Translations under genes and position numbers: made by a program
In this document: positions 1 to 36,857 of the stretch, in pieces
Position numbering within the stretch: the stretch's first letter is position 1
Layout: the number at the start of each line of letters is the position of its first letter
Assembly (NCBI GenBank): GCA_003353795.1
Contig: PIVY01000029.1
Coordinates: 1-36,857, forward strand
DNA length: 36,857 nucleotides
Reading direction: 5' to 3'
From: a bacterium
GTDB lineage: Bacteria > Krumholzibacteriota > Krumholzibacteriia > LZORAL124-64-63
Notes under the pieces: model-generated
Databases searched by the model: none
What the model was told of the DNA's origin: nothing
What the model saw: only the letters and a program-made list of their open reading frames with translations

Positions 1-1170
1 TTCGATTGCAGGGAGCGCCGCGACGTCGAATTGACCGTGGCCAAGTTCCCCCTGGCGGTCACGCCCTACTACCTGTCGCTCATCGACCAGTCCGACTGGA
101 AAAACGACCCTATCTATCGGCAGAGCTTCCCCATGTCGGCCGAGCTGGTCATCCAGCAGAACGACATGATCGATCCGCTGGCCGAGGATGCCGACAGCCC
201 GGCTCCCAACATCACCCACCGATACCCCGACCGGGTCCTCTTCTACGTCAGCGGCACCTGCGCCATGTATTGCCGCCACTGCACCCGCAAGCGCAAGGTG
301 GGCGACCGCGACGCCATTCCCGACCGCGCGACCCTCATCAAGGGCCTCGACTACATCCGCCGCTCGACGCAGGTGCGCGACGTGCTCATCTCCGGCGGCG
401 ACCCCTTCTTGCTCGACGACGACAAGCTGGACTGGATCCTGGGTGAACTCGGTACCATCGACCACGTCGAAGTGGTGCGTATCGGCACCCGCACACCCGT
501 GGTGCTGCCCTACCGCATCACCGACGACCTCTGCGCCATGCTCAAGAAGCACCACCCCGTGTGGATCAACACCCACTTCAACCACCCGCGCGAGTTGACC
601 GCCTCGGCGCGCGAATCGCTGGCGAAGCTGGCCGATGCCGGCATCCCTCTGGGCAACCAGTCGGTACTCCTGGCTGGCGTCAACGACTGCCCTCGCATCA
701 TGAAGGCTCTGGTGCACAAGCTCGTCCAGAACCGCGTGCGTCCCTACTACATCTACCAGTGCGATCTCTCCGAGGGCCTCTCGCACTTCCGCACGCCCAT
801 CGGCAAGGGTATCGAGATCATGGAGAGCCTCATCGGCCACACCAGCGGCTTCGCGGTGCCCCAGTACGTCATCGATGCGCCGGGCGGCGGCGGCAAGATT
901 CGCGTGGCTCCCAACTATCTCCTGAGCTGGTCCACCAACAAGGTCGTGCTGCGCAACTACGAGGGCGTCATCACCACCTACCAGGAGCCCGACTCCTACG
1001 AGCCGAACTTCTGCGACCGCAAGTGCGACCGCTGTGATCTGCAGCTCAACCTGGACGACGCTCCCGAGGACAAGGCCCTCGGCATCGCCCAGCTCCTGCA
1101 CGACGGCAACGACACCATCGCGCTCACGCCCCGTGGCAACGACCGGGCAGGGCGCCGCGACGATCCATGA
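1..1170 (+). CDS. ablA: Lysine 2,3-aminomutase (radical SAM, PLP), 5'-truncated
   Basis: Converts L-lysine to L-beta-lysine, the first step of N-epsilon-acetyl-beta-lysine synthesis, in the cytoplasm. The frame is open from base 1, so the true start lies upstream; the TTG at 31 is internal. The radical-SAM cluster CxxxCxxC has its cysteines at codons 259, 271 and 280. Aligned from memory to clostridial lysine 2,3-aminomutase, the GVNDC cysteine, the substrate-binding Asp in QCDLS (763-765), the Asp in DAPGGGGK (874-876) and the PLP lysine (895-897) are all present. The two Asp residues favour lysine over glutamate as substrate. The C-terminal cysteines CDRKCDRC fit the family's zinc/dimer cysteines, although the first spacing is Cx3C rather than CxC. 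The stop overlaps the symporter start (ATGA), so the genes are coupled; ablB follows that. EpmB is less likely because of the length and context. Confidence 0.93.
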
Positions 1171-2618
1171 CCTGGATCGACTACGCGATCTTCGGTGTGT
1201 ACATGGCCGGTGTCCTCGGCATGGGCATCTACCACTACCTCCGCAACAAGGACCGCGACGACTACTTCGTGGCCGGCCGCCAGATGGGCGCCGGCCACAT
1301 CGGTCTGTCGGTGGTCGCCACGGACGTGGGCGGCGGATTCTCCATCGGCCTGGGCGGCCTGGGTTACGCCATGGGCCTGGCGGGTAGCTGGCTGCTGTTC
1401 ACCGGCCTGGTCGGCGCCTGGATGGCCGCGGTGCTGGTCATCCCGCGCGTCAAGGCCCTGGACGACCGCGTCGGCCTACTCTCCTATCCCGACGTGCTAC
1501 GCCACCGCTTCGGTGAGAACGTCGCGCTGGTCGCCGCGCTCGTGTCCGGCCTGGGGTACCTGGGGTTCACTGCCGGCCAGGTGCTTGCCGGCGCCAAGTT
1601 GGCCTCGGCGACCATCTTCACCGAACCGGCGCTGGGCCTCGATCCGCTTCAGCTCTCGCTGCTGATGATCGCCGTGGTGACCATCGCCTACACCGTGCTC
1701 GGTGGCCTCAAGGCCGTGATCTACACCGACACCGTCCAGTGGGTGGTGTTGCTGGTGGGCCTGATCGCCGTGGCGTTGCCGGTGGTGCTGTGGGGCAACC
1801 TGGGCGGCATTCCCGAGCTACGACGCGTGCTGCCGGAAACGCACTTCTCTCTGACCAACATCGCGCCGGTGCAACTGGTGAACTGGGCCATCACCATCAT
1901 CCCCATCTGGTTCATCGGCATGACCCTCTACCAGCGCATCTTCGCCTGTCGCGACACGCGGACCGCCCGCCGCGCCTGGTATATGGCCGGACTGCTCGAG
2001 TGGCCCATCATGGCGTTCATGGGCGTGTTTCTGGGAATGTGCTCGCGTGCAATCTTTCCCGACGTGGAGCCCGAGATGGGTCTGCCCATGCTGGTGAGCC
2101 AGGCGCTGCCCGTGGGCGTGGCCGGTCTGCTGAGCGCGGCCTACTTCTCGGCCATCATGTCCACGGCCGACAGTTGCCTCATGGCCTCGTCGGGCAACCT
2201 GGTGGGCGACGTGCTGCAGCGGCGGATCGGCCGGCACTGGAGCGATCGGCGCGCCCTGCGGATCAGTCAGCTCATGACCCTGATCGTGGGCACGCTGGCC
2301 CTGCTGCTGGCCGCGCGCTTCACCAAGGTGCTGGACATCATCCTGCTCACCTACTCGTTCATGGTGGCCGGACTGCTGGCGCCCACCGTGGGCGCGCTCT
2401 TCTGGCGTCGCACCAGCAGCCTGGGGGCCGGTACGGCCATTGTCGTCGGTGGAGCGCTCACGCTGACGCTCCAGGCGGGGCTCTGGTCATTGCCGGCGCG
2501 GCTGGCGTCCATGGGTCTGGATCCCGTGGCCTATGGCCTGGCGGCCAGCTCTGTGGTGATGGTCGCCGTCTCGCTCGCCCGCCCCGACGCGTCGCCGCGA
2601 TTCCTGGAGGACGACTGA
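1167..2618 (+). CDS. Sodium:solute symporter (SSS family)
   Basis: Membrane transporter of 483 aa with about 13 predicted hydrophobic segments, the usual size and topology for the SSS/SLC5 family, which couples Na+ to uptake of a small solute. Family-like stretches include [12 protein letters not shown] near residue 51, [13 protein letters not shown] near residue 175, and a [13 protein letters not shown] segment near residue 331 that resembles the Na+-site helix. The ATG overlaps the ablA stop by four bases and ablB starts two bases after this stop. It is therefore the middle gene of an ablA-symporter-ablB operon. The substrate cannot be read from sequence; lysine, beta-lysine or another osmolyte or precursor is an inference from context only. 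Confidence 0.9.
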
Positions 2619-2620
2619 GT

Positions 2621-3469
2621 ATGTACGATCGTATCGACCGCCTCGGCGGCACCGTCTACCAGCACGGTTCGTTCAATGACCGAATCTACGTCATGAAGAC
2701 AACACTGGACGACTGCCTCGAACTGCTGCCGTACCTGGAAAAGCTGGCCGGCAAGCGAGGGTACGGCAAGGTGATCGCCAAGTGTCCGGCAGCGTGCCGC
2801 GACGCGTTCGAGACCTGGGGCGCCGTCTGCGAGGCACGGATCCCGGACTACCACGGCAACGGGCAGGGCGCGCTGTTCATGGCACGCTATTTCGACGAGC
2901 GTCGCGCGATCGAACGCCACCCCGACGACGTGGCGAAGAACCTCGCGATCGCCCGGGCCAAGGCCGACGAGGAACCGTCCCGCCAGGGTGTCGACTGGGA
3001 CCGAGAGGCCACGCCCGCCGATAAGGCCGACGTCAACGAGATGGGCGAAGTCTACCAGCTCGTGTTCCAGACCTACCCGTTCCCCATCCACGACCCGGTG
3101 TACCTGCGCCAGGCCATGCAGGACGATGTGCTGTTCTTCAAGCTCACGTCGGAAGGACGGATCGGCGCCCTGGCCTCCGCCGAGGTGGAGGCGGCCGAGA
3201 GCGCCGTGGAGATGACCGACTTCGCGACCCTGCCCGCCTACCGCGGCCGTGGGGCGGCGCAGTCCCTCCTGTCGGCCATGGAGAACGCCATGTGCGCGCG
3301 CGGCGTCCGCACGGCCTTCACCATCGCCCGGGCCTACAGCGCGGGCATGAACGTCACCTTCGCCAAGCACGGCTACGCGTTCGCCGGCACCCTCACCATG
3401 AACACGAACATCGGCGGCAAGATCGAGAGCATGAACGTCTGGTCGAAGGCGCTGGCTGCCGGCGGATGA
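2621..3469 (+). CDS. ablB: Beta-lysine N-epsilon-acetyltransferase (AblB)
   Basis: Acetylates beta-lysine to N-epsilon-acetyl-beta-lysine, a compatible solute known from methanogens and some bacteria. The protein is 282 aa. The ATG at 2621 is chosen because GGAGG sits about 10 nt upstream (2606-2610) and the preceding symporter stops at 2618. The open frame itself extends far upstream inside the symporter gene, but that part is a shadow. The N-terminal half (RLGGTVYQHG near the start, then a GYGKVIAK segment) matches the AblB-specific region. The C-terminal half is a GNAT fold with the acetyl-CoA loop AYRGRGAAQSLL around residues 206-217. It is the last gene of the operon; a 16-bp gap separates it from the convergent metallophosphoesterase. 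Confidence 0.9.
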   Translation: MYDRIDRLGGTVYQHGSFNDRIYVMKTTLDDCLELLPYLEKLAGKRGYGKVIAKCPAACRDAFETWGAVCEARIPDYHGNGQGALFMARYFDERRAIERHPDDVAKNLAIARAKADEEPSRQGVDWDREATPADKADVNEMGEVYQLVFQTYPFPIHDPVYLRQAMQDDVLFFKLTSEGRIGALASAEVEAAESAVEMTDFATLPAYRGRGAAQSLLSAMENAMCARGVRTAFTIARAYSAGMNVTFAKHGYAFAGTLTMNTNIGGKIESMNVWSKALAAGG

Positions 3470-3485
3470 GCGTGGTAGCGACAAG

Positions 3486-4223
3486 TTACGTCAACCTGAC
3501 GGTGAGCTCCTCGCGATTCCAGTTCACGGCGTTCACCAGGAAGTTTCCGTAGTCGGCCCCCGCGGTGACGGCGTCGAGGTTCGGGAGGATCGCCGCGCGT
3601 CCGGAGCCGTGAGTGTGGCCACAAAGCACAGTGAACCGGCAGGATGGATGATCGCTCGCCGCCTCGCGCAGCAGATCACCCACGGCCTTGCACGTGAACC
3701 CGCGCTGCCAGCGGATGGTGGACGGTTCGCCTTCGTGCCAGGCGGCCTCGGGGAAGGGTGGGACGTGCGTCAAGACGATCACGTGGCCACCCAGTGCAGC
3801 CGCCTCGAGAAGTGCCGGGCGTAGGGACTCGGCAGCGTCGTTGCCCAGTTCGTGCAAGCGCCGCCTCAGACGGGTCCGATTCTTCATTCCGGTCAGCACA
3901 TTCCGCCGGCCCGCCGTCTTGACGAGCTCGGCGATGGCGATGTAGTCGGTCAATACCGGTGCCTCGTCGAAGTCGCCGACCTGGTCCTGGACCGCGGCGA
4001 CCGAACCACCGTAGTAGTCGTGGTTGCCGAGAACGAAGTACACGGGCATGGGCACGTGTTCGCCGAGGGTCGCGAGGTGGTCGGCCAGATCCTTGGCGTT
4101 GGAGATGTCGCCGCCGAGCAGCAACGCGTCGGCCGACGACTCCGCGACCCGGCGGCAGAACTCCAGAACGTCCTCTTCGTCGAGGTGGTCGAAGTGCACG
4201 TCGGTCGCCCAGGCCAGCTTCAC
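3486..4223 (-). CDS. Metallophosphoesterase (calcineurin-like)
   Basis: Predicted cytoplasmic metal-dependent phosphoesterase, about 245 aa. All core motifs are visible in order: DVHFDH (D8, H10), GGDISN, GNHDYY, THVPPF and GHTHGSG, which build the two-metal site. The GTG at 4221-4223 is preferred because it overlaps the stop of the DUF3052 gene (GTGA), as the other genes in this strand do with each other. An upstream ATG at 4265 would add a glycine/alanine-rich leader without family similarity. It is the third gene of a minus-strand trio (NTF2-like, DUF3052, phosphoesterase). The substrate is unknown; candidates in this superfamily include nucleotides, cyclic nucleotides and phosphoproteins. 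Confidence 0.85.
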   Translation of the reverse strand: MKLAWATDVHFDHLDEEDVLEFCRRVAESSADALLLGGDISNAKDLADHLATLGEHVPMPVYFVLGNHDYYGGSVAAVQDQVGDFDEAPVLTDYIAIAELVKTAGRRNVLTGMKNRTRLRRRLHELGNDAAESLRPALLEAAALGGHVIVLTHVPPFPEAAWHEGEPSTIRWQRGFTCKAVGDLLREAASDHPSCRFTVLCGHTHGSGRAAILPNLDAVTAGADYGNFLVNAVNWNREELTVRLT

Positions 4224-4630
4224 GGCCGAAGCTCCTTCCGCACCAACAGCTTCAACCCCGACCACACCTCATCCACCGCGCACACCTTCACGTCCACGAA
4301 CCCGAGCTGGAGTGCTAGCCCACGGATGGTGTCCTCGGTCACGTCCGTGGGAACCTTCGAGACCTTCTTCGGCCACGAGATCCAGACCATCGCATCGGGA
4401 TGCAGCTTCTCGCGATATCGCACCAGCGCTCGCGCCAGCTCGTTGCGCCGTTTGGTGAAGTGATGCACCATCTGCACCCGCGGCGTCAGGCGACCGATCA
4501 GCATGACGTGCGGCGGCAGCGGCGCCACCAGGTCGAGGTAGTGCTCCGGCGCACCCACCACGCGTACGATCATACCGGTCTTGATGCCCAGCTTCTTCGC
4601 CAGCGGCGTGCCCGAATAGCCGCTCGTCAT
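4220..4630 (-). CDS. DUF3052-family protein
   Basis: Small cytoplasmic protein of 136 aa with no known reaction. The start TSGYSGTPLAKKLGIK and the internal VWISWPKK segment are the hallmarks of the DUF3052 family as I remember it. The ATG (4628-4630) overlaps the NTF2-like stop by four bases, and its own stop overlaps the phosphoesterase GTG, so the three genes are translationally coupled. An ORF extends upstream to 4699, but that part only shadows the NTF2-like gene. No membrane segment or signal peptide is seen. The family assignment is fairly safe; no function is proposed. Confidence 0.8.
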   Translation of the reverse strand: MTSGYSGTPLAKKLGIKTGMIVRVVGAPEHYLDLVAPLPPHVMLIGRLTPRVQMVHHFTKRRNELARALVRYREKLHPDAMVWISWPKKVSKVPTDVTEDTIRGLALQLGFVDVKVCAVDEVWSGLKLLVRKELRP

Positions 4631-5073
4631 GGCGTCGGCGCCGGCCGGTGCCACATGTCGTGGGACATGCGCCAGGCGCCGTCGTCGCCGCGACGCCACA
4701 CGATGAGGTAGACGCCCGAGGCGGTCTGCGGCTCTCCGCCGTCCCAGCGCCAGGTGTTGTGCCAGGTGCCGCGGTCGATGGCCATGTCGCCGAGGATCTC
4801 CAGCGAGGCGGTCTCGGTGCGGTGGCTCACGTTTTCACGTCGCGGATTCGGGGCGAAGTAGCGGGCGATGTCGACGCGGCCGTGTAGTTCGCGGCCAGGC
4901 GGGATGATGACGGCGTCCTCGGTGTAGATGTTCGCCAGCGTGGTGGTGTCGCCGGCGCAGTAGGCGGCCGAGAAGGCGCGGGCGGCGGTGGCGATGGCTG
5001 CGGCGTCATCGTCGGCGTGGGCGAGAGTTGCTGCGGCGACCAGGACGGCGATGGTGACGAGGCGTGCGGTCAT
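4627..5073 (-). CDS. Exported NTF2-like (SnoaL/DUF4440-type) protein
   Basis: 148 aa with an N-terminal signal peptide (hydrophobic run to about residue 20, cleavage near AHA-DD), so probably periplasmic. The rest is a small alpha+beta cone of the NTF2-like type: an early AARAFSAAYCAGD helix, IYTEDAVIIPPG, and the late WRMSHDMWHR strand. That pattern is typical of DUF4440/SnoaL-like proteins, which include ketosteroid-isomerase-like enzymes and ligand-binding proteins of unknown role. It is the first gene of the minus-strand trio and faces pyrC across a 138-bp divergent intergenic region (5074-5211). I saw no clear promoter there beyond a TAAGGTG that weakly resembles the TAnnTTG boxes noted elsewhere. 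Confidence 0.8.
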   Translation of the reverse strand: MTARLVTIAVLVAAATLAHADDDAAAIATAARAFSAAYCAGDTTTLANIYTEDAVIIPPGRELHGRVDIARYFAPNPRRENVSHRTETASLEILGDMAIDRGTWHNTWRWDGGEPQTASGVYLIVWRRGDDGAWRMSHDMWHRPAPTP

Positions 5074-5211
5074 GTCGACTCCGGCGGAATGGGGTGGTGT
5101 CGGACGGCTATCAGTTCATGATAAGGTGCTCCACCGGTGCCGCACTTGCCGACCGCGGTCGGCGACGCTTTCGTGCCTGCGTCGTCCGATCCACCCTTCC
5201 GGGAGATGCCC

Positions 5212-6549
5212 ATGCCCAGCCTGCTGATCACCAACGCCCGCCTCGTCAACGAGGGCGCCATCATCGAGACCGACGTCCTGATCGAGAACGGCCGCGTCGC
5301 CGCCATCGCCGGCGACCTCGCCGCGCGCAACGCCGACACCGTGATCGACGCCGCCGGCAAGTATCTCCTGCCCGGCCTCATCGACGACCAGGTGCACTTC
5401 CGCGAGCCCGGCCTCACCCACAAGGCCGACCTGGCCACCGAGTCGCGCGCCGCGGTGGCCGGCGGCGTGACCAGCTTCATGGACATGCCCAACGTGAAAC
5501 CGCCCACGCTCTCGCCGGAAGCCCTCGAGGAGCGCTATGCCCTGGCGGCCACCAAGGCCGTGGCCAACCACGCCTTCTACCTCGGCGCCAGCAACGACAA
5601 CCTCGAACAGATCCGCCGCCTCGAGCCGGGCAAGGCCTGCGGCGTGAAGGTCTTCATGGGCAGCAGCACCGGCAACATGCTCGTGGACGACCGCGAGGTG
5701 CTGACCGGCATCTTCCGCGACGCGCCGGGGCTGGTGGCCGTGCACTGCGAGGACGACCCCATGATCCGCGCCAACGAGATCGCGTGGACCGAACGCTTCG
5801 GCGCGGACATCCCGTTCGCCGAGCACCCGAACATCCGCAGCGCGGAGGCGTGCTGGGCGTCGTCGTCGCTGGCGGTCGATCTGGCGAAGGAATACGGCAC
5901 GCGGCTGCACGTGCTGCACATCACCACGGCGCGCGAGCTGTCGCTGTTCGAGGCGGGCCCGCCGCAGGGCAAGCTCATCACCGCGGAGGTCTGCGCTCAT
6001 CACCTCTGGTTCAGCGATCATGACTACGCCGCCCACGGCGCTGCCATCAAATGCAACCCGGCCGTGAAGACCGCCGCCGACCGCGCCGCTCTGCGCCAGG
6101 CTCTGCGCGACGACGTGCTCGACGTCATCGCCACCGACCATGCGCCGCACACGCTGGACGAGAAGGCCGGCAAGTACCTGAGGGCGCCGAGCGGCCTGCC
6201 GCTGGTCCAGTTCCTCTTGCCCGCGTTGCATGCGCTGGTGGTCGAGGGCGAGATGACCATGGAGCGACTGGTGGAGAAGGCGTGTCACAGCGTGGCGACC
6301 GTGTTCGGGATCGAGGAGCGCGGATTCGTGCGGGAGGGCTACTGGGCGGACCTGGTGCTGTTCGACCCGCAGGCGCCGTGCGCGGTGACGCGGGATGGAG
6401 TGCTTTCGAAGTGCGGGTGGTCGCCGTTCGAGGGGGTCGTGTTTCCCGGAAGCGTGGATACGACAGTCGTTTCCGGGGATGTGGCATGGCGTGATGGACG
6501 GATCGTGGAGGCGTGTCGGGGTCGGAGGCTGGAGTTCGTCGAGCGGTGA
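5212..6549 (+). CDS. pyrC: Dihydroorotase (Bacteroidota-type PyrC)
   Basis: Closes carbamoyl-aspartate to dihydroorotate, the third step of pyrimidine synthesis, in the cytoplasm; 445 aa. The ATG at 5212 is preferred over the in-frame ATG at 5206 because GGGAG at 5201-5205 is then correctly spaced; the longer frame upstream lacks similarity. The amidohydrolase barrel shows the N-terminal metal site DDQVHFREPG (Q60, H62), the bridging carboxylysine K146 in GVKVFMG, H178, H236, and the catalytic Asp in ATDHAPHT (D309). The usual HxH is QxH here. From memory this is shared by a Bacteroidota-type dihydroorotase subfamily, so it need not mean loss of activity. Allantoinase or hydantoinase is a less likely alternative. 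It is convergent with the response-regulator gene. Confidence 0.88.
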   Translation: MPSLLITNARLVNEGAIIETDVLIENGRVAAIAGDLAARNADTVIDAAGKYLLPGLIDDQVHFREPGLTHKADLATESRAAVAGGVTSFMDMPNVKPPTLSPEALEERYALAATKAVANHAFYLGASNDNLEQIRRLEPGKACGVKVFMGSSTGNMLVDDREVLTGIFRDAPGLVAVHCEDDPMIRANEIAWTERFGADIPFAEHPNIRSAEACWASSSLAVDLAKEYGTRLHVLHITTARELSLFEAGPPQGKLITAEVCAHHLWFSDHDYAAHGAAIKCNPAVKTAADRAALRQALRDDVLDVIATDHAPHTLDEKAGKYLRAPSGLPLVQFLLPALHALVVEGEMTMERLVEKACHSVATVFGIEERGFVREGYWADLVLFDPQAPCAVTRDGVLSKCGWSPFEGVVFPGSVDTTVVSGDVAWRDGRIVEACRGRRLEFVER

Positions 6550-6580
6550 GCGCGCCGAACATGAGACCACGTATCCGTCC

Positions 6581-7264
6581 CTAGCCTCGCGCCCGCCGGA
6601 ACAGCCGCTGCGGCCGCCCCACGCCTCCGTGCGCCACCTCCGCCTCCAGTTCCCCTCGCGCCGCGAGGTACTCCAGGTACCGCCGCGCCGTCGATCGGCT
6701 CGCGCCCATGCGCGCGGCCACGTCGTCCGCACCTAATCCTGCCAGCGGCGCCTGCTGCATGACCTCGGTGACCTTGCCCAGCGTCAGCCCGTCGATTCCC
6801 CGCGGCAGCGCCGCCGGCGCCACGTCGCCTCCGGTGCGCATGACCTCGTCCACGTCGGTCTGCTCCAGGGTGACCGGCGCTTCCAGCCGCAAGCGGAAGG
6901 CGCGGAACTTCTCCAGCGCCTCCTCGAAGCGTCCGAACACCACGGGCTTGATGATGTAGTCGAAGGCGCCGCCGCGCACGGCGTCCTGCAGGGTCGACAC
7001 TTCCCGCGCCGCTGTGATCAGGATCACGTCCACCGACCGGCCCTCGGCGCGCAACTGCTTCAGCAGATCGATGCCGTTGCCCTCGGGGAAGTAGAGGTCG
7101 AGGAGGATGAGGTCGGGCTCGAGGACGGCGGCCTGCTCGGCGGCGTCGGTCAGCGTCTCGGCTGCACCGACCACGCGGAAGCCGGGCACCCGTTCGGTGA
7201 AGCGCCGGTGCAGGTCGGCGATGCGAGGTTCGTCCTCGACGATGAGCACGCGCAGATCGGTCAT
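6581..7264 (-). CDS. Response regulator, CitB/DcuR/DpiA type
   Basis: 227 aa. An N-terminal receiver domain (about 1-120) has the acidic pair E10/D11 in VEDEP, phospho-acceptor D56 in LLDLYFP, T85 and K106 in IIKPV. The C-terminal region (about 165-227) is a winged-helix-like DNA-binding domain with DDVAARMGASRSTARRYLEYL, typical of regulators of citrate and C4-dicarboxylate transport. The ATG at 7262-7264 overlaps the histidine-kinase stop by four bases, so the pair is co-translated. An upstream frame extension to 7615 shadows the kinase gene. No citrate or dicarboxylate transporter lies in the window, so its targets are elsewhere or different. Confidence 0.9.
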   Translation of the reverse strand: MTDLRVLIVEDEPRIADLHRRFTERVPGFRVVGAAETLTDAAEQAAVLEPDLILLDLYFPEGNGIDLLKQLRAEGRSVDVILITAAREVSTLQDAVRGGAFDYIIKPVVFGRFEEALEKFRAFRLRLEAPVTLEQTDVDEVMRTGGDVAPAALPRGIDGLTLGKVTEVMQQAPLAGLGADDVAARMGASRSTARRYLEYLAARGELEAEVAHGGVGRPQRLFRRARG

Positions 7265-8910
7265 GATCCGCCGGTCCTTTGCTTGGGAATGATCACGGTG
7301 AACGAGGCACCGCCGAGGTCGCTCTTCGTCACCCCGATGCCACCGCCGAGTTCGCGCAGGTTCTCGGCCACCAGGTAAAGCCCTACGCCGTGGCCGTCGC
7401 CGTTCTTGGAGGTGACGCCCTTGTGGAAGATCGTCTCGATTCGATCGGGTAGCACGCCGGGTCCGCTGTCTTCCACCTCGATGACCAGGTCGCGACCCCG
7501 GTCGTCGAGGGACAGCCGCGCGTGGCTGGGTCGTTCCCGGAAGCCCACGGCCGCCTCGAGGGCGTTGTCCAGCAGGTTGCCCACCACGGTGACCAGGCGA
7601 TCGGTATCGAGCCACTCGGGGAGGGCCTGCAGGCTGCTGCTGCGGTCGACCGCCAGGGAGACCTTGAGCTCGCGGGCGCGGTTCATCTTGCCGAGGATCA
7701 GCCCCGAGAGGTCGGGATTGGGGACGGCGCGGCCGAGGAATGCGATGAGGTCCTGGAAGTCGGTGGATTCGCGCAGAATCATGTCGAGGGCTTCCTGGTA
7801 GGCCTCGAGCTGAATGAGACCGGCGATGGTGTGCAGGGTGTTGGAGAACTCGTGGGCCTGCACCCGCCGCATCTCCGCCGACTCGCGGGTCTGGGCCAGT
7901 TCGTGCGTGAGCTGATCGAGCTCGTCCTTGCGGCGGAAGCTCGCCACCACGCCCACGGCCCGACCTTCCACCAGCACGGGCACCAGGTTCACCACCAGGG
8001 TGCGGGCCAGCCGTACCACCTCGCGGTCGTGCACCGGCTCGCCACTTTCCAGCACGCCGTCGATACCGGCGCGGGGGAAGACCTCGGTGACCGGCCGGCC
8101 CTCCAACTCGGCATCCGGCGCCATGTCGAGCGCCTTGCGCGCTGCGGCGTTGGCCAGGCGGATGGTGCCGTGCTCGTCGGTGGCGATCACGCCCTCGCGC
8201 AGGGACTCGAGGATGGTGCCGCGTTCGCGGTACAACGAGGCGATCTCGCGCGGCTCGAGGCCCAGGATGGCGCGCTTGAAGTGACGGGAGATGAGCACCG
8301 CGGCGTAGATCCCGAGCAGGCCCAGCACCAGCACCACGATACCCGGCAGAAGCAGTCGGCCGGCGATGGTGCGGTTCACGTCCTCGACGAGGTAGCCCAC
8401 GGCCACGAATCCGATGACGTCAGAGCTCAAACCGCCGCCGCGAACCGGCGCGATTCCGCGGAGCGAGGGGCCGAGCGTGCCCACGGCCTTGGAGACGTAA
8501 CTGCGCCCCTCGTTCACCACCGGACCCATGTCGCCGCCCACGAACGTCTTGCCGATCTTCCAGGCGTCCGGGTGCGAGAGGCGCACGCCAGCCGGGTCGC
8601 ACACCACCACGAACTCGGCGCCGGTGGCCAGCCGCACGGACTCGGCCAGATCCTGGACCTCGCCATCGGGATCGCCCTCCAGGAGGCCGCGCCGCACCAG
8701 CGGGTCGTGGGCCACGGTCTCGGCGATATCGAGGGCGCGCTTGCCCATGTGGTCTTCGGTGATGTCGACGATGAGGGGGGTGATGATCGAACCCGTGATC
8801 ACCAGCTGCACCAGGCCGAGGGCGGCCACCAGCAGGATCATCTGGGCCTGCAGGGTGCGCGGGGCCAGGGTGGCGGGGAAGCGGCGGGGGTTCGTGGTGG
8901 GGTCGCTCAT
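7261..8910 (-). CDS. Sensor histidine kinase, CitA/DcuS type
   Basis: Inner-membrane sensor of 549 aa. Order: cytoplasmic start, TM1 at about 24-46, periplasmic CitA/DcuS-type sensor (about 47-180, with the family-like run SKAVGTLGPSLRGIAPV), TM2 at about 187-207, PAS (about 225-325), and the histidine region with H353 in QAHEFSNTLHTIAG. A GHKL ATPase follows, with N box GNLLDNALEAA, G1 box EDSGPGVLP and G2 box GHGVGLYLV. Members of this family sense citrate, malate, fumarate or other carboxylates. The ligand here cannot be named. The start (8908-8910) has only a weak ribosome site; it lies 51 bp from the end of the TPR gene, and a TAGTTTTCG sequence immediately precedes it. Confidence 0.92.
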   Translation of the reverse strand: MSDPTTNPRRFPATLAPRTLQAQMILLVAALGLVQLVITGSIITPLIVDITEDHMGKRALDIAETVAHDPLVRRGLLEGDPDGEVQDLAESVRLATGAEFVVVCDPAGVRLSHPDAWKIGKTFVGGDMGPVVNEGRSYVSKAVGTLGPSLRGIAPVRGGGLSSDVIGFVAVGYLVEDVNRTIAGRLLLPGIVVLVLGLLGIYAAVLISRHFKRAILGLEPREIASLYRERGTILESLREGVIATDEHGTIRLANAAARKALDMAPDAELEGRPVTEVFPRAGIDGVLESGEPVHDREVVRLARTLVVNLVPVLVEGRAVGVVASFRRKDELDQLTHELAQTRESAEMRRVQAHEFSNTLHTIAGLIQLEAYQEALDMILRESTDFQDLIAFLGRAVPNPDLSGLILGKMNRARELKVSLAVDRSSSLQALPEWLDTDRLVTVVGNLLDNALEAAVGFRERPSHARLSLDDRGRDLVIEVEDSGPGVLPDRIETIFHKGVTSKNGDGHGVGLYLVAENLRELGGGIGVTKSDLGGASFTVIIPKQRTGGS

Positions 8911-8961
8911 GGGGCGAAAACTAGGTCCAGGAAGGTGCGGCGGCCAGTGCCTTTACCGGCG

Positions 8962-10146
8962 TCAGCCCGATCGTCGCTCCAGCTGCGCCATCAACCGTCG
9001 CGCCTCGTCGGCCACCGCCGGGTCGTTCACGGCGCGGCGCAGATAGGCCATGGCCTCGTCGTAACGGGCCGCGCGCGCCTCGCTCGCTGCTCGCATGAGC
9101 CACGCCCGGCCGTTGTCAGGCGACAGCTCCGCCGCCTGCCCGTATGCCCGCGCCGCTGCATCCCACCGATCGACCCCGTATTCCAGATCGCCCAGCAGCA
9201 TGTACAACCGCGTCGACGGCTCGTCGATGAGAACGGCGTCGAGCACCACGCGTGCGCTGTCCGGTTCGTGAGCCTGCAGCCAGGTGATGGCCAGGGGCTC
9301 GGCCAGCCCGGTTTCGCCGCGACCCTCGTCCCAGAGCTGCGCGTAGACTCTCGCCGCTTGTCGAGGCGCACCCGCGGCGGCTTGCAGTTCGGCGAGGCGG
9401 CGTAGGTCGATGTCGGAGGAATCGTCGAGCCAGGCCGCCACCTGCGAGCGCACGGCGGCCAGGGGCATGTCCCCGGAAAGTTGGGCCACCTGGCTGGCCA
9501 GGCGCCACGATTCGGCGTCGCTGGGATGGTCACGCAGGAGGCGCTCGATGCCTGCCTCGGCGCGATCGGGCGCGTCGGCGCCGGCGGCCGCCGACACCAG
9601 GGCTCGCACCCACTCCCGGGGCACCGTGTCGGGCGCGGCCGCCACGAGCGGTTCGAGCACGTCGAGGGCGTTCTCGGGTCGGTCGGCCAGGATCCATGCG
9701 ATGCCGCTGTAGTAGAGGAGTTCGGGTTCGGCTTCGGCGGCGACCTGGCGGCGATAGGCCATCTCGAACGCCGCGCCGGCCTCGGCCAGTTCACCCGATT
9801 CGTACGCTGCGCGACCCAGCTCGCGCCAGACCATGGCGGCTTCGGGCGCCTGCTCGCTGGCTGCCCGTAAGTGTGGCAGAGCCTCAGTCGGTTGCTCCAG
9901 TTCCAGCAGGTACACGCCCAGGCGATAGCGCACCGCCGGATGATCGCGATCGCCGCCGGCGGCCACAGCGTCGGCGAGAATGTCGCGGGCCTCGTCGAGG
10001 TCGCCGTTCTGCGCCGCCTTCTCGGCCCGGAACACGGCACGGCGCACGGACACCGGCGCCTCGGTGGGGTCGAGAGGATCGGCGGCCGCTGCCGGTAACG
10101 CCGCGGCGAACACGAGCAGCAGCAGGACCACCGCGCGCGCCATCAT
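8962..10146 (-). CDS. Periplasmic TPR protein of the TonB2-type operon
   Basis: 394 aa with a clear signal peptide (MMARAV, long hydrophobic core, cleavage near AAA-DP at about residue 22). The rest is helical and made of degenerate tetratricopeptide repeats, for example around residues 35-150 and again near residues 300-390 (RLYMLLGDLEYGVDRWDAAA). The ATG at 10144-10146 is chosen because it overlaps the TonB stop (ATGA). It is the last gene of the DUF3450-TtpC-ExbB-ExbD-TonB-TPR set. In comparable Vibrio and other gammaproteobacterial clusters a TPR protein follows TonB2, so a scaffolding role for the energy-transduction complex in the periplasm is the likely one. This is inferred from position. 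Confidence 0.85.
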   Translation of the reverse strand: MMARAVVLLLLVFAAALPAAAADPLDPTEAPVSVRRAVFRAEKAAQNGDLDEARDILADAVAAGGDRDHPAVRYRLGVYLLELEQPTEALPHLRAASEQAPEAAMVWRELGRAAYESGELAEAGAAFEMAYRRQVAAEAEPELLYYSGIAWILADRPENALDVLEPLVAAAPDTVPREWVRALVSAAAGADAPDRAEAGIERLLRDHPSDAESWRLASQVAQLSGDMPLAAVRSQVAAWLDDSSDIDLRRLAELQAAAGAPRQAARVYAQLWDEGRGETGLAEPLAITWLQAHEPDSARVVLDAVLIDEPSTRLYMLLGDLEYGVDRWDAAARAYGQAAELSPDNGRAWLMRAASEARAARYDEAMAYLRRAVNDPAVADEARRLMAQLERRSG

Positions 10147-10760
10147 CGCCTCCCGCTCAAATCGAAACGCAGCGGCTGCACTACCCACGCGGCCACCGAT
10201 TCGCCGGCCAACCGGCCCGGTTCGAACCGCCAGCGGGACACCGCCTCGCGCACCACGTCGTCGAACACGCCGGGCGGGTCGGCCGATTCGATGATGATCT
10301 CGCCCACGGTGCCGTCGCGCCGTACCAGGAAGCGCACCTGCACCACGCCCTCGGTGCGCCGTTGCCGCGCCTTGTAGGGGTAGGCCGGCTGCGGAGCCAC
10401 CACCGCACGCGGCGGTGTGTCCAGATCGCGCGCGTCGAAGATCATCTCGCCCACCGGGCCGGTGCCGCCGAACAGCGACGGGTCCAGGGTCACCGTCGGG
10501 CCGGACAGATCGGGCGGAATGAGCGACGGAGCAGGCAGTTCGGGGGCGAAGTCCAGCTTCGGGGGCTCCTTCGGCGGGTCAGGAATCTCGCGTTCCTCTT
10601 CCTCGGGCGGCACCTCGTCGCGGGGTACGGCCACCAGCGACACGGGCACGGGCGCGGTCATGTCCTGCACCTGCGGGCGCTCCTGCACGAGCGCTGCCGC
10701 GGCCAGGAGCAAGAGACCGGTGATCACCAGGGATCCCGCCAATGCCCGCGCCATGGTCAT
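10143..10760 (-). CDS. tonB: Energy transducer TonB
   Basis: 205 aa. One N-terminal membrane anchor (about 5-26), a short proline/glutamate-rich spacer (VPPEEEEREIPDPPKEPPK, about 50-70), then a C-terminal TonB domain (about 120-200) with PQPAYPYKARQRRTEG, VQVRFLVRRDGTV and WRFEPGR. It passes proton-motive energy harvested by ExbB/ExbD to outer-membrane receptors. The short spacer resembles TonB2 rather than the long E. coli TonB. The ATG at 10758-10760 overlaps the ExbD stop by four bases; the frame extending to 10820 shadows exbD. No TonB-dependent receptor is encoded in this window. Confidence 0.92.
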   Translation of the reverse strand: MTMARALAGSLVITGLLLLAAAALVQERPQVQDMTAPVPVSLVAVPRDEVPPEEEEREIPDPPKEPPKLDFAPELPAPSLIPPDLSGPTVTLDPSLFGGTGPVGEMIFDARDLDTPPRAVVAPQPAYPYKARQRRTEGVVQVRFLVRRDGTVGEIIIESADPPGVFDDVVREAVSRWRFEPGRLAGESVAAWVVQPLRFDLSGRR

Positions 10761-11179
10761 CCCGAATCGCCCTCGCGCTTGGCGGCCAGCGAGACGTTGC
10801 TCGCGCCGGCCAGGCGGCACTGGTCCATGACCTTGACCACGTCGCCGGTCTCGCTGGCCCGATCGGCCACCACGATGACGCCGGCTTCGGGGTCCTCGGC
10901 GAGCGCGCGCTCAACCAGGCCGCGCACCGAGCGCACGTCCACCTTCTTGCCTTCCATCCAGACCTCGCCCTCGTCCGAGACACCGATCATGATCGACGCC
11001 TTGTCCTTCACCTCGGCGGTGCTGGCGGTGGAGCGCGACACCTCGATGCCCGACTCCTTCACGAACGACGTGGTCACCACGAAGAAGATGAGCAGCAGGA
11101 ACACCATGTCGATCAGTGGCGACATGTTCACGTCGACGTTGTCGCCGCCGCCGCGGAAGGTCCGGCGCACGTTGATCAT
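10757..11179 (-). CDS. exbD: Biopolymer transport protein ExbD
   Basis: 140 aa, inner-membrane subunit of the Ton motor. A single transmembrane helix (about 20-40) carries the essential proton-path aspartate, D24, in the family segment MSPLIDMVFLLLIFF. A periplasmic domain of about 95 residues follows, with the typical GVIVVADRAS and VVKVMDQCRLAG stretches. The start overlaps the exbB stop by four bases, and the stop overlaps the tonB start. TolR is a possible alternative name for the fold, but the adjacent TonB decides for ExbD. Confidence 0.94.
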   Translation of the reverse strand: MINVRRTFRGGGDNVDVNMSPLIDMVFLLLIFFVVTTSFVKESGIEVSRSTASTAEVKDKASIMIGVSDEGEVWMEGKKVDVRSVRGLVERALAEDPEAGVIVVADRASETGDVVKVMDQCRLAGASNVSLAAKREGDSG

Positions 11180-11790
11180 CGCTCACCTCCGGTGAGGGCC
11201 AGTCGACCGAGATCGCGGTCGAGCATGCGGGTGGTCTCGGCCAGTCGCAGGCGCAGGGTTTCGGCGTTGTTGTGCAGGCGCTTGCTGAAGAGCAGTCCGG
11301 GAATGGCCACCAGCAGGCCGGTCTGCGTGGTGACCAGGGCCACGGAGATGCCGCCGGCTAGAGCCCGGGCGTTGCCGGTGCCGAAATCGGCTATCACCTG
11401 GAACGTCTCCACCATGCCGAGCACCGTGCCCAGCAGGCCGAGCAGGGGCGCCACGGCGGCCAGCACGGCGATGGCCGCGTGGCGGTCGTCGAGGTCGCGG
11501 TCGAGGTCGCGGCCGCACTGGGCGAGAATCTCGCGGTCGATGCGGGCGCGGCCGCTGCGCTGCTCGTGGAACGACCGCACCAGCCGGCTGCGAAGACCAC
11601 TCGACTCAGGAGGCGGCGTTTCGCCGCGCACCACGGCCAGGGTCGCGGTGAGGTCGAGGTCGCCGCGGACGAGGCCGCGCAACACCTGCCAGCGCTCGAG
11701 GATCAGGGTCCACATCACCAGCGACACGGCCACCAGGGGCAGCATCACCCAGCCTCCCTGGCGCAGGTATGCCAGGGTCGCCTCAAGCAT
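11176..11790 (-). CDS. exbB: MotA/TolQ/ExbB proton channel protein (ExbB)
   Basis: 204 aa with three membrane segments (about 13-31, 104-127 and 148-169). TM2 carries APLLGLLGTVLGMVETF and TM3 carries GGISVALVTTQTGLLVAIP, the core of the ExbB family that forms the ring around ExbD. The ATG at 11788-11790 is chosen; it overlaps the end of the TtpC-like gene by eight bases, and the frame extension to 11856 has no family similarity. It works in the inner membrane with the neighbouring ExbD and TonB and with the larger TtpC-like homologue encoded just before it. Confidence 0.92.
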   Translation of the reverse strand: MLEATLAYLRQGGWVMLPLVAVSLVMWTLILERWQVLRGLVRGDLDLTATLAVVRGETPPPESSGLRSRLVRSFHEQRSGRARIDREILAQCGRDLDRDLDDRHAAIAVLAAVAPLLGLLGTVLGMVETFQVIADFGTGNARALAGGISVALVTTQTGLLVAIPGLLFSKRLHNNAETLRLRLAETTRMLDRDLGRLALTGGER

Positions 11791-13186
11791 GGGTCGATTC
11801 CTCGCGCTGGCGATCGATGGTGTTGACCAGCGACACTGCCTGCTCCTCCATGTCACCGACGACGTGGTCGGCCCGGCGTTTGAGCCAGGTGTGAGCCAGC
11901 ATCACGGGAATGGCGATGGCCAGGCCGATCTCCGTGGTGACCAGCGCCTCGCTGATGCCGCCGGACATGAGCTTGGGATCGCCCGTGCCGTGCAGCGTGA
12001 TGATGCGGAAGGTCTCGATCATACCGGTGACGGTGCCCAGCAGGCCGAGCAGCGGAGCGATGGCGCCGAACACCGCCAGCATGGCCAGGCCGCGGTGAAG
12101 AACGGGCAGCTCGTGGAGGATGGCCTCCTCGAGCACGCTCTCCTGCACCTCGCGGTTCTCGTCGCGGGCGTCGAGACCGGCGCGCACGACCCGGGCTACG
12201 GGCATGAGGCGGCAAGCGCGGTCGTCGACGATGGCGGCGCAGGCATCCCAGTCGCCCTTGACGGCCTCGGCCTTCACGCTGGCCATGATGCGGTCGGTGT
12301 TCCGGTGTATGCGGTTGAGGTGCAGCACTCGCCACACGATCACCACCAGGGCCAGCACGGCCACCAGCGCCAGCGGATAGACGATGGGGCCGCCGGCGCG
12401 GAGCTGCTGCCAGAGCGTTGGCTTGCGCGCGATCTGGCGCAGGGCGGGGCCGCCGGTGAGGTCCACGGGCACCGACGACGACTCGCCCGCCAGGTAGCGG
12501 GAGAGCTGCCGGCGCACGGGTCGGATGGGCGGTTCGGCCAGGGCGGTGAGGCGCTGGCTGTCGGGGTTCCAGAGCAGGAAGCCCACCTCGTCCGCGGTGC
12601 GGTAGATGGTGGTGAAGCGGCCGAGGTGCAGGATGTCGCCCTCGGTGTCACGACCGTCGCGGCCGCCGAACAGGCCGCTGCGTACGGCGACCTCGCCGGT
12701 GCGGCGCATCTCGCTCAGGGCCACGCTGGCGATGGTGGAGACGTCGTCGATGTCGGGGAAGTAGCCCTCGCTCAGCAACGCTCCCACGGCGTCGAGGCGG
12801 GAGGGATCGGTGGCCGTGAGCGGCGAGCTGCGCAGGAGCGACTCGAGGTCGCGGGCGGCCACGCGGATGTTGCCGGTGAGCTCCCGGAACTCCAGTTCCT
12901 CGCTGGACCATTCATCCTGCAGCTCGTCGCGGCGCCGGGTGGCCGCGGTCTGGGCGCTGGCGAGGTCGCGCAGTTCTGTCTCGAGGGCGAGCTGACGGGC
13001 CTCGAGGGAATCGACCACGGCGGTGAGGCGGTCGCGGTCGCCGAGGATGCGCGCCTCGATGGCCGACGCTTCCGAGCGGGCGAGTTCGCGATCGGCCTCG
13101 GCCTGGCGGCGGGCCTCGCGGATGTCCTGGGCGCCGGCCAGCGAGGCCGCGCAGAGCACGAGCAGGATCAGGGTGATCTTCTTCAC
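11783..13186 (-). CDS. TtpC-like MotA/TolQ/ExbB protein with periplasmic extension
   Basis: 467 aa. A signal-type start (MKKITLILLVLCAASLAGAQ) leads to a coiled-coil stretch (about 22-115) and a globular periplasmic region (about 125-255, with IYRTADEVGFLLWNPDSQRL). Three membrane helices follow (about 268-288, 366-391 and 413-434) with the ExbB core APLLGLLGTVTGMIETF and GGISEALVTTEIGLAIAIP. This long ExbB homologue next to a short ExbB matches TtpC of Vibrio TonB2 systems, where it is required for transport. The start overlaps the DUF3450 stop (ATGA). Confidence 0.9.
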   Translation of the reverse strand: MKKITLILLVLCAASLAGAQDIREARRQAEADRELARSEASAIEARILGDRDRLTAVVDSLEARQLALETELRDLASAQTAATRRRDELQDEWSSEELEFRELTGNIRVAARDLESLLRSSPLTATDPSRLDAVGALLSEGYFPDIDDVSTIASVALSEMRRTGEVAVRSGLFGGRDGRDTEGDILHLGRFTTIYRTADEVGFLLWNPDSQRLTALAEPPIRPVRRQLSRYLAGESSSVPVDLTGGPALRQIARKPTLWQQLRAGGPIVYPLALVAVLALVVIVWRVLHLNRIHRNTDRIMASVKAEAVKGDWDACAAIVDDRACRLMPVARVVRAGLDARDENREVQESVLEEAILHELPVLHRGLAMLAVFGAIAPLLGLLGTVTGMIETFRIITLHGTGDPKLMSGGISEALVTTEIGLAIAIPVMLAHTWLKRRADHVVGDMEEQAVSLVNTIDRQREESTHA

Positions 13187-13947
13187 GGCGCCACCGTCCC
13201 CAGCGGAAGGGCGAGCACGCCGGGTGCGCGGCGGCGGGTGGCCATCTCGGAGGCGTGGCGGATGGCGTCGAGGTCACCGCCGGTGAGCTCGACGAAGGCG
13301 TTCCGGGCGGTGTCCCAGGTGCCGCCGCGAGTCATGTCGGGAGTGAGCCAGAAGAGTCCCAGCCGACCCACATAGAGCAGGTCGCAGGTCAGCTCCTCGC
13401 CGACCACGGTGACGCGGTCCTGGTAGACCTCGAGGGCGCCGCCGTAGCGGGCCTCGACGAGGACGGCCTCGAGTACGCGGCGCAACTTGTCGGCGCTATC
13501 ACTGGCCGGGTCGCTCAGCTCGCGGCGGACCGAGGCCAGTCGGCGTGTGCGCTCTTCGGGCAGGAAGGGCAGGTCATCGGCCACGGCGATCTCCAGATCG
13601 CGCAGGATCACCAGGAGCGTGTCCTCGAGGCTCGACTCCAGGCGCTGCGACTCCTCGAGCCGCCGGGCCAGCTCGTCGCCCGCCGCTTCCAGGGCGGCGA
13701 GACGTTCGCGTTCCAGGGCAGCGCGCTCCTCGAGGTAGGCAACCTGGCCTTCGGCCGACTGCCAGCGCAGCTTCAGCGCGGCGCGCTCGGCGGCCCAGCC
13801 GTCGAGTTGCTCCTGGCTGTCGCGACGGGTGTCGAGGGCCTCGCCGGCGGCTTGCTCGGTCTCGCGGGCCGGGTCCTGGGCGGTGGCGGTGAGGCAGATC
13901 AGCAGCAGCAGGGCGGCGGCCAGCAGCCGCGCCGTCGTCGTCGTCAT
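13183..13947 (-). CDS. DUF3450-family periplasmic coiled-coil protein
   Basis: 254 aa with a signal peptide (MTTTTARLL, hydrophobic core, cleavage near ATA-QD at about residue 24), then a long heptad-rich region (about 25-115) and a C-terminal globular part with YVGRLGLFWLTPDM and WDTARNAFVEL. This layout and those segments fit DUF3450, a family found at the head of TonB2-type operons. The ATG at 13945-13947 is the first Met that gives a signal peptide; the frame extending to 14301 runs over the kinase gene. The role is unknown; a periplasmic partner of the TtpC-ExbB-ExbD-TonB complex is inferred from context. Confidence 0.85.
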   Translation of the reverse strand: MTTTTARLLAAALLLLICLTATAQDPARETEQAAGEALDTRRDSQEQLDGWAAERAALKLRWQSAEGQVAYLEERAALERERLAALEAAGDELARRLEESQRLESSLEDTLLVILRDLEIAVADDLPFLPEERTRRLASVRRELSDPASDSADKLRRVLEAVLVEARYGGALEVYQDRVTVVGEELTCDLLYVGRLGLFWLTPDMTRGGTWDTARNAFVELTGGDLDAIRHASEMATRRRAPGVLALPLGTVAP

Positions 13948-13992
13948 GCACGTCCTCGCTTGTTCGCGTCTGGTGGCGTGGGACATCCCGGT

Positions 13993-13999
13993 CAAGATA
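13993..13999 (-). promoter_or_regulatory. Possible -10-like box TATCTTG before the TonB2-type operon
   Basis: On the minus strand TATCTTG lies 45 nt before the DUF3450 start, in the 113-bp gap after the kinase gene. It matches a TAnnTTG pattern also seen before three other transcription units here, reminiscent of the Bacteroidota -7 element. No convincing -33 element was found, so support is weak. Confidence 0.25.
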
Positions 14000-14060
14000 G
14001 CCGAGGGGGCGGGGTGGGTCCACGCCCGGGGCTCGCTGTACTCGGGAAGCGCCTGACCGC

Positions 14061-17009
14061 TCAGCTCTCCGCCAACGCCGCATCCACCAGACCGCGCACC
14101 CGCTCCACGCTCGCCCCGATGCGCGGCAGATACCGCGCCGGCACCGTGTTCTCCCCGGCGAGGTAGGCCTCCACCGGCGTCAGCAAGCGGTCGGCCTCGG
14201 CCGGTTCGCCCTTCGCCACGAGGATCTCGGCGATGACGACGTTTCCGGTCACGCGCTTGTAGTCGTCCTCGGGCAGGTGCTCGATGCGCCAGGCCATGCA
14301 CTGGCGGGCCTGGAACTCCGCCTCGTCCCAGAGTTCGCGATGGATCAGGTTCGCCGCATACCGTAGGCGGGCGTCGACCGGGTAAGGATGCTGGTCGCCA
14401 TAGACCTCCTCGGCCAGCGCGATGTACTCCCGGTGCAGCGTGTCGGCCTCGGCGTAACGGCCGGCGTCGTCGAGTATGTAAGCCACGTTACCGATGGCCA
14501 GGATCAGATTCGTGCCCTCGACGCCGAGCGCCCGCTGCATGGCCAGGGCCTCGGCCTGCACGTCGGCGGCCTCGTCCTTGCGCCCCTGGCGGAACAAGTT
14601 GGTGGCCAGGTTGCTCATGCCGCGGGCCACCAGAGCGTGCTCGTCGCCGAACTGCGCCCGGTGGAACTCGATCGTCTGCCGGAAGTAGGCCTCGGCCCGC
14701 GCGTGGTCGCCCTGACCCTGGACCGCCATGGCCGTGTAGTGGGCGAACGACGCCTGGAGGTCGCCGGTCTCCTCGGGAATCTGGGCCAGGATCTCCGATG
14801 CCTTCACGAACAGGCTCTCGGCGCGGGCAGGCTCGCCGTGGAACGAGGCGAGGTGGCCCAGATTGCCCCACGAATCCACCACGGCCACGTGTACCGGTCC
14901 ATAGAGTCTCTCGCGCATGGCCAGGGCCTCGCGCTGGTGCCGTTCGGCGGCCTCGAAATCGCCGAGTCGGGCTTCGGTCTGTCCCAGCACCGTCAGGGCC
15001 ACGGCGATGTCGCGGTGATCGGGACCCAGGGCCTCGCGCCGGATCAGGACCACGTTCCCGTTGACCCGCAGCGCATCGTCGAATCGGTTCATGCCGAGAT
15101 AGACCGTGCCCAGCCGGGCCAGGACGTCGGCCCGCGAGGGGTGGTTCGGTGCAAAGACGATGTCGGCGATGGCCAGGGCTTCCTCGAGAGGCGGCAGGGC
15201 GTCCTGATAGACGCCCGCGGTCGTGGCGATCTCGCCCTTGCGGGTCAGCACCCGGATCATCCGGGGGTGACCGTCGCCATAGTGGGCGCGATAGATCCGC
15301 TCGGCGCGGTCGTTGAGGCTCGTTGCCTGGTCCAGCAGGCGTTGCTGCTCGGCCAGGAACGCGCGGCTGATCAGGACGTCGGCCAGCTCGATGGAATCGG
15401 GGTCGGCCGTCCGGGTGGCGATCTCCTGCACGATCTGCAGCAGGCTGTCGGCGGCTTGCCATCGACCGGCGTCGTAGTGCACGTCAGACATCTGGGTGAG
15501 GGCCCGCCGCTGGATGTCGCTGCCCGGCGGCAAGCGGTCAAGCATGGGCGCGATCAGGCTCTCGGACCTGGCGAAATGACCGAGCCGCGCCTCGTTGGTG
15601 GCGATGTCGACCACCAGTTGCTGGCGCTCCAGGGCGTCCTCGTCGTAAAGCGAGTCGGCCAGCGCGCGACCGCGTGCGAGATGTCGCCCCGCAGTGTCGA
15701 AGTCGCCGAGACTCTGGTAGGTGAGGCCCAGGGTGCGCCGCAAGGCCATCTCGACAGCGGGTTGATCGGCCAGGCCGCCGTCGTCGAGGTCGCCGGCCGC
15801 CCGGTCGAGCACCTCGCTCACGGTGACCTCGCGGCCCTGCGCTTCCTCGGGCTGCACCGACGCGAGCATGTCCTGCATGAAGCCGGTCACCGTCTCGGCT
15901 TGCTCGAGGCGCGACTCGGCCAGCCGCTCGGCCCGGGTCGCGCGCACTGCCTGCCAGGTGCTTCCCACCACGCCGAGCACCAGGGCCGCGGCCACGATCA
16001 CCGTGCTCACCACCAGCGACCGGTGCCGGCGCGCGAACTTGCGGAGCTGGTAGACGGTGCTGGGCGGACGGGCGGAGATGGGCTCGTCGTTCAGAAACCG
16101 CTGCAGATCCATGGCCAAACCATTGGCCGAGGCGTAGCGGTGGGCGAGATCCTTGGACATGGCCGTGGCGGTGATGAGGGTGAGGTCGCCGGCGAGTTCG
16201 GGATTGCGGCTGGCGAGGGACGGCGGGTCCTCCTCGCGGACGGCGCGCAGCACCTCCTCGAGGGGGCGGCCTCCCAGTTCCAGGGGCGACGTGTCGGCAA
16301 GCAGTTCGTAGAGCAGCACGCCGAGAGCGTAGACGTCGCTGCGGGTGTCGATGTCGTCGGGGTCGCCGGTGAGCTGCTCGGGGCTCATGTAGGCCAGCGT
16401 GCCGACCAGTTCGCCGTGGGTGGTGACCAGGGACGTCTCGAGGTCGGTGTCGTGGGGGCGGGCCACGCCGAAGTCGAGCACGCGGGGGCGGCCGTCGGCG
16501 TCCACGAGCACGTTGCCGGGCTTGAGATCGCGGTGGATGAGTCCGCGCTGATGGGCGTGCTGGACGGCGTCGCAGAGCTGGATCATCACCTCGATGCGGG
16601 TGCGCCGATCGGGGTCGTTGGCCAGGGACCAGTGACCGAGCGGCGAACCCTCGATGAGCTCCATGGCAATGAAGGGCAGGGGTCCTTCGGCGGTCTCGGC
16701 GGTGCCCGCCTCGTAGACCTGGGCGATGCCGGGATGCTGGAGCCGCGCCAGGAACACCGACTCGTGGGCGAAGCGCCGGCGCATCTCCTCGGACGCCACC
16801 TCGGCCCGGATCACCTTGAGTGCCACGCGCCGCCGCGGTTCCGCCTGCTCCGCCTCGTAGACCACGCCCATGCCGCCGTGGCCGAGGATCCGCAACGGCT
16901 TGTATCGGCCGACCTTCTCTGGAAGCGGGATCTGGCCCGGTGAAACGGGTCCCGTGGAGGCCCGGGTGCGTTCGGATTCGGGGGGCAACGTGTGGTCGGA
17001 TTCGCTCAA
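14061..17009 (-). CDS. Ser/Thr protein kinase with TM helix and C-terminal TPRs
   Basis: 982 aa from the TTG at 17007-17009, preferred because AAAGGA lies about 8 nt upstream. An earlier TTG at 17060 has its only purine run directly abutting it, and would add 17 residues. The N-terminal Hanks-type kinase (about 35-310) has glycine loop GHGGMG, K65 in VALKVI, HRDLKPGN (D161), DFG (D179) and MSPEQ. A membrane helix follows at about 332-352, then an extracytoplasmic region of many tetratricopeptide repeats to the C terminus. All catalytic residues are present, so it should be an active receptor-like kinase. It is divergent from the SRPBCC gene and has the same architecture as the kinase at 18081. 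Substrates are unknown. Confidence 0.93.
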   Translation of the reverse strand: MSESDHTLPPESERTRASTGPVSPGQIPLPEKVGRYKPLRILGHGGMGVVYEAEQAEPRRRVALKVIRAEVASEEMRRRFAHESVFLARLQHPGIAQVYEAGTAETAEGPLPFIAMELIEGSPLGHWSLANDPDRRTRIEVMIQLCDAVQHAHQRGLIHRDLKPGNVLVDADGRPRVLDFGVARPHDTDLETSLVTTHGELVGTLAYMSPEQLTGDPDDIDTRSDVYALGVLLYELLADTSPLELGGRPLEEVLRAVREEDPPSLASRNPELAGDLTLITATAMSKDLAHRYASANGLAMDLQRFLNDEPISARPPSTVYQLRKFARRHRSLVVSTVIVAAALVLGVVGSTWQAVRATRAERLAESRLEQAETVTGFMQDMLASVQPEEAQGREVTVSEVLDRAAGDLDDGGLADQPAVEMALRRTLGLTYQSLGDFDTAGRHLARGRALADSLYDEDALERQQLVVDIATNEARLGHFARSESLIAPMLDRLPPGSDIQRRALTQMSDVHYDAGRWQAADSLLQIVQEIATRTADPDSIELADVLISRAFLAEQQRLLDQATSLNDRAERIYRAHYGDGHPRMIRVLTRKGEIATTAGVYQDALPPLEEALAIADIVFAPNHPSRADVLARLGTVYLGMNRFDDALRVNGNVVLIRREALGPDHRDIAVALTVLGQTEARLGDFEAAERHQREALAMRERLYGPVHVAVVDSWGNLGHLASFHGEPARAESLFVKASEILAQIPEETGDLQASFAHYTAMAVQGQGDHARAEAYFRQTIEFHRAQFGDEHALVARGMSNLATNLFRQGRKDEAADVQAEALAMQRALGVEGTNLILAIGNVAYILDDAGRYAEADTLHREYIALAEEVYGDQHPYPVDARLRYAANLIHRELWDEAEFQARQCMAWRIEHLPEDDYKRVTGNVVIAEILVAKGEPAEADRLLTPVEAYLAGENTVPARYLPRIGASVERVRGLVDAALAES

Positions 17010-17109
17010 GGCGGCGTCCTTTCGGGGCGAGAGTGAGCGTTCATCGTAATCACGGGACAACCCCTACCGCAATGCTCTGAATGTGCTCATGGGAAGCCGG
17101 GTGCGGAGG

Positions 17110-17141
17110 TTTGGCGGGGCGCGACCGATCGCGCTAGTTTG
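17110..17141 (+). promoter_or_regulatory. Bacteroidota-like promoter candidate before the SRPBCC gene
   Basis: TTTG at 17110-17113 and TAGTTTG at 17135-17141 are 21 nt apart, close to the Bacteroidota layout TTTG...TAnnTTTG but with one T fewer in the -7 box. It lies about 100 nt before the ATG at 17240. No -35/-10 of the classic sigma-70 type stands out. This is inferred from pattern only. Confidence 0.35.
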
Positions 17142-17176
17142 CCGGTATCGGCGACGATTCGTGGGAACCACGAACG

Positions 17177-17190
17177 TGAACCACGGTTCA
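17177..17190. promoter_or_regulatory. Palindrome TGAACC-AC-GGTTCA, possible operator
   Basis: Perfect 6-bp inverted repeat with a 2-bp centre in the divergent region between the minus-strand kinase and the SRPBCC gene. GAACCACG also occurs twice here (17165-17172 and 17178-17185) with a 13-bp period. The site is just downstream of the promoter candidate at 17110-17141, where a repressor could act. No factor can be named. Confidence 0.35.
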
Positions 17191-17239
17191 TAAACGTTGC
17201 GGCGGATGCCCCACGACCCGCAGAAGAGGTGTCGGCACC

Positions 17240-17971
17240 ATGGAATCGACGAATCCCGAGACCATCCGCGCGGCCGCGACGACGGCGTTCGTGATGATCG
17301 TGCTGGTTGCGGTCGTGCTGCCGGCGTCGGCCGCCGATCCGGATCGACCACATTCCCACACGGGCGTGTTGCCGGCCTACAAGTCCCTGCCCGAGATCAC
17401 CCTCGACCCGAAGCAGCTCGACCGCCTCGCCCGCGGCAAGCTGGTGACCATGACCGTGGTGGATGCCGGTGGCAACGGTCGCGGCGTCGCGGTCATCGAC
17501 ATCGCCGCACCCTGCGACGTGGTCTGGAGCCGGATCCTGGGCTTCGACCAGTATCCCGAGTGGGTGGGTCCGGTGAAGGAAACCGAGGTCTACACCCGCG
17601 ATGGCCACGTGGTCCATACGCGAACCAAGATCAGCGGCTTCCTCTACAAGTTCGAGTACTACCTCGTCAACACGTTCTACCCCGACGCCGGCCTCCTGAC
17701 CTGGACCCTCGACTACGACCGCTACAGCGACTTCGACGACAACGTCGGCGCGTGGTTCGTGGAGGAGCATCCCGAGAAGGAGGGCTGGTCGCGGGCCTGG
17801 TTCTCCACCGATCTCAAGCTGCGCAAGCCGCCGCCGCAGTTCCTCATGAAGTGGATCAAGAAGCAGGGCCTGAAGGACGCCACCCGCTGGGTGAAGCGCG
17901 AGAGCGAGAAGGTGATGACCGGCGACGATGGCGTCGACGAGGACGTGGATCGGTCGCACGGCTGGGAGTAG
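17240..17971 (+). CDS. Exported SRPBCC (START/polyketide-cyclase-like) protein
   Basis: 243 aa. An N-terminal hydrophobic segment (about 14-32, ending PASAAD) is a signal peptide or anchor. From about residue 75 the protein reads as an SRPBCC fold: DIAAPCDVVWSRILGFDQYP at the first strand/helix, then WVGPVKETEVYTRDG, a central YKFEYYLVNTFYP strand and a C-terminal long helix (PPQFLMKWIKKQGLKDATRW). Such folds bind hydrophobic ligands or lipids. It stands between two kinase-TPR genes, reads toward the second one and ends 109 bp before it. Export would place it in the periplasm together with the kinases' TPR domains; a link is conjecture. Confidence 0.8.
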   Translation: MESTNPETIRAAATTAFVMIVLVAVVLPASAADPDRPHSHTGVLPAYKSLPEITLDPKQLDRLARGKLVTMTVVDAGGNGRGVAVIDIAAPCDVVWSRILGFDQYPEWVGPVKETEVYTRDGHVVHTRTKISGFLYKFEYYLVNTFYPDAGLLTWTLDYDRYSDFDDNVGAWFVEEHPEKEGWSRAWFSTDLKLRKPPPQFLMKWIKKQGLKDATRWVKRESEKVMTGDDGVDEDVDRSHGWE

Positions 17972-18006
17972 GGGGCGCGGCGCCTGCGAGGCCACGGGAT
18001 TTCGGC

Positions 18007-18013
18007 TACCTTG
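18007..18013 (+). promoter_or_regulatory. Possible -10-like box TACCTTG before the second kinase
   Basis: TACCTTG lies 67 nt before the ATG at 18081, in a short intergenic gap. It matches the TAnnTTG pattern at 17135, 13993-13999 (minus) and 23392-23398 (minus). No clear upstream element was seen. Confidence 0.25.
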
Positions 18014-18080
18014 AACATCGGTTGTCGGCCCGCCGGTCGAGCCCTGGTAGCTGGTCCTCAACGATACGTGGTCCGCGCAC

Positions 18081-20690
18081 ATGTCCATCGACGATCAAGA
18101 TCCAACCCTGCCAGGTCAACTCGATTCCGACGAGACGATCGCGTCGTCGCTTCCCGTGCAAGAATCTTCCGTCATCGGCCCCTATCACCTGCGTCAGATG
18201 CTCGGCGAGGGCGGCATGGGCGAGGTCTGGCTGGCCGAGCAGACCGAACCGATCCGGCGCATGGTGGCCCTGAAGATCATCAAGCGAGGCATGGATTCGA
18301 AGCAGGTCGTGGCCCGTTTCGAGGCGGAGCGCCAGGCCCTGGCCATGATGAATCATCCCAACGTGGCGCGGGTCTTCGACGCCGGCATGACGCCGCTCGG
18401 CCGACCCTATTTCGCCATGGAATACATCCAGGGCACTCCCATCACGTCGCACTGCGATCGCGCCAGGCTGACCACCCGCGAACGTCTGGTCCTTTTCCAG
18501 CAGGTGTGCGAGGGCGTTCAGCACGCACACCAGAAGGCGATCATCCACCGCGACATCAAACCCAGCAACGTGCTGGTGGCCGAGGTGGACGGCAAGCGCG
18601 TGGTCAAGATCATCGACTTCGGCGTGGCCAAGGCCATCTCGCAGCCCCTCACCGACACCACCGTGTACACGCAGCTCGGCACCGTCATCGGCACGCCGGA
18701 GTACATGAGTCCCGAACAGGCCGACCTGTCCGGCGAGGACATCGACACTCGCACCGACGTGTACGCACTGGGCGTGATCCTCTACGAGTTGCTCGCGGGA
18801 GCCCTTCCCTTCGAGCCCGAGGAACTGCGCAAGGCCGGCTTCGAGGGCATCCGCCGCATGATCCGCGAAGAGGAGCCGCCCAGGCCCTCGACCCGTCTTT
18901 CCACGCTCGGCGACCGCTCCACGGTCTGCGCCAGCTCACGCCGTGTCGACCTGCCGACCCTGCGCCGTCAACTGACCGGCGATCTCGACTGGATCACGCT
19001 CAAGGCGCTGGAGAAGGACCGCGTCCGGCGCTACGCCTCGCCGCTGGGGCTGGCGGCCGACATCGGTCGCTATCTCGCAGACGAACCGGTGGAGGCGACC
19101 CCGCCGAGCCAGCGTTACCGGATGAACAAGTTCATGCGGCGCCACCGGACGCTGATCGCCGCGCTCACCGCCGTGGCCATCGTTCTGGTGCTGGGCATCG
19201 CGGTCAGCACCTGGGGCATGGTGCGAGCGCAACGCGCCGAACGCCTGGCGGCCGACGAGGCGAACGAGGCGCGCCGCCAGGCTGGTATCGCCGAGGCGGT
19301 GAACGACTTCCTCAACGACGACCTGCTGTCGGCCGTTTCCCCGTCGAGCAAGGCCGGACGCGGCATCGACGTGCCCATGCGCGAGGTCCTGGACGCGGCG
19401 GCGCAGAGCATCGATGCGGCGTCGCAGCCGGGCGGCCGCTTCGCCGACAAGCCGCTGGTGGAGGCCGCGATCCGGCAGACGCTGGGTCGGACCTACGTGA
19501 ACCTCGGCGAATACGAGCAGGCCTTGCCGCACTACCAACGCGAGGTGGAACTGCGCCTGCGTATCCAGGGCGAGAACACCGAGCGCGCCAACTGGTCCAT
19601 CCACGATCTCGGCTTCACCTACTACCGCATGGGCGACTATGCGCGGGCCGAGACCGAGATCCGCCGTGCTCTCCGCTTCGAGGAGCACGCCGCCGGCGAC
19701 GAGCGGCGCAGCGTCCTCAACTGGAAGACCAGCCTCGCCATCCTCTATGAGCAGCAGGCGCGCTACGACGAGGCGGAACAGCTCTTCCTCGACATCCTCG
19801 ACGCCCAGAAGACGGTGCTCGGCCTCGAGGACATCGACACGGTCCGCACCATGGGCAGCCTGGCCAACCTCTACCAGCAGACCGATCGCTACGACGAGTG
19901 CGAGGCCATCAACCGCGAGATCCTCGCCATCCGTCGGGCTACCAACGGCGATCGCGATCCGGGCACCCTGCGCATCCTCAGCAACCTGGCCAACGTCACC
20001 GCCAATCAGGGGCGGCTGGAGGAGGCCCGGGAATACATGCGCGAGGTCTACGAGCTCAAGGTCGAGATCCTCGGCCCGGACCACACCCACACCCTCAATA
20101 GCCTCAACAATCTGGGCGAAGTCAACGAGATGCTGGGCGACTGGACCGCGGCGCAGACCTGGCACGATAAGGCCTACACCGGGCGGTCACGGGTCCTGGG
20201 CGTCGATCATCCGCGCGCGCTCTCCAGCGCCACGCGGCTGGCCTTTGCCAAGACACGCCTCGGGATGTTCGCCGAGGCCGAGCCTCTGGTCCGCCACTCG
20301 GTGGCGCGCCACCACGAGGTGCGCGGCGCGGATCATCCGGAGACCATCGAGGCGGAGATGGTGCTCGGAATCGTGCTCGTCGGCCTGGACCGGACCCGGG
20401 AAGCCGAGCCCACGCTGCGGCGCCTGCTCGAGGCCTTGCCCGCGGACGACGTCGAGACCCGAGCCCGGGTGGGGTCGTATCTCGCGTCGGCGCTGGCGGC
20501 CCAGAACCGGCGTGCCGAGGCGACGTCATTGTGGCGCGAATCAGTGCCCGAGTTGTGGCTGGGAGAAGCGGAGACGCTGTTGATCGCCGACACGGCCATC
20601 GCGGCGCTCGACGCATGGCAGGTCGAGGATCCCGGGGCCGGCTACGGAACGGTGGCCGACGAATTACGCACTTTAAAGGCCTCCCACTAG
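18081..20690 (+). CDS. Ser/Thr protein kinase with TM helix and C-terminal TPRs
   Basis: 869 aa. The kinase domain (about 33-330) has glycine loop GEGGMG, K65 in VALKII, HRDIKPSN (D158), DFG (D179) and MSPEQ. A single membrane helix lies at about 357-378, followed by a helical linker and then tetratricopeptide repeats (about 450-800). The repeats have the kinesin-light-chain-like signature seen in GPDHTHTLNSLNNLGE. All catalytic residues are intact. The layout is the same as in the kinase at 14061, down to the position of the ATP lysine, suggesting paralogues. The last codons overlap by four bases with the convergent methyltransferase gene. Targets and ligand are unknown. Confidence 0.93.
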   Translation: MSIDDQDPTLPGQLDSDETIASSLPVQESSVIGPYHLRQMLGEGGMGEVWLAEQTEPIRRMVALKIIKRGMDSKQVVARFEAERQALAMMNHPNVARVFDAGMTPLGRPYFAMEYIQGTPITSHCDRARLTTRERLVLFQQVCEGVQHAHQKAIIHRDIKPSNVLVAEVDGKRVVKIIDFGVAKAISQPLTDTTVYTQLGTVIGTPEYMSPEQADLSGEDIDTRTDVYALGVILYELLAGALPFEPEELRKAGFEGIRRMIREEEPPRPSTRLSTLGDRSTVCASSRRVDLPTLRRQLTGDLDWITLKALEKDRVRRYASPLGLAADIGRYLADEPVEATPPSQRYRMNKFMRRHRTLIAALTAVAIVLVLGIAVSTWGMVRAQRAERLAADEANEARRQAGIAEAVNDFLNDDLLSAVSPSSKAGRGIDVPMREVLDAAAQSIDAASQPGGRFADKPLVEAAIRQTLGRTYVNLGEYEQALPHYQREVELRLRIQGENTERANWSIHDLGFTYYRMGDYARAETEIRRALRFEEHAAGDERRSVLNWKTSLAILYEQQARYDEAEQLFLDILDAQKTVLGLEDIDTVRTMGSLANLYQQTDRYDECEAINREILAIRRATNGDRDPGTLRILSNLANVTANQGRLEEAREYMREVYELKVEILGPDHTHTLNSLNNLGEVNEMLGDWTAAQTWHDKAYTGRSRVLGVDHPRALSSATRLAFAKTRLGMFAEAEPLVRHSVARHHEVRGADHPETIEAEMVLGIVLVGLDRTREAEPTLRRLLEALPADDVETRARVGSYLASALAAQNRRAEATSLWRESVPELWLGEAETLLIADTAIAALDAWQVEDPGAGYGTVADELRTLKASH

Positions 20691-21355
20691 CCGACCGCCG
20701 GCCGCCGGTAGACCGCGAAGAAGTGCGCCACCGGCGGATCCTGCTCGTCGTCGTAGGCCGCGAATTCATCCTCGACCATTCCCGCACGCACGAACCCACC
20801 GATCTCCCGGCGGTCCAGCGGGATGGGCAGCACGTCGCCCTGCGCGCCGTCATCACAGCTACGGCAGGACACCAGGACCGCGCCGTCCGTGGCAACGAGC
20901 CCGACGATGGCCTTCAGCGCCATCAGGCGCAACTCGCCGACGAGGATCTGGATCGTGTTGCACTCGTAGACCAGGTCGAAGGCGCGGGGCCAGTTCTCCG
21001 GCAACGCGAAGAGATCGGCGATCCGGTAGTCCACCACGCTGTCGGGATAGCGTGCGCGGCACATGGCGATGGCCGAGTCGGAGATGTCGAAGGCCGTGAC
21101 CCGGTAGCCGGCGGCGGCCATGGCCTCGGCGTCGTCGCCCAAACCGCAGCCCACGGCCACCGCGCTCTGCGAACCGTCTCCCGGATGGCGTGCGAGCCAT
21201 GCGAGCAGCTTGGGACTGGCCTCGCGGTCCGCCCAGTACACCTTCTCGATGTCGCCACCGGCCTGGGCATAGAACTCCTCGAACCAGCCGGTGGGATCGC
21301 CCTTTTCGGCGTAGGCGGCTGCGAGGCGCAGCATGGCGCGGTGAGGGTCGCTCAT
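20687..21355 (-). CDS. Class I SAM-dependent methyltransferase
   Basis: 222 aa, cytoplasmic. The Rossmann motif I is AVGCGLGDDAEAMAAAG (about 67-83), followed by the acidic ribose-binding residue in TAFDIS and motif II-like FDLVYECNTIQIL. The N-terminal WFEEFYAQAGGDIEKVYWAD segment and the overall shape fit small Methyltransf_25-type enzymes. The substrate cannot be predicted. The ATG (21353-21355) is 20 nt after the ATP-grasp stop, so the two are probably one operon; the open frame continuing to 21880 shadows that gene. Its 3' end overlaps the convergent kinase stop. Confidence 0.85.
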   Translation of the reverse strand: MSDPHRAMLRLAAAYAEKGDPTGWFEEFYAQAGGDIEKVYWADREASPKLLAWLARHPGDGSQSAVAVGCGLGDDAEAMAAAGYRVTAFDISDSAIAMCRARYPDSVVDYRIADLFALPENWPRAFDLVYECNTIQILVGELRLMALKAIVGLVATDGAVLVSCRSCDDGAQGDVLPIPLDRREIGGFVRAGMVEDEFAAYDDEQDPPVAHFFAVYRRPAVG

Positions 21356-21375
21356 CCCTGGGTTTCCTTTCGGGG

Positions 21376-22437
21376 CTAGAGCGGCGGCTGATCCACCGGT
21401 CGGGTCGTGGTCGGCGGACAGCTCACCGAGGGCTGTTTCTGCGCCGCCACGTCCAGCCGTTGCTGGCGCCGCACCTCGTGCCGCCGGAACGCCGCCGCCA
21501 CCAGGCGCCGCGTGAATCCTTCGTGGCCGGCGGGGTCGAGCGCGAGGCAGATGTCCGCGCTGCCAGGATCGGTGGGCGGATAGTACACGCCGCAGTTGGG
21601 ATTGATCTCCAGCATGTACGGCGTGCCGTCGCCATTGACCCGCATGTCGCAGCGCGCGAAGCTGGCACCCTTCAGCGCCGCGAAGAACCGCGCCGAATCC
21701 TCGCGCAGGCGTGCGGCCAGCACAGGGTCGGTCACCGGGAACGAGGCCATGGCGTCGTAGTCGACCCACTTCATGTGCTCGTGCTTGAAGCTCTCGCCCT
21801 CGGGGAATCGGTACTGGATGGGCGTGTAGGTGTGGGGGCGTTCGGGCTCCTCGGCGTTCTCGGCCACGAGGACCGTGCACTCGATGCCCTCGACGTACTC
21901 CTCCACCAGTGCCGCGCCATGGCGCGAGATGATCTTGCGCGCCTGGCGCCGCAGTCCGGCCGGCGTCGCCACCCGTGAGGCGCGGCTCAGATCGACGCTG
22001 GCGTAGCTGCTGTAGTGCTTCACGAACAGGGGAAACTTGAGAACCTCGGCCGCACGCTCGATGTCGGCCTTCGTGCGCACGAATACGTGATCGGGCGTGG
22101 CGATGCCGGCGGTGCGGCAGGCGACCTTCATCTCCTCGCGAGTAGGCTCGTAGAACTCGGACGTCCCGCCGGTGAACGGCACGTTCAGCGCCTCGAGTGT
22201 CTGGATCACCTCGATGCCGGGCACGTCCTGGTCGGCGGCACCGTCGCAGAGGTTGAAGAAGAGGTCGAAGCCCTTCTTCACCAGGCGGGTGACTTCCGCC
22301 ACCGACGTTTCGTTGTCCTCCAGCGTGGCCAGGTGCCAGGTGGCTTCCGGCAGGAACGGCCGCGGATCACAGGGCCAGTCGTTGGCGGGGAAGGGATCGG
22401 CGTCGAGGTCCTGGGTGGTGAGGAGGCAGATGCGCAA
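21376..22437 (-). CDS. ATP-grasp ligase, D-Ala-D-Ala-ligase-like
   Basis: 353 aa. The N-terminal domain has the D-Ala-D-Ala-ligase-like FNLCDGAADQDVPGIEVIQ and VPFTGG segments. A central ATP-grasp part follows with FPLFVKHYSS (ATP lysine) and VEEYVEGIECTVLV, then the metal-binding C-terminal segment RCDMRVNGDGTPYMLEINPN, whose Glu/Asn ligands are present. The family joins a carboxylate to an amine with ATP. It lacks the normal mur/ddl neighbourhood and has an extra arginine/proline-rich tail, so peptidoglycan synthesis is unlikely. With the adjacent methyltransferase it could build or modify a small peptide-like metabolite; this is speculative. Confidence 0.82.
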   Translation of the reverse strand: MRICLLTTQDLDADPFPANDWPCDPRPFLPEATWHLATLEDNETSVAEVTRLVKKGFDLFFNLCDGAADQDVPGIEVIQTLEALNVPFTGGTSEFYEPTREEMKVACRTAGIATPDHVFVRTKADIERAAEVLKFPLFVKHYSSYASVDLSRASRVATPAGLRRQARKIISRHGAALVEEYVEGIECTVLVAENAEEPERPHTYTPIQYRFPEGESFKHEHMKWVDYDAMASFPVTDPVLAARLREDSARFFAALKGASFARCDMRVNGDGTPYMLEINPNCGVYYPPTDPGSADICLALDPAGHEGFTRRLVAAAFRRHEVRRQQRLDVAAQKQPSVSCPPTTTRPVDQPPL

Positions 22438-22519
22438 GAGGTCGGTTCCTGTTCACTCGGCGGGCGCCGGCGGGCGAATGCGGTGCACCAGGTTGATCGT
22501 TGCCGAAATCGATGTCGTC

Positions 22520-22546
22520 ATCTTAACGCGATACGGCATGTGTCAG
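22520..22546 (-). promoter_or_regulatory. Weak promoter candidate for the ATP-grasp operon
   Basis: On the minus strand CTGACA (22541-22546) and TAAGAT (22520-22525) are 15 nt apart, about 80 nt before the ATP-grasp start, in an AT-richer pocket. The spacing is short for sigma-70; TAAGATG also fits a loose TAnnnTG pattern. Low certainty. Confidence 0.25.
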
Positions 22547-22567
22547 GATAGTAATCTAATAGCGTGC

Positions 22568-22601
22568 AAAAAAAAAGACCGCCCGGCAGATGCCGGGCGG
22601 C
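22568..22601 (-). terminator. Rho-independent terminator of the outer-membrane-protein gene
   Basis: Perfect 10-bp GC-rich stem (22579-22588 with 22591-22600) and 2-nt loop, followed on the minus strand after two bases by nine T residues (22568-22576). It starts 15 bp after the stop of the minus-strand gene at 22616. It is the clearest terminator in the window. Confidence 0.92.
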
Positions 22602-22615
22602 CGAAGCACGATGCA

Positions 22616-23329
22616 CTAGAGATCGAAACGCAGACCGAGCCGGACGTAGGGGCCGGTGTACTCGCTACGATACGTACCGCTCATGGACTCGGTGGTGATC
22701 TCGGAATCCTTGTAGGGTGCGCCCCGGAATCCCAGGGTCGTCGCCAGGGCGAATCGGTCCGAGAAGTGCCATTCCTCCATGACGAAGAGGTCGATCATGA
22801 ACAAGGAACCGCTGAGCTTCGCGGTCTCGTTCTTCGTCACCCTGACGCCCTCTATGTCGTACTCGCGATAGTCGATGGCCACGTCGCCCATGAGGTTGAT
22901 CACACCCAGGCCGCCGCCGAGGAAGCCCTGCCACGATCCCGAGTCGGAACTCAGGAGCGGTGCGCGTCCGGCGAAGAAGACGCTGATCTGTAGCGCGTCG
23001 GAGTTGGTCACGACGTCGCCCCAGCCGAGGGACGGATCCTGGATCGTGAGACCCGTGGTTCGCTTGCCCGTGAGGTAGTCGACCACGAAACCGAACGTGC
23101 GCGCACCGTCGGGCGAGCTGCTGCCGATCATGAGGCCGCCGCCGAGGTACGGCTTGGCGACGGGCGCTTTCATGTTCTCCTCGCTGATGGCGCCGTTCTG
23201 GATGTCGAGGCCGTAGGTGCCCTTGGTGGACAGGGCCCACGTCGCCTCGCCGAAGGCCTGGACCCACCAGTCGCCGGCGCTGGCAGTCGTCGCCAGGAGC
23301 AAGAAGGAAACGATCAGTAGCCTGCGCAT
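22616..23329 (-). CDS. Probable outer-membrane beta-barrel protein
   Basis: 237 aa with a signal peptide (MRRLLIVSFLLLATTASAG, cleavage near residue 18). The mature part alternates hydrophobic and polar residues, is rich in Gly and aromatics (PYLGGGLMIGSSS, FLGGGLGVINLMGDV, FALATTLGFRGAPY), and ends in YVRLGLRFDL. A C-terminal strand ending in an aromatic-x-hydrophobic pattern is typical of outer-membrane barrels of about eight strands. I do not recognise a specific family. The ATG at 23327-23329 gives the signal peptide; the frame to 23401 has no similarity. A separate unit: it has its own terminator and a divergent intergenic region. Confidence 0.75.
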   Translation of the reverse strand: MRRLLIVSFLLLATTASAGDWWVQAFGEATWALSTKGTYGLDIQNGAISEENMKAPVAKPYLGGGLMIGSSSPDGARTFGFVVDYLTGKRTTGLTIQDPSLGWGDVVTNSDALQISVFFAGRAPLLSSDSGSWQGFLGGGLGVINLMGDVAIDYREYDIEGVRVTKNETAKLSGSLFMIDLFVMEEWHFSDRFALATTLGFRGAPYKDSEITTESMSGTYRSEYTGPYVRLGLRFDL

Positions 23330-23391
23330 GCCAACGACCTCCACTGCGCCGTACCCGTGCCAACCGATTCGGGTTGGGGGATGCGGCGGAT

Positions 23392-23398
23392 CAACATA
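23392..23398 (-). promoter_or_regulatory. Possible -10-like box TATGTTG before the outer-membrane-protein gene
   Basis: TATGTTG on the minus strand lies 62 nt before the ATG at 23329, in the 168-bp divergent region with the alkyltransferase-like gene. It shares the TAnnTTG pattern seen at three other starts. No -33 match was seen. Confidence 0.25.
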
Positions 23399-23497
23399 CA
23401 ATGCCGTTCTCGCCCGTGTTTTCGGGCTAGCTGAAAATACGGTCTGCGATCAGGGCGTTCCAGTGCAAATCTGCGCGCCCGTCTTCTCGGAGGTTTC

Positions 23498-23851
23498 ATG
23501 GCCCGCTTCGCCACCCCGCCCGGCCGTGAGGATTTTCACGAGGAAGTCTGGGATCTGGCCCGCTCCATCCCCGTGGGCCGGGTTTCCACGTACGGGCGCC
23601 TCGCCGCCCTGGCGACCCCGCCCGCCGGCATGGATCCGGCCGCATACCGGGCTTTCGGCGCCCGCTGGGTGGGCGGCGCCATGGCCCATTGCCCCGACGA
23701 TGTGCCCTGGTGGCGGGTGATCAACGCTCAGGGCAAGATCAGCCCCCGGGACACCGCCGGCGAGCAGCGCCGGTTGCTCGAGGGCGAGGGCGTGGAATTC
23801 GACGCCAAGGGTCGCGTGGATCTCGCGATCCACGCCTGGGGCGAAGACTGA
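23498..23851 (+). CDS. Alkyltransferase-like (ATL) DNA-lesion-binding protein
   Basis: 117 aa, the size of ATL proteins. These resemble the DNA-binding domain of O6-alkylguanine-DNA alkyltransferase but lack the acceptor cysteine, and instead flag O6-alkylguanine for nucleotide excision repair. The active-site PCHRV is replaced by PWWRV (about residues 70-74). The start FHEEVWDLARSIPVGRVSTYG and the arginine-finger helix ARWVGGAM are as in the family. Because the cysteine is replaced, direct methyl transfer is not expected. GGAGG lies 4 nt before the ATG. It is a single-gene unit, 89 bp before the next gene on the same strand. Confidence 0.9.
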   Translation: MARFATPPGREDFHEEVWDLARSIPVGRVSTYGRLAALATPPAGMDPAAYRAFGARWVGGAMAHCPDDVPWWRVINAQGKISPRDTAGEQRRLLEGEGVEFDAKGRVDLAIHAWGED

Positions 23852-23940
23852 CCATCAACACACAAGACCGCCGGCTGTAACCTCGCCGCCATTGACGGCA
23901 CCAAGGAGAGTGAAACCTATTCCTCGCCTGGAGGTTCGCC

Positions 23941-25959
23941 GTGATCCGGTCGCTCACACTCCTGCTGGTTACGCTGCTGGTCGCTCCCGTCGCGCACGCC
24001 GACGATCTCCTCGAGGACCGCGGCAATTACTGGCCCCCCTTCTTCGCCGAGATGCAGGACGTCGAGTTGCAGGGCCCGCGAGCCTACGTGTTCGGCGTGG
24101 GCGGTCTGCAGATCCTCGACGTGACCGATCCCGACGCGATCTCGCTGCTCGGCCGGTGGGCGCCGGCCGACGACCGTGCCGACCGCCTCTACCGCGGCGC
24201 CGTATCCGGGTCGTACGCTTACGGCGGCGCCCGGGAGAGCGGTCTCGTGGTGGTGCACCTCGAGCCCGAGTTCGCACCGACGCTGGCCGCGCGCATCGAG
24301 TCGCCGGGTGCGAGCTACGAGGGCTGCACCGTGGATGGCGGCTACCTGTACGCCTGCCGGCACGCCGGCGGCCTGGAGATCTACTCCCTCGCTGATCCGG
24401 CGGCGCCGGCCCTCGTGTCCGCGTACCCGGGGCTGTCCAATGCCTGGGACGTGGTGGTGAGCGGTGGCGTGGCCTACGTGGCCGACGGCGCCGGCGGACT
24501 CTCCATTCTCGACGTGAACGATCCCCTGTCGCCGGCGCTGCTGGCCAGCGCGTCCACTGCTGGGGCTGCAGCGGATGTCGCGCTCAACGGCGATGTCCTG
24601 GTGGTTGCGGCCGGCAGCGCCGGTCTCGAGATCTTCGACGTGAGCGACCCGGCCGATCCCGTGCTGGTGTCCACGTACGACACCTCCGGCCTGGCGGCGA
24701 CCATCGACATCGACGGCGATCTGGTTTTCGTGGCCGACTGGGACGATGTGGAAGTGGTGGACATCGCGACGCCCTCGTTGCCCGTGGCCGCGGGCCGGGA
24801 GAACACGCCGGTGCGGGTCATGGGCCTGGCCGTCGAGGCCGGTCGCGTGTACGTGGCCGACTGGTCGCGTCTGCGGATCTACGATCACGGACCCACCAGC
24901 CGCGGCGACATCGAGCTGCCCTCGTGGTTCGAATTCGGTCCCGTACCGTTCGGCGCGGTCATCGACACGGTGATCACCGTGGGCAACACCGGCGGTGGCA
25001 CGATCACCGTCACCGACATCCAGATCTACGACTCCGATTTCGAACTCACCCCACCTCTGGCCTTCACGGTGCCGCCCGGCGGTGTGGTCGAGGTGCCTCT
25101 GCGCTTCGACAACGCCGACCTCGGCGAGGACATCACCTTCGTCCGCATCGAATCCGACGACACCGACGAGGGCGTCTACACCTTCCCCGTGATCGGTGAG
25201 CCCGATCCCGACGAGCTCGATCTGGGCGATCCGGCGCCGCCCTTCACACTCACCGACCTGGACGGCGTGACCCACGAGCTGGAGCAGTATCGCGGAAGGG
25301 TGGTGGTGCTGGCGTTCTTCGCCAACTGGTGACCGGTTTGCGGTCCGGAGTTTTCGGACCTCGAGACGGCCATCTGGCAACGGTTCCAGGACGACGACGT
25401 GGTGGTGCTGGGCATCAACCCGGGGCCCGATCCGCTGGAGATCATCGAGGTGTTCATCGACGCCTTCCAGATCACCTTCCCCATCCTGCCGGACGATCAC
25501 ACCGTCCATGACCAGTACCGGCAGCCGGGGCCCCAGTCGCCGTTCCCGCTGGACTACGTCATCGACCAGGACGGCAATGTGGCCTACCACGCCACGGAGT
25601 ACCAGCCCGACATCATGGTCGCGGTGATCGAGGATCTGCTGGCCATCGGCACGGCCGTGGGCGAGCTGCCGGCGCCGACCGCGGATCCGCGACTCACCGC
25701 GGCCCCCAATCCCTTCAATCCGCGGACCGTGGTGTCCTTCGAGCTGCAACGGTCGGGCGAGGTGACCCTCGAGGTGCTCGACGCGCGCGGTCGTCGCGTG
25801 CGTCGGTTGCTGGCCGGCACCACGTATCCGTCCGGCCGCCACGAACTCACCTACGATGGACGCGACCAGGCCGGCCGCGATCTGGCCACCGGGGTGTACC
25901 TGCTCCGGCTACGGATCGACGGCGCCGACACGACCCGCAAACTCACGCTGGTGCGTTAG
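23941..25959 (+). CDS. Secreted selenoprotein: LVIVD propeller, Ig-like, UxxC redoxin, FlgD-like tail
   Basis: Read through one in-frame TGA (25330-25332) this is 672 aa; without read-through it stops at 463 aa. GTG start with GGAGG 6 nt upstream, then a signal peptide (cleavage near AHA-DD, residue 21). About 45-310: LVIVD-type beta-propeller repeats (VFGVGGLQILDVTDPD and variants). About 322-415: Ig-like choice-of-anchor domain. About 426-570: AhpC/TSA-type redoxin with NWUPVCGPEF, Sec464 and Cys467 (UxxC). About 585-672: FlgD-like module with NPFNP (590) ending RKLTLVR. Frame, domain and coding character continue across the TGA, and a SECIS-like hairpin follows. A thiol/selenol oxidoreductase outside the cytoplasm is likely. 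A nonsense mutation or sequencing error is the alternative. Confidence 0.82.
25330..25332 (+). other. In-frame TGA read as selenocysteine (Sec464)
   Basis: The codon stands where redoxins have the attacking cysteine of a WCxxC motif: Asn-Trp-TGA-Pro-Val-Cys-Gly-Pro. Sec in place of the first Cys of CxxC is a well-known pattern in selenoproteins. A TGC or TGT codon is one base away, so an error must be excluded. Confidence 0.8.
25342..25360 (+). promoter_or_regulatory. Bacterial SECIS-like stem-loop
   Basis: GGTCCG (25342-25347) and CGGACC (25355-25360) form a perfect 6-bp stem with a 7-nt loop GAGTTTT. The loop starts 16 nt after the TGA and begins with G. This fits what is known of bacterial SECIS elements: a coding-region hairpin shortly downstream of UGA with a G among the first loop bases, bound by SelB. 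Confidence 0.75.
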
Positions 25960-25998
25960 AAGCCGCGACAACGCTCACACGGTCCATAGCGCGGCCGA

Positions 25999-27507
25999 TC
26001 AGCGCACCAGCGTCATCTTCCGCGAATCCTCACCGCCGGCCGCGGTCAGCCGCAGCAGATAGGTTCCCGAGGGAACCGATCGACCGGCGTCGTCGCAGCC
26101 GTGCCAGACCACCGAATGCATTCCCGCGGTGTGGATCCGATCGGCCAGCAAGCGAACGCGCCGGCCGTCCACTCCGAGCACCTCCACGGTCACCCGGCCC
26201 GCCCGCTCCAGGTCGAAGACCACGGTGGTCGCCGGGTTGAATGGGTTGGGGTGATTGCCGCGCAGGCTGACGGCGGTCGGCAGTTCCAGCGGCGCACTCG
26301 TCGGCGTTTCCCAGTAGCGCGGCGCCCGGTGCACCGGTCCTCCGGCGAGGTAGACCCAGACGATAGTGCCGTCCGTCAGCACCTCGAAGATGCGGCCCTC
26401 CTGACCCTCGCAGATGACGGTGTTGCCGTTTGGCATGCGGTAGGCACCGCTCAGGAAGCGGGAGAAAAAGCCCGGCACGTCGCCGTAGCGCCAGGTGGCG
26501 GCGACGGGGCCATAGGGCTCGCCGGGCTCGATGAGGAATTCGCCGCCCGGTCCTCGCGGCGGCGTGATCTGCTCGACGCTCGACAGCTCCGGATCGGCCC
26601 CGTTCCCGTTGTTGAACAGCATGATGTCGCCGGCGCCCGGCAGCCCCGGATCGATCCAGATCGCGCCGTGGGTGCCGAAGGACACCTGATCCGCCGCCGC
26701 GCCGCGATGATAGACCTGCGGATTTCCCCAGCGATAGAGGAGGTCGCCGCCGCGGCCCCGGCTGCCGCCGGTGTGACCGGCGGCTTCCTCGGTGGTGGTG
26801 GAGTGGTCGAGGACGTAGACCTCGCTGGTGTTGCGGGCGGAGAACACGATCTGGTCGTGCTCCTCGTCGTAGTCGATGGCGTTGGCGTGCAGCCAGTTGC
26901 CGGTGGCCACGTCGCCCCAGTTGATGTCCAGCAATTCGGGATGGTCGGCCACCACGCCGTAGTTGTCCTTGGTGGGGTCGGCGTCCTGGACCAGGTGGTC
27001 CCAGGCCCGCCACTCCCAGACGACGTTGCCGCCGTCGAAGCCCACGGGCTCGACCTCGGCGAGGTAGGTGGACTGGACTGAGTCGTCGACGATCTGCCGG
27101 CCAGCCTGGATGGCCTCCTCCAGCGTACGCCGCTCCCAGGCCACGATGAGCACGTTGCCGCCCGGCATGGGCTGGATGTCATGGTGTTGCAGGAAATTCG
27201 GGTCGGAGAAATAGTAGTCCCAGATCACGTTGTCGTTCACGTCGATGCGCTGGATACGGCCGCCGCGACCGTTGCCTTCGGGGTCGCGACAGGGCCTGAG
27301 CACCGAGCTGTCGGGCAGCATGTAGGCGAATTCGGTGGGCACCTCGGCGCCGTGCCAGGTCTTGACCGGATTGCCGTCCATGTCGATGAGGAAGCTTTCG
27401 GTACTGGTGCGCAGGGAGATGATGGTGAGGCCGGGATAGGGGTCCTGGGCGAGGGCCGGGCTGGCGAGGACCGCCAGCAGGCAGGCGCAGCAGATCAGCG
27501 ATCTCAC
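25999..27507 (-). CDS. Arylsulfotransferase (ASST)-like secreted protein with FlgD-like tail
   Basis: 502 aa from a GTG start (27505-27507) with AAGGAG just upstream. Signal peptide to about residue 20 (SPALA-QD). The body (about 25-400) is a propeller of the arylsulfotransferase/ASST-like class: GLTIISLRTSTESFLIDMDG at the start, LQHHDIQPMPGGNVLIV, WLHANAIDYDEEHDQIVFSAR, SGAYRMPNGNTVICEGQEGR. A FlgD-like module follows (NPFNP at 26233-26247) ending RKMTLVR. Whether it transfers sulfate or is only a structural relative is not clear. It is the second gene of a minus-strand pair (22 bp after its neighbour) and convergent with the selenoprotein gene. Confidence 0.83.
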   Translation of the reverse strand: MRSLICCACLLAVLASPALAQDPYPGLTIISLRTSTESFLIDMDGNPVKTWHGAEVPTEFAYMLPDSSVLRPCRDPEGNGRGGRIQRIDVNDNVIWDYYFSDPNFLQHHDIQPMPGGNVLIVAWERRTLEEAIQAGRQIVDDSVQSTYLAEVEPVGFDGGNVVWEWRAWDHLVQDADPTKDNYGVVADHPELLDINWGDVATGNWLHANAIDYDEEHDQIVFSARNTSEVYVLDHSTTTEEAAGHTGGSRGRGGDLLYRWGNPQVYHRGAAADQVSFGTHGAIWIDPGLPGAGDIMLFNNGNGADPELSSVEQITPPRGPGGEFLIEPGEPYGPVAATWRYGDVPGFFSRFLSGAYRMPNGNTVICEGQEGRIFEVLTDGTIVWVYLAGGPVHRAPRYWETPTSAPLELPTAVSLRGNHPNPFNPATTVVFDLERAGRVTVEVLGVDGRRVRLLADRIHTAGMHSVVWHGCDDAGRSVPSGTYLLRLTAAGGEDSRKMTLVR

Positions 27508-27529
27508 GATCGTTCTCCTTTCGCCGGTC

Positions 27530-28504
27530 TCAGCGGACCAGCGTCATCCTCATGGTTCGTTCGTTGCCGGCGGCGCGCAGGCGGCAGAAGTAGGTGCCCG
27601 AGGCCTGGGGACGTCCGAGGTCGTCGCTACCCCGCCAGGTCGCGGTGTGATGGCCGGCGACTCGCGGGGTGCCGCCGTCGAGGGTCTTCACCAGCCGGCC
27701 GGCGGCGTCGTGGATGGTCAACGTCACGGGCGCTGCTTCGGCCAGGACGTAGCCAATGGAGGTGCCGGGGTTGAATGGGTTGGGGTAGTTCTGGTGAAGA
27801 ACGACGGCGTCCGGGGTGCCGGATGCGTCGCCCACGCCCACGGCGTAGTCGATCAGGTAGTAGTACCAGCCGAAATCGCCGGTTTCGGCGTCGATGTCGC
27901 GGGTGGCCGCCAGACCGACGTCGCGCTGGTACCAGTCGATGTTTGTCACCGCGCCCGTGGGCGGGTCGATGCCGCCGGGCAGGCCGTACGCCAGGATGTC
28001 GTTGTGGATGTTCGAGTCGTAGTCGCGGTCGTACGACGAGATCACCACGACGTCGGTGAGGGAGGGGTCGATGTCGTAGATGTCGCGGATGACCGGGTCG
28101 AGCGCATCCCAGCGGCGGATCAGCAGCGTGTCGCATTCGCCGCCGGGGCAGATCTCGAACATGGTGCCGTCCTCGAACTCGCCGAAGACGACGTCCTCGG
28201 CGTAGTCGAACAGCACACCGCCGTGGACCTCGGCGTAGACGGTCACCGTGCTTCCGTCGCTGCTGGCAACGGTGTGTTCGGACAGATCCTCGCCCCGGCG
28301 TACCGCGGGATGGCCGTCGTACTCGAACGGGTCGAAGACGGACTCGGTGTACTGGTCGAACGGCGGATCGGCGTTCTGGAAGGTCCAGGTGGCGTTCATG
28401 ACGAGGGGGTAGTAGTCGCCGATCCAGTCGGCGGTGGCATCGGGGGGTGTGATCGCGCCAACCGTGACCGCGAGCACGGCAAAAATCACCGGAGTGGCTC
28501 TCAT
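27530..28504 (-). CDS. Secreted protein of unknown function with FlgD-like tail
   Basis: 324 aa. Signal peptide (MRATPVIFAVLAVTVGA, cleavage near ATA-DW, residue 26). The middle (about 27-230) starts DYYPLVMNATWTFQNADPP, a layout I associate with uncharacterised secreted proteins of this lineage, and has one close cysteine pair (CPGGEC). The C-terminal quarter is a FlgD-like module with NPFNP (27767-27781) and the ending RMTLVR, as in two neighbouring proteins. AGGAGG 8 nt before the ATG (28502-28504) supports this start; the frame further upstream has no signal peptide. No enzyme motif was seen. It precedes the ASST-like gene in the same operon. Confidence 0.78.
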   Translation of the reverse strand: MRATPVIFAVLAVTVGAITPPDATADWIGDYYPLVMNATWTFQNADPPFDQYTESVFDPFEYDGHPAVRRGEDLSEHTVASSDGSTVTVYAEVHGGVLFDYAEDVVFGEFEDGTMFEICPGGECDTLLIRRWDALDPVIRDIYDIDPSLTDVVVISSYDRDYDSNIHNDILAYGLPGGIDPPTGAVTNIDWYQRDVGLAATRDIDAETGDFGWYYYLIDYAVGVGDASGTPDAVVLHQNYPNPFNPGTSIGYVLAEAAPVTLTIHDAAGRLVKTLDGGTPRVAGHHTATWRGSDDLGRPQASGTYFCRLRAAGNERTMRMTLVR

Positions 28505-28583
28505 GGCGGTACCTCCTGATTGGTCTTGGTCGTGATAGTACCATATCAAGAGGATCGCGGGACGAGCGATTGGCCGAGGCGGG

Positions 28584-28618
28584 CGTGAAACAGCCGGGCC
28601 GCCATCGGGCGACCCGGC
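28584..28618 (-). terminator. Probable terminator after the VWA gene
   Basis: On the minus strand an 11-bp GC-rich stem (28593-28603 with 28608-28618, one U-G pair) and 4-nt loop are followed by a short TGTTT. It begins 8 bp after the VWA stop. The short T-run makes it weaker than the one at 22568. Confidence 0.55.
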
Positions 28619-28625
28619 ACACCGC

Positions 28626-30113
28626 TCAGAGCTCGCCGTACATGTCCCCCTGCTCGGCTCCGTCGATCATGAGCTGCAGAATGGCATCTGCCAGATCCAT
28701 TTCCGGTTCCAGCGCCGCATCCTGCAGGTCGTCGATGTCCTGGTCGATCCGTGCGCAGACCGACTGCATCAGCCCGATGGCCGCCTCGGGGTCCTCGCCG
28801 TAGACCTCGGCCGCGCCCTTCATGCCGTCCACCAGCATGGCCAGCGCCACGGCCCGTCCCACGACGGGTTGCTCGAACCAGTTGTCCTCGCCGCTCTCTT
28901 GAAGGGTCCAGTGAAGCGACTGGCTCACGGGCGTCCCCTGCAGGGTCGTGTAACTCAGTTCGCCTTCGACGATCGCGCCGGCCGGAAACTCGTCGCCGAC
29001 CGGTCGAACCGCCACCAGCAGCGCACCCTTGCGCCGGCTCAGGAAGACCGAGGCCACGTTCAGGTCCGGCGTGTCGCCCGGAAAGCCGAAGGTGGCGTCC
29101 ACCTCCAGATCCGCCGGCAGGCTGAACGTCAGGGCCAGCCCGTGCGCGATGGGACTCACCATCCACGGCCACGAATCGGCCATGAGCGCCTCGACGTCCT
29201 CGTAGTCGAAGAGGCTGAAGGCGTTGCCGCCGCGCATGTCGGTGATGGCGTTCATCACCTCCTGGCGCATGCCCACGCCCAGGCCGAACACGGTCAGACC
29301 GATATCCTGGTCGGCGGCCGCGCCGGCGAGCTCGCGGAACGAACCGGGACGGGTGGCGCCGGTGTTGGGCTGGATGTCGGTGAAGAGCATGACGCGGACG
29401 GCTTCGGTCTGCGCCTCGAGCTCGGCCCGGGCCAGGGCGAACGCGCGAACCAAGCCCGCCTCCATGTTGGTGACCCCGCCGGTGGCGAGGGCGGCGATGG
29501 CTTCGGCGATGCGGGGGTCGTCGCCGGGCACCGGGGGCAGCCAGGTCTGCACGTCGCTGCTGTAGATGACGATGCCACAGCGGTCATCGGGACCGAGCTG
29601 CCGGGCGATCTCGGCGAGCAGACGGCGGGAGACGGCGCCGGGTGTGGGATACTCGTCGTCCTCGTCGCCGTAGTGCCAGCCCATGGATCCGGACACGTCG
29701 ACGCAGGCGATCACCGAGAGACTGGCTCGCTGGAACGTCGCCGGGTCGACGCTGGACGACATGCCGACCTGGAGCCAACCGCGCGGCTCGCCATGCAGAT
29801 CCGGCGCGCGGCCGGCGGCACCACGCAGGGTGAGCACGTCGGTGGGCGGACCGCCGTCCAGTGGCAGGTCGTGCTCGCTGAACATGCCCTCCACGGTGAA
29901 CGCCTCCATCGGCGGCACCCTGCCGTTCTCCACCAGTTCGCGGGCGAACCCCATGTCCTGGACGCCGCCGGGCGTGGCGCCCATGCCGCCGCCGGGTGGG
30001 CCCGGGGGACCGATGGCGCCGTCCGACGAAAATTGATCGGAACAGCCGGCGCCGAGTAACATGAATGCCGCAAGGACAGGCGCGACAAGGCGCCCTGAAT
30101 TGTTCTTATTCAA
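28626..30113 (-). CDS. VWA-domain lipoprotein
   Basis: 495 aa from a TTG start (30111-30113). GGAGG lies about 7 nt upstream and no in-frame ATG gives the signal sequence. The start (APVLAAFMLLGAGC) is a lipoprotein-type signal with C24 as probable lipidation site, though the residue at -3 is Gly rather than the usual Leu. A low-complexity GPPGPPGGGMG stretch follows. The von Willebrand A domain (about 130-315) carries an intact MIDAS: DVSGSM (D139, S141, S143), the later TNMEAG threonine and FTDIQPN. The C-terminal part is helical, with acidic repeats. It is probably an envelope protein binding a partner through a divalent metal. The precise role is unknown. Confidence 0.85.
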   Translation of the reverse strand: MNKNNSGRLVAPVLAAFMLLGAGCSDQFSSDGAIGPPGPPGGGMGATPGGVQDMGFARELVENGRVPPMEAFTVEGMFSEHDLPLDGGPPTDVLTLRGAAGRAPDLHGEPRGWLQVGMSSSVDPATFQRASLSVIACVDVSGSMGWHYGDEDDEYPTPGAVSRRLLAEIARQLGPDDRCGIVIYSSDVQTWLPPVPGDDPRIAEAIAALATGGVTNMEAGLVRAFALARAELEAQTEAVRVMLFTDIQPNTGATRPGSFRELAGAAADQDIGLTVFGLGVGMRQEVMNAITDMRGGNAFSLFDYEDVEALMADSWPWMVSPIAHGLALTFSLPADLEVDATFGFPGDTPDLNVASVFLSRRKGALLVAVRPVGDEFPAGAIVEGELSYTTLQGTPVSQSLHWTLQESGEDNWFEQPVVGRAVALAMLVDGMKGAAEVYGEDPEAAIGLMQSVCARIDQDIDDLQDAALEPEMDLADAILQLMIDGAEQGDMYGEL

Positions 30114-30132
30114 GATGTTCCCTCCATCGTCT

Positions 30133-30150
30133 GATCAGCGGGCGCTGATC
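30133..30150. promoter_or_regulatory. Inverted repeat before the VWA gene
   Basis: GATCAGC and GCTGATC form a perfect 7-bp inverted repeat with a 4-base GGGC centre, 20 bp before the TTG start and just upstream of its ribosome site. It could be an operator or a leader hairpin. On the plus strand a short T-rich run follows, but no plus-strand gene ends here. Confidence 0.35.
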
Positions 30151-30268
30151 GTTTTGCTTCTCGCCGGTGCCTGTCAGTTGCTGGCGCTCGTCACGGCGAG
30201 ATACCAACGGTCTGGGCTAGCAAGGGACGATGGCGGGACCTCCTCCAGGGGGGCTCGAGGGCGGGCAG

Positions 30269-30290
30269 GCCGACCGGTGTTCTGGTCGGC
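30269..30290 (-). terminator. Hairpin after the galactokinase operon, possible terminator
   Basis: GCCGACC and GGTCGGC make a perfect 7-bp stem with an 8-nt loop, 38 bp beyond the nucleotidyltransferase stop. No T-run follows on the minus strand, so intrinsic termination is doubtful. The surrounding 214-bp gap (30114-30327) shows no gene. Confidence 0.3.
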
Positions 30291-30327
30291 GATCATTCGG
30301 CATCATACGACAGATGAAGAGTTGGCG

Positions 30328-31200
30328 TCAACCGATCCAGAGCTGCCGGGGATAGACACCCTCGGCAACCAGCGTGGCCATGGTCTCCCGTACGATCTCC
30401 AGATCCGTGGCCGAGGTCATGCCGCACCAGCGGCTGTCGGTCGGCAGCACCGCCACCCGCGCCACGCCGTCGGTCACCGCAGCGCCCACCTCCTCGGGCA
30501 GGTAGCACTCGGCGTCCGGGCCGGGATCGCCGGAGCGGAACGCCGCGAAGCGTTGCTCGAGGTGAGCCAGCACCTCGGGGCCGAAGCCCCACAGGTTCAT
30601 GGAAACGAGCGCCTTGGGACTCACCATGCGCGGACCGTCGTCGGTGTCGCGCACGATGCCGGCACAATCGCGGTGCACATCGTGCACCTCCTCGATGGTG
30701 CGGAGGAATCCGTCGTCGGCCTGCACGAGGCCCCGGGAGACGGCGCCCTCGGGAGGCAGCGTGTCGCTCACGGTGTAGCCCACCATGGCCCAGGTCGGCG
30801 GGGAGGTGGCAGGCCGGGTCAGGAACTCGCCGAGGATGGCGATGGCGGCGCGACCGTAGTGGTCGTCGGCGTTGGCCACGGCGAAGGGGCCGCGGAGCGA
30901 GGGACCTGCCGCGAGCAATGCGTGCACCGTGCCCCAGGGACGGGTGCGGCCGGGGTCGGTCTCCTGGAAGACGTAGCGCACGTTCAGGTGCTGGCCGAAG
31001 CCCTGGTCGACATGGGCGCGGATGTCCGCCTCGGTCTCGCGACGGATCACCATGACCACCTCGTCGAAGCCGTTGAAGGCGGCGTCGAAGACGGTGTAGT
31101 CCATGATGGTCTCGCCCGACGGCCCGACCGGGGTGAGCTGCTTGAGTCCGCCGAAGCGATGCCCGATGCCGGCGGCGAGGATGACGAGCTGAGTGGGCAT
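30328..31200 (-). CDS. Nucleotidyltransferase (NDP-sugar pyrophosphorylase-like)
   Basis: 290 aa, cytoplasmic. The N terminus VILAAGIGHRFGGLKQL is the nucleotide-binding signature of the NTP-transferase family, followed by PVGPSGETIMDYTVFDA and the metal-binding AVANADDHYG (about 103-112). These enzymes join a sugar- or alcohol-phosphate to a nucleotide, releasing pyrophosphate. The substrate is not known; the galactokinase in the same operon makes a hexose-1-phosphate plausible. The ATG (31198-31200) starts two bases after the aminotransferase stop. Last gene of the operon. Confidence 0.85.
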   Translation of the reverse strand: MPTQLVILAAGIGHRFGGLKQLTPVGPSGETIMDYTVFDAAFNGFDEVVMVIRRETEADIRAHVDQGFGQHLNVRYVFQETDPGRTRPWGTVHALLAAGPSLRGPFAVANADDHYGRAAIAILGEFLTRPATSPPTWAMVGYTVSDTLPPEGAVSRGLVQADDGFLRTIEEVHDVHRDCAGIVRDTDDGPRMVSPKALVSMNLWGFGPEVLAHLEQRFAAFRSGDPGPDAECYLPEEVGAAVTDGVARVAVLPTDSRWCGMTSATDLEIVRETMATLVAEGVYPRQLWIG

Positions 31201-31202
31201 GG

Positions 31203-32498
31203 CTAGCGTCCCTTCTCGAGCTGGCCCAGGACCTCGTCGAGAGCGGCCACGGTGCCATCGACATCGCCGTCGTCCAGCACCAGCGGCGGCTTGATCTTCA
31301 GGACGTTGTGATCGGGACCGTCGGTGGAGAGCAGGAAGCCGCGGTCCTTCATGGCGTCGATCACGTGATCGGCGGTGGCGGCGTCGGGCGTTCGGGCAGC
31401 GCGGTCGGATACCAGCTCGGCGCCGATGAACAGGCCCTGGCCTCGGACATCGCCGATGGCCTCGTGACGTTCGGCCAGAGAGCGCATACCGTTCATCAAT
31501 CGCGCGCCCATGGCGGCGGCGTGCGCCTGCAGACCTTCCTCCTCGATGACATCCAGCACCGCGAGTCCAATGGCGCAGCTGACCGGGTTGCCGCCGAAGG
31601 TGTTGAAGTACTCCATGCCGGTGTCGAACGCGTCGGCGATCTCTGGTGTGGTCACCACGGCGGCCAGCGGGTGACCGTTGCCGATGGGCTTGCCCAGGGT
31701 CACGATGTCGGGCACCACGCCGTGGGCTTCGAACGCCCACAGGTGCGAGCCGACGCGTCCGAAACCGACCTGCACCTCGTCGGCGATACAGACGGCGCCG
31801 GCGGCGCGAGCGACCTCGTAACTGCCTGTGAAAAAGCCGCTTGGCGGGACGATCTGCCCGCCGCAGCCCACCAGTGTTTCGGCCATGAAGGCGCCGGGCC
31901 GCTGCTCGGCCACCGCGTGCGCGACCTCGCTGGCGTAGCGCGAACCGGCGTCGTCCCCGCGGTGCCGTCCTCGGTAGGGGTCGGGACACGGTACCTTGCG
32001 CGCATGCGGCGCCAGACCCTCGCCGCCCTTGCTCTCGCACTTGTAGGGCGAGATCTCGATGAGCGACGTCGTGTGGCCGTGGTACGCGTGATCGAGCACC
32101 ACGATCTCGCGACGACCGGTGTGGGCGCGGGCCAGGCGCAGCGCCAGTTCGTTGGCCTCGCTGCCGGTGCAGACGAGGAAGCACACGCTCAGCGGGTCGG
32201 GCATGGTGCCGGCCAGGCGCGTGACGTACTCGGCGAGGTTGTCGTGCAGGTAGCGCGAGTTGGTGTTGAGCGCCTCCATCTGCTTCCGCCCCGCCTCGAC
32301 GACCCGCGGATGACAGTGACCCACGTGGCAGACGTTGTTTACCAGGTCGAGATAGCGGCGACCGTCCTCGGCGAACAGGTACTGGCCTTCGCCGCGCACG
32401 ATCTTCAGGGGCTCGGTGTAGGCGAGGCTCAGGTTGCGGCCAAGGTGGCGGTCGCGAATGGCGCGGATCTCGTCTGGTGTGCGCGGGGTCAGGTTCAT
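31203..32498 (-). CDS. Class-III PLP enzyme, AGXT2L-type phospho-lyase
   Basis: 431 aa, class-III aminotransferase fold. The PLP lysine is K270 in [11 protein letters not shown], with D240/E241 in [26 protein letters not shown] (about 54-67) and [11 protein letters not shown] are typical of the AGXT2L1/AGXT2L2 branch: phospho-lyases that split phosphoethanolamine or 5-phosphohydroxylysine to aldehyde, ammonia and phosphate. The preceding gene is a hydroxylysine-kinase-like enzyme, the natural partner of the second reaction, so 5-phosphohydroxylysine phospho-lyase is my first choice; ethanolamine-phosphate phospho-lyase or an omega-aminotransferase are alternatives. The ATG at 32496-32498 overlaps the kinase stop by four bases. 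Confidence 0.82.
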
Positions 32499-33460
32499 GT
32501 CTGCAACCTCTTCAGCAAGTCGGCCACGGGGCGCTCGGAGATGCGGAGATACTCGTCGTCGGGGTCCAGGGTCCGCGCCTGGGCCGACATGAGCAGGCTG
32601 TTGCACAGCCTCGCGGTGATCAGGTGCGGCAGCAAGTCGCGCTCGAGGTCCGTGAGCGGGCGGGCCGATATGTAGCCGGCGGTGATGGCGTCGGCCGCGG
32701 CGCGGGGGTTGGGCGTGTCGAGCATGGCGTAGGCGCAGGCGATGGCAAGTTCGGCCACGGTGATGGTGTGGACCATGTCGCCGAAGTCGATGACGCCGGT
32801 GAGTTTCACGCCGTCCTCGCTCACGAGCAGGTTGTAGTCGTTGGCGTCGTTCTGGACGACGCTGCGGGGAAGGTCGGCGAGGTGGGGGACGACGTGCGTC
32901 GCGAATGCGTCGAGGCCGGCGGCCACGAGGGGCTGCAGGTCGGGCTCGACGTCTTCGACCAAGGGTGTGAGTTCCAGCAGATTGACCAGATCCCAGACCA
33001 AATGGCGATGAGCGCCTGGGTGGTCGAAGTCGATCAACGCGTTGTCGAGGCGGGCGAGGATTTGGCCGATCTCGTGGCGCAGTTCATCGGTGGCGCGGTC
33101 GAGCTTCGCCAGCGGCATGCCCGGAAGATGGGTCACCACGCGCAGCAGGCCTTCGTCGCCCGCAGCCGTGCGGACGGTGCTCATGACCTCGCCGTGGAGA
33201 TCCTGCACCACGGTTTGCACGACGTCATGCAGATCGGTGTGCTCGAGGTGCTGCAGCACGGCGAGTTGACAGGCGATCTCGGTGCGGTCGGATGCGGCGG
33301 GCGCGAGCTTGAGGACCCAGCGCCGGCCGTCGGCGGCGGTGAGCAGGACGTTGCGGTCGATCTCACCCGGCAACTGCGTGCCCGAGGTCTCGATGCCGTA
33401 GCGCTCGCGGGCCCATTCCTCGGCCTCGTGCATCGTGATGGTCGGCTTGAGCGGTCTCAC
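32495..33460 (-). CDS. APH-family kinase, hydroxylysine-kinase-like
   Basis: 321 aa. The GTG at 33458-33460 overlaps the galK stop (GTGA). It belongs to the APH/choline-kinase fold, with ATP lysine near RRWVLKLAP and a segment [13 protein letters not shown] (about 201-213) where the catalytic HxDxxxxN reads QxDxxxxN (Q203, D205, N210). [18 protein letters not shown] (D225) is the DFG-like metal site. The NDANDYN and DFGDM run resembles hydroxylysine kinase (HYKK), and the same domain is fused to class-III aminotransferases in other bacteria as I recall. It would phosphorylate 5-hydroxylysine or a similar amino alcohol for the lyase next door. The frame running further upstream shadows galK. 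Confidence 0.8.
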
Positions 33461-34623
33461 GCCGGTGTCTCCATCACGCCCGCCGCCTGGGCGCGACCCA
33501 CGAGCATGACCGAGCCCGGGGTGCCCATCTCGGCCATCTCCTTCTCGTGTCGTTCGCGCAGGATGGACACCGAATCGCGCTCGCAGAGCGTGACCGTGCA
33601 GCCGCCCCAGCCGGCGCCGGTGAGGCGCGAGCCGAGCACGCCCGGCACCGCGCGCGCCGTTTCCACCAGGCGGTCGATGGTGGGATGGCTGGCGTCGTAG
33701 TGGTCGCGCAGGCTGTCGTGGGAGAGGTTCATGAGATTGCCGAAGGCGCGTAAGTCGCCCACGGAGAGGGCCACCTCGGCGGCGAGGACGCGGGCGTTCT
33801 CGTCGACCACGTGGCGACAACGGCCGGCCAGGTGGGGCGGCAGTTCGGCGATGTGGTCGTCGAGGAAATCGGGACTGACGGCGCGCAACGAGTCGATCGC
33901 ATCGTCGTGCTGGTGAAGCTGCGCCACGCCCTGCTCGCATTCGGCGCGGCGTTCGTTGTAGACGGAGTCGCCGAGCTCGCGACGCACGCCGCTGTCGGTG
34001 ATGACGAGCTCGTGGTCGCCGAGATTCAGTGGCACCTGGCGATAGCGACCGTCGCGGCAGTCGATCAAGAGGGCGTGGCCCGGCTGGCCTAGGCGGCTGG
34101 CCATCTGGTCCATGATGCCGCAGCGGACGCCGGCCCAGTGATGCTCCACATCGCGGCAGAGATGGACCATGGTCAAGGGGTCGAGGCGCATGCCGAAGGC
34201 GCGTTCGAGGGCCAGCGCGGCGGCGGTCTCCAGGGCGGCCGACGAGCTGAGTCCCGACGCGCGGGGGACGGTGCCGGTGACCGCGAGGTCGAGGCCGCCG
34301 TCGACGAGGTCGCGGGCGCGCATCTCTTCCACCATGCCGACGAGGTAGGGGGCCCAGTCGGGCCAGTCTTCGGTGGGTTCGTCGCCGGGGCCGTAGGTGA
34401 GCATCTCGTCGAGGTCGAGGGCGAGGAGGCGGACCTGGTCCTTGGTGGTGCGGCGGATGGCCACCTCGACGTGGCAGCCGAGGATGGTGGGCAGGACGTA
34501 GCCCTGGTTGTAGTCGGTGTGCTCGCCGATGAGATTGACGCGGGCGGGGGCGCGGGCGGTGACGATGGGCGCGTCGGTGGGGCCGAAGCGGTCGTTGAGC
34601 AGAGAGGAGATGGGTTCCGGCAT
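33457..34623 (-). CDS. galK: Galactokinase
   Basis: 388 aa, a normal length for galactokinase, GHMP kinase superfamily. The galactokinase signature ARVNLIGEHTDYNQGYVLP (about 27-45) is intact, as are the ATP loop PRASGLSSSAALE (about 125-137), the catalytic-base region CGIMDQMAS and motif 3 GAGWGGCTV. It phosphorylates galactose (or a near relative such as N-acetylgalactosamine) to the 1-phosphate. The ATG (34621-34623) follows a GGAGG; the frame to 34704 has no similarity. It is the first gene of the operon, and no galT or galE is adjacent. TAGAATG lies about 30 nt upstream. Confidence 0.92.
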   Translation of the reverse strand: MPEPISSLLNDRFGPTDAPIVTARAPARVNLIGEHTDYNQGYVLPTILGCHVEVAIRRTTKDQVRLLALDLDEMLTYGPGDEPTEDWPDWAPYLVGMVEEMRARDLVDGGLDLAVTGTVPRASGLSSSAALETAAALALERAFGMRLDPLTMVHLCRDVEHHWAGVRCGIMDQMASRLGQPGHALLIDCRDGRYRQVPLNLGDHELVITDSGVRRELGDSVYNERRAECEQGVAQLHQHDDAIDSLRAVSPDFLDDHIAELPPHLAGRCRHVVDENARVLAAEVALSVGDLRAFGNLMNLSHDSLRDHYDASHPTIDRLVETARAVPGVLGSRLTGAGWGGCTVTLCERDSVSILRERHEKEMAEMGTPGSVMLVGRAQAAGVMETPA

Positions 34624-35018
34624 GGCGGGGCCTCCAGAGTGTCGCACCATTCTAGCGGGAAGGGCGGTATATGGCCATGGTCGCTCCCTGGAATCCGAGA
34701 ACATATTCGTCCACGCCGGATGTGAGTTCCGTTGCGCTGTTCACGCCCTGGCCAGAAGCAGCCTACCGCGGATGGCTTCAGATTTGAACTCGTCGGTATA
34801 ATGGGGCCTGCTCATGGACTCCTCCTTCAAGCACAGTAAAGACTGGGAGGTGTCTAATGAAGCCGGGGGAAGTCCAGACGAATAAACAGAAGGCACAGGG
34901 ATCTCAGGGCTGAAATGAGCCCCGAATAGGATGATCTTGTGCATCCTGATATGCTAGAATCCGGCCGCTGTAAGTACAATTCTGACAGCATGTACGGAAT
35001 AAACGGTAGGTACAACTC
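34624..35018. other. AT-richer intergenic region at a composition boundary
   Basis: About 395 bp without an intact gene, between divergent galK and the reg_prop gene. Composition drops clearly relative to galK. It holds the galK leader, a transposase remnant (34741-34876) and the upstream region of the reg_prop gene (possible weak ribosome site near 35005-35010). No confident promoter was seen. Confidence 0.7.
34741..34876 (-). pseudogene. IS3-like transposase OrfA remnant and element left end
   Basis: On the minus strand a strong ribosome site (AAGGAGGAG) precedes ATG at 34813-34815 and the peptide MSRPHYTDEFKSEAI, the usual start of IS3-family OrfA. It then loses similarity and stops after 24 codons. 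A sequence beginning TGGACTTCCCCCGG at 34876 looks like the element's terminal repeat, upstream of the ORF as in IS3 elements. The rest of the element is absent. It is a degraded, non-functional relic. Confidence 0.65.
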
Positions 35019-36857
35019 ATGCGCCACGTGCAACGCCCAGGGAGCAGACAGTTAAGATTCATTCTGCTGGTTTGCCTGTTCCTCGTGGTTTCTAATTCCA
35101 AGTCGCCCGCCCAAGCCAGTCACATCACATTCTCGGAAATCTCCATCGAAGAGGGGCTTTCCCAGAGCATCGTGAGTTGCGTGATCCAGGATAGCACCGG
35201 ATTCATGTGGTTTGGCACGGAGGACGGCCTGAACCGGTACGATGGCTATCGAATCACGGTTTTACGGCATGATCCCCGCGAAGCCAACAGCCTCGGCTAC
35301 AATGAGATCCTCTCGATTCTGGAGGACAGATCCGGAATTCTGTGGATCGGCACCTTTCATGGCGGCCTGGATCGATACGATCCGGTTGCAAAGCGCTTTA
35401 CACATTATCGAAATGACCCCAACGACCCCAACAGCATCAGCCACAACATCGTCAGAACGATATGCGAGGACGGCGCTGGCATGCTCTGGATCGGCACTGA
35501 CGGTGGCTTGAACAGACTGGACCCCGAAACTGGAAAGTTCACGCGCTACCGACACGATCCGAACCTCCCTGCAAGTCTGAGCAATGACACTGTATTGACC
35601 ATCGTCGAGGACGGATCGCGCGCAATCTGGATCGGAACCGACGGCGGCGGACTCGAAAGATACGACCCCCAGCAAGATGCTTTTATCCACTACAGAGCCG
35701 ACAACGACGATTCCAGGAGCCTGGCGCACGATACGGTCAGATCGCTCTGTGAGGATAGGGATGGCGTTCTATGGGTCGGTACCGATAGTGGATTGGCAAG
35801 GCTCGATAAGGAGAGGAGCGTTCTCACACGCTATGTCAACGATCCGGATGACCCCCACAGCTTGAGCGATGATCAGATCTACGCGATATACGAAAGTCGA
35901 TCCGGAGTTCTCTGGATTGGTACCGACGGTGGTGGCTTGAACGGGTTTGACCGGGCCAGCGGTGAGTTCATCCGGTATATCAACGACCCCAACGATGACA
36001 CCAGCATCACTTACAATCAGATCCGGGCAATCTACGAGGATCGGTCGGGCGTGATGTGGATCGGCACTTACGGCGGCGGAGTCAACAAGTTCGACAGCAA
36101 ACAGAAGCAATTCCTGCTCTTCAAGCCGATCGTGAACGAACCCAACAGCTTGAGCCACGACATCATCTGGGCGATTTACGAAGACGACGCAGGGTACCTC
36201 TGGATCGGAACGCATGGCGGCGGTCTGGACAGGCTCGATCGACGAACGATGCAGTATGTGCACTATCGTCACGACTCGGCCGACCCCAGCAGCCTGAGCC
36301 ATGATATCGTCAGGGTCATCTGCGAGGATCGATCCGGTGTCATCTGGCTCGGAACCAATGGCGGCGGTATTTGCAGCTTTGATCGCAGTACCGAGAAGTT
36401 CACCACCTATCGCCACGATCCCGGCGATCCGGGCAGCCTGAGTCACGACCAGATAAGATCGATTTACGAGGACCACTCGGGCATTATTTGGATAGGCACC
36501 AATGGCGGCGGGCTCAACCGCTTCGACCGAGAATCGCAGAGCTTCAAGCACTACGGTACCGATCCGAATGATCCGCACAGCCTGAGCAATGATTTCGTCA
36601 GGGTCATCTACGAAGACTCCAGAGGTATCTTCTGGATAGGAACCCAGGGTGGTGGTCTGAACAGATTCGATCGGGAAAAGGAAACATTTACCAGTTTCCA
36701 GATCGATACGGACGATCCGAACAGTATCAGTAACAACTTCATATTCTCGATTCACGAAGATACATCGGGTGCCTTGTGGTTGGGGACCTGGGGCGGTGGT
36801 CTCAATCGGTTTGCGGTCGAACAAGAGACCTTCAGCTGCTACACGACCAAGGACGGT
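35019..36857 (+). CDS. Reg_prop beta-propeller sensor, 3'-truncated by window
   Basis: Open for 613 codons to the window end. The ATG at 35019 is followed by a signal peptide (hydrophobic run about 14-25, SPAQA near residue 32). Then come 12 visible copies of a two-component-regulator propeller repeat of about 48-49 aa, each with IYEDRSGxLWIGTxGGGLNRF-like sequence and DPNDPxSLSH spacers. In the family such propellers form the periplasmic sensor (usually about 14 repeats in two seven-bladed discs), followed by a Y_Y_Y domain, a membrane helix and a histidine kinase or other output; that part lies outside the window. Repeats are strongly alike, implying recent amplification or constraint. G+C is lower than in the rest of the window. 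Confidence 0.9.
   Translation, partial: MRHVQRPGSRQLRFILLVCLFLVVSNSKSPAQASHITFSEISIEEGLSQSIVSCVIQDSTGFMWFGTEDGLNRYDGYRITVLRHDPREANSLGYNEILSILEDRSGILWIGTFHGGLDRYDPVAKRFTHYRNDPNDPNSISHNIVRTICEDGAGMLWIGTDGGLNRLDPETGKFTRYRHDPNLPASLSNDTVLTIVEDGSRAIWIGTDGGGLERYDPQQDAFIHYRADNDDSRSLAHDTVRSLCEDRDGVLWVGTDSGLARLDKERSVLTRYVNDPDDPHSLSDDQIYAIYESRSGVLWIGTDGGGLNGFDRASGEFIRYINDPNDDTSITYNQIRAIYEDRSGVMWIGTYGGGVNKFDSKQKQFLLFKPIVNEPNSLSHDIIWAIYEDDAGYLWIGTHGGGLDRLDRRTMQYVHYRHDSADPSSLSHDIVRVICEDRSGVIWLGTNGGGICSFDRSTEKFTTYRHDPGDPGSLSHDQIRSIYEDHSGIIWIGTNGGGLNRFDRESQSFKHYGTDPNDPHSLSNDFVRVIYEDSRGIFWIGTQGGGLNRFDREKETFTSFQIDTDDPNSISNNFIFSIHEDTSGALWLGTWGGGLNRFAVEQETFSCYTTKDG

Follow-up and report, generated by a model that had tools for sequence, protein, structure and literature searches.

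Introduction

A 2026 review of prokaryotic selenoproteins (PMC13188914) lists 119 families and subfamilies, and its catalogue already holds redoxins that come close to the protein described here. Table 1 of that review names a Redoxin family selenoprotein (PF08534, representative HEU0032618.1), likewise a redoxin with selenocysteine (Sec) as the first residue of a UxxC motif, and a Prx-like thiol:disulfide oxidoreductase of the UxxC type (PF00578), which has the same Pfam family and motif type as our protein. For each, that table gives a single domain identifier, whereas the protein considered below is multidomain, which sets it apart from the former as described, and probably exported, which with its several domains sets it apart from the latter. 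The catalogue also includes a TlpA-like UGC protein, as well as a TonB-dependent receptor of the FCYXU type and an MtrB/PioB-type outer membrane barrel, two Sec proteins whose names imply the cell envelope, so a selenoprotein in the envelope is not in itself a novelty; these two have other folds, and the accessible part of the review mentions no sorting tail for them.

Among proteins of known structure, the ResA/TlpA oxidoreductases (3c71, 1st9 and 2f9s; best match 2ls5) match most of the redoxin domain in sequence, but they carry Cys where the protein has its predicted Sec, and their chains of 136–190 residues comprise the domain alone. The protein scores 69.7 bits against the NCBIfam ResA model NF002854, below the cut-off of 170, and is therefore called ResA-like rather than ResA. 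NF041054, the ResA-like WAxxUGC motif protein, resembles it in joining a ResA-like domain with Sec, but the match scores 17.3 bits where the cut-off is 300, and Sec there lies in a UGC motif instead of UPVC.

By word search, Krumholz, LVIVD, PF08309, PF13860, TIGR04183, FlgD, type IX and sorting are absent from the accessible text of PMC13188914, as are Krumholz and LVIVD from that of a 2022 review (PMC9312934). Within the open-licence literature as far as it was accessible, nothing was found that joins Krumholzibacteriota with selenoproteins or selenoproteins with LVIVD, and selenoprotein and type IX secretion co-occur solely in work on rabbit diets.

Here we describe a gene in a 36,857-nucleotide stretch of DNA (the window, analysed in full) from a member of the Krumholzibacteriota, which a sequence-only reading had proposed to encode a probable new selenoprotein. 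What appears to be novel is the architecture, in which a signal-peptide-like N-terminus, an LVIVD propeller, a Sec redoxin domain and a type IX-like sorting tail are combined. Since the LVIVD, sorting and type IX terms are absent from the accessible text of PMC13188914, this architecture and the probable export route are rated as probably new, while the UxxC redoxin selenoprotein itself is already known and to that extent the claim of novelty does not stand.

Gene Structure and Domain Architecture

The frame from 23941 to 25956 on the plus strand contains a single stop, the TGA at 25330–25332, so the proposal of two same-phase open frames parted by that codon alone is borne out. Translation across it reads ...AFFANW-U-PVCGPEFSDL..., giving the motif W-U-P-V-C with U464 and C467; the codon thus occupies the first-Cys position of a WCxxC motif whose second Cys is kept, as had been claimed and as the homologue alignment also has it. 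Across both strands of the 36.9-kb window, no other TGA is flanked on both sides by 60 or more open codons with coding-type GC (GC3 > GC1 > GC2, with GC3 above 0.75). TGA otherwise serves here as an ordinary stop: in the window, 15 ORF ends were checked, including that of the gene itself, and they comprise 8 TGA, 6 TAG and 1 TAA. The expectation that naive annotation would split the gene is likewise correct, the mechanical ORF list giving 23941–25332 and 25399–25959 as separate entries.

Features of the predicted selenoprotein gene, with positions in the window
Feature	Coordinates	Strand	Basis
Probable ribosome-binding site GGAGG, 6 nt upstream of GTG start	23930..23934	+	Sequence
Predicted selenoprotein gene, 672 residues with TGA 25330 as Sec, stop TAG 25957-25959	23941..25959	+	Sequence; long homologues with exactly one TGA
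Signal-peptide-like N-terminus (IRSLTLLLVTLLVAPVAHA)	23941..24003	+	Judged by eye, inference
Best LVIVD repeat, residues 167-204	24439..24552	+	Pfam PF08309
AhpC-TSA/Redoxin (ResA/TlpA-like) domain, residues 429-549	25225..25587	+	PF00578, PF08534, ResA structures
TGA, predicted Sec-464 codon, first-Cys position of WCxxC	25330..25332	+	Homologues and ResA structures
Cys-467 codon	25339-25341	+	
Candidate bSECIS hairpin GGTCCG-GAGTTTT-CGGACC	25342..25360	+	Folding, conservation, phylum control
C-terminal tail, residues 588-668, T9SS type A sorting domain-like / FlgD Ig-like	25702..25944	+	TIGR04183, PF13860

A Pfam search of the protein finds LVIVD repeats at 102.7 bits (PF08309) and a redoxin domain that spans the TGA (PF00578, 79.4 bits with a cut-off of 26; PF08534, 53.9 bits with a cut-off of 26.6); with profile scores over cut-off and the active-site motif, the protein belongs to the AhpC-TSA/Redoxin thioredoxin-fold family. 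The tail matches both the FlgD Ig-like family (PF13860, 36.1 bits, cut-off 27) and the NCBIfam model of the T9SS type A sorting domain (TIGR04183, 26 bits, cut-off 23). An AlphaFold2 model built from three sequences (mean pLDDT 65.9) has propeller-like strands over roughly residues 24–316; because its pLDDT falls below 50 at residues 460–476, it was left aside for the active site.

Convergent with this gene lies an arylsulfotransferase-like gene with an FlgD Ig-like tail of its own (26002–27507, minus strand). It is not found beside the ortholog in genome G006, the one ortholog compared, where a DEAD-box helicase-like frame (named by eye) stands instead.

Homologues and Selection

With the redoxin domain as query, a search of 80 genomes of Krumholzibacteriota (E <= 1e-20) returned 23 matches from 14 genomes, and these fall into two sets. 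Eighteen of them, from 11 genomes and with 46–99% identity, have one TGA, at codon 464; the window gene is among them, as is a second copy from the same genome (contig C508). The other five, at 33–36% identity, have no TGA and show WCxxC, with Cys at the Sec position. The homologues therefore have Sec or Cys at position 464, in 18 and 5 of the 23 respectively, as the sequence-only reading had suggested checking. In the TGA set, U is preceded by W in 15 genes and by L in the other three (L082–L084). When the full protein was searched against the order's 38 genomes, every match of more than 500 residues, 16 in all with the window gene included, contained exactly one TGA and no other stop. A 17th copy (G031:C20:11396-12719) is split between frames into three pieces, by a frameshift or an assembly error.

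The in-frame TGA aligns with a conserved redox Cys both in the ResA structures, where residue 464 (entered as C) falls on the Cys of WCGVC and of WCPHC in two structure alignments, and in the five weaker phylum matches. For the redoxin part after the TGA, dN/dS is 0.15 against the G006 ortholog, 0.18 against that of G031 and 0.48 against the paralogue in the same genome; over the 36 codons before the TGA, the corresponding values are 0.15, 0.29 and 0.79. The low values downstream of the TGA indicate that this part is under purifying selection at the protein level.

Several other TGA redoxins came to light. In genome G041, from another family of the phylum, one contig carries three W-TGA-PxC redoxin frames (L074, at 418, 1542 and 2092), each followed by an RNAfold hairpin, the second and third stems differing in sequence. 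Two MAGs from a wider search have W-TGA-P-I-C redoxins (L089, TGA at 3109–3111, and L090), and after the TGA of L089 a 6-bp hairpin CGCTGC-AGGCT-GCAGCG is possible by eye. In the window's own genome, L182 (G000:C204:8319-9964) holds two adjoining small TGA redoxins, with GYAUGTC and GYSUGSC, which match the window protein through redoxin domain and tail; a simple hairpin test fails for both.

The Hairpin Downstream of the TGA

The perfect 6-bp stem that had been noted after the TGA is present, with GGTCCG at 25342–25347 pairing with CGGACC at 25355–25360 around the loop GAGTTTT (25348–25354). RNAfold extends this to a form with 8 pairs and the loop GTT (25350–25352), which starts 18 nt after the TGA. 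Published constraints for bacterial SECIS (bSECIS) elements, as given in the accessible part of PMC13188914, call for a loop of 3–9 nt, a stem of 4–16 bp, a spacing of 16–37 nt, a G in the first two loop positions and an MFE of -7.5 or lower. The RNAfold form satisfies them all, with 17 nt from TGA to loop and an MFE of -11.9 (25330–25362), whereas the 6-bp form has 15 nt between TGA and loop, one short of the published 16; the SECIS-like character proposed earlier thus holds for the longer form and falls one nucleotide short for the simple stem. No Rfam family reaches its gathering score in the window, and no promoter or terminator match occurs in 23800–26100.

Fold energy alone is moderately unusual for this hairpin (z from -1.5 to -3.1 over four stretches), and it is conservation rather than folding energy that places it beyond chance. 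Directly after Cys-467, all 18 TGA genes have the codons GGT CCG GAG, then TTT, TTC or TTG, then TCG GAC, so that five of these six are identical throughout, in contrast to the free variation of conserved codons elsewhere. The six hairpin columns have a synonymous diversity of 0.053, compared with 0.473 for 47 further conserved columns; a value as low as theirs came up in one of 20,000 random sets of columns (permutation p about 1e-4). By this measure, the protein sequence alone would not demand these frozen codons. Variation in the stem is confined to one of its six pairs, which is open in 4 of the 18 genes; there is accordingly no covariation within this family, a consequence of its near invariance. 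Taken at the level of sequence, the hairpin is a credible bacterial SECIS element.

A control at the scale of the phylum compared 81 redoxin genes whose active site has TGA with 55 that have Cys there. Its source was the best 150 PF00578 rows of a longer list, among which 61 have one TGA; all 61 were examined, and in 60 the TGA lies at the active site. To these 60 were added 18 close matches and three genes from the window's own genome (L062 and the two in L182). The Cys set comprises 45 of the 89 listed rows without TGA, nine others from the own genome and the homologue searches, and L123, whose TGA lies outside the active site; left out were L058, which has Ile at the column, L113, and loci repeating a gene already included. 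Stems of 6 bp or longer whose loop begins 14–25 nt past the codon occur in 59/81 TGA genes and 7/55 Cys genes (p 2e-12), counts that are anchored at the first Cys; when eleven WCxxC controls are anchored at the second Cys, the latter figure becomes 4/55. Asking for 5 bp or more together with a G in the first two loop positions gives 67/81 and 9/55, respectively (p 8e-15). The p-values here are a guide to strength and not exact figures, since the genes share ancestry. Eleven of the 14 TGA genes failing the second test form one peroxiredoxin group (IEIPGL or MEIPGL after U), in which RNAfold gives a bulged hairpin instead.

Compensatory change, which the nearly invariant family of the window does not offer, is seen in a sister group of 33 AhpC-like Sec genes. 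There, the pair +15/+24 occurs as G-C, A-T, T-A or C-G and is paired in 33/33 genes against 17.3 in shuffles; +13/+26 occurs as T-A or G-C and is paired in 33/33 against 16.5; and +12/+27 is paired in 26/33 against 16.5. No variation occurs in the two inner pairs, and the two outermost of those tested lend no support. Among 20 distinct Cys relatives, no stem pair exceeds the shuffles.

Folding energy by itself was also tried as a SECIS test and set aside as too weak for single genes. It beats synonymous shuffles (p<0.05) in 18/81 TGA stretches and 5/55 Cys stretches, although the two groups do differ (Mann-Whitney p 3e-7, with the eleven WCxxC controls anchored at the second Cys and a codon pool that contains the tested genes). 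In the window's own family it does so in 3 of the 18 genes, the window among them, and 3 of the 18 fold worse than the shuffle mean.

Two loci deserve mention on their own account. At L059 and L085 (G000:C508 and G006:C92), a Cys redoxin with WCPGC adjoins a Sec paralogue and has, at the SECIS position, a 6-bp hairpin whose loop starts with GG, perhaps the relic of a former Sec codon. At L123 (G051:C1:3414872-3415252), a peroxiredoxin has TGA where its relatives have Trp (GKW) and not at the catalytic Cys, perhaps through a sequencing error.

Selenocysteine Machinery

The assembly that contains the window (G000) is a MAG of 5.7 Mb in 953 contigs, 86% complete and with 4.3% contamination. The genes that the sequence-only reading had named for a search were all four found, each over its cut-off and on contigs other than the window's: tRNA-Sec (70.6 bits, anticodon tca), selB (331 bits), selA (451.5 bits) and selD (352.4 bits). 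The selD gene (L018, G000:C77:2981-3901, minus strand) itself has one in-frame TGA (AKSAGUAAKL); this lies at the Sec/Cys position, so SelD of this genome is probably a selenoprotein too. A Sec form of SelD (UxxK) is known, appearing in Table 1 of PMC13188914.

In the same genome, one TGA is found in 6 of 14 PF00578 matches. Across the phylum, selA was found in 78 of 80 genomes, 77 of them over the cut-off; G012 and G035 gave no selA match although both have TGA redoxin matches, which is likely due to incomplete MAGs.

Alternative Readings of the TGA

With the conserved TGA (18 genes in 11 assemblies), the conserved hairpin and the full Sec machinery all in its support, the proposal of a probable selenoprotein stands, and on this comparative evidence we regard the TGA at 25330 as very probably a Sec codon. 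It could be argued that the gene is a pseudogene, or that a TGC or TGT codon for Cys was misread or had mutated to TGA, and there are grounds for asking: the MAG is fragmented into 953 contigs, the TGA at a Trp position in L123 may be just such an error, and the G031:C20 homologue is split between frames. Against this stands the identical TGA in 18 genes of 11 assemblies, which by itself makes a read error very unlikely, together with the purifying selection on the redoxin part downstream and the frozen hairpin codons, so that an origin in error or decay seems extremely improbable.

Nor does insertion of another amino acid without selenium (Trp, Cys or Arg, by a reassigned code or near-cognate readthrough) account well for the locus. 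The open frame itself would fit it, and nothing further was found in its favour; TGA terminates 8 of the 15 window ORFs checked, the Sec machinery is complete, and TGA falls on a catalytic Cys position with hairpins after it, which together leave this explanation with very little probability. A different matter is whether the TGA acts as a switch, with Sec read-through when selenium is plentiful and termination into a functional, redoxin-less short form when it is scarce. Such a switch would be compatible with Sec decoding and does not exclude it, and the whole LVIVD match does precede the TGA; but termination there would also remove the C-terminal sorting tail, and nothing found points to regulation, so we consider a switch highly improbable as well.

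Predicted Function and Export

If the TGA is indeed a Sec codon, SelB with Sec-tRNA would read it under the control of the bSECIS hairpin at 25342–25360 to yield a single protein of 672 residues. Sec-464 and Cys-467, placed by alignment, would form a U-x-x-C redox centre in the ResA/TlpA-like redoxin domain. The putative signal peptide would take the protein across the inner membrane, and the sorting-like tail may then direct its exit by type IX secretion. Once out of the cytoplasm, the protein would work as a thiol-disulfide or peroxide reductase, an enzymatic role that we predict as likely: the selenolate would attack a substrate and form a selenenyl-sulfide with Cys-467, which some thiol donor would reset, while docking of substrate or partner is probably the task of the LVIVD propeller.

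The signal-like N-terminus and sorting tail, with SprA encoded in the genome, suggest that the window protein is probably an exported selenoenzyme. SprA, of the type IX translocon, exceeds its cut-off in this genome (L203, L204, G000:C314; 516.6 bits with neighbours), and the model matches in none of 14 control genomes. A PorU-like match reaches 411.5 bits, close to its cut-off of 420; the PorU model also matches 2 of the 14 control genomes, below cut-off, and 43 of its 52 matches in the window's own genome cover the C-terminal tail part alone. From SprA, the near-cut-off PorU and these 43 tail-part matches we infer passage by the type IX system. The tail of the ortholog L087, however, scores 21.8 bits with TIGR04183, under the cut-off of 23 that the window protein exceeds, so the type IX step is kept as a hypothesis, one that we hold tentatively and at a little less than even chances. 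With similar reserve, we can envision a T9SS-exported selenoenzyme held at the outer surface, its propeller serving as the docking part, for extracellular selenium redox chemistry.

Implications

The frozen synonymous codons of one family and the compensatory pairs of another make a data set for refining bSECIS models. Because a plain ORF caller cuts such a gene at its TGA, annotated proteomes may miss Sec active sites of this kind. With this protein, the bacterial selenoproteome gains a multidomain architecture that is probably exported. In Krumholzibacteriota, Sec use looks nearly universal and many redoxins use Sec; if the proposed export is true, this would be extracellular selenium redox chemistry in a phylum with extensive use of Sec among its redoxins.
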